A stretch of DNA of 45,593 bases, taken from contig JAGXBK010000005.1 of assembly GCA_018971195.1 (NCBI GenBank), forward strand, positions 1 to 45,593, in the 5' to 3' direction. Made by a program: the position numbers and the translations under genes. Origin of the DNA: Betaproteobacteria bacterium (lineage in GTDB: Bacteria; Pseudomonadota; Gammaproteobacteria; Burkholderiales; Casimicrobiaceae). The notes beneath the pieces are model-generated. The model had not been told where the DNA came from, ran no database searches, and saw only the letters and a list, made by a program, of their open reading frames with translations. Positions 1 to 45,593 of the stretch are shown here, piece after piece. Position 1 is the first letter of the stretch. Every line of letters starts with the position of its first letter.

Positions 1-106
1 CTGACCCCATTTTCCCCCTTACCGCGCTGACCCCGTTTCCCGCGTATTACCGCTCTGACCCCATTTTCCCCGTTTCCCGCGTATTACAGCTCTGACCCCA
101 TTTTCC
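1..106. repeat. Array of four CTGACCCC(A/G)TTT(T)CCC-type direct repeats (complement GGGGAAAATGGGGTCAG) separated by CGTATTAC(C/A)GCT
   Basis: CTGACCCC starts at 1, 27, 55 and 92; GTTTCCCGCGTATTAC occurs twice between copies. Resembles GGGGTCAG repeats seen near REP-associated/Y1 transposases in proteobacteria (recalled, not searched). Confidence 0.8.
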
Positions 107-1133
107 GGGTCTCGGACTCGGCGGCGTAGGTGAAGCTGTCGGCGAAGAATTCCTCCGGTGAGAGCTTGCGCAGCATCGTGAAGTCGCGCCTCGCCGCGTC
201 GATCATCGGTGGCGCCCCGCAGGCATACACCTGATACCCGGACAGGTCCTTGAAATCGTTCATCACTGCCTGATGCACGAGCCCTGTGCGGCCGGGCCAG
301 GCATCGTCGGGGGCGGGATCCGAAAGTACGGGGATGAACGTGAAGTTGGGATTCTCGGTCTGCCATCTTCCCGGCAGGTCGGCGAGGTAGAGGTCGCGCT
401 TCGCGCGCGCGCCCCAGTACAGTACGATCTCGCGCGGAATCCGGTGGTGGAGCATGTGCTCGATGATCGCCTTGATCGGCGCGAAGCCGGTGCCGCCGGC
501 GACGAAGATCGCCGGCTTGTCGCTGTCCTCGCGCAGGTAGAATGCGCCGAGCGGACCCTCGAAGCGCAGGATCTCGCGCCCCTTGTAGGTCTTGAACAGC
601 GGGTCCGTGAACAATCCCCCCGGCGTGTGGCGGATATGCAGTTCGAGCAACGCGTCCGCGTGCGGTGGTGTCGCGAGCGAAAAGCTGCGGCGATGGCCGT
701 CCTTGAGCAGCAGATCGATGTACTGGCCGGCGAGGTACTGGAGGCGCTCCGACGTGGGCAGCTTCAGGCGGACGATCGCGACATCGGGGGCGACCTTGTC
801 GATCGACTCGACCCGGCAGGGGAGTCGCTTGATCTGGATGTCTCCTGCGCGGCGGACCTCGCGCACCTCGATGACAAGGTCGGTCTTCGGGCTCGCGCAA
901 CAGAAGAGCGCGAGCCCATGGCGCTTTTCGTCGTCGGTGAGCGTCGACGCCTGGTGGGGACCGTAGTCGACTTCGCCGTCCAGGATTCTCCCCTTGCAGG
1001 TTCCGCAGGCGCCGTTGCGGCAGCCGTACGGAATCATCAGGTCGGCGCGCATCGCGGCCTGCAGCACCGTTTCACCTGCATCGCAGGCGAACGCGTGGCC
1101 GCTGGGCCGTATGCTAATCTGCAGCGTCATCAA
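84..1133 (-). CDS. 2Fe-2S ferredoxin / FAD-NAD(P)H oxidoreductase (CDP-6-deoxy-3,4-glucoseen reductase-like)
   Basis: N-terminal plant-type ferredoxin motif CRNGACGTCKGR...CC; FNR-type RSFSLATPP and GGTGFAPIKAI; C-terminal tail RKMGSEL is encoded by the repeat array. Confidence 0.85.
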   Translation of the reverse strand: MMTLQISIRPSGHAFACDAGETVLQAAMRADLMIPYGCRNGACGTCKGRILDGEVDYGPHQASTLTDDEKRHGLALFCCASPKTDLVIEVREVRRAGDIQIKRLPCRVESIDKVAPDVAIVRLKLPTSERLQYLAGQYIDLLLKDGHRRSFSLATPPHADALLELHIRHTPGGLFTDPLFKTYKGREILRFEGPLGAFYLREDSDKPAIFVAGGTGFAPIKAIIEHMLHHRIPREIVLYWGARAKRDLYLADLPGRWQTENPNFTFIPVLSDPAPDDAWPGRTGLVHQAVMNDFKDLSGYQVYACGAPPMIDAARRDFTMLRKLSPEEFFADSFTYAAESETRKMGSEL

Positions 1134-1232
1134 GGGGTCCGGTGCAAGGTCGGGCAGGCGAGCGTGCGCAACGGCCGCGCAAGGCGCAGGCCCCCATCAT
1201 CGATCGGTCGGCGGCGACGCCATTTCGACGTC

Positions 1233-2138
1233 ATGGCGCAGAGAATCCTGCTCGTGGGTTGCGGCGATATCGCATTGCGCGTCGCGGAGCTGTTGCGCCA
1301 CCGCGCGCGCCTCGTCGGCATCATCCGCAATCGCGACGACGTGCGCAGGGTGCGCGCCCACGGCATCGTTCCCCTTGTCGCCGATCTCGACCAGCCGCGC
1401 TCCCTCGACTGCATCCGCACCGCGCCCTGGGCCGTCCTGCATTTTGCGCCACCGCCTTCCGGCGGCAGGGATGATCCGCGCACCGTGCGGCTCCTCGCCG
1501 CTCTCGCGAGGGCGCGGATTATACCGCAGCGCTTCGTCTACATCTCGACATCGGGCGTTTATGGCGACTGCGCGGGCGCGCGCGTCGTCGAGACGCGCCC
1601 GCTGCGGGCGCAGACGCCCCGTGCCCGCCGCCGGGTCGCCGCGGAAGCGCATCTGCGCAGTTGGGCGACGCGCCACGGTGTCGGGCTCGCGATCCTGCGC
1701 GTGCCAGGCATCTATGCGCCGACCCGCCTCCCCCTCGACCGGCTGCGCCAGGGCACGCCGGCGCTCAACGCCGATGACGACGTCTTCACCAATCACATCC
1801 ACGCCGACGACCTCGCACGGGCCGTGGTTGCGGCCCTCTACCTCGCACGGCCGAATCGCGCCTACAACGTGAGCGACGACAGCGAGATGAAGATGGGTGC
1901 ATGGTTCGATGCGATTGCCGACGCCTACCAGTTGCCGCGCCCGCCGCGCGTGAGCTGGGAGGACGCCGAGCGGCAGATCGCGCCGATGCTGCTGTCCTTC
2001 ATGAGCGAGTCGCGGCGTCTGTCGAACCTGCGGATGAAGCGCGAGCTGCGGCTCGTGCTGCGGCACCCGACGCTCACGGCGATGCTCGCCGAAGCCGCGC
2101 CGCGGACCTTGCGCAAGCAGCTCGCGCTGCCGATTTGA
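1233..2138 (+). CDS. NAD(P)-dependent epimerase/dehydratase (SDR) family protein
   Basis: MAQRILLVGCGDIALRVAELL Rossmann start; YISTSGVYGD motif; start at 1233 chosen over the longer ORF that is antisense to the upstream gene. Confidence 0.85.
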   Translation: MAQRILLVGCGDIALRVAELLRHRARLVGIIRNRDDVRRVRAHGIVPLVADLDQPRSLDCIRTAPWAVLHFAPPPSGGRDDPRTVRLLAALARARIIPQRFVYISTSGVYGDCAGARVVETRPLRAQTPRARRRVAAEAHLRSWATRHGVGLAILRVPGIYAPTRLPLDRLRQGTPALNADDDVFTNHIHADDLARAVVAALYLARPNRAYNVSDDSEMKMGAWFDAIADAYQLPRPPRVSWEDAERQIAPMLLSFMSESRRLSNLRMKRELRLVLRHPTLTAMLAEAAPRTLRKQLALPI

Positions 2139-2162
2139 CGGTGTCGGCGTGAGCGTGCGGGC

Positions 2163-3083
2163 ATGACCGGGCAGGTTCCCTCGATGCGGCCGCGACTCTC
2201 GTTCGTCGAGCGCCTCGACGCGTATGAGCGGTTGCTGCGCCTCGACAAGCCGATCGGCACGCTGCTTCTGCTGTGGCCCACATTGTCCGCACTGTGGCTC
2301 GCCACGCGCGGCCAACCCTCGCTTTCTCTGGTCGTCATCTTCGTGATGGGCACCTGGGTGATGCGCTCCGCCGGCTGCGCGTTCAACGACTGGGCCGACC
2401 GTGATTTCGACGCTCACGTGAAGCGCACCGCGCACCGGCCGCTCGCGGCCGGTGTCATCGCGCCCTGGGAGGCGCTGGTCGTCGGCGCGGTGCTCGCAGC
2501 CGTCGCCTTCACGTTCGTGCTCTTCACCAATCGGACGACCGTCCTGTGGTCGTTCCCGGCGCTGGGGATCGCGATCGCCTACCCGTTCTTCAAGCGCTTC
2601 TTTGCGATTCCGCAGGCGTTTCTCGGCATTGCCTTCTCGTTCGGCATCCCGATGGCCTATGCCGCGGCCCAGGACCGCATTGTGCCGATCGCGTGGCTCC
2701 TGCTCGCGATCAACCTGATCTGGGTCGTCGCCTACGACACCGAGTATGCGATGGTCGACCGCGACGACGATGCGAAGATCGGCATCAGGACCTCCGCGCT
2801 GACGCTCGGCCGCCACGACATCGCGGCTGTCGCGCTCTGCTACGCCGTCTATCTCGCTGCGATGGCGTGGATCGGGCGCGTCCATGCGCTCGGATGGCCA
2901 TACGCCGCCGGGCTCGCGATCGCGCTGGCGATCGCGGTCCACCACCTGTGGATCATCCGGCGGCGCGAGCGGGAAGCCTGCTTTCGCGCATTCCTCGGCA
3001 ACCACTGGCTGGGCCTCGCGATCTTCGCGGGGATCGCGCTGGACTATGCGCTGCGAGCCGGTCGCTGGCCGCGTGCGTGGTGA
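2163..3083 (+). CDS. ubiA: 4-hydroxybenzoate octaprenyltransferase
   Basis: RLDKPIGTLLLLWPT, NDWADRDFDAHVKRTAHRPLA and DTEYAMVDRDDDAKIGIRTSA motifs, multiple TM segments. Confidence 0.95.
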   Translation: MTGQVPSMRPRLSFVERLDAYERLLRLDKPIGTLLLLWPTLSALWLATRGQPSLSLVVIFVMGTWVMRSAGCAFNDWADRDFDAHVKRTAHRPLAAGVIAPWEALVVGAVLAAVAFTFVLFTNRTTVLWSFPALGIAIAYPFFKRFFAIPQAFLGIAFSFGIPMAYAAAQDRIVPIAWLLLAINLIWVVAYDTEYAMVDRDDDAKIGIRTSALTLGRHDIAAVALCYAVYLAAMAWIGRVHALGWPYAAGLAIALAIAVHHLWIIRRREREACFRAFLGNHWLGLAIFAGIALDYALRAGRWPRAW

Positions 3084-3586
3084 GCCGACCCGCTGCGCCC
3101 CGCGCCCGGCGCCGCCGCGGCCTGCCACCGGTGCTCGGGTCCGATGCGAGGGTGCTGATCCTCGGCAGCTTCCCGAGCGAGGCTTCGCTCGCCGCGAGGC
3201 AGTACTACGCGCACCCGCGCAACCATTTCTGGCCGATCCTGGGTGCCGTCCTCGGCGAGGCGCTCGCGGAGCTTCCGTATGACCAGCGGCTCGCCCGCGT
3301 GCGTGCTCACAGGGTGGGGATCTGGGATACGATCGTCGCCTGCGAGCGCGACGGAAGCCTCGACGCGGCGATCCGCAATGCCGAGTGCGGCGAGATCGCG
3401 CGGGCGCGTCGCGTCGCCCGAGGGCTGAAGGCGGTGTGCTTCAACGGGAGGACCGCGGGCCGAGCGGGCGCGGCCTGGCGCGAGGCGGGCTACGCGACGC
3501 TCGTCCTGCCGTCGACAAGCCCGGCGTACACCTTGCCCCTGGCGGACAAGCTCGCCGCATGGCGCGCGCTCGCGAGCTGGCTGTGA
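3080..3586 (+). CDS. DNA-deoxyinosine (hypoxanthine) glycosylase, UDG superfamily
   Basis: VLILGSFPSEASLAARQYYAHPRNHFWPILG and LPSTSPAY motifs; GTG start overlaps the ubiA stop (GTGA). Confidence 0.8.
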   Translation: MSRPAAPRARRRRGLPPVLGSDARVLILGSFPSEASLAARQYYAHPRNHFWPILGAVLGEALAELPYDQRLARVRAHRVGIWDTIVACERDGSLDAAIRNAECGEIARARRVARGLKAVCFNGRTAGRAGAAWREAGYATLVLPSTSPAYTLPLADKLAAWRALASWL

Positions 3587-3768
3587 TCCGCAAGCTGCGT
3601 ACGCGCGTCTACTTCGATTTCTCGGAGGTCGACGGCGAAAGGAAGTCATTGACACTCCGGAATCCCGGCCACGGGCAGGGCGAGGACTGGATGAGGGCGA
3701 AAGCGCATTTCGCGAGCGCGTGGCCGGAAGTGATGGCGAGCCTCGAAAAGCGCTACGCCAAACCCTGA
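3583..3768 (+). CDS. Small hypothetical protein, coupled by GTGA overlap to the glycosylase gene
   Basis: 61 codons from GTG at 3583 (alternative ATG 3559): VIRKLRTRVYFDFSEVDGERKSLTLRNPGHGQGEDWMRAKAHFASAWPEVMASLEKRYAKP. Confidence 0.5.
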   Translation: MIRKLRTRVYFDFSEVDGERKSLTLRNPGHGQGEDWMRAKAHFASAWPEVMASLEKRYAKP

Positions 3769-3783
3769 TCCGGAGCAAGAACG

Positions 3784-4569
3784 ATGGATATGGGATTGCG
3801 TGACAAGGTCGTCGTCGTCACCGGCGCGAGCCGGGGCATCGGCTTCGCCTGCGCGCAGGCGTTCGTCCGGGAGGGCGCGCGGGTCGCGCTGATCTCGCGC
3901 AATCGCGCGAATCTCGACGCCGCCGCGGCCAGCATCGGTGACTGCGCGCATCGCCCGACCGTGTTCGTCGCCGACCTCCGCGATGCCACGCAGGCGCTCG
4001 CCATGGTCGACGCCGTCGAGTCGACGCTGGGTCCGATCGACGTGCTGGTCAACTCGGCAGGCGCTGCGAAGCGCTATCCACCGGGCGAGATCGACGCCCA
4101 GGCGTGGCACGACGCGATGGACGCCAAGTTCTTCAGCTACATCCATCCGCTGGATGCGATCGTCAAGCGGATGGGGGCGCGCGGGCGCGGGGCGATCGTC
4201 AACATCATCGGCATGGGCGGCAAGGTCGGCCAGCCGGTGCATGTCCCCGGCGGCGCTGCCAACGCCGCACTGATGCTCGCGACGACCGGCCTTGCGGCCG
4301 CTTACGGGCCGAAAGGCGTGCGCGTCAACGCGATCAATCCCGGCGGCACGATGACCGGGCGGGTCCACGAAGGCCTCCAGGCCGAAGCGCGGATGAGCGG
4401 ACTCGGCGCGGAGGAGATTCTCGCGCGGCAGGAAGCGCGCATTCCGCTGCGCCGGCTCGGCACGCCTGAAGAGGTCGCGCAGGTGGCGCTGTTCCTCGCC
4501 TCGGCGCAGGCGAGCTACGTCACCGGCGCGATCGTTCCCATGGATGGCGGCGCCGCGTCGGTCATCTAG
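3784..4569 (+). CDS. SDR family oxidoreductase
   Basis: VVVTGASRGIGFACAQAF, NSAGA, C-terminal YVTGAIVPMDGG; start could be 3784 or 3790. Confidence 0.85.
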   Translation: MDMGLRDKVVVVTGASRGIGFACAQAFVREGARVALISRNRANLDAAAASIGDCAHRPTVFVADLRDATQALAMVDAVESTLGPIDVLVNSAGAAKRYPPGEIDAQAWHDAMDAKFFSYIHPLDAIVKRMGARGRGAIVNIIGMGGKVGQPVHVPGGAANAALMLATTGLAAAYGPKGVRVNAINPGGTMTGRVHEGLQAEARMSGLGAEEILARQEARIPLRRLGTPEEVAQVALFLASAQASYVTGAIVPMDGGAASVI

Positions 4570-4600
4570 CGTCGAATGCGGCGTCGGCGGGGGTGCCGGA

Positions 4601-4924
4601 TCAATACGCGAGCAGGGTCAGCTTTCGCGTCTTGCGCTTCGCCGGCGTGGCCGAGGCATCGGCTTGGGGTGCATCGCCTGCGTCGGCCGCCTGGAGCAGC
4701 ACGCGCGTGCCGCCCCGGGCATCGCCGATCGAAAAGGTCAATCCGCTGAGCTTCGCGAACTCGTCCCGCTCGTCGCATCGGAGTGGCGCTGAAAAGCGCA
4801 GCGTGCCGTCGCTTTCCACCTGCACGCGCCGCATCTGCCGGACGGTTGCCGACGTTGCCTTGTGGCGCTCGTGCGCCGGCAAACCTGCACCGGCAAGGCT
4901 CGCGTACCGCAGCAGCTCATCCAT
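4601..4924 (-). CDS. Hypothetical protein
   Basis: MDELLRYASLAGAGLPAHERHKATSATVRQMRRVQVESDGTLRF...; open 107 aa frame in the gap between convergent/divergent genes. Confidence 0.45.
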   Translation of the reverse strand: MDELLRYASLAGAGLPAHERHKATSATVRQMRRVQVESDGTLRFSAPLRCDERDEFAKLSGLTFSIGDARGGTRVLLQAADAGDAPQADASATPAKRKTRKLTLLAY

Positions 4925-5144
4925 GGCCAGGACTCCTCGGCAAGCCCGGCGCCGGCAGGACGCCGTGAAAGTCGCGGTAAACTCCGTGCGCAGCGCAACC
5001 CCGACCTCTTCGACAGCTGCCGGTGCGAATGATTCAAGTATCGCGACTCCTGCGAATCCGCGCGGGTGAACTATCAATGGCGCGCCGGCTGAATATTCGC
5101 ATTGCTCCAGGCACCGGTGCCGAGTCGCGACGCGGGGAAGGCCC

Positions 5145-6662
5145 ATGAGATACGCCGATCTGCGCGATTTCATCGGCCAGCTCGAGGCGGCAGGCGAATT
5201 GACCCGTGTGCGCGAGCCCGTCGACCCGAGGCTCGAGATGACGGCCCTGTGCGATCGGGCGCTACGCGCGCATGGTCCGGCGCTGCTGTTCGAGTCGCCT
5301 AAAGGAAATTTCCGCAGTCCGTCGGGCACCACGATTCCGGTGCTGGGCAACCTGTTCGGTACGCCGGAGCGCGTCGCCCGGGCGATGGGCGCCGATCCCG
5401 GTCGCTGGCAGGAGGGCCTGCGCGAAGTCGGGCGCCTGCTCGCCTACCTGAAGGAGCCCGAGCCACCGACGAGCCTGAAGGACGCGTGGCAGACGACGCG
5501 GCCGGTGTTCATGAAGGTGCTCGATATGGCGCCGAAGGAGCGTCGCTCGGGTCCCTGCCAGGAGGTCGTGTGGGAGGGTGCCGACGTCGACCTTTCACGC
5601 CTGCCGATCCAGACCTGCTGGCCGGGCGATGCGGGGCCGCTGATCACCTGGGGCCTGACGGTGACGCGCGGGCCGCACAAGAAGCGGCAAAACCTCGCGA
5701 TCTACCGCCAGCAGGTGACTGCCCGCGACAAGGTGATCATGCGCTGGCTCGCCCACCGCGGCGGTGCGCTCGATTTCCGCGACCACGCGCTGGCCTCGCC
5801 GGGGGCGCCGTTTCCGATCGCCGTGGCGCTCGGCGCCGATCCGGCGACGATCCTCGGCGCGGTGACGCCGGTGCCCGATACGCTTTCCGAATACCAGTTC
5901 GCCGGCCTGCTGCGCGGCGGACGCACCGAGATCGTCAAGTGCCTGACCCACGACCTGCAGGTTCCGGCCAGCGCCGAGATCGTGCTGGAAGGCTTCATCC
6001 GCCCCGATGCCGACGACCCTACGGGCTACGAATCCGCGCTCGAGGGGCCGTTCGGCGACCATACCGGCTATTACAACGAGACCGAGCGCTTCCCGGTGTT
6101 CACGATCGAGCGCATGACATTGCGTCGTGATCCGATCTATCACTCGACCTACACCGGCAAGCCACCCGACGAGCCGGCGGTGCTGGGCGTCGCATTGAAC
6201 GAGGTGTTCGTTCCGCTGCTGCAGCGCCAGTATCCGGAGATCGCGGACTTCTACCTGCCGCCCGAAGGCTGCAGCTACCGGCTGGCCGTCGTCGCGATGA
6301 AGAAGCAGTATGCGGGGCACGCGAAGCGCGTGATGTTCGGCATCTGGAGCTTTCTGCGCCAGTTCATGTACACGAAGATGATCATCGTCACCGACGACGA
6401 CGTGAACATCCGCGACTGGAAAGACGTGATCTGGGCGCTGACGACGCGCGTCGACCCGGCGCGCGACACGCTGATCGTGCCCGATACGCCGATCGACTAT
6501 CTCGACTTCGCGTCCCCGGTCGCCGGACTTGGCAGCAAGCTCGGCATCGATGCGACCCACAAGTGGCCCGGCGAGACCACGCGCGAATGGGGTCGCCCGA
6601 TCGCCATGGATGCGGCGGTCGAGGCGCGGGCCGACGCGATCTGGAGCGCGCTCGGGCTCTGA
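5145..6662 (+). CDS. ubiD: UbiD family decarboxylase (4-hydroxy-3-polyprenylbenzoate decarboxylase)
   Basis: [22 protein letters not shown] start; [70 protein letters not shown]. Confidence 0.93.
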
Positions 6663-6663
6663 C

Positions 6664-6939
6664 CTAGCGGCTGCGCAGGCCGCCGATGATGCGGAACGCG
6701 ACGAGCCCGACCGACAGCGCGCGCGCGAGCAGTCCGAGGCGGCTCGCGCCGAAGAGCGGAATCGCGAGCCGGATCGCGCGCGCGACCATCGGATGCATCC
6801 GCCCGAGGCGTCCGGCCTCGGGGTGAGGCTCGAACGCGTCCGCGAGATCGCGCACTGCCACCGCGAGGTCGATGCGCTCGAGATCGGTCCTGGCCACGAG
6901 CAGGGCCTTGCGTGTCGCGAGATCGTCGAGGCGGCTCAT
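6664..6939 (-). CDS. YqjK-like hypothetical protein
   Basis: MSRLDDLATRKALLVARTDLERIDLAVAV...; ATGA overlap with the YqjE-like gene, position in YqjD-YqjE-YqjK order. Confidence 0.6.
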   Translation of the reverse strand: MSRLDDLATRKALLVARTDLERIDLAVAVRDLADAFEPHPEAGRLGRMHPMVARAIRLAIPLFGASRLGLLARALSVGLVAFRIIGGLRSR

Positions 6940-7340
6940 GGCCGGGCCGGCGGCTCGCTGTCGCGGCGGTGATGCAGCCACTCGGCGTCCTTGCGCAGTG
7001 CATCGATCGATGCTGCGAACGGCGTCGGCGCGGCCTTGCGCAACGATGCCTGGCGCCACAGCGCTGCGGCGCCGACGATCGCATACAGCAGCGCGACGAC
7101 GACGATCGTCTCGTAGCGGTAACTGTCCCAGAAGTATGCGATGACGCCGAAAGTGACGACGATCGCCGCGAAGCCGAAGGCGACGACGGCGACGGCGACG
7201 AGTCCGATCGTCGCCTTCAGGCGCTCGCGCTCCTCGGCGAATTCCACGCTGGCGAGCTCGATGCGCGTGCGCAGCAGCGAGATCGCCGACGCGGAGAGCC
7301 GCGTCGCCACGAACCTGACTCCGCCCTCCGGGACGGGCAT
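6936..7340 (-). CDS. YqjE/phage holin-superfamily membrane protein
   Basis: Two TM helices (ATIGLVAVAVVAFGFAAIVVTFGVIAYF; TIVVVALLYAIVGAAAL) and ELASVEFAEERERLK motif. Confidence 0.75.
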   Translation of the reverse strand: MPVPEGGVRFVATRLSASAISLLRTRIELASVEFAEERERLKATIGLVAVAVVAFGFAAIVVTFGVIAYFWDSYRYETIVVVALLYAIVGAAALWRQASLRKAAPTPFAASIDALRKDAEWLHHRRDSEPPARP

Positions 7341-7353
7341 GATGATGCGACGA

Positions 7354-7653
7354 TCAGCGCCGGTTCATCAGCAGGCCGGCGACGAAGCCCATCGCGGCCG
7401 CGGCACCGATCGCCCACCAGGGGTTGTCGTGCACGTAGTCGTCGGTCACGCGTGCGGCGTCCTTCGCGCGGTCGACCGCCTCGCCCTGCAGCTCCTGCAG
7501 GCGCAGCTTGGCGGCGAGGAGCTTGGCCTCGACCTGTGCGCGCAGATCCTTCGCTCGCTCGCCGCTCTCGGTGCCGGCGCGCTTCAGCAGGTCCTCGGCA
7601 TCCGAGAGCATCGAGGAGAAATCGTCGAGGAGCGTATCGCGGGAAGTGGTCAT
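7354..7653 (-). CDS. DUF883 (ElaB/YqjD) family protein
   Basis: Coiled N-terminus and C-terminal DDYVHDNPWWAIGAAAAMGFVAGLLMNRR. Confidence 0.9.
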   Translation of the reverse strand: MTTSRDTLLDDFSSMLSDAEDLLKRAGTESGERAKDLRAQVEAKLLAAKLRLQELQGEAVDRAKDAARVTDDYVHDNPWWAIGAAAAMGFVAGLLMNRR

Positions 7654-7730
7654 GCTCGACTCCTTCTGATGGGGTTACCGGGTCGCGGCATCGTCCGCTG
7701 GGATCGCGCGTGCCGCGGTCGATCCGATCC

Positions 7731-7736
7731 ATTATA
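7731..7736 (-). promoter_or_regulatory. Candidate -10 box (TATAAT) for the DUF883-YqjE-YqjK operon
   Basis: Perfect TATAAT on the minus strand, 78 bp upstream of the DUF883 ATG; no convincing -35. Confidence 0.4.
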
Positions 7737-7871
7737 GCGGCCGGGCACCGGATGCGGGCAAAGCGCGCCCGGCGGCGACGCCCGGACCGCTTGATACGGA
7801 CACGGGCTCCCCAATCTATCGCGATACAACGGGCGCCGACGGGCGGCGCGCGTGGAACCAGGGAGATTTCG

Positions 7872-8312
7872 ATGGCCGACTTTCCTTCACCGGTCCCCCC
7901 CGCGGCTTCGACGCCGCCCGGAGCGGCACGCCCGTTGCCGGTCAACGCAGCGCTGCTCGTCTACGCATTGTTCGCCATCGCGGCGCTCATCGGCGTCGCC
8001 TCCCACGGCTTTCCGCTGTTCGCGCCGCTGCTCGGCGTGGTCGGCATCGTCGCGATCATCATCGCCTACGTGAAGCGCGACGAGGCGGCCGGCAGCTGGC
8101 TCGCGTCCCACTTCCGCTGGCAGGTTCGCACGTTCTGGTGGTCGCTGCTGTGGGCGACGCTCGGGGCGCTGGTCCTGGTCACGCTGGGCCTGATCCTCAT
8201 CGGCATCCCGATCGCTTTCGCGATCTGGGCCGCGGATACGATCTGGGTCATCTACCGCGTCGTGCGCGGCTACCTGCTGTTCCACGAGAGCCAGCCGGTG
8301 CCGGGGATGTAG
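7872..8312 (+). CDS. DUF4870-like membrane protein
   Basis: MADFPSPVPPAAS...; hydrophobic helices, HFRWQVRTFWWSLLW motif and WVIYRVVRGYLLF end. Confidence 0.75.
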   Translation: MADFPSPVPPAASTPPGAARPLPVNAALLVYALFAIAALIGVASHGFPLFAPLLGVVGIVAIIIAYVKRDEAAGSWLASHFRWQVRTFWWSLLWATLGALVLVTLGLILIGIPIAFAIWAADTIWVIYRVVRGYLLFHESQPVPGM

Positions 8313-8323
8313 CGGGCTCCGCC

Positions 8324-9823
8324 TCAGTGCTGCAGCGCGGTGTCGAAGCTCGCGCCGTTGGCGTACACCCACTCCACCAGGTAGTCGAGGGCGGGCGCGG
8401 CGCGGCGCGCATCCGGAGCGTTGACCAGCGCGACGACCGAGTACCATCGCCCCGAACGATCCACGACATAGCCCGCGAGCGCCCGGACGCCTTCGAGCGT
8501 GCCGGTCTTGAGCAGTGCCTGCCCGGCGACGCCGTCGTGCACGAATCGCCGCTCGAGCGTGCCGTCGGTCGCGGCAACCGGGAGCGAGCTTGCGAACTCG
8601 TCGCGAACCTTGCTGCGGCTCGCCGCCACCAGCAGCGCGTTGAGCCCGCGCGCGCTGACGCGCTCGCGGCGCGACAGTCCCGATCCGTTCTCGAGCACCA
8701 GGCCCCGCATTGCGAGCTTGTGCGCGGCAAGGAAGCGCCGGACGACCGCAGCGGCCCGGGCCGGCGTGGCAGGCGGCGGATCGGCCGTCGTCGCCAGCGT
8801 CAGGAAGATCTGGCGCGCCATCACGTTGTTCGACAACTTGTTGACGTCGCGCACGATGTCGTAGAGCGGCGGCGACTCGAGGGTGGCGAACGGGGTGGCG
8901 CCGGGCGCGACGCGTCCGCTCTTCACCCCTCCGGCGAAACGTCCACCGGCCTCGCGGAAATACGCCTCGAAGATCGCTCGTACGTAGTGCGCATGGTCGA
9001 GCAGCGAGACCCACCAGTCGCGCTCGCCGCAGCTCGCCGAATAGTCCCCGGCAAACCGGATCGACGCGTGGTCGCCCCGGTCGACGAATTCGGGCCGCGC
9101 GCTTGTGCGCCAGTCGCCGCAGCTGGGTGTGTCGACGAGCGCCGGCGACCGCTGCAGCACGACCTCCGGCAGCGGCGGATCGATCGAGACCGCGACCTGC
9201 GCGGTCGCGGGATCCGGCGTGAAGCTGAGGTGCAGCGCCTTGAAGTTGACGAGCAGCGCGTCCGGCCCGACGTTGTAGGGCTTGCGGGGCTCGTGGTCGA
9301 AGGCGCTCGCGTCGTAGCGCGGGAGCGCGAAATAGCTCCGGTCGAGCACGAGGTCGCCGTCGATCGCTTCGAGCCCTTTCCCGCGCAGCATGGCGATGAA
9401 TGCCTGCCATTGCTCCTTCGTGATCTTGGGGTCGCCTTGTCCCTTCAGGATCAGGTTCCCGTGCAGGACCCCGTTCACCAGCGGACCGCCGAGGTAGGCC
9501 TCGGTCTTCCAGCGGTAGTCGCGGCCGAGGAGCTCGAGCGCCGCGTAGGTCGTGACGAGCTTCATCACCGATGCGGGATTGCGCGGCCGGTCGGGGTCGT
9601 ACACGAACATCGGGCGCGGCTTCGCCGTGTCCTGCACGACGATCGACACGTCGGTCATCGGAATGCCCGCATCCAGGAATGCGCGGCGGATCTCGCGTGG
9701 CATCGCGGCCTGTGCCGCGGCCGCGCACAGCACGGTGGCGATGGCGAGCGATGCCGCGAGTCGCCGTGCGATCGCCCGTCGACGGCTGCGCACCCGGGTC
9801 CGGAACTCGCCGGCGCGGCTCAT
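8324..9823 (-). CDS. dacB: D-alanyl-D-alanine carboxypeptidase/endopeptidase (PBP4 family)
   Basis: Signal peptide; NPASVMKLVTTYAALELLG (SxxK); SNNVMARQIFLT (SxN); LLKTGTLEGVRALAGYV (KTG). Confidence 0.93.
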   Translation of the reverse strand: MSRAGEFRTRVRSRRRAIARRLAASLAIATVLCAAAAQAAMPREIRRAFLDAGIPMTDVSIVVQDTAKPRPMFVYDPDRPRNPASVMKLVTTYAALELLGRDYRWKTEAYLGGPLVNGVLHGNLILKGQGDPKITKEQWQAFIAMLRGKGLEAIDGDLVLDRSYFALPRYDASAFDHEPRKPYNVGPDALLVNFKALHLSFTPDPATAQVAVSIDPPLPEVVLQRSPALVDTPSCGDWRTSARPEFVDRGDHASIRFAGDYSASCGERDWWVSLLDHAHYVRAIFEAYFREAGGRFAGGVKSGRVAPGATPFATLESPPLYDIVRDVNKLSNNVMARQIFLTLATTADPPPATPARAAAVVRRFLAAHKLAMRGLVLENGSGLSRRERVSARGLNALLVAASRSKVRDEFASSLPVAATDGTLERRFVHDGVAGQALLKTGTLEGVRALAGYVVDRSGRWYSVVALVNAPDARRAAPALDYLVEWVYANGASFDTALQH

Positions 9824-9827
9824 CGCT

Positions 9828-11138
9828 TCACGCGATGTCGAGGATGTCGAGCGTTCGCTCGACGAGCAGCGCGAACTCGGCATCGGTCACGACGTAGGGC
9901 GGCATGAAATAGACCGTGTTGCCGATCGGCCGCAGCACCAGCTCGCGCGCCAGCGCTTCGGCGGCGAACCAGCGGGTGAATCCCGGGCGGGCGCGGTCCA
10001 CGTCGAACGCGACGATCATTCCGCACTGGCGGAAGTTGCGCACCCGGGGGTGATCGGCGATCGGCTGCGCGATCCTGCCCCAGCGCAGCGCCTTGTCGCG
10101 GTTGGCGGTGATGACGTCGTCGTCGCGGAAGATGTCGAGCACCGCCAGCGCCGCGCGGCAGGCGAGCGCGTTGCCGGTGTACGAGTGCGAATGCAGGAAG
10201 CCCCGTGCGATCTCGTCGGCGTAGAAAGCGCGATAGACGTCGTCGGTCGCGAGCACGCAGGACAGCGGCAGGTAGCCGCCGGTGATGCCCTTGGACAGGC
10301 ACAGGAGATCCGGGGTGATCCCCGCCTGCTCGCAGGCGAAGAAGCTGCCGGTGCGGCCGAAGCCCGTCATGATCTCGTCGGCGATCAGGTGGACGCCGTG
10401 ACGCGCCGTGAGCTCGCGGGCGCGCACGAGGTAGCGCGGCGCGTACATCGCCATTCCGGCGGCACCCTGGACCAGCGGCTCGACGATCAGGGCCGCGGTA
10501 CTGGCGTGATGCGCTGCGAGGAAGGCTTCCAGCGCATCGATCGCGGCGTCGACCGCGGCATCCGCGCCGGCGCAGTCGATGCCGCAGGCGGCAGGCGAGG
10601 GCAACACCGGGTGCTCGCGCAACAGCGGCGCATAGGCGTCGCGGAACAGCGCGACGTCGGTCACGGCAAGCGCCCCGACGGTTTCCCCGTGGTAGCCGCC
10701 TGCCAGCCGCGCGTAGTGCGTCTTGCCGGGGGCCCCTCGATGCCTCCAGTAGTGGAAGCTCATCTTGAGGGCGATCTCGGTCGCCGACGCACCGTCGGAC
10801 GCGAAGAATGCGTGCGACATTCCCGGCGGGGCGAGTGCCGACAGCCGCTCCGACAGCTCGACCACCGGGCGATGGGTGAAGCCCGCGAGCATCACGTGCT
10901 CGAGCTCGGCGAGCTGCGCCGTCAGCGCCGCGTTGATCCGCGGGTTGGCGTGGCCGAACAGGTTGACCCACCACGAGGCGACCGCGTCGAGATAGCGATT
11001 CCCCTCGAAGTCGTAAAGCCAGGCGCCCGCCGCGCGCGCAATCGCGACCGGCGGCGATTCCTCGTGCTGCTTCATCTGCGTGCATGGATGCCAGACCGCG
11101 TGCTGGCTGCGCAGCGCCCAGTCGCGGCTCGATGTCAT
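9828..11138 (-). CDS. bioA: Adenosylmethionine-8-amino-7-oxononanoate aminotransferase
   Basis: WHPCTQMKQHEESPPV; DGASATEIALKMSFHYW; PLSCVLATDDVYRAFY; ATGA overlap with pip. Confidence 0.95.
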   Translation of the reverse strand: MTSSRDWALRSQHAVWHPCTQMKQHEESPPVAIARAAGAWLYDFEGNRYLDAVASWWVNLFGHANPRINAALTAQLAELEHVMLAGFTHRPVVELSERLSALAPPGMSHAFFASDGASATEIALKMSFHYWRHRGAPGKTHYARLAGGYHGETVGALAVTDVALFRDAYAPLLREHPVLPSPAACGIDCAGADAAVDAAIDALEAFLAAHHASTAALIVEPLVQGAAGMAMYAPRYLVRARELTARHGVHLIADEIMTGFGRTGSFFACEQAGITPDLLCLSKGITGGYLPLSCVLATDDVYRAFYADEIARGFLHSHSYTGNALACRAALAVLDIFRDDDVITANRDKALRWGRIAQPIADHPRVRNFRQCGMIVAFDVDRARPGFTRWFAAEALARELVLRPIGNTVYFMPPYVVTDAEFALLVERTLDILDIA

Positions 11139-12118
11139 GCCGAGCGCCCGATTCGCGTGCGCATCCGGCGCACCGCGCCCACCAGCTCGCGCGCGATGCC
11201 GGGCTCGCGCACCGAATGCCCGGCGTCGGGGACGACGATGCATTCGGCGCCGGGCCACGCGCCGGCGAGTGCCAGCGCGGTGGCGGGCGGGCAGACGACG
11301 TCGTAGCGCCCCTGCACGATCGTGCATGGCAGATGCGCGATGCGGTGCAGGTCCGCGAGGATCCGGCCCGGTGCGAGGAAGGCGTCGTGGACGAAGTAAT
11401 GCGCCTCGATGCGCGCGATCGCGAGGGACGCGGCGGGGTCGTCGACGCGCCCGGCGTCCTGCCGCGGAAGCAGCGTCGAGCACGCGCTTTCGTAACGGTC
11501 CCAGGCGATGGCGGCGGGCAGGTGCACCGCGGGGTCGCGATCGTTCAGTCGCCGGTGGTAGCTCGCGAGGAGGTCGCCACGCTCCCCCGGCGGCAGGAAG
11601 TGCTCGAAATCGCGCCAGGCCTCCGGGAAGAATCGGCGCATGCCGTTCATGAACCACCGGATCTCGTCGCGCGACGCGAGGAACACGCCGCGCAGGATCA
11701 GGCCGAGGACGCGGTCCGGGTGCGCCTCGGCGTAGGCAAGCGCCAGCGTCGAGCCCCAGGACCCGCCGAACAGCACCCAGCACCCGATGCCCAGGTGCTC
11801 GCGCAGGCGCTCGATGTCGTCCACGAGGTGCACGGTCGTGTTGTCGATCGTGTCGGCGCTCGGCGTCGAGCGGCCCGCTCCCCGCTGGTCGTAGAGCACG
11901 ATGCGCCACTGCGAGGGATCGTAGAACCGCCGATGGTGCGGCAGGCTGCCGCCCCCCGGTCCACCGTGCAGGAACAGGATCGGCGCAGCTGACGGGTTGC
12001 CGCAGTTCTCCCAGTACATCGCGTGCCGCCGATCCAGCGCGAGCATGCCGCTCGCGTACGGCATGCATTCCGGATAAAGGCCAGCCTCGGGCGACTGGGC
12101 GAGAATGGAGTCGATCAT
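11135..12118 (-). CDS. pip: Prolyl aminopeptidase
   Basis: LFLHGGPGGGSLPHHRRFYDPSQWRIVLYDQRGAGRSTP and GGSWGSTLALAYAEAHP. Confidence 0.95.
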   Translation of the reverse strand: MIDSILAQSPEAGLYPECMPYASGMLALDRRHAMYWENCGNPSAAPILFLHGGPGGGSLPHHRRFYDPSQWRIVLYDQRGAGRSTPSADTIDNTTVHLVDDIERLREHLGIGCWVLFGGSWGSTLALAYAEAHPDRVLGLILRGVFLASRDEIRWFMNGMRRFFPEAWRDFEHFLPPGERGDLLASYHRRLNDRDPAVHLPAAIAWDRYESACSTLLPRQDAGRVDDPAASLAIARIEAHYFVHDAFLAPGRILADLHRIAHLPCTIVQGRYDVVCPPATALALAGAWPGAECIVVPDAGHSVREPGIARELVGAVRRMRTRIGRSA

Positions 12119-12191
12119 CGACCGTATGATCGCACTTCGGGCCGATCGGTTCGGCCCGTCGCGACGAAGCGGCCGCGATGCGGGGAGCTCC

Positions 12192-13052
12192 CTAACCGCG
12201 CCCCTTGAACGGCACGATCTTCTGCCGCTGCTCGCCCAGCCCGGAAATGCCGCAGGTCACGATGTCGCCGGGCTTGAGCCACCCCTTCGGTTCCTTCATG
12301 CCCAGCGCCACGCCCGGGGGCGTGCCGGTCGTGATCACGTCGCCCGGAAGCAGCGTCATGTAGCGCGAGACGTCGGCAACGAGCTCGGCGACGCCGAAGA
12401 TCATGGTCCTCGTGTTGCCGGTCTGCCTGCGCTTGCCGTTGACGTCGAGCCACATGTCGAGGTTCTGCGGATCCTTGATCTCGTCGGTGGTCACGAGCCA
12501 CGGGCCGATCGGCCCGAAGGTGTCGCAGCCCTTGCCCTTGCTCCACTGCGAGGCGCCGCGCTGAAGCTGGAACTCGCGTTCGGACACGTCGTTGATCACG
12601 CAGTAGCCGGCCACATGGCGCAATGCGTCCTTCACCGCGACATGGCGCGCCTTGCGGCCGATGACCACGCCGAGCTCGATCTCGTAGTCGAGCTGCGTCG
12701 AGTCCTTCGGCGTGATCGTGTTGTCGTTGGGGCCGCAGATCGACGTCTCGGCCTTGAAGAAGACCACCGGGTGCGCCGGAATGGGCACGCCGGCCTCCTT
12801 CGCGTGATCGGCGAAGTTGAGACCGATGGCGACGAACTTGGGCGGCGTGGCCACGCAGGGGCCCATGCGCGGCCGGCCTTTCACCGCGGGCAGGCGCCTG
12901 GGGTCGAGCCTGCGCAATGCAGCCAGCGAGGCCGGCGCGAGCGCTTCGGCGTCGATGTCCTTCACCTTGCGCGAGAGGTCGCGCAGGATGCCGTCCGCGT
13001 CGATCATGCCGGGCTTCTCGCGCCCCGCGGGTCCGTAACGTACGAGCTTCAT
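12192..13052 (-). CDS. Fumarylacetoacetate hydrolase-family protein, 2,4-diketo-3-deoxy-L-fuconate hydrolase-like
   Basis: MKLVRYGPAGREKPGMID; DYEIELGVVIGRKAR; GDVITTGTPPGVALGMK. Confidence 0.85.
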   Translation of the reverse strand: MKLVRYGPAGREKPGMIDADGILRDLSRKVKDIDAEALAPASLAALRRLDPRRLPAVKGRPRMGPCVATPPKFVAIGLNFADHAKEAGVPIPAHPVVFFKAETSICGPNDNTITPKDSTQLDYEIELGVVIGRKARHVAVKDALRHVAGYCVINDVSEREFQLQRGASQWSKGKGCDTFGPIGPWLVTTDEIKDPQNLDMWLDVNGKRRQTGNTRTMIFGVAELVADVSRYMTLLPGDVITTGTPPGVALGMKEPKGWLKPGDIVTCGISGLGEQRQKIVPFKGRG

Positions 13053-13062
13053 CGAGTTCTCC

Positions 13063-13818
13063 TCAGATTGTCATCCCGCCATCGCAGGAATAGGTGTTAC
13101 CGGTGACGAATGCCGACTCGTCGGACGCCAGGAACACGACCAGCGGCGCGATTTCCTCGGCTTTCGCGAGCCGTCCCATCGGCTGGCGCGCGACGAACAT
13201 GCGCCGCGCCTCGACCGGATCGGGGAACGCGTTGATCCGCTGCGCCAGCGAGGGCGTGTCGACGGTGCCCGGTGCGATCGCGTTGCAGCGAATGCCTTTC
13301 TGCACGTAGTCGGCGGCCACCGACTTGGTCAGGCCGATGACTGCCGCCTTGGTGGTGCCGTAGACGAAGCGGTTGGGCAGGCCCTTGATCGAGCTCGCGA
13401 TCGACGACATGTTGATGATCGACGCACCGCGCCCGGTGGCCTCGTGATGGGCGAGCATCTTCGGCAGCGCCGCACGGATCGCGATGTACATCGCGCGGAC
13501 GTTCAGGTTGAAGCTGAACTCCCAGTCCTTGGGCGCGCACTCGAGGATCGCTCCGTGGTGGACGTAGCCTGCGCAGTTGAACAGGATCTGCAGCGGCGGC
13601 AGGGAATCGATCGTCTTCGCGACCTCGGCATCATCGAGCACGTCGAGACGGCGCGTGCTGATGTTCGCGATGCCGCGCAGCGTGTCGAGGGCATCGCCGT
13701 CGATGTCGGTGGCGAGCACCTCGGCGCCTTCGCCCGCCATCGCGATCGCCGTCGCGCGCCCGATTCCCTGGCCCGCCGCAGTGATCAGCGCGGACTTGCC
13801 CGCCAGCCTTCCAGCCAT
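13063..13818 (-). CDS. SDR oxidoreductase, 2-keto-3-deoxy-L-fuconate dehydrogenase-like (DHRS6-type)
   Basis: GKSALITAAGQGIGRATAIAMAGEGAEVLATDID; YGTTKAAVIGLTKSVAADYVQKGIRCNAIAPGTVDTPS. Confidence 0.82.
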   Translation of the reverse strand: MAGRLAGKSALITAAGQGIGRATAIAMAGEGAEVLATDIDGDALDTLRGIANISTRRLDVLDDAEVAKTIDSLPPLQILFNCAGYVHHGAILECAPKDWEFSFNLNVRAMYIAIRAALPKMLAHHEATGRGASIINMSSIASSIKGLPNRFVYGTTKAAVIGLTKSVAADYVQKGIRCNAIAPGTVDTPSLAQRINAFPDPVEARRMFVARQPMGRLAKAEEIAPLVVFLASDESAFVTGNTYSCDGGMTI

Positions 13819-13912
13819 CGCATTCCTCCGCACCCGGCGCCGGTCGCTCCATCGCCGCAAAAAGCGCGGATTCTACGCTGCCGGCGGCCGCCCCGGTACC
13901 GCGCAGTGAATG

Positions 13913-13947
13913 GACGCGTCGCGGCCGGCGCCGGCCAGCGATGCGTC
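13913..13947. repeat. Long imperfect inverted repeat at the 3' end of the dienelactone hydrolase gene
   Basis: GACGC-G-TCGC-GGCCGGC|GCCGGCC-a-GCGA-T-GCGTC; complementary apart from one G-T pair and one bulged A. Confidence 0.8.
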
Positions 13948-14668
13948 AATGCATGAAGGTGTCGACGAGGAACGCGAAGGCGATGCGCCACGCGGCCTCG
14001 GCGGCCTCGGGAACGTAGCTCTCGCGGTCGACGGTCGCGAACGCGTGGCCGGCGTCGGGAAGTACGGCCAGCGTGTAGCGGCGGTTAAAGTCGGACAGCG
14101 CCTCTGCGATCCTCGCGTGCTCGTCGCTCGCGATCGACGCGTCCTTCGCGCCGTAGACCAGCAGTTGCGGCGCCTTGAGGTCCTGCGCGCGGTCGAGCAG
14201 CGGCCTGCGCTTCCCCTTCGGCTCCCGCGGCGCGATCCCGCCGCCGTAGAACGACACCGATGCCGCGAGGCGCGCTCCGTGGACCGCATTGGCGAGGAAA
14301 GCGAGCCGTCCGCCCATGCAGAAGCCGATGACCGCCAGCCGGCCGTCGCGCGCGCCCTGGGACACCAGCGCATCGAGTGCGGCGCCGGTCTCCTGCATCG
14401 CTTCGTCGTCGTCGATTTGCTGGACGCGCGCGATCGCGCGCTCCCGGTCCGAATACTCGAACACCTCGCCATGGTAGAAGTCCGGCGCGATGGCGATGTA
14501 GCCGGCGCGGGCGAAGCGCTCGCATACGCCCTTGACGTAGGCGTTGACACCGAACGCCTCCATCATGACCACCACGCCTATGCCTGGAACGCCGCTCGGC
14601 TTGGCCAGATACGCGGAAACCCCCGTCGCAATCGTCAGGAGCTCGGTGGTCAGTGCGGGTGCAGCCAT
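13946..14668 (-). CDS. Dienelactone hydrolase family protein
   Basis: VVVMMEAFGVNAYVKGVCERFARAGYIAIAPDFYHGEV; IGFCMGGRLAFLAN nucleophile elbow; PDAGHAF. Confidence 0.88.
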   Translation of the reverse strand: MAAPALTTELLTIATGVSAYLAKPSGVPGIGVVVMMEAFGVNAYVKGVCERFARAGYIAIAPDFYHGEVFEYSDRERAIARVQQIDDDEAMQETGAALDALVSQGARDGRLAVIGFCMGGRLAFLANAVHGARLAASVSFYGGGIAPREPKGKRRPLLDRAQDLKAPQLLVYGAKDASIASDEHARIAEALSDFNRRYTLAVLPDAGHAFATVDRESYVPEAAEAAWRIAFAFLVDTFMH

Positions 14669-14850
14669 TGGAGCACCTTCGGGCGCAGTGAGATCCTGAG
14701 CGCCAAGGATGCGACGTCGCCCGTCCATCCGCAAGCCGCGCGGGCCTGAAGCGCGGCTGCGGCGCTCGACCTGTTGCGCGCGCGATGAAAGCGCCGGGTC
14801 AGGCGATGAGCCTGGAGTCGATCTCGGCCACCGACCGGGTTCCGCCCCGG

Positions 14851-14952
14851 CGCATCGTGCGTGCGGGCTCGTTGGCCAGGACGCCCGCCCGATCCTCAGG
14901 CGCGTATCGTGCCTGCGGGCTTGTCGCCCGGCGTGCCCGCGCGCTCCTCAGG
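14851..14952. repeat. Two tandem copies (about 50 and 52 bp, 79% identical) of a hairpin-forming unit
   Basis: Copy A 14851-14900 and copy B 14901-14952; GCGGGC...GCCCGC arms conserved, loops differ. Confidence 0.75.
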
Positions 14953-16264
14953 CCGCGCGGCCGGCTTGGCTCGACGGACGGCCACGTCCCGCAGGTCTTG
15001 CCCTGGGCGCGCCGACCTGGTGGCGCGCGCCGGCAGCGGAAGGACGCCTGCCTGCGGGTGCGCCGGGTTGCGCACGCCGCGCCGCGTCGCGCGTGGCGGG
15101 TTGCATGGATGCCGCCGCGCGGGGCGCGAAGCCCGGGACATGCTCCTGCGGAATCGTCTGCTTGATCAGCCTTTCGATGCCGCGCAGGAAAGCGCGCTCG
15201 TCGACCGAGACCAGCGACACGGCCTCGCCGGTGGCGCCGGCGCGACCCGTACGCCCGATGCGATGCACGTAGTCCTCGGGGACATTGGGCAGGTCGTAAT
15301 TCACGACCTGCGGCAATTGGTCGATATCGATGCCGCGGGCTGCGATGTCGGTGGCGACCAGCACGGTGAGCCGGCCCCGCTTGAACTCGGCCAGCGCATG
15401 GGTGCGCGCTGCCTGGCTCTTGTTGCCGTGAATGGCGAGTGCGGCGATTCCGTCGTGGCCGAGCTGCTCGGTCAGCTTGTTCGCGCCGTGCTTGGTGCGG
15501 GTGAAGACCAGCACCTGGGTCCAATCCCGCGTCCTGATCAGGTGCGCCAGCAACTCGCGCTTGCGGGCGTGGTCAACCGGGAGCACCTTCTGCTGGATCA
15601 TCTCGACGGTTGAGTTGCGCCGCGCGACCTCGATCATCGCCGGCGAATTCAGCAGGCCGTCGGCAAGCGCCTTGATCTCGTCGGAGAACGTCGCCGAGAA
15701 CAGCAGGTTCTGCCGTTGCCGGGGCAGCAGCGCCAGGATGCGCCTGATGTCGCGGATAAAGCCCATGTCGAGCATCCGGTCGGCTTCGTCGAGGACGAGG
15801 ATCTCGACCTGCGACAGGTTGACGGCACGCTGGCCCGCAAGGTCGAGCAGCCGGCCTGGGGTGGCGACCAGGATGTCGACGCCGCGCTTCAGATGACTGA
15901 TTTGCGGATGGATCCCCACCCCGCCGAAGACCACGGTGGAGCTCAGCTTCGAGTACTTGCCGTAGGTGCGCACCGATTGCTCGACCTGTGCGGCGAGCTC
16001 GCGGGTCGGCGTCAGGATCAGCGCGCGGATCGGCCGGCCCGACGCCCGCGGCGACTTCGCCACGGCAGGCGTGGACAGGAGCTGGAGGATCGGCAGCACG
16101 AATCCGGCCGTCTTGCCGGTGCCGGTTTGCGCGCCGGCGAGGAGGTCGCCGCCGGCCAGAACGGCAGGAATCGCCTGCGTCTGCACGGGCGTGGGTTGGG
16201 TGTAGCCGTGTTCGGTGACGGCACGCAGCAGCGTCTCGGACAGGCCGAGGGTGGAGAAGGACAT
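14948..16264 (-). CDS. rhlE: DEAD-box RNA helicase, RhlE type
   Basis: [56 protein letters not shown]; basic C-terminal tail. Confidence 0.92.
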
Positions 16265-16390
16265 GAGAACTTTCGGAAAAACATCGGCCTGTCCTCTCCT
16301 GAGAGAGGCCAGTCGCAGGCAAACGGAGGAACTGCAGGAGGTCGGAATCGACGGCGGCGAAAAGGACTGGAACCCATGCCGCGTGGTCGG

Positions 16391-16399
16391 ATTATACCA
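16391..16399 (-). promoter_or_regulatory. Candidate extended -10 promoter (TGGTATAAT) for rhlE
   Basis: Complement of ATTATACCA is TGGTATAAT, about 127 bp upstream of the rhlE ATG. Confidence 0.45.
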
Positions 16400-16446
16400 G
16401 CTACCGGACGCGGGAAATTGGTAATGCCACTTGACCAGTCTACCAG
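16395..16446. promoter_or_regulatory. Candidate GntR-family operator region (TACCAG, TTGGTA, GACCAG, TACCAG half-sites)
   Basis: Half-sites at 16395, 16418, 16433 and 16441 in the rhlE-gntR divergent intergenic region. Confidence 0.4.
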
Positions 16447-16513
16447 GCGGGCGTAGCCTTCGCCGATCCAACCATCGTCGGGCGCGGTGCGCCGCGACGC
16501 CGGGCCTGGTCCC

Positions 16514-17215
16514 ATGCCGTTCCAGAGCATCGAACCCCGTCGGCTTTACCGGCAGATCGCGGACCAGATCCGCGCGCTGATCAGGAGTGGCGAGTACGCC
16601 ACCGGTTCGCGCCTGCCGCCTGAGCGCGACCTCGCGCGGCAGCTCGGCGTGTCCCGGCCGTCGGTCCGCGAGGCCGTGATCGCGCTCGAGGTCGAGGGGC
16701 TGGTCGATGTGCGCATCGGTTCCGGCATCTACGTCCGCCCCTGCGACGACGTGCAGGCGGCGCCGCCGGCCGATGGCGAGGCGGGTCCTTTCGAGCTTTT
16801 GCGCGCGCGCTACCTGATCGAGTCCGAATGCGCCGCGCTGGCGGCGAAGGCCGTGACCCGGGTGCAGCTGCAGGCGATCGAAGCCGCGCTGGGCGACATG
16901 GAGCGCGAATTGGCGGAGGGGATGCAGCCGCTGCCGGGCGACCGCCTGTTCCATTTGCGGATCGTGGAGGCAACGGGAAACGGCGCGCTGGTGCACGTCG
17001 TCCGGACGCTGTGGGACGAGCGCGCCGGACCGCTCTACCAGCAACTCGAGCAGCATTACGATTCGCCTGACCTGTGGCAAGCGGCGATGGCCGAGCATCG
17101 CGTCGTGCTGGAGTCGCTCGCGGCGCACGATGCCAGGGGCGCCCGCGCCGCGATGCGCCGGCACCTGGACCAGGCGTACAAGCGGTTCAGCGCCGGCTGG
17201 GACATGCTGCACTGA
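16514..17215 (+). CDS. GntR family transcriptional regulator, FadR subfamily
   Basis: [52 protein letters not shown] wHTH; helical FCD-like C-terminal domain. Confidence 0.93.
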
Positions 17216-17258
17216 GACCGCACCCGGGTCGGGCCGTGGTTGCACTGAAGGAGTTTCG

Positions 17259-18794
17259 ATGCTTACGCGCTCTTCGCTGACGATCCGCCTGCATCCGGCA
17301 GACGATGTCGTCATCGCCCGCTCGCAGCTCGTCGGCGGCACGACGCTGATCGACGAGAGCGTGGTCGTCTCCGGTCTGGTGCCGCCGGGGCACAAGGTCG
17401 CGACCCGCGCCGTGCGTGCCGGTGCGCCGGTGCGCCGCTACAACCAGATCATCGGCTTCGCCAGCCGCGACATCGCGCCGGGCGAGCACGTGCACCTGCA
17501 CAACCTCGCGATGGGCGCGTTCGACCGCGACTATGCGTTCGGGGTCGATGCGAAGCCGACCTCGTACATCGAGCCTGCGGCGACCTTCATGGGCATCGTC
17601 CGCCGCGACGGGCCGAATGCCGGCAAGGTGGCGACGCGCAACTACATCGGCATCCTGTCGACGGTCAACTGCTCGGCAACCGTCGCGCGCAGCATCGCCG
17701 ACCACTTCAGCCGCGAGCGCCTCGCCGGGTTTGCGAACGTCGACGGCGTCGTGGCGCTGACCCACGGCTCCGGCTGCGGCATGGACACGCAGGGCGACGG
17801 CATGCAGATCCTGCGCCGCACGCTGGGCGGCTATGCGAAGCACCCGAACTTCGCCGGCGTGCTGGTCGTGGGGCTGGGCTGCGAAGCGAACCAGATCAGC
17901 GCATTGCTGGGGGCGCAGGCGCTGCAGGAAGGCGCGCTGCTGCGGACCTTCTCGATCCAGGACACCGGCGGCACCGCGAAGAGCATCGCGCGCGGGATCG
18001 CGATCGTCGGCGAGATGCTTCCGTACGCGGACGCCGTGACGCGAGAGGCCGTGCCGGCGTCGAGCCTGACGATCGGGCTGCAGTGCGGCGGGTCGGACGG
18101 CTATTCGGGCATCACTGCGAATCCCGCGCTAGGCGCTGCGGTCGACCTGCTGGTGCGCCATGGCGGAACGGCGATCCTGTCGGAGACGCCCGAGATCTAC
18201 GGCGCCGAGCACCTGCTTACGCGACGTGCGACCTCGCGCGAGGTCGGCGAGAAGCTGATTGCGCGCATCCGCTGGTGGGAGGACTACACCGCGCGCGAGC
18301 GCGGCGAGATGAACAACAACCCGTCGCCGGGGAACAAGGCGGGGGGACTGACGACGATCCTCGAGAAATCGCTGGGCGCGGTGGCCAAAGGCGGGACCAC
18401 CAACCTGGTCGCCGTCTACGAGTACGCTGAGCCGGTGACCGCGAAGGGATTCGTCTACATGGATACGCCGGGCTACGACCCGGTGTCCGCGACCGGCCAG
18501 GTCGCGGGCGGCGCCAACATGATCGTGTTCACCACCGGCCGCGGGTCTGCGTATGGCTGCGCGCCGGCGCCCTCGCTCAAGCTCGCGACCAACACGCCGC
18601 TGTGGGTGCGGCAGGAAGAGGACATCGATCTCAACTGCGGCGCGATCGTCGACGGGGACGCGACGGTCGCGCAGACCGGCGAGCGGCTGTTCGGGCTGAT
18701 CCTGGAAACCGCGTCGGGCACGAGGACGAAGAGCGAGCGCCATGGCTACGGACAGAGCGAGTTCGTGCCCTGGTATCTCGGTGCGGTGATGTAG
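17259..18794 (+). CDS. UxaA/GarD family dehydratase (altronate dehydratase-like)
   Basis: N-terminal SAF-like region; [49 protein letters not shown]. Confidence 0.9.
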
Positions 18795-18813
18795 CGCCAG
18801 GACCGGAACGCCA

Positions 18814-18860
18814 CCGGCGGACTCCGCCGGAGGCGGCCCGCGGGCCGCAGCGCAATTGCG
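18814..18860. repeat. Three consecutive palindromes upstream of the sugar-binding protein gene
   Basis: CCGGCGG-act-CCGCCGG (18814-18830), GCGGCCCGCGGGCCGC (18833-18848), CGCAATTGCG (18851-18860). Confidence 0.8.
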
Positions 18861-18917
18861 GAAGGCCGGAAACGGTCCCGCATTGAAATTGACGGGCAAT
18901 CAACCAGGGAGGCATCG

Positions 18918-20297
18918 ATGAAACTGTTCACCAAGTTCGTCGCCGCGCTGTTCGCGCTCGGCATGCTCGGCGCGACCGCGCCGGTATCTGCGCAGGAAAA
19001 GCTCGTCGTCTGGTGGGTCAAGGGTTTCTACAAGTCCGAGGACGACGCGCTGTACGCGATGATCAGGAAATACGAGCAGAAGACCGGGGTCAAGGTCGAG
19101 CTTTCGCAGTACGCCGTGCAGGACGGCATTCCGAAGGTCGTTGCCGCGCTCGACGCGGGCAATCCGCCCGATGTCGCCTACATCGACGTGTTCGACTTCC
19201 AGGTGACCGGCAAATGGGCCTACGACGGCAAGCTCGAGGACCTGACCGACGTCCTGACGCCGATCAAGGACAGGTTCCTGCCGAACACGCTCGAGACGAC
19301 GTACCTGTACGACGCCAAGGCGAACAAGCGCGCGTACTACGCGTTCCCGATCAAGCAGCAGACGATGCACATCAACTACTGGAAGGACATGCTCGCCCAG
19401 GCCGGCTTCAAGCCGTCGGACATCCCGACGACCTGGAAAGCCTACTGGTCGTTCTGGTGCGACAAGGTCCAGCCCGCGTACCGCAAGGCGTCGGGCAAGC
19501 GCATCTTCGCCACCGGCTTCCCGATGGGCGTCGACTCGAGCGACTCGTACTACTCGTTCCTGACCTTCATGGACGCCTACAACGTCAGGCTGGTCGACGA
19601 CAACGGCAAGCTGCTGGTCGGCGACCCCAAGGTCCGCCAGGGGCTGATCAACGCGCTGCGCGACTACACGCAGCCGTATGTCAAGGGCTGCACGCCGCCG
19701 TCGTCGACGAGCTGGAAGGACCCGGACAACAACGTCGCGTTCCACAACAAGACGATCATCATGACCCACAACGCGACGATCTCGATCCCGGCCAAGTGGT
19801 ACGACGACATGAACAACACGACGCTTTCCGCGCAGGAGCGCGAGCAGGCGAAGAAGAACTACTACGACAACATCGCCACGTCGGGTTTCCCCAGCAAGCC
19901 TGACGGGACGCCGATGAAATACCGCGCCGCCGTCAAGACCGGCGTGGTGTTCGCGGATGCGAAGAACAAGAAGCGCGCCAAGGAGTTCGTCGCGTTCCTG
20001 CTCGAGGACGAGAACCTGATTCCGTACGTCGAGGGATCGCTCGGCCGCTGGTACCCGGTCACCAAGTCGGGGGCGGCGCGGCTCGCTTTCTGGCTCGCCG
20101 ACCCGCACCGCACATCGGTCCAGCGCCAGTTCTCGGAAGGGACCAATACGTTCGAGTTCACGAAGAACTGGAAATTCACGATTCTCAACAACGAGAACGT
20201 CTGGGCCAAGGCGATGAATCGCGTCGTCAGCGAGCATTGGCCGGTCGAGAAGGCCGTCGACGAAATGATCGGCCGCATCAAGGAGGTCGCAGGCTGA
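18918..20297 (+). CDS. ABC transporter sugar-binding protein (CUT1 type)
   Basis: Signal peptide MKLFTKFVAALFALGMLGATAPVSAQE; family-1 SBP features; followed by two permeases and an ATPase. Confidence 0.9.
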   Translation: MKLFTKFVAALFALGMLGATAPVSAQEKLVVWWVKGFYKSEDDALYAMIRKYEQKTGVKVELSQYAVQDGIPKVVAALDAGNPPDVAYIDVFDFQVTGKWAYDGKLEDLTDVLTPIKDRFLPNTLETTYLYDAKANKRAYYAFPIKQQTMHINYWKDMLAQAGFKPSDIPTTWKAYWSFWCDKVQPAYRKASGKRIFATGFPMGVDSSDSYYSFLTFMDAYNVRLVDDNGKLLVGDPKVRQGLINALRDYTQPYVKGCTPPSSTSWKDPDNNVAFHNKTIIMTHNATISIPAKWYDDMNNTTLSAQEREQAKKNYYDNIATSGFPSKPDGTPMKYRAAVKTGVVFADAKNKKRAKEFVAFLLEDENLIPYVEGSLGRWYPVTKSGAARLAFWLADPHRTSVQRQFSEGTNTFEFTKNWKFTILNNENVWAKAMNRVVSEHWPVEKAVDEMIGRIKEVAG

Positions 20298-20367
20298 CGA
20301 CCCCGCATTCGCGTCGCGCGCCCCGGTCGTCCCGGTGGCGCGCGGTGGGTGCGAGGGAGGCGACGAG

Positions 20368-21246
20368 ATGTCGACGGTCGCGCTGCCGGGAGTCGAGGCC
20401 GCCACAGCGGACGGCGGTCCGCGAAGGCGCCTGTCGCCGTGGCAGGCGTGGGGGCTCGCGCTGCTCGCGCCCTATGTCGCGGTGTTCCTGGTGTTCGTGC
20501 TGTACCCCGTCGGGTACGGACTGTGGCTCGCGCGCCATCCGCAGAGCTACGTCCAGCTCTTCGCCGACCCGGTTTTCGCGGGCTCGGTGGTCAACACGCT
20601 GATCTTCGTGGTCGTCGGCATCAATCTCAAGATGGCGGCGGCGCTGTTCCTGTCCGGCTTCTTCGTGACCGCGCGGCCCTGGATCCGCTGGCTGTCGGTG
20701 CTGTTCATCCTGCCTTGGGCCGTGCCGTCGATACCGACGATCCTCTCGATCCGGTTCATGCTCAATCCGGAATGGGGCGTGGTCAACCAGGTCATCTTCA
20801 GACTGACCGGCGCCGACGGCCCGAACTGGCTCAACGACCGGTGGATCGCGCTGTCGATGGCGATGCTCGTCCACATCTGGAAGAGCCTGCCTTTCTGGAC
20901 GATGATCCTGATCGCCGGGCGCCTCGCGATTCCCGGCGAGCTCTACGAGGCGGCGAGCGTCGATGGCGCGTCGGTGTGGCAGCGATTCCGCTTCATCACC
21001 TGGCCGTCGCTGTCGACGCTGTACCTGACCTCGGCGATCCTGTCGATGATCTGGACGCTGGGCGATTTCAACAGCGTCTACCTGCTGACCGGCGGCGGCC
21101 CCGCGGACCTGACGCACGTGCTGGCCACGCTCGGCATCCGCTACCTGCGCCTCGACCAGGTCGACCTGGCGATGGCGACGATCGTCTGCGCGCTGCCGCT
21201 GGTGCTGCCGCTGGTCTACTTCATGATGAAGCGCCTGTCGCGATGA
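20368..21246 (+). CDS. ABC transporter permease (MalF-like)
   Basis: Six TM segments; EAA loop ELYEAASVDGASVWQRFRFITWPSL. Confidence 0.92.
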   Translation: MSTVALPGVEAATADGGPRRRLSPWQAWGLALLAPYVAVFLVFVLYPVGYGLWLARHPQSYVQLFADPVFAGSVVNTLIFVVVGINLKMAAALFLSGFFVTARPWIRWLSVLFILPWAVPSIPTILSIRFMLNPEWGVVNQVIFRLTGADGPNWLNDRWIALSMAMLVHIWKSLPFWTMILIAGRLAIPGELYEAASVDGASVWQRFRFITWPSLSTLYLTSAILSMIWTLGDFNSVYLLTGGGPADLTHVLATLGIRYLRLDQVDLAMATIVCALPLVLPLVYFMMKRLSR

Positions 21247-22079
21247 AGCGCCTGCTGACCGAGGCGAGGCTCGTGCTGATCGGGATCCCCGTCGCGATCT
21301 GGACGCTGCTGCCGATCTATCACATGTTCCTGTTCTCGATATCGACCAAGGAAGAGGCTTTTTCAGGGGAGCTATGGCCGGCGCACCCGACGCTGCGCAA
21401 TTTCGGCATCGTGTTCCGCGAGCAGAACTATTTCCTCAACCACTTCTGGCGCCAGTTCGCCAATTCGCTGTTGATCGCGGTTGCCGTCGGCGCGATCACG
21501 CTGGTCGTCGCGGCGGGCGCGGCTTTCTCGATCAGCCGCCTGAGGACGCGCGGCGGCCGGCTGGTGCTGAACTGCGCCCTGTTCACCTACTTCATTCCGG
21601 CTGCATTCCTCGCCGTTCCGATGTACAAGGCGATGGGGACGTACGGACTTCTCAATACGCAGTGGGCGCTGATCCTGGCAATGGTGACGATCGCATCGCC
21701 GTACGCGATCTGGGTGCTGAAGCAGGCCTCGGACAAGCTGCCCTGGGAGCTCGACGAGGCGGCGCGCATCGACGGGGCGTCGCCGCTGCAGCTGTTCCGG
21801 CTCGTCTACCTGCCGCTGATCGCACCTTCACTGGTCGCCGTCGGCACCTACGCGCTGCTGCTCGCCTGGAACGAATACCTGTACGCGTTCCTGCTGCTGT
21901 CCAACGACAAGGACATCACGCTGCCGGTCGCGCTCGGGCACTTCCTGTCGGCGGACGATTCGCCGTGGGAGCTCCTGATGACGACCGGATTGATCTATGC
22001 GCTGCCGCCGGCCGCGATCTACTATGCGTTCAAGCGCTACATGGTGACCGGTCTGACCGCCGGCGCCGTCAAGTCGTGA
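21243..22079 (+). CDS. ABC transporter permease (MalG-like)
   Basis: EAA loop ELDEAARIDGASPLQLFRLVYLPLIAPSL; ATGA overlap with the preceding permease. Confidence 0.92.
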   Translation: MKRLLTEARLVLIGIPVAIWTLLPIYHMFLFSISTKEEAFSGELWPAHPTLRNFGIVFREQNYFLNHFWRQFANSLLIAVAVGAITLVVAAGAAFSISRLRTRGGRLVLNCALFTYFIPAAFLAVPMYKAMGTYGLLNTQWALILAMVTIASPYAIWVLKQASDKLPWELDEAARIDGASPLQLFRLVYLPLIAPSLVAVGTYALLLAWNEYLYAFLLLSNDKDITLPVALGHFLSADDSPWELLMTTGLIYALPPAAIYYAFKRYMVTGLTAGAVKS

Positions 22080-22134
22080 CCGGGTGCCGCGCGCGCGATG
22101 CGCACCCGTCGTCCTGCGCATGGCCTGCCGCCTC

Positions 22135-22169
22135 TGATCCCTGCACTCTGATTCCTGATCCCTGAACAT
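22135..22169 (+). repeat. Degenerate heptanucleotide array (TGATCCC consensus) abutting the ATPase start codon
   Basis: TGATCCC TGCACTC TGATTCC TGATCCC TGAACAT(G). Confidence 0.6.
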
Positions 22170-23241
22170 GGCCCCGGTTTCCTTCAACAACGTCGCAAAG
22201 ACCTTCGGCAGCACCGAGGTCATCCGCGGCATCTCGTTCGACATCCGCGACGGCGAATTCATGGTGCTCGTCGGGCCGTCCGGCTGCGGCAAGTCGACGC
22301 TGCTCCGCATGCTCGCCGGCCTCGAGGAGATCACCGCCGGCACGATCGCGATCGACGGCCGGGTGGTCAACCACGTCGACTCCAAGGACCGCGACATCGC
22401 GATGGTGTTCCAGAGCTACGCCCTCTATCCGCACATGAGCGTGCGCGATAACATGGGCTTCAGCCTGCGGCTGCGCCGGGCCGAGCGCAGCGAGATCGAT
22501 GCGCGCGTCATGCGCGCTGCGCGGATCCTGAATCTGGAACCTTACCTCGATCGCTACCCGCGCGAGCTGTCGGGCGGGCAGCGCCAGCGCGTCGCGATGG
22601 GACGCGCGATCGTGCGCGACCCGAAGGTGTTCCTGTTCGACGAGCCGCTGTCGAACCTCGATGCCAAGCTGCGCGTGCAGATGCGCTCGGAGATCAAGGC
22701 GCTGCACCAGAGGCTGAAGACGACCACCGTCTACGTCACGCACGACCAGATCGAGGCGATGACCATGGCCGATCGCATCGTCGTCATGCACGACGGGGCG
22801 ATCGAGCAGATCGGCACGCCGCTCGAGCTCTACGACCGGCCCGACAACCTGTTCGTCGCGCAATTCATCGGCTCGCCGGCGATGAACGTGGTCCGGGGCA
22901 CGCTGCGACGCACCGGCGGCGCAGCGCACGTCGAGACCGCGGACGGGGTGCGCTGGCCGGCCGGCAGCGGCGGCGTCGACGGGCAGGGGGTGGCTTATGG
23001 CGTGCGGCCGGACCACCTCGAGCTCGTGGGAGGCGGCGAGCCTGCAGTTCCGGGCGAAATCGTCGTCGTCGAGCCCACCGGCTCGGAGACCGAGCTGGTG
23101 GTGCGGATCGGCGACGCGCAGATCATCGTCGAGACGCATGGCCGGACGACGCTGCAGCCCGGTGACACGGTCGGCTTTGCCATCGATCCGGCGAACGTCC
23201 ACCTGTTCGACCAGGCGTCCGGCGCGAGACTCGCGCCGTGA
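22168..23241 (+). CDS. ABC transporter ATP-binding protein, UgpC/MalK type
   Basis: GPSGCGKSTLLRMLAGLEE; LSGGQRQRVAMGRAIVRDPKVFLFDEPLSNLDAKLR; C-terminal TOBE/regulatory domain. Confidence 0.95.
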   Translation: MAPVSFNNVAKTFGSTEVIRGISFDIRDGEFMVLVGPSGCGKSTLLRMLAGLEEITAGTIAIDGRVVNHVDSKDRDIAMVFQSYALYPHMSVRDNMGFSLRLRRAERSEIDARVMRAARILNLEPYLDRYPRELSGGQRQRVAMGRAIVRDPKVFLFDEPLSNLDAKLRVQMRSEIKALHQRLKTTTVYVTHDQIEAMTMADRIVVMHDGAIEQIGTPLELYDRPDNLFVAQFIGSPAMNVVRGTLRRTGGAAHVETADGVRWPAGSGGVDGQGVAYGVRPDHLELVGGGEPAVPGEIVVVEPTGSETELVVRIGDAQIIVETHGRTTLQPGDTVGFAIDPANVHLFDQASGARLAP

Positions 23242-23322
23242 GGGCAACGGCGCCGGTCGTTGGCGCAGCACGCCGGTGGTTGCAGTGCCCTTTCGTTCCT
23301 TTCCGATGATCCCGGGTGCCCC

Positions 23323-25050
23323 ATGAGCCGCAAGCCGAAACGCAAGCTCCGCTCGACCGAATGGTTCGGTCGCCACGACCGCGACGCGCTCGTCCATCGC
23401 TCCTGGATGAAGAACCAGGGTATTCCGCACGACCAGTTCGACGGCCGGCCGGTCGTCGGCATCTGCAACACCTGGTCGCAGGCCACACCTTGCAATGCGC
23501 ACTTCCGCGAGCTCGCGCAGCACGTACGCGATGGCGTGCTCGATGCCGGCGGGTTCCCGATCGAGTTCCCGGTGATGAGCCTCGGCGAGACGCTGATGCG
23601 GCCGACGACGATGCTGTTCCGCAACCAATGCGCGATGGACGTCGAGGAGTCGATCCGCGCCAATCCTTTCGACGGCATCGTGCTGCTGATGGGCTGCGAC
23701 AAGACCACGCCCGCGCTGCTGATGGGCGCGGCGTCCTGCGACCTGCCGACGATCGGCGTCTCGGGCGGACCGATGCTGAACGGGAAGTTCCGCGGCGAGG
23801 ACATCGGCTCGGGCACGCACGTCTGGAAGTTCACCGAGATGCTGAAGACCGGACGGATGAACGAGGCGGACATGATCGAGGCCGAGGGCGGCATGTCGCG
23901 CTCCGCCGGCCACTGCATGACCATGGGCACCGCATCGACGATGGCGTCGATGGTCGAGGCGCTGGGAATGGGCCTGCCGACCAATGCTGCGATCCCCGCG
24001 GTCGATTCGCGGCGCAGGGTGCTCGCGCGGATGGCCGGCCGGCGCATCGTCGAGATGGTGCGCGAGGATCTGCGCATGTCGAGGATCCTGACCCGACAGG
24101 CCTTCGAGAACGCAATCATGGTCAACGGCGCGATCGGCGGGTCGACCAACGCCGTCGTCCATCTGCTGGCGATCGCCGGGCGCATCGGCGTCGACCTGAC
24201 GCTGGACGACTGGGACCGGCTCGGGCGCAGCATGCCCTGCCTCGTCAACCTCATGCCGTCAGGGAAATACCTGATGGAGGACTTTTACTACGCCGGGGGG
24301 CTGCCGGTCGTCATCCGCGAGATCCGCAAGTCGATCCACCGCAAGGCCCTGACCGTGAATGGACGGACGATCTGGGACAACTGCAAGGACGCGGTCAACT
24401 ACAACCGCGACGTCATCACCCCGCTCGAGAAACCTTTCAAGCCGCAGGGAGGCATCGCGGTCCTGCGCGGGAACCTCGCCCCCGACGGCGCCGTGCTCAA
24501 ACCCTCGGCGGCGACGCCGGCTCTGATGAAGCACCGGGGCCGCGCGGTCGTGTTCGAGGATATCGACGATCTCAACCGGCGCATCGACGATCCCGATCTC
24601 GACGTCGAGGTCGACGACATCCTCGTGCTCAAGAACTGCGGACCGAAGGGCTATCCCGGGTTTCCCGAAGTCGGCAACTTCGCGCTCCCCGCCAAGCTGC
24701 TGAAGAAAGGCGTCACCGACATGGTCCGCATCTCGGACGCCCGGATGTCAGGCACCGCATACGGGACCGTCGTGCTGCACACCGCGCCGGAGGCCGCGGC
24801 AGGCGGCCCGCTGGCGCTGGTCGAGAACGGCGACATCATCGAGCTCGACGTCGCCAAGCGCCGCCTGCGCCTGCAGGTCTCGGACGACGAGCTGGCACGC
24901 CGGCGGGCGCGCTGGAAGCCGCCGGAACCCCATGCCGACCGCGGTTGGGTGAGGCTCTACTGCGCGACGGTCCAGCAGGCCGACAAGGGCGTCGACCTCG
25001 ATTTCCTGGTCGGCGGATCGGGCGCGAAAGTCGGCCGGGAGAGCCACTGA
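23323..25050 (+). CDS. IlvD/Edd family dehydratase, L-arabinonate dehydratase-like
   Basis: GICNTWSQATPCNAHFRELA; LMGCDKTTPALLMGA; GTASTMASMVEALGMGLP; RISDARMSGTAYGTVVLH. Confidence 0.9.
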   Translation: MSRKPKRKLRSTEWFGRHDRDALVHRSWMKNQGIPHDQFDGRPVVGICNTWSQATPCNAHFRELAQHVRDGVLDAGGFPIEFPVMSLGETLMRPTTMLFRNQCAMDVEESIRANPFDGIVLLMGCDKTTPALLMGAASCDLPTIGVSGGPMLNGKFRGEDIGSGTHVWKFTEMLKTGRMNEADMIEAEGGMSRSAGHCMTMGTASTMASMVEALGMGLPTNAAIPAVDSRRRVLARMAGRRIVEMVREDLRMSRILTRQAFENAIMVNGAIGGSTNAVVHLLAIAGRIGVDLTLDDWDRLGRSMPCLVNLMPSGKYLMEDFYYAGGLPVVIREIRKSIHRKALTVNGRTIWDNCKDAVNYNRDVITPLEKPFKPQGGIAVLRGNLAPDGAVLKPSAATPALMKHRGRAVVFEDIDDLNRRIDDPDLDVEVDDILVLKNCGPKGYPGFPEVGNFALPAKLLKKGVTDMVRISDARMSGTAYGTVVLHTAPEAAAGGPLALVENGDIIELDVAKRRLRLQVSDDELARRRARWKPPEPHADRGWVRLYCATVQQADKGVDLDFLVGGSGAKVGRESH

Positions 25051-25070
25051 GGCGCGCCGGCGTCGATCTG

Positions 25071-25086
25071 CCGCGGTGCGCCGCGG
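25071..25086. terminator. Possible hairpin between convergent genes
   Basis: CCGCGG-TGCG-CCGCGG; no T-tract, so weak. Confidence 0.3.
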
Positions 25087-25095
25087 ATCATCCGA

Positions 25096-25560
25096 TCACG
25101 GTCCTTGCCGGGGGCCGCGCGCCTCGCCCGATGCGGCGACGCGATCGAGGAATCCCGACAGCGTCGGACCAATCCGCGCCAGCTCGGCGCGATGCGCGCC
25201 GGCGAGCTTCTGGAACATGCGGCTGCCTCTGGGCGTCAGGATGAGGTTGACCTTGCGCCGATCATCGCGCGCGACGCGCCGGACGATCAGCCCTTCCTCC
25301 TCGAGACGGTCCACCAGTCCGACCGCGCTGTTGTGCCTGATCATCAGCTGCCGGGCGAGATCGTTGATCGTGACGGGGCCTTCGCCGGACGCGCCCTTGA
25401 TCGCAAGCAGCGCCTGGTACTGCTGGGGCGTCAGGCCGACCACGCCCGCGGCGGCTTCGCTGAACGACAGGAACCGTCGCAGTGAGTAACGGAACTGGGC
25501 GAGCGCCTCGTACTCGCCCTGGTCCAGGGCGCGGGTTCTGCCGGCTTTGCGATTGGTCAT
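25096..25560 (-). CDS. MarR family transcriptional regulator
   Basis: LTPQQYQALLAIKG; NDLARQLMIRHNSAVGLVDRLEEEGLIVRRVARDDRRKVNLILTPRG. Confidence 0.92.
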   Translation of the reverse strand: MTNRKAGRTRALDQGEYEALAQFRYSLRRFLSFSEAAAGVVGLTPQQYQALLAIKGASGEGPVTINDLARQLMIRHNSAVGLVDRLEEEGLIVRRVARDDRRKVNLILTPRGSRMFQKLAGAHRAELARIGPTLSGFLDRVAASGEARGPRQGP

Positions 25561-25664
25561 CTTCGTGGTCCCGGGATGCGGCCCGATCTGTCGCCGGAAC
25601 AGCCATCCGGCCCGCATATTGCTGTTCGGCCGCCTGCTTCGGATTGTGAGCGCTGCGCAGGCGG

Positions 25665-25707
25665 TTGACAACGGATCGAAGTCCGATAGACTTTGACGCA
25701 GGTCAAA
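25665..25707 (+). promoter_or_regulatory. Candidate promoter TTGACA-16-TAGACT plus palindromic operator TTTGAC-N4-GTCAAA
   Basis: -35 25665-25670, -10 25687-25692, palindrome 25692-25707, upstream of the SBP start at 25731. Confidence 0.6.
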
Positions 25708-25730
25708 CTACGAACTTCAAGGAGGATGTG

Positions 25731-27083
25731 ATGCGAGACAGCAAGTCGAAGTTCCATGGCTACAACCGCCGCGACTTCATGCTTACCGGGCTGGGTGTCG
25801 CCGGGGGATTGGCTCTCCCGACGGCGTTTGCCTCGCGCGCATTTGCGGCCGATCGTCCGCCCATCGGCACCTGGCCGGCAGGCTCAGCGGGAGACTCGGT
25901 CTTCATCGGCATCACCGTGCCACGCACCGGCGCCTATGCGCTTCAGGGCGAGGACGAGCTCAAGGGCTACGAGCTCGCGGTCGAGCACATCAATACAGGT
26001 CATCCGCTGATCAAGAAGATCTCGCCGAAGACGACCAAGGGCGTGCTCGGCAAGACGGTGAAGTATGGCGTCGCCGACTCGGGGGCCAAGCCGAACGATG
26101 CGGTGCAGGCGGAGCAGCGCTTCATCAGCGAGAACAAGGCGGTGCTGATGACCGGTTCGACCTCCAGCGCGGTGGCGGTGGCGCTGAACAAGCTCGCCCA
26201 GCGCGAGAAGGTGCTCTATGTCGCCGGCATCTCGGGCTCGAACGACACGACGGGCAAGGACTGCGTGCGCTACGGCTTCCGCCAGTGCTTCTACGGCGAG
26301 ACCGCCGCCAACGCGATCGGTCCGGTCCTGCTGAAGACCTTCGGCAAGAACCGGAAGGCGGCGTTCATGACCCCCGACTACACCTACGGGCACACCGTCA
26401 CCAAGTCGATGAACGACTTCCTGACCAAGAACGGCGGCTGGACGATGGTGACGAACCAGGTGTCGCCGCTCGGCGCGCCGGATTTCAGCTCATATCTGAC
26501 CAACATCGCAAACTCCGGTGCCGAAATCCTGGTCAACGTGAACTGGGGGCACGATGCGGTGCTGTCGATTCAGCAGGCCAAGCAGTTCGGCATCCTGCCG
26601 AAGATGAAGCTCGTGGTGCCGTACCAGGTTCCGTTCCTCGCCCGCGAAGTCGGCGCGGAGACCATGGAAGGCGTCTACGCCGCCACCGATTTCTGGTGGA
26701 CGCTGGAAGACAAGTATCCGCTCGCCAAGATGTTCGTCGAGGCGTTCGACAAGAAATACGGCTACAAGCCGGAGTGGGGTGCCGAGAACGCCTACATGGA
26801 GTTCGCGCTCTGGGCCGAAGCGGTGGAGCACGCGGGCACCTTCTATCCGCCCGAGGTGATCAAGTCCTACGAGGCTGGCCGCAAGATCGACTCGGTCGTC
26901 GGCGAGGTGTACTGGCGCGCCGCCGATCACCAGCTCGTACGTCCCGTGATCATCGTCCGCGGCAAGAAGCCGGGCGACATGAAGAACAAGGAGGACTTCT
27001 GGGACGTCACCGAGATTCTGCCCGGCGCTCCGCTGATGCAGAAGCCCGATGCGTTCGGTTGCAAGCTCGGCGATTACACCTGA
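25731..27083 (+). CDS. Branched-chain-type ABC transporter substrate-binding protein with Tat-like signal
   Basis: NRRDFMLTGLGVAGGLALPTAFASRAFA; GITVPRTGAYALQGEDELKGYELAVEHIN. Confidence 0.9.
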   Translation: MRDSKSKFHGYNRRDFMLTGLGVAGGLALPTAFASRAFAADRPPIGTWPAGSAGDSVFIGITVPRTGAYALQGEDELKGYELAVEHINTGHPLIKKISPKTTKGVLGKTVKYGVADSGAKPNDAVQAEQRFISENKAVLMTGSTSSAVAVALNKLAQREKVLYVAGISGSNDTTGKDCVRYGFRQCFYGETAANAIGPVLLKTFGKNRKAAFMTPDYTYGHTVTKSMNDFLTKNGGWTMVTNQVSPLGAPDFSSYLTNIANSGAEILVNVNWGHDAVLSIQQAKQFGILPKMKLVVPYQVPFLAREVGAETMEGVYAATDFWWTLEDKYPLAKMFVEAFDKKYGYKPEWGAENAYMEFALWAEAVEHAGTFYPPEVIKSYEAGRKIDSVVGEVYWRAADHQLVRPVIIVRGKKPGDMKNKEDFWDVTEILPGAPLMQKPDAFGCKLGDYT

Positions 27084-27107
27084 GACTGGCGGTACCTCGG
27101 CGTCGCG

Positions 27108-27124
27108 GGCGGCGCTTCGCCGCC
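27108..27124. repeat. Hairpin after the substrate-binding protein gene
   Basis: GGCGGCG-CTT-CGCCGCC, 25 bp after the stop codon. Confidence 0.6.
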
Positions 27125-27192
27125 AGCGATGCTCGACTTGCGGTGGCACGGGCGGCACGTCCTGAGTCCGCGGGATCGCCTGGACGTCTCAT

Positions 27193-28068
27193 ATGATCAC
27201 GTGGACTAATTTCGTTTCGCAGTTGTTCAACGGGCTGGCGCTGGGCGCACTGCTTGCGCTCATCAGTTCCGGACTGACGATCATCTACGGCACGCTCGGC
27301 GTGCTGAACCTGGCCCACGGCGCGATGTTCATGCTCGGGGGCTACGCCGGCTACGTCGCGTACGAGGCGACCGGCTCGTTCGTGGTCGCGGTGATCGCCG
27401 GCACGTTGTTCCTGCTGGTCGTCGGGGTGGCGATGGAGCGGCTGATCATCCGCCATTTCTACGGCCGCCCGCACGAGGACCAGCTGCTGGTCACCTTCGG
27501 CCTGGGCATCGTGATGGTCGAGCTCGTCCGCCTGTTCTTCTCGAGCCTCTCGAAGACGGTTCCGCCGCCGCAACTGCTATCGGGCATCACCTCGATGGGC
27601 TTCCTCTTCTATCCGACCTACCGTCTGGCCGCCGTCGGCATCGTCGCGGTGGCGCTGCTCGCCATGTATATCGTCCTCTACCGGACGCGCCTCGGCATGA
27701 TCGTGCGCGCGGGAATCGAGGACCCCGTGATGGTCGATTCCCTCGGCATCAACGTCTACCGCATCTTCATGATCGTGTTCGGCATCGGCGCGATGGCAGC
27801 GGGCTTCGCGGGGATCGTCAACGCCCCGGTGGCGTCGCTCACCCCGGACGTCGGCGAGGCGATCCTGGTGCAGACCTTCGTCGTCGTCGTCATCGGGGGC
27901 GTAGGATCGTTCCCGGGAGCCGTGCTCGGCGGCCTCATCGCCGGCGAGATCATCAGCGTCACCTCCATGTTCAATCCGGGCTACGCCTACGTCATGCTGT
28001 TCGGGGCGATGACACTCGTGCTGATGCTGCGGCCGCAGGGGCTGCTCGGCACGAAGGGCCGCGAGTGA
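27193..28068 (+). CDS. Branched-chain-type ABC transporter permease (LivH family)
   Basis: NGLALGALLALISSGLTIIYGTLGVLNLAHGAMFMLGGY; GGVGSFPGAVLGGLIAGE. Confidence 0.93.
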   Translation: MITWTNFVSQLFNGLALGALLALISSGLTIIYGTLGVLNLAHGAMFMLGGYAGYVAYEATGSFVVAVIAGTLFLLVVGVAMERLIIRHFYGRPHEDQLLVTFGLGIVMVELVRLFFSSLSKTVPPPQLLSGITSMGFLFYPTYRLAAVGIVAVALLAMYIVLYRTRLGMIVRAGIEDPVMVDSLGINVYRIFMIVFGIGAMAAGFAGIVNAPVASLTPDVGEAILVQTFVVVVIGGVGSFPGAVLGGLIAGEIISVTSMFNPGYAYVMLFGAMTLVLMLRPQGLLGTKGRE

Positions 28069-28081
28069 ACGCGGGCGTTCG

Positions 28082-29962
28082 ATGCTGAGGCAGCGTCCGT
28101 ACCTCGTCGAAGCGCTGCTGGCGATCGGCCTGATCGCGGCGCCATTCATCCTTCCGCACCTGGGGTTTGCCCCCGACACGGTCAACCGCATCCTGGTCTG
28201 GGGACTGTTCGGCATCGGCTTCGACATCCTGTTCGGCTACACCGGTCTTCTTTCGTTCGGTCAGTCGGCGTTCTACGGCACCGGCGGATTCGTCGCGGCC
28301 TATCTGCTGACGCGGGCCGGATTCCCGTACGTCCTGCTCGCCCTGATCCTGGGGATGATCGCCGCCGCCGCTGTCGGCTTCCTGGTCGGGCTGGTGGCGT
28401 TGCGACGCACCGGCATCTACTTTGCGATGATCACGGTGGCGATCGCGGAGGTCTTCTACTTCGTCGAGTTCAATCCCCTTGCGCACTGGACGGGCGGCGA
28501 GAACGGCTTGCCCGGGGTGCCGGCGCCGACGCTCTACCTCGGCTTCGCCACGGTCCACATGAGCACCGGCTGGTCGCTCTATCCGTTCCTCGCGCTGTGC
28601 TATTTCATCGGCATCGTCGTCGCGCTGCGCATCGTGCGCTCGCCGGTGGGCGCGATCTTCAGCGCGATCCGCGAAAATCCGCTGCGCGCCGCGGCAGTCG
28701 GCCACAGCGTCCACACCTACAAGCTCGCCGCTTTCGTGATCGCCGCGGCCTATGCCGGCCTCGCAGGCGGATTGCTCGGCGTCCTGCAGGCGTTCATGCC
28801 GCCGGACGCCTTCACGTTCGAAACGTCGGGCCAGCTGGTGATCCTGACCGCCATCGGCGGCCGTGGCACGCTGTTCGGCCCGCTACTGGGCGCGACGATC
28901 TGGCTGTACCTCCAGGACTACCTGCAGGGATCGCTGGGCCTCGGCGCTTCGTGGAAGCTGGTGCTGGGGCTGGTGTTCGTGCTGCTCGTCGCCTTCCTGC
29001 GGCACGGCATCATCGGCGGCATCACGGACCTCTACCGCTGGGTGAGCGGCAGGGCGGCTCCGGCCGGCACGGAGGAAACCGCGTCGCTGCCCGGATTCGA
29101 AATCGGAGAGACCCAGGACGCGTCGGCGGCAGGAACCGGCCGCGCAGCGGCCGTGGCGCCGCCGCCGGCACGCAGGCGCCCGGCACCCGGGTTCACCGGC
29201 CCCATCCTGCACGCGACCGGGCTTTGCAAGTACTACGGCGGCGTCGTCGCCAACGCCGACATCGATTTCTCGGTGAACCGGGGCGAGCTGCGCGGCATCA
29301 TCGGTCCCAACGGCGCGGGCAAGAGCACATTCTTCAAGATGCTGACCTGCGAGGTGCCGCCCTCGTCGGGCAAGATCGTGTTCGAAGGCCGCGACATCAC
29401 CGGCAAGACGGTCACCGAGGTGTGCCAGCTCGGCCTGACCAAGAGCTACCAAGTCAACCAGCTCTTCAACCGGCTGACGGTGCGCGAAAACCTCACCATC
29501 GCCGCGCTCGCCGAGCTGCGTGGCAAGTTCAGGCTCGACCTGCTGCGCAGCCTTCGAACGTTTCCGGGTTTGCGCGAGCAGGTCGATCACACGCTCGAGC
29601 TCGTGAACCTGGTCGAGTGCCGCGACACGCCGGTAGCGCAGCTCGCCTATGGCGAGAAGCGGCGGCTGGAAGTGGGACTCGCGCTCGCCTCGTCGCCGAC
29701 GCTGTTGCTGCTGGACGAGCCGCTTGCGGGCATGAGCCCGAGCGAACGTGCCGAAACCGTGACGCTGCTGAGATCGATCGGCGAGGGACGCACGATGATC
29801 ATCATCGATCATGACATGGATGCCTTGTTCAACCTGGCCGAGCGCATCACCGTGCTGCAGGAGGGCCGCGTCCTGGTCGAAGGGACGCCGGACGAGATCA
29901 AGAGCAATGCCGCGGTGCAGGAAGCCTACCTGGGCGGCGTGCACGGAGTGATCGACGAATGA
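28082..29962 (+). CDS. Fused permease/ATP-binding protein (LivM-LivG)
   Basis: N-terminal GFDILFGYTGLLSFGQSAFYGTGG and GGRGTLFGPLLGA; C-terminal GPNGAGKSTFFKMLTCEV and AYGEKRRLEVGLALASSPTLLLLDEPLAGM in one uninterrupted 626 aa frame. Confidence 0.93.
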   Translation: MLRQRPYLVEALLAIGLIAAPFILPHLGFAPDTVNRILVWGLFGIGFDILFGYTGLLSFGQSAFYGTGGFVAAYLLTRAGFPYVLLALILGMIAAAAVGFLVGLVALRRTGIYFAMITVAIAEVFYFVEFNPLAHWTGGENGLPGVPAPTLYLGFATVHMSTGWSLYPFLALCYFIGIVVALRIVRSPVGAIFSAIRENPLRAAAVGHSVHTYKLAAFVIAAAYAGLAGGLLGVLQAFMPPDAFTFETSGQLVILTAIGGRGTLFGPLLGATIWLYLQDYLQGSLGLGASWKLVLGLVFVLLVAFLRHGIIGGITDLYRWVSGRAAPAGTEETASLPGFEIGETQDASAAGTGRAAAVAPPPARRRPAPGFTGPILHATGLCKYYGGVVANADIDFSVNRGELRGIIGPNGAGKSTFFKMLTCEVPPSSGKIVFEGRDITGKTVTEVCQLGLTKSYQVNQLFNRLTVRENLTIAALAELRGKFRLDLLRSLRTFPGLREQVDHTLELVNLVECRDTPVAQLAYGEKRRLEVGLALASSPTLLLLDEPLAGMSPSERAETVTLLRSIGEGRTMIIIDHDMDALFNLAERITVLQEGRVLVEGTPDEIKSNAAVQEAYLGGVHGVIDE

Positions 29963-29975
29963 CGGCCGCAAATGC

Positions 29976-30082
29976 GGGGGGCGTCACATGAGCGTCGCCG
30001 GGCCGTCCCAAGGCGCGAATTGCACCCCCTTCGGGGGCAGCGCCGCGGCGCCAGCCGCAAGCGTGGGGGGCGTCCGATGAGC
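29976..30082 (+). repeat. Repeat-like spacer flanked by 18-bp imperfect direct repeats GGGGGGCGTC(AC/CG)ATGAGC
   Basis: Copies at 29976-29993 and 30065-30082 (16/18 identical) enclosing a CCCCC-TTC-GGGGG hairpin and a 30-codon ORF (29988-30080). Confidence 0.65.
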
Positions 30083-30775
30083 CTGCTCGAAGCCGACGGG
30101 CTGAACAGCTACTACGGCGACTCCCACATCCTGTTCGACGTCTCGTTGCGCGTGGAGCGCAACGAGGTGGTGGCGCTGCTCGGGCGCAACGGCGCAGGCA
30201 AGAGCACGACGCTGAAGAGTCTGATGGGCGTGGTGACCCCGCGCAGCGGCTCGGTGAGGCTCGACGGGGTCGAGATCGCGGGGAAGAAGAGCCACGAGGT
30301 CGCGAAAGCCGGCATGCAGCTCGTGCACGAGGATCGCCGCATTTTCGGCAGCCTCGACGTCGAGGAAAACCTGATCCTCGCCGGGTTGACCGCTCCCCAG
30401 AGGTGGCCGCTCGATCGCATCTACGAGATGTTTCCGCGCTTGAAGGAGCGGCGCGGCAGCAGCGGCACCGACTTGTCGGGCGGAGAGCAGCAGATGCTGG
30501 CGATCGCGCGCGCATTGATCCGCGATCCCAAGGTCATCCTGCTGGACGAGCCTTTCGAGGGGCTCGCGCCGGTGATCGTCAAGACGCTGATGGTCGCATG
30601 CCGCGAGCTCGCCGCCGCAGGGCAGACGATCGTACTGGTGGAGCAGAACCTCGCCGCGACGCTGGCACTGGCGCAGCGCGTCTACATCATCAACAACGGG
30701 CACATCGTGCACGACGGGCCTGCCGAGGAGATCAAGGCCCAGCCGGCCCTGCTGCAGCGTTACCTCGGCGTTTGA
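30077..30775 (+). CDS. Branched-chain-type ABC transporter ATP-binding protein (LivF family)
   Basis: ALLGRNGAGKSTTLKSLMGV; LSGGEQQMLAIARALIRDPKVILLDEPFEGLAP. Confidence 0.93.
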   Translation: MSLLEADGLNSYYGDSHILFDVSLRVERNEVVALLGRNGAGKSTTLKSLMGVVTPRSGSVRLDGVEIAGKKSHEVAKAGMQLVHEDRRIFGSLDVEENLILAGLTAPQRWPLDRIYEMFPRLKERRGSSGTDLSGGEQQMLAIARALIRDPKVILLDEPFEGLAPVIVKTLMVACRELAAAGQTIVLVEQNLAATLALAQRVYIINNGHIVHDGPAEEIKAQPALLQRYLGV

Positions 30776-30794
30776 GCCTCCCCGGACGAGCGGC

Positions 30795-31208
30795 TCACGC
30801 AGGCCGCTTCCAGCCGCCGATGATCGCCCCGGCGATCGCCAGTCCGAGAACGACATAGGTGGCATTGATCAGCCACAACGTCACCGACCGCGACTCGAAG
30901 CCGTAGTTGAGGGCGAGCGTGGCGGCGACGAAGCCGAAGGCGACGGTCGCGCCGAGGCGCAGTCCTCCGGCGAACGTCGACGCTTCCAGTCGCTCGATCA
31001 GCCAGGAGAGCGTGTAGCACATCAGCAGGATCGCCACGAAACCGATCGCATAAGGCAGCGGCGAGCCATCCTGCTCGCGCGTGATCTGGTCGAATGTCTT
31101 GCCGATCGCCTCGGCCCACGGCCCGGCGAAAACGCTGTACCAGATCGCGCCGAGGACGAAAAACACGATCGCGGCCACCCAGGCCGCCAGATGTCGCGCA
31201 CCACTCAT
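30795..31208 (-). CDS. DUF1761-like membrane protein
   Basis: IVFFVLGAIWYSVFAGPWAEAIGKT; four TM segments. Confidence 0.75.
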   Translation of the reverse strand: MSGARHLAAWVAAIVFFVLGAIWYSVFAGPWAEAIGKTFDQITREQDGSPLPYAIGFVAILLMCYTLSWLIERLEASTFAGGLRLGATVAFGFVAATLALNYGFESRSVTLWLINATYVVLGLAIAGAIIGGWKRPA

Positions 31209-31239
31209 TGTCGAGTCTCCTTCCCGGGTTGAACCCGAA

Positions 31240-32463
31240 TCACGACCGCCGCGCGCCATCGCCGGCCGTCGGTGTCGCCTGGAACAGGTCCGGCTGCCGG
31301 CAGTTCGCGGCCTGCCGCGCCGCGGTCGCGGGCGGCCTGAACCGCGTGGTGTCGAGCCCCTGGTGGCTGCGACCGTGGTTGAGGCCGAGGCGCGCGCAGG
31401 CAAGCTCGAAGCGCCGTGCGATCAGCGCGGAAAACGCGCCGTCTCCGCGCATCCGCGAGCCGAACCCCGACTCGTAATCACGGCCCCCGCGCATCTGGCG
31501 CATCAGGCTCATGACGTGCGCCGCGCGCTGCGGGTAGTGGATGTCCAGCCATGCGCGGAACAGCGGCGCGACTTCGCGCGGCAGCCGCAGCAGCACCCAG
31601 CCCGCCGAGGTCGCGCCGTGGGCCGCGGCCGCCTCGAGGAGGGCTTCCAGGTCGCGGTCGTTGAGCTGGGGGATGATCGGCGCCGTCATCACCCCGACGG
31701 GGATGCCGGCATCGGAAAGCGCCTTGACCGTCTGCAGCCTCCGCTGCGGCGCCGCCGCCCGCGGCTCCATCCTGCGGGCGAGCTCGCGGTCGAGGGTCGT
31801 GATCGAGACGTAGACGCGGGCCATGCGCTTGGCAGCCATCGGCGCGATCAGGTCGATGTCGCGCTCGACCAGCGCCGATTTGGTCACGATCGTGAACGGG
31901 TGCTCGCACTGCGCGAGCACTTCGAGAATCGATCGCGTCACCCGCCAATCGCGCTCGATCGGCTGATACGGGTCGGTGTTCGCGCCCAGCGCAATCGGGT
32001 CGCAGCGGTAGCCGGGCTTCGCGAGCTCCGCGCGCAGCAGCAGGGCGGCTTGCGGCTTCGCGTACAGACGCGTCTCGAAATCGATGCCCGGCGACAGGTC
32101 GAGGTAGGCATGCGACGGTCGCGCGTAGCAGTAGATGCAGCCGTGCTCGCAACCCTGATAGGGATTGATCGACTGCGTGAACGGAATGTCGGGGGAGTCG
32201 TTGCGTGCGATGATGCTGCGCGCAAGCTGAACGGTGACCGTCGTCTTCGGCGGCGGCCGGTCCGGTACCGCGCCCGCGGGATCGTCGACCGGCTCGCGGT
32301 CCCAGCCGTCGTCGCAGGGCTCGCGCTGCTCGGCCTGGAACCGGTTGTCCGGATTGAAGGTCGCGCCGCGTCCCTTGATCGGCGGCAGTGGGGCGTCGTG
32401 GCGATCCATGAGTCGATCCGGTCCAAGCTTGGTAGCATTCCGCCGCGGGGCCCGGTAGCCCAT
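31240..32463 (-). CDS. PA0069-family radical SAM protein (SplB-related)
   Basis: INPYQGCEHGCIYCYARPSHAYLDLSPGIDFETRLYAK; CxxxCxxC cluster motif; ALGANTDPYQPIE. Confidence 0.9.
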   Translation of the reverse strand: MGYRAPRRNATKLGPDRLMDRHDAPLPPIKGRGATFNPDNRFQAEQREPCDDGWDREPVDDPAGAVPDRPPPKTTVTVQLARSIIARNDSPDIPFTQSINPYQGCEHGCIYCYARPSHAYLDLSPGIDFETRLYAKPQAALLLRAELAKPGYRCDPIALGANTDPYQPIERDWRVTRSILEVLAQCEHPFTIVTKSALVERDIDLIAPMAAKRMARVYVSITTLDRELARRMEPRAAAPQRRLQTVKALSDAGIPVGVMTAPIIPQLNDRDLEALLEAAAAHGATSAGWVLLRLPREVAPLFRAWLDIHYPQRAAHVMSLMRQMRGGRDYESGFGSRMRGDGAFSALIARRFELACARLGLNHGRSHQGLDTTRFRPPATAARQAANCRQPDLFQATPTAGDGARRS

Positions 32464-32493
32464 CATAGTCCTTCGAGGCGAGCACGACCACGC

Positions 32494-33939
32494 ATGGATG
32501 AACGCAGTGCCCGTGATGTCGTGCTGGTCCAGGCGATCGAGACCGCCGACACTGCCCGGACGGTCTGGCGCGATGGCGATCGCATCGCCGTCGGCCAGGC
32601 TGCGGCGCAGGAGGTGGGCGAACGAGCGACCCCCGACGCATATCTGGGCCGCCGCGCGGCGCTCGCCCTGTCGGCGCTCGAGGCGCGCGACCCGCGGCTG
32701 CGCGCGCTGCGCGGGCGCAATCCCGCGGGCGGGACCGGTGTCGCCATCGCCAGCGCGGTCGCGTTCGTCGCCGGTGTCGCGGTCGCCCACATCGGCCCGA
32801 CGCACAGGATCAACCTGCTCGCGCCGCCGGTGCTCGTGCTGCTCGCGTGGAACGTCGCCGTGTACGCACTGCTCGTCGTCGCGCTCGCCTCGTCCTGGCG
32901 TGGCGCGCATCGGTCGCCTCCGCCGGGACTGCGCAGCTCGCTCGCGAAATGGCTCGGCGCCCTCCCGCGCGCGTGGCACCGTGCCGCGAATGCGGGCCCG
33001 CTCGCGGGCGCCGCCACCACCTTCATCGCCAACTGGACGCGACTCGCGGCGCCCCTGTGGCGGCGCCGGGCGACCTGTGTCCTGCACGTCGCGGCGGCGG
33101 CGTTCGCGATCGGGGAGATCGGGGGCCTCTACCTGCGCGGGATCGCGCTCGAATACCGGGCGGCGTGGGAAAGCACGTTCCTCGATGCCGCCGACGTCGC
33201 GCGCGTCCTGCACGTCGTGCTCGCACCCGGCGCGTTGATCACCGGCATCGCCGTTCCCGGCACGGATGCGCTGCGGGCGCTGGGCCCCGCGAGCGCGGGG
33301 GAGAACGCAGCACGCTGGATCCACCTGTACGCCGGCACCATCGTCGCCGTCGTCGTCGTTCCGAGGCTCGTGCTGGCCGCGATCGCGTGGATGCAGGCGC
33401 AGACCCTGTCCCGGCAATTCCCGTTGCAACTCGACGCGCCTTACTTCGGGCGCATGCTGCGCGCGTGGCGCGCAGGGACCGCACAGGTGTTCGCCGTGCC
33501 GTACAGCTACGACGTGCCGGCGCAGGCGGCGGCGGGCCTGAAGGCAGTGCTGTCGCGGGCATTCGAATCGCCGGTCATCCTCGACTGGTCGGCTGTGGTT
33601 CGCTACGGCGACGACGCGCCGCCTTCGCCCCGTGCATCGGCGGCCGCCGTCGTCATCGTGTTCAGCCTTGCCGCGACCCCCGAAGCCGAAAACCATGGCG
33701 CGATCGTCGGCCGGCTCGCGGCGCGCTCACCGGGCATCCCGCTGCTCGCGATTGTCGACACCTCCGAGTTCGAGGCGCGCTTTCGCGAGGTCCCGCAGCG
33801 GGTGGCAGAGCGCGAGGCGGCCTGGCGCCAGGTGCTCGAGGCGCGCGGCGCATCGCCGCTGTTCATCGCGTTGGCGCAGCCGGATCTCGCGGCCGCGGCG
33901 GCATCGTTCAACGCCGCGCTCGAGCGGACGACGCGATGA
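32494..33939 (+). CDS. DUF2868-like multi-TM membrane protein
   Basis: N-terminal RDVVLVQAIETAD; about four TM helices; soluble C-terminal domain; coupled (ATGA) to the DUF3482-like GTPase gene. Confidence 0.78.
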   Translation: MDERSARDVVLVQAIETADTARTVWRDGDRIAVGQAAAQEVGERATPDAYLGRRAALALSALEARDPRLRALRGRNPAGGTGVAIASAVAFVAGVAVAHIGPTHRINLLAPPVLVLLAWNVAVYALLVVALASSWRGAHRSPPPGLRSSLAKWLGALPRAWHRAANAGPLAGAATTFIANWTRLAAPLWRRRATCVLHVAAAAFAIGEIGGLYLRGIALEYRAAWESTFLDAADVARVLHVVLAPGALITGIAVPGTDALRALGPASAGENAARWIHLYAGTIVAVVVVPRLVLAAIAWMQAQTLSRQFPLQLDAPYFGRMLRAWRAGTAQVFAVPYSYDVPAQAAAGLKAVLSRAFESPVILDWSAVVRYGDDAPPSPRASAAAVVIVFSLAATPEAENHGAIVGRLAARSPGIPLLAIVDTSEFEARFREVPQRVAEREAAWRQVLEARGASPLFIALAQPDLAAAAASFNAALERTTR

Positions 33940-35447
33940 GCGAGCCGGGCCGGGCGGGCGAATGCCCAGCGCCGGGCGCGGTCCTTGCAACGGATGGATC
34001 GCCGCAGCAGATCGCACTGTCGCTGGTCTCGCACACCAATGCGGGCAAGACGACGCTGGCGCGCACGCTGCTCGGTCGCGATGTAGGCGAGGTGCGGGAC
34101 GCCGCGCACGTCACCACCTCGGCCGAGCGCCACGTGATGATCGAGACGGCGCAAGGCGATGCGCTTTCGCTGTGGGACACCCCCGGCTTCGGGGACAGCG
34201 CACGCCTCGGGCGGCGGCTCGCCGCTCTCGACAACCCGATCCTTGAATTCCTCGCTTCCAGCTGGGACCGGTGGCGCGATCGCCCGTTCTGGTCGAGCCA
34301 GCAGGCGGTGAGGAACGTTCGCGAGCGTGCCGACGTCGTCCTCTATCTCGTCAATGCGTCGGAACGTCCGCAGGACGCCGGTTATCTCGCGCCCGAGATG
34401 CAGATCCTCGAATGGATCGGAAAGCCCGTCGTCGTCTTGCTCAACCAGATCGGAGTGCCGCGCGGGCCGGCCGACGACGCCGCCGACATCGCGCGCTGGC
34501 GCAATGCGCTCGGTGCGAGGCCGATCATCCGCGGCGTGCTGGCGCTCGACGCCTTCGCGCGCTGCTGGGTGCAGGAGCGCACGCTGCTGCGCGCTGTCGC
34601 CGCCGCGTTGCCGGCGTCGCGACAGGAGGCTTTCGCGCGCCTCGCGTCGGCGTGGCAGGCGGCGCGCGAGCGGCAGTTCGACCAAGCGATGGCTGCGATC
34701 GCGCTGCCGATCGCCCGCGCGGCCTGCGATCGCGAGGGCCTGCCGGACGCCGGGTTCAGGGGTTCGCTGCGCGAGGTCGGGAAGGCGATGGGCATTCCCG
34801 GTCGCGACGGGGGCACGAAGGAGGCAGCGATGTCCGCGCTTGCGCTGCGCCTCGACGCCGACCTGCGCGCCAGCACCGACCGGCTGATCGCGATCCACCG
34901 GCTCGAAGGCCGGGCGGCCGCCGAGGTGACCGCCCGGCTCGCCGACAGCGTTGTCACCGACGCGCCGGTCGACGAGCGCAAGGCCGCAGTCGTCGGCGGA
35001 TTCGTGTCGGGCGCGCTGACGGGCCTCGCCACGGATCTCGCGGCGGGCGGACTGACGTTCGGCGCCGGACTCCTGGCGGGCGGGGTGGTCGGGGCGCTCG
35101 GCGCAGCCGGACTGGCGCGGGGATTCAACCTGGTGCGCGGCACGACCGAATCGTCGCTGCGCTGGACCGACGAATTCATCGCCGCCCTGGTGCCCGCCGC
35201 GATCCTGCGCTACCTGGCAGTCGCGCATTACGGCCGCGGCCGCGGCGAGTGGACGGCGAGCGAGCACCCCGCGATCTGGCGCAATGCCGTCGAGGCGACG
35301 ATCGCGCGCCGCGCACAGCTATCGACGGCATCGCCATGGACGCAGCGCGCAGGGGGCTGCGATCCCGAGCGCCTGGCGGGGCAGGTCGCCGCGATGCTGC
35401 GCGACATCGCGCGCGAGGTGCTCGACACGCTCTACCCGGCGGCCTGA
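33936..35447 (+). CDS. GTPase with DUF3482-like C-terminal region
   Basis: SLVSHTNAGKTTLARTLLGRDVG (P-loop), DTPGFGD (G3), LLNQIG (G4-like); Gly/Ala-rich hydrophobic segment GGFVSGALTGLATDLAAGGLTFGAGLLAGGVVGALG. Confidence 0.8.
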   Translation: MSEPGRAGECPAPGAVLATDGSPQQIALSLVSHTNAGKTTLARTLLGRDVGEVRDAAHVTTSAERHVMIETAQGDALSLWDTPGFGDSARLGRRLAALDNPILEFLASSWDRWRDRPFWSSQQAVRNVRERADVVLYLVNASERPQDAGYLAPEMQILEWIGKPVVVLLNQIGVPRGPADDAADIARWRNALGARPIIRGVLALDAFARCWVQERTLLRAVAAALPASRQEAFARLASAWQAARERQFDQAMAAIALPIARAACDREGLPDAGFRGSLREVGKAMGIPGRDGGTKEAAMSALALRLDADLRASTDRLIAIHRLEGRAAAEVTARLADSVVTDAPVDERKAAVVGGFVSGALTGLATDLAAGGLTFGAGLLAGGVVGALGAAGLARGFNLVRGTTESSLRWTDEFIAALVPAAILRYLAVAHYGRGRGEWTASEHPAIWRNAVEATIARRAQLSTASPWTQRAGGCDPERLAGQVAAMLRDIAREVLDTLYPAA

Positions 35448-35472
35448 CGTCCGTGCCACCGGGCCCGCCGGG

Positions 35473-36039
35473 TCATGGCCCGAACAATGCCTTCGACGCC
35501 GGCGGATAGGTGACGACCAGGCCATCGACCTGCGCGAAGGGCGTGAGCCGGTGCACCGATGTCCGCTGCGCGCCGACGATGTCCTCGACGCGGATTCCGC
35601 GCACCGTCAGCGCATCGGCGATCAACGACCGGTGGCAGCGCCAGGGCACGGCCTCGGCGCACATCAGCGCGCAGCGCTCGCGCGCCGCATCAGCGACCAC
35701 CCGGGCGACCCCGGCCGCGAATGCAGCGGTCTGCATGTAGTCGGCATAGCCGCGAAACGAAGGATTGCGCCAGCCCGTGTTGCGGGAGTCCGCGACCGCG
35801 TGCCGCAGGCCTCCGAGTTCCGGCATGTGGACGTAGCCGATGCCTGCCGCGGCAAGGGCGCCGGGGAGCGATTCGCGATTGAACTGCGGGTTGTGGCGCG
35901 AGCGAGGGACCGTGCGCACGTCGAGGAGCAGGTTGATGCGGTGCCGCGCGAGCAGTGCCATGAACTCCGGCAACGGCCGTGTCGAGTGGCCGATCGTCCA
36001 GACGGTGTCGGGGACGGTGTCCCCCGGAATCGCAGGCAT
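35473..36039 (-). CDS. DUF488 domain-containing protein
   Basis: VWTIGHSTRPLPEFMALLARHRINLLLDVRTVPRSRHNPQFN; CAEAVPWRCHRSLIADAL. Confidence 0.92.
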   Translation of the reverse strand: MPAIPGDTVPDTVWTIGHSTRPLPEFMALLARHRINLLLDVRTVPRSRHNPQFNRESLPGALAAAGIGYVHMPELGGLRHAVADSRNTGWRNPSFRGYADYMQTAAFAAGVARVVADAARERCALMCAEAVPWRCHRSLIADALTVRGIRVEDIVGAQRTSVHRLTPFAQVDGLVVTYPPASKALFGP

Positions 36040-36115
36040 CGTCGCCACAGCATAGCGGAGGCCGCTGGCCGGGTCCTTGCCAGACGCAAGACGGACGGCG
36101 GACAATGCGCGCGCA

Positions 36116-37420
36116 ATGACCAAACCCCGCACACATCAGTTCGACACGCTGTCGCTGCACGCGGGCTCGCGTCCCGATCCGGCGACCGGTGCACGGGCGA
36201 CGCCGATCTACCAGACGGCGTCGTTCGTGTTCCCGGACACCGATCACGCAGCGGCGCTGTTCAACATGGAGCGGGCGGGCTACGTCTATTCGCGGATCTC
36301 CAACCCGACCTGCGCAGTGCTCGAGGAGCGCATCGCCGCGCTCGAAGGCGGCGCGGGCGCGATCGCGACCGCCAGCGGGCAGGCGGCACTGCACCTCGCC
36401 ATCGTCACGCTGCTGTCCGCGGGCTCGCACATCGTGGCATCGCGCTCGCTGTACGGCGGCTCGCACAACTTGCTCGCCTACACGCTGCCGCGCTTCGGCA
36501 TCGACACGACCTTCGTCGATCCGCGCGACATCGACGCCTGGCGCGCGGCCATCCGACCGCAGACCCGGCTGCTGTTCGGCGAGACGCTGGGCAATCCGCG
36601 GCTCGAGGTCCTCGACATCCCGACCGTGGCGTCGCTCGCCCATGACCACGGCCTGCCGCTGCTCGTCGATTCGACGTTCACGACGCCATGGCTGATCCGG
36701 CCTTTCGAGCATGGGGCCGACCTCGTTTTCCATTCGGCGACCAAGTTCCTGTCGGGACATGGCGTGGTAATCGGCGGCCTGCTCGTCGACTCGGGGAGCT
36801 TCGACTGGAACGCCGATGGGACCCGCGAGAAATTCCCTGCGCTGACCGAGCCTTACGCAGGCTTTCACGACATGGTCTTCGCCGAGGAGTCGACGACGGC
36901 TGCGTTCCTGCTGCGCGCCCGTCGCGAGGGCATCCGCGATTTCGGTGCGTGCATGGCGCCGACGACGGCGTTCCAGATCCTGCAGGGGATCGAGACGCTA
37001 CCGGTGCGCATGGCGCGCCACGTCGAGAACGCACGGGTAATCGTCGATTTCCTGCGCGACCACCCGCTGGTTGCCGGCGTCGGCTACCCCGGGCTGCCCG
37101 ATCATCCCGATCATGCCCTCGCGAAGAAGCTGCTGCCTCGCGGCTGCGGCGCGGTGTTCAGCTTCGACCTGCGCGGCACGCGCGAGCAGGGGCGGCGCTT
37201 CATCGAGGCGCTGCGCCTGTTCTCGCACCTCGCGAACGTCGGCGACGCGAAATCGCTGGTGATCCATCCTGCGTCGACGACGCATTTCCGGATGTCGTCC
37301 GAGGACCTGCTGCGAGCGGGGATCACCGAGGGGGCGATCCGGCTGTCGATCGGCCTCGAGGATCCATCCGACCTGATCGAGGACCTGTCGCGGGCGCTGT
37401 ACGCGGCAGGCAAGCCCTGA
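36116..37420 (+). CDS. metY: O-acetyl/O-succinylhomoserine sulfhydrylase-type PLP enzyme
   Basis: DTLSLHAGSRPDPATGARATPIYQTASFVF; YSRISNPTCAVLEERIAALEGG; HSATKFLSGHG PLP lysine. Confidence 0.85.
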   Translation: MTKPRTHQFDTLSLHAGSRPDPATGARATPIYQTASFVFPDTDHAAALFNMERAGYVYSRISNPTCAVLEERIAALEGGAGAIATASGQAALHLAIVTLLSAGSHIVASRSLYGGSHNLLAYTLPRFGIDTTFVDPRDIDAWRAAIRPQTRLLFGETLGNPRLEVLDIPTVASLAHDHGLPLLVDSTFTTPWLIRPFEHGADLVFHSATKFLSGHGVVIGGLLVDSGSFDWNADGTREKFPALTEPYAGFHDMVFAEESTTAAFLLRARREGIRDFGACMAPTTAFQILQGIETLPVRMARHVENARVIVDFLRDHPLVAGVGYPGLPDHPDHALAKKLLPRGCGAVFSFDLRGTREQGRRFIEALRLFSHLANVGDAKSLVIHPASTTHFRMSSEDLLRAGITEGAIRLSIGLEDPSDLIEDLSRALYAAGKP

Positions 37421-38229
37421 TGCGGCTTGCGGTCGCGGGGCGCGGGGTCTACGCCTACACCGGGACCCGGGCACCCGACCCGGCGCTGCCGACGATGCTG
37501 TTCGTGCACGGTGCGGCCGGCGACCACGGCGTCTTCGCGCTGCAGTCGCGCTATTTCGCGTGGCACGGATGGAACGTGCTCGCGGTCGATCTTCCGGGCC
37601 ACGGGCGCTCGGAGGGGCCGGCGCTGGACGCCGTCGCGGCGATTGCCGACTGGATCGCCGCCGTCGTCGCTGCCGCAGGCGCGCGAGCTGCGGTGCTGGT
37701 CGGCCACTCGCTGGGCTCGCTGTCGGTGCTCGAATGCGCGGCGCGCCATCCCGGCGTCGCCGCGAGGATCGCGCTGCTCGGGCCGGCGGCGCCGATGCCC
37801 GTCGCCGAGGACCTGCTCGCCGCCGCCGCGCGCAACGACCATCTCGCGTACGAGCTCATCAACGGCTGGTCCTACGGCCCCTTGAGCCAGCTCGGCGGCA
37901 ACCGCAACCCGGGGCTGTGGATGCCGGGCAACTCGATGCGCCTGATGGAGCGCACGCAGGCCGGCGTGCTGTCGACCGATCTCCTCGCCTGTCATCGCTA
38001 CGACGGTGGCCTCGCGGCGGCGGCTGCGCTCGCGTGCCCGGCACTGGTCATCATGGGCGAACGCGACGTCATGGCCCCGCCGCGCAATGCGCAGGCGCTC
38101 ATCGGCGCCCTGAAGGATGCGCGCAGCGTGACCATTCCCGGCTGCGGCCATTCGCTGATGGTCGAGCAGCCCGACGCGGTGCTGGACGCGCTGCGCCGGT
38201 TCGTGGGCGCCTCGCCTGCCGGGCGCTGA
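37420..38229 (+). CDS. Alpha/beta hydrolase
   Basis: FVHGAAGDHGVF; VGHSLGSLSVLE; GCGHSLMVEQPDAV. Confidence 0.9.
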   Translation: MRLAVAGRGVYAYTGTRAPDPALPTMLFVHGAAGDHGVFALQSRYFAWHGWNVLAVDLPGHGRSEGPALDAVAAIADWIAAVVAAAGARAAVLVGHSLGSLSVLECAARHPGVAARIALLGPAAPMPVAEDLLAAAARNDHLAYELINGWSYGPLSQLGGNRNPGLWMPGNSMRLMERTQAGVLSTDLLACHRYDGGLAAAAALACPALVIMGERDVMAPPRNAQALIGALKDARSVTIPGCGHSLMVEQPDAVLDALRRFVGASPAGR

Positions 38230-38248
38230 GTCCGGCGGAGGGGAGCGC

Positions 38249-38980
38249 ATGCTCACGCCACGGATCTTCGTCGGCGACGCGCAGCCGATGCCCTGCGCAG
38301 GCGAGGCATTCCCGTTGCCGGCGGCGGCGGCACGCCATGTCGCGCAGGTACTGCGGATGCGACGCGGCGACGCGTTGGCGCTCTTCGCGGGCACCGCGGG
38401 CGAATACACGGCCACGATCACGCGCATCGACCGGCATGGCGTCGTCGTGCAGGTCGAGCGGTTCGTCGAGGTCGAGCGCGAGTCTGCGCGGCCGCTCACG
38501 CTGGTGCAGGCGACGATCGCCGCCGACATGATGGATCTCGTCGTGCGCAAGGCAGTCGAGCTCGGCGTATCCGCGATCGTTCCCGTCCAGGCCGCGCGCA
38601 GCCAGGGGCTCGCGCCCGAGCGGGCGTCGCGGCGCGTGCTTCACTGGCGCCAGATCGCGGTCGCGGCCTGCGAGCAGTGCGGTCGCAATCGCGTGCCGTC
38701 GGTCGCGCCGGTCACCGCATGGCCCGAGTGGCTGGCAGGCGTGGGCGACGCCGAGGCTCCGATCGCCATCCTCGACCACGAGGCCGCGCATTCGCTGGCG
38801 AGCGTCGCTGCTACGTCCGCGCTGCGCACGCTGGTCGTCGGGCCCGAGGGCGGATTCACGCGCGACGAGATGGGGGCGGCGCTCGGGCGCGGAGCGATCC
38901 CGGCCCATCTGGGTCCGCGCGTGCTGCGCGCGGAGACCGCGGCGCTCGCCGCGCTCGCGATCGTCGGCGCGTCGGGCTGA
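38249..38980 (+). CDS. rsmE: 16S rRNA (uracil1498-N3)-methyltransferase
   Basis: HVAQVLRMRRGDAL; KAVELGVSAIVPVQAARSQG; VVGPEGGFTRDEM; LGPRVLRAETAALAAL. Confidence 0.95.
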   Translation: MLTPRIFVGDAQPMPCAGEAFPLPAAAARHVAQVLRMRRGDALALFAGTAGEYTATITRIDRHGVVVQVERFVEVERESARPLTLVQATIAADMMDLVVRKAVELGVSAIVPVQAARSQGLAPERASRRVLHWRQIAVAACEQCGRNRVPSVAPVTAWPEWLAGVGDAEAPIAILDHEAAHSLASVAATSALRTLVVGPEGGFTRDEMGAALGRGAIPAHLGPRVLRAETAALAALAIVGASG

Positions 38981-38993
38981 CTCGCCCTTGGCG

Positions 38994-39437
38994 TCAACGC
39001 GCCGCGTTGTCGCCCGCGATCAGTATGCTGCAGCGCACGCGCTCGATCAGCAGCGAGTCGATCGACCCGCGCCACCATCGCAACGCGAACTTCTTGCTGC
39101 GCCGGTGCCCGAGTATCAGGAGGTCGATCTTCAGCGAGTCGACCAACCGGGCGATGACGTCGACGGGCTCGCCGTCCTCGAGGTGCGTGCTCACCGAGAA
39201 CCCGCGCTCGGTGAGCCTGGCCGCAGCCTCCTTGAGGTCCGCGTCCATACGGCTGCGATCGACGGCGAGCGCGGGCTCGGGCACGAATTCGCCGGCGAGC
39301 AGGTATGGCGACGGATCGTGCAGGACGCATACCAGGTGGATTTCGCGGCCTGATATCAGCGTCAGGTGGCTGCATTCGTCGACGGCGAGACGGCTCTCGG
39401 GCGAGCCGTCGAATGCAACGAGTATCCTCTGGTACAT
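38994..39437 (-). CDS. Universal stress protein (UspA family)
   Basis: MYQRILVAFDGSPESRLAVDE; LLILGHRRSKKFALRWWRGSI. Confidence 0.92.
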   Translation of the reverse strand: MYQRILVAFDGSPESRLAVDECSHLTLISGREIHLVCVLHDPSPYLLAGEFVPEPALAVDRSRMDADLKEAAARLTERGFSVSTHLEDGEPVDVIARLVDSLKIDLLILGHRRSKKFALRWWRGSIDSLLIERVRCSILIAGDNAAR

Positions 39438-39515
39438 GGCTACCTCCGGTGACCGCGAATGGACCGCGCGGAGACGATCGCGAGGCCAAACGCTAGGGTA
39501 ACGATCGCGAGGCAT

Positions 39516-40541
39516 TCATGGAAGGCCCGGCTTGCCGCAAAGCGTCAGCGCCGCCGACGCGACCGCGTCCCACGGGTCGCCGCTGCCGATGCCCTTGGCC
39601 AGCGCATCGAGCCCGGCCAGCGAGTGCAACAGCCGCTCCGTCGTTGCGGGTGCGACGCGCCGGGCCGCACGCTCGAGCGCCGCCTGGCGCTTGCCCCAGA
39701 CGCGCACGCCGCGCAGCGCGCTCGCCAGGGCCATCCCCTGCCGCATCGACTCATGCACGGTGGCCAGGGCGTGCAGGTCTTCGGAGAGCTGCCAGATGAC
39801 CAGCGTGACCGGTTCGGCGGCTTCGCGCAACATCGAGACGATGCGCAGCATGCGCGCGGCATCGCCGGCGAGCCACGCTTCGGACAGCTCGAATACATCG
39901 TAGCGGGCGACGTCCGCGACCGCGTCGAGCACGGCGTCATGGTCGAGCGGACCCTCCGGCAGCAGCAGTGCGAGCTTGTCGATTTCCTGGCGCGCCGCGA
40001 GCAGATTGCCTTCGCAGCGCTCGGCCAGGAACGCGAGCGTCTGCCTGCCCGCGCGCTGGCCGTTGCGGGCCAGCCGCGAGGCGATCCACGCCGGAAGGGC
40101 GGCGCGCTCGATCGCCGGCACCGCGACCGTCACGCCGGCGCCGGCGAGCGCGCCAAACCACGCCGACGACTGGGTCGCGCGATCGAGCCGCGGCAGCGTG
40201 ATCAGCGTGATGTTGTCCGGATTGGGATTCTCCGCGTAGCGGGCGAGCACTGCCGCGCCTTCGACCCCCGGCTTGCCGGACGGAATCCGCAGGTCGACGA
40301 GCTTGCGCGAACCGAAAAGACCCAGGTTGGCATTGGCCGCGATGAATGCGTCCCAGCGGAAGTGCTGCTCGACGACGAAGATCTCGCGGTCCTCGCAGCC
40401 GGCGCGCCTCGCGGCGGCGCGGACCGCATCGGCGGCCTCGAGGGCGGTCAGCGGCTCGTCGCCGTGGATCACGTACAGCGGCGCGAGGCGCTTGGCGAGA
40501 TGGGCTTCGAGGGCTTCGGGCCGAACCTGGACGGGGGGCAT
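39516..40541 (-). CDS. holA: DNA polymerase III subunit delta
   Basis: VRPEALEAHLAKRLAPLYVIHGDEPL; downstream of lptE and leuS in the conserved order. Confidence 0.95.
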   Translation of the reverse strand: MPPVQVRPEALEAHLAKRLAPLYVIHGDEPLTALEAADAVRAAARRAGCEDREIFVVEQHFRWDAFIAANANLGLFGSRKLVDLRIPSGKPGVEGAAVLARYAENPNPDNITLITLPRLDRATQSSAWFGALAGAGVTVAVPAIERAALPAWIASRLARNGQRAGRQTLAFLAERCEGNLLAARQEIDKLALLLPEGPLDHDAVLDAVADVARYDVFELSEAWLAGDAARMLRIVSMLREAAEPVTLVIWQLSEDLHALATVHESMRQGMALASALRGVRVWGKRQAALERAARRVAPATTERLLHSLAGLDALAKGIGSGDPWDAVASAALTLCGKPGLP

Positions 40542-41170
40542 CGGTTCCTGCGTTCGCGGATAACGGTTTCCCGGCGGGACCGTCGCGACGCTACGCGGGC
40601 TTCCTCGCCGCCTGCAGCCGGCGTATGAGTTGCTGCACCGCGTCGGACTGCATCTCCTTCAGCAGCCGCTGCTCCTGGGCCTCGCGCGCGAGCACCTCGC
40701 TCTCGCTGTACGAGTAGCTGCGCCGCAGCGTGATTTCACCCGGCGGCAGCCATTGCGCGCCGTCGGGCCCGTGGACGCGGAAGTCGACGCGTTTGGTCAG
40801 TTGGTATTCGAGCACGCCACCCGCTGCCGACAGCGAAAGCACTTCCTTCTCGTCGGCGACGCGCGTGATGTCCAGCACGACCTGCGCGTCCTTCGCCGAC
40901 GGGACGACATGCGCATTTCCCGTCTCGGCGAGAGCACGCTCGAGCTCGGCGGCGAGGGGAGGGGCGCTGGCGCCGTTGACATAGATCGTCGTGAACGAGA
41001 AGTTCGCCTCGCCTCGAAGATGGAATCCGCAGGCAGCGAGCGTGCAGCCCAGGATGACCGTGATCGACAGACGGGCGATCGAGGTCGCCCGCGGGCCGCA
41101 CGCGACGTCCGGGTGCCTGCGCGTCGCGCGGATCGCGGGCTCGCGTCGGCCCGGCGCTGCGCCGGCGGCC

Positions 41171-43828
<2,658 letters not shown>

Positions 43829-43880
43829 CGGGTCGGGCGCTGGTATGCGCGGCGGATCCGCGCGGTTGCGCGAGGTGCCG

Positions 43881-43886
43881 ATTATA
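43881..43886 (-). promoter_or_regulatory. Candidate -10 box (TATAAT) for leuS-lptE-holA
   Basis: Perfect TATAAT on the minus strand, 53 bp upstream of the leuS ATG; no strong -35. Confidence 0.4.
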
Positions 43887-44040
43887 CCGGCGCGGGTGCG
43901 AAGATCGCCCACGCGCCCAGGGAAGCGAAGAGGATGGCGGCCCCGATCCCCCGCCGCAGTCGAATGACACAATTCTACGTTTCCAGTGACCTGCGGCCGG
44001 GTCGCCGCTCCATTGGCGTGATGCGCGCAGCATGCGCGGG

Positions 44041-44211
44041 ATGAATCGAAGGCACGGACGTGTGCGTGGCGTTCTTGCGGCGGCGGCGCTGGTCGCGGTG
44101 ACGGCGACCGGGTCGCGTCTCGCCGTCGCGGAAGCCGCCACGCCTGCGGGCGCACGACTTGACCCGCCGGCGCCTGGCGAGGTCAAATCCGGGTCCCGCA
44201 TCGTGTCGTGA
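44041..44211 (+). CDS. Possible small exported protein (56 aa)
   Basis: [56 protein letters not shown]: signal-peptide-like; below the length cut-off of the ORF track. Confidence 0.4.
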
Positions 44212-44220
44212 GGCCCGCCC

Positions 44221-44697
44221 ATGGGTGCGATCGAATCCAAAGTCGTCAACATCGACGAATTGAAGCTCGAGCATTTCGCCAAGGGCGACAGGTTCGAATG
44301 CGACGCCGCGCGGATCGGGCCGCTGCTCGGCGCGAAGGATCTCGGCTATTCCTACGACGTCGTCCCGCCGGGAAAGCGCTCGTGTCCTTTCCACAGCCAT
44401 CGCGGCGAAGAGGAGATGTTCTTCATCGTGAAGGGTACGGGAACGCTGCGCTACGGCGCCGAGACGCGGAAGATCCGCGCCGGCGACGTGATCTGCTGCC
44501 CGACCGGCGGCCCGGAAACAGCGCACCAGATCGTCAACGACTCGGACGCCGAGCTCGCGTACCTGTCCGTCAGCACCATGACGCCTGCGGAGGTCTGCGA
44601 ATACCCGGATTCGAACAAGATCGGCGCATTCGGCGGCGGGCTGCGCCATATGACAAAGGCAGGCGACCACGTGGACTACTGGACCGACGAGATCTGA
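44221..44697 (+). CDS. Cupin domain-containing protein
   Basis: PFHSHRGEEEMFFIVKGTGTLRYGAETRKIRAGDVICCPTGGPETAHQIVN. Confidence 0.92.
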   Translation: MGAIESKVVNIDELKLEHFAKGDRFECDAARIGPLLGAKDLGYSYDVVPPGKRSCPFHSHRGEEEMFFIVKGTGTLRYGAETRKIRAGDVICCPTGGPETAHQIVNDSDAELAYLSVSTMTPAEVCEYPDSNKIGAFGGGLRHMTKAGDHVDYWTDEI

Positions 44698-44891
44698 GGT
44701 GCGCGGGGGTCGCGGACGTCTTGAAGGATCTGGGCGTGCCTGGCGCGATGCTCGCGAAGGGCGTGCCAATGCTTCTCGGAGTCCGAAGCGCCGTTTTGAA
44801 CCAATAGCGGATCCGTCGACACCGTTTCGGCAGGGTCGTCATTTCCTGTCCGACGGATGCCGAGTCGTGACGGAACGTGCCTCGCGTCTCC

Positions 44892-44917
44892 CGATCGGGC
44901 CGATCCCGGCCCGATCG
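44892..44917. repeat. Perfect 10-bp inverted repeat with 6-nt spacer
   Basis: CGATCGGGCC-GATCCC-GGCCCGATCG. Confidence 0.85.
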
Positions 44918-45098
44918 TCGGCCGGCGTGGATCGACCCGAACCCCGTACATGAGCTTCGAACCGGTCATAGATTGGGATTGAAGCGTGTCGCATGTGCCC
45001 GCGGCCCGCCGATGTGGAGATGCGACCGACGTTGCAACACGCTGCACGGAAACCGTCGTAGTATTGACGCCCCCCTGGGTCCCTGATCACGACATTCA

Positions 45099-45593
45099 AT
45101 GAACGCAGCGACGCCGATCGACCTGCGCTCGGATACGGTCACCCGTCCCTCTCCGGAAATGCGATCGGCGATCGCCGCGGCTCCCGTCGGTGATGACCAG
45201 TACGGGGACGACCCCACGGTGAACGCGTTGCAGGAGCGCGTCGCAGCACTCCTGGGCAAAGAAGCGGCGCTCTGGCTGCCCAGCGGCACCATGGCGAACC
45301 AGGTTGCCCTGCGCACGCTCACCCGCCCCGGGGATGATGTGGTCGTCAGCCGCGAGGCCCATACGGTCTGGCACGAGACCGGAGGATCGGCCGCCAACGC
45401 GGGCGTTCAGCTGAACGAAATCGGCGCGCGGGGCGTGTTCACAGCAGACGAATTCCTTGCCGCGATAAAGCCGCGCGACCACCCGATTTACCCCCCTACC
45501 ACGCTCGTCCAAGTCGAGAATACGCACAATCGCGCTGGCGGCGTTGTCTTCCCGCAAGATGAGGCAGTGCGGATCTGCGCCATGGCGCGCCAA
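45099..45593 (+). CDS. Threonine aldolase / beta-eliminating lyase family protein, truncated by the window edge
   Basis: [65 protein letters not shown]; absent from the ORF track because no stop lies in the window. Confidence 0.92.

Follow-up and report, generated by a model that had tools for sequence, protein, structure and literature searches.

A linked DUF2868 membrane protein and DUF3482 Era-like NTPase form a candidate two-gene inner-membrane system

The two overlapping genes described here lie in a window of 45,593 nucleotides of betaproteobacterial DNA (the whole stretch that was analysed), and encode a DUF2868 membrane protein and a DUF3482 P-loop NTPase. Their constant co-occurrence across genomes, together with their joint transfer between phyla, indicates that the two proteins very probably act jointly, as a single machine at the membrane. 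Among DUF2868-DUF3482 pairs, the one in the window is a divergent variant, of which no separate description was found. DUF2868 and DUF3482 are catalogued solely as unknowns: our literature search found no functional study of either, but one in-silico list (PMC12864544) and the proteomics mention cited below.

Gene structure and linkage

The original prediction located and paired the two genes exactly (Table 1), with ATG codons at 32494 and 33936 and ends at 33939 and 35447, the start codon of the NTPase gene sitting inside the stop of the DUF2868 gene (ATGA). Both flanking genes are on the opposite strand: a radical-SAM gene upstream (31478 to about 32412) and, on the downstream side, one for DUF488 (35473-36132). 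The pair thus stands as an isolated two-gene unit. A promoter and terminator scan found nothing. Elsewhere in the window, a single long ORF (28082-29962) appears from its translation to be a permease of the branched-chain amino-acid ABC type fused to its ATPase, and is followed by a second ATPase, also read from translation, at 29972-30775.

The family assignment is borne out by Pfam matches over the cut-off. DUF2868 (PF11067) is matched at 46.9 bits (cut-off 26.8) over residues 173-364, a divergent match to profile positions 10-198 of 315. The second protein matches MMR_HSR1 at 41.7 bits (cut-off 21.9, residues 30-171) and, C-terminal to it, DUF3482 (PF11981) at 53.3 bits (cut-off 29.2, residues 199-455). 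No NCBIfam model is passed by either protein, and a PDB sequence search returned no relative of either in its whole length.

Table 1. Features of the DUF2868-DUF3482 pair, in window positions
Feature	Position	Strand	Basis
DUF2868 protein, 481 aa	32494..33939	+	Pfam, AlphaFold2, averaged hydropathy/charge, conserved residues
DUF2868 C-terminal alpha/beta domain, aa 328-481, about 150 aa, predicted G-protein-like fold	33475..33936	+	Foldseek
ATGA start-stop overlap of 4 nt, coupling both genes	33936..33939	+	Sequence
MMR_HSR1 + DUF3482 P-loop NTPase, 503 aa	33936..35447	+	Pfam; fold matches to Era, EngA, MnmE
G1/P-loop SHTNAGKTT, aa 32-40	34029..34055	+	No variation at H33-N35 or G37-T40 across 64 homologues
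G3 DTPGFGD, aa 81-87	34176..34196	+	D81-G86 invariant, D87 in 63/64
G4 NQIG, aa 170-173, without the Asp of NKxD	34443..34454	+	NQxG in 64/64
G5-position segment DAFARCWVQE, aa 205-214	34548..34577	+	All residues but C210 unchanged across 64 homologues
Gly/Ala-rich charge-poor segment, aa 343-398, conserved DLxxGGxTxG	34962..35129	+	Composition, conservation

Linkage of the two genes was measured in three genome samples (class, order and phylum levels; 557 genomes), each scanned with both Pfam models. DUF3482 passed the cut-off in 12 of the 229 genomes of the class sample and DUF2868 in exactly the same 12; both were found in the same 23 of 249 genomes at the phylum level. At the order level (n=100), DUF3482 was present in 13 genomes and DUF2868 in 14, the additional genome (G258, locus L053) having a GTPase that begins at the 4-nt overlap and is cut by the contig end. 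Altogether, DUF2868 occurs in 42 of the 557 genomes; 41 of these have DUF3482 over the cut-off, the remaining one being the contig-end case, and in all 42 the two genes are neighbours on the same contig and strand. Given this concordance in all three samples, the pair is not due to chance, and the co-occurrence on which the original prediction depended is confirmed.

When the proteins of 84,980 species genomes were scanned, 317 relatives of the GTPase emerged. Each of the 80 loci retained from genome contigs has DUF2868 on the upstream side, in most cases immediately next to the GTPase gene. The overlap was measured at 88 loci and is exactly 4 nt in 59 of them. An additional gene separates the two at some loci: a DUF4124 gene at L109, and an Abi_2 gene (PF07751, E 4e-55) at a Lautropia locus (L127 6757-7878). 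The two protein trees mirror each other with r=0.88, a value reached by 0 of 1000 permutations and to which common descent alone contributes part. DUF3482 matches under the cut-off were considered as further relatives and rejected: frames could be recovered for two of three, and each encodes a small protein rich in Gly, in one case ending in an OmpA-like domain.

At about 54 loci whose surroundings were surveyed, the neighbouring genes have nothing to do with one another and are mostly metabolic. This survey, which the original prediction had proposed, shows a recurrent pair and no third gene in common, the commonest neighbouring family accounting for only 4 of 81 upstream and 3 of 95 downstream proteins. 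Nothing among the surveyed neighbours points to envelope stress, a role raised speculatively beforehand. The system thus consists of two genes, with nothing else in common.

Two subfamilies and transfer between phyla

In the tree, the window pair falls in a divergent clade, mostly of Betaproteobacteria (Accumulibacter, Zoogloea, Lautropia, Comamonadaceae), which is well separated from the Pseudomonas-type, or canonical, pairs. The two types share both domains, the gene order and the adjacency of the genes. In profile comparison (hhalign), their G domains align at 99.9% probability (E 5.7e-37); for the membrane parts of their DUF2868 proteins the figure is 99.6%. They differ in G3 and G4, which read DTPGxE and NFxx in the Pseudomonas type and DTPGFGD and NQxG in the window type, and in Pfam score (47-53 bits for the window pair, up to 354-388 in the canonical branch).

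A clear GTPase match was present in 8 of the 10 genomes sampled from the window's own genus, whereas the sister genera are mostly devoid of it. The best-scoring canonical matches come from a large gammaproteobacterial family (f161, probably Pseudomonadaceae) with at least seven sampled carriers and no member listed without the pair; in another genus, 43 of 50 species carry the canonical type. By gene order, we take the canonical pair of P. aeruginosa PAO1 to be PA0345-PA0344. A proteomics study mentions PA0344 as lower in a small-colony variant (PMC3240657).

The whole pair, of the betaproteobacterial type, is also carried by Agromyces (nine species in the tree) and by a Thermoleophilia metagenome bin (loci L093, L106, L111, L113, L120, L125, L126, L128, L134 and L107). 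Most of the Agromyces sequences belong to strains that have been named, and their contigs reach more than 1 megabase. These actinobacterial pairs are nested among Betaproteobacteria in both protein trees: the actinobacterial group has 98-99% SH-aLRT support, and the 28-row clade that it forms with Betaproteobacteria 99%, in quick trees that have some long branches. Since the nesting is found for both proteins, the operon was transferred between phyla in one piece. That hosts devoid of an outer membrane have kept it favours a site of action at the cytoplasmic membrane and speaks against any role peculiar to the outer one. The original prediction of a recurrent pair with no assigned function stands, and the pair extends beyond the proteobacteria named there, Actinobacteria being carriers too.

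Mobile elements gave a few hits, which were rejected as evidence of carriage. The only plasmid hits (NZ_CP119142.1 and NZ_CP119140.1) are full-size Neisseria gonorrhoeae chromosomes (2.17 Mb) filed as plasmids. The unverified record 'Pseudomonas phage Y10' (L156; OQ572411.1 13265-25876) holds a piece of P. aeruginosa chromosome, in which thyA-like, lgt-like and GDPD genes accompany the pair, and looks contaminated or misassembled. In the Moraxella phage hit, the pair gene is in the host flank, outside attR. The annotated prophage attR of this Moraxella catarrhalis locus (L155 3420-3465; KR093633.1 33556-33601), TGTGTACATAATTGTGTACATA, ends 23 bp before the canonical DUF3482 gene, so that prophages integrate immediately upstream of this gene in M. 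catarrhalis. At an IMG/VR locus (L054 1206-7707), the complete pair is followed some 2 kb downstream by a tyrosine integrase and, further on, by a D12 DNA methyltransferase; this is probably the edge of a prophage or island beside the pair.

The NTPase

Motif conservation was scored over 64 homologues. The SHTNAGKTT, DTPGFGD and NQIG motifs read in the original prediction are all present, and are invariant or nearly so. In G1, the block HTNxGKTTLAR does not vary, the first Gly being replaced by Ser in the window branch, and the switch-I Thr60 (G2) is likewise invariant. The G domain alone finds structural matches, to Era (Foldseek, E 7e-6), EngA and MnmE. With a G1 Asn and GKT, a G3 DxxG and an Era-like fold, it has the marks of the TrmE-Era-EngA-Septin-like (TEES) group, and we classify the DUF3482 protein as an Era-like P-loop NTPase of the TRAFAC class, with predicted hydrolytic activity.

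The unusual G4, already read as departing from NKxD, departs from it throughout the family: the window branch has NQxG and NFxx is aligned there in the canonical branch, so that the guanine-reading Asp is absent from both and neither carries the [NT]KxD of GTP-specific GTPases. An invariant Asp205 lies where the final strand of the G domain ends, which is the G5 position (LDAF), in a region aligned with FDSV of P. aeruginosa (hhalign, 99.9%). This residue may replace the G4 Asp in base recognition; alternatively, the NTPase may not be GTP-specific. GTPases activated by K+, such as MnmE, FeoB and EngA, have two asparagines, one in G1 and one five residues after the G1 Lys (PMC3466195), and Asn11 of FeoB is such a K+-site asparagine (PMC3153494). 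In the window NTPase the first is N35, while the second position is occupied by an invariant Arg43, and K+ activation should therefore not be assumed.

The G domain is followed by a helical arm and then by the Gly/Ala-rich segment. The latter, announced as hydrophobic and possibly membrane-binding, does exist and is charge-poor by composition: residues 343-398 contain 53% G/A/S and 10% charged residues, against 24-29% charged elsewhere in the protein. Its DLxxGGxTxG motif is common to both subfamilies, and AlphaFold2 pLDDT is under 50 across it. Glycine-zipper spacing is not significantly enriched in the segment (6 i,i+4 Gly pairs for 3.5 expected, P=0.07).

The DUF2868 protein

The multi-span protein with a soluble C-terminus that had been anticipated takes the form of four predicted spans followed by the alpha/beta domain. 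Hydropathy averaged over 64 homologues places the spans near residues 82-100, 113-131, 196-214 and 278-296, after a helical N-terminus (residues 1-80) predicted to be cytosolic. The loop 131-196 is strongly basic (net +8.7), so that by the positive-inside rule both termini should be cytosolic (N-in/C-in). Within the putative extracytoplasmic loop 215-272, WESTFL (225-230) is conserved, as are W275 and P290-R291 in or beside the fourth span; W-x-[ST]-T, W275 and LPR are also found in the Pseudomonas-type branch.

The AlphaFold2 model has a mean pLDDT of 92.6 and a pTM of 0.88. At the level of domains, the best Foldseek match of residues 328-481 is Rheb (probability 1.00, TMt 0.54, E 0.042); Rem2, EF-Tu and CENP-M are matched as well, and flavodoxin-like folds more weakly. 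The domain is devoid of a P-loop and has ATPE (TPE 395-397) at the position of the partner's G3 DTPG. No kinship to the G domain of the partner emerged when the two profiles were compared (hhalign probability 0.04%), and searches of PDB and Pfam with the domain sequence matched no known family. A G fold that does not bind nucleotide is known from CENP-M. With moderate confidence, and from its predicted fold, we read this domain as a candidate pseudo-GTPase. CENP-M and SRP receptor beta have a G-protein fold of the kind predicted here, whereas the DUF2868 domain is bacterial, is carried on a four-span protein and has no detectable sequence kinship with either.

Discussion

How could such a pair work? 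We propose that the two obligate partners constitute a self-contained switch of the inner membrane. The NTPase would cycle between nucleotide states, with a rebuilt base recognition (no Asp at G4, an Asp at the G5 position), and would touch the bilayer with its helical arm and the Gly/Ala-rich segment. In one nucleotide state it would dock on the C-terminal domain of DUF2868, a G domain facing a pseudo-G domain, and once docked it would switch the four-span part; we infer these two steps, and the direction in which the signal would travel. The arrangement would roughly be that of FeoB, in which a G domain drives a polytopic membrane part, split here over two chains. Such a nucleotide-switched inner-membrane complex, with G/pseudo-G docking and FeoB-like switching, is in our judgment on an even footing between right and wrong.

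The comparison with FeoB, whose K+-activated G domain is joined to its polytopic part, has its limits. The P-loop Asn and the membrane partner are shared, and the switch logic would by analogy be the same. In contrast to FeoB, however, the window proteins are separate chains, no FeoB membrane domain is present, the second K+ asparagine is an Arg and the G4 Asp is missing. We also suggest, tentatively and with more doubt, that the pair represents a new class of machine: a heterotypic G/pseudo-G couple, gated by nucleotide, in which the guanine-reading Asp has moved from G4 to G5 or the specificity has changed, and which travels between phyla as a two-gene unit.

Two other scenarios are the main rivals of a nucleotide switch. 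The NTPase may bring a client (a protein, cofactor or lipid) to DUF2868, in the manner of the SRP receptor or of HydF. SRP receptor beta is a membrane-anchored protein of G-protein fold, and a membrane-borne G fold facing a soluble GTPase would recall it; weak matches of the NTPase to the HydF, Era and EngA profiles, below the passing score in the NCBIfam search, point the same way. No recurrent cofactor or secretion genes were found among the surveyed neighbours, however, and we consider a client-delivering receptor rather unlikely. Alternatively, in line with the remodelling role put forward in the original prediction, the NTPase might insert its Gly/Ala-rich segment, oligomerise and bend or repair the inner membrane, DUF2868 serving as an anchor. 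The charge-poor segment with its conserved motif and the long helical arm would suit such remodelling. As in LeoABC and the bacterial dynamin-like proteins, the genes form an operon with a possible action on membranes, and a weak PADLOC match to LeoBC/LeoA (LeoBC 2e-9) is in agreement with this. That match is limited to the G domain, however, Dynamin_N reaches only 13.7 bits on the NTPase (under the cut-off of 27), the fold matches listed include no dynamin-like structure, and the partner is polytopic, with conserved residues within and outside its membrane part that suggest more than an anchor. Remodelling seems to us a weaker candidate still than client delivery, with a small probability.

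The remaining two scenarios are unlikely. As a ribosome-linked GTPase of the Era/EngA type, merely tethered to the membrane by DUF2868, the NTPase would account for its G domain being nearest to Era, EngA and MnmE by fold and profile, and it shares the G-domain fold, G3 DxxG and G1 Asn with Era, EngA, MnmE and HydF. It differs from them in its altered G4 and its DUF3482 tail; the Pfam scan detected no KH or other RNA-binding domain, and neither a TrmE-N nor an iron-sulphur domain was found. Such a tail, and a partner in the membrane that is always present, set it apart from the ribosome GTPases known so far, and we tend to exclude this hypothesis most firmly of all. Almost as improbable is an anti-phage system, a standalone mobile two-gene unit that would damage the membrane upon infection. 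Its patchy presence across many families, its transfer between phyla and the Abi_2 gene inserted at the Lautropia locus could be expected of a defence system. Nevertheless, the raw PADLOC matches among 176 neighbour proteins are scattered and mostly generic, and PADLOC holds no family for the pair and no full-length match to it. Moreover, the pair is present in all of the at least seven sampled members of f161 and in the 43 of 50 species mentioned above, and is absent from plasmids, as well as from phages apart from host flanks.

Returning to the nucleotide switch that we propose, the absence of the G4 Asp raises the question of which nucleotide is chosen. If the DUF2868 tail is indeed a pseudo-G domain, the pair would be a clear case of a bacterial GTPase coupled to a membrane-borne pseudo-GTPase, and would count as a novel type of GTPase machine in bacteria. 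As neither gene is found without the other, no third gene is common to the loci and hosts devoid of an outer membrane carry the pair, two orphan families become one testable system.
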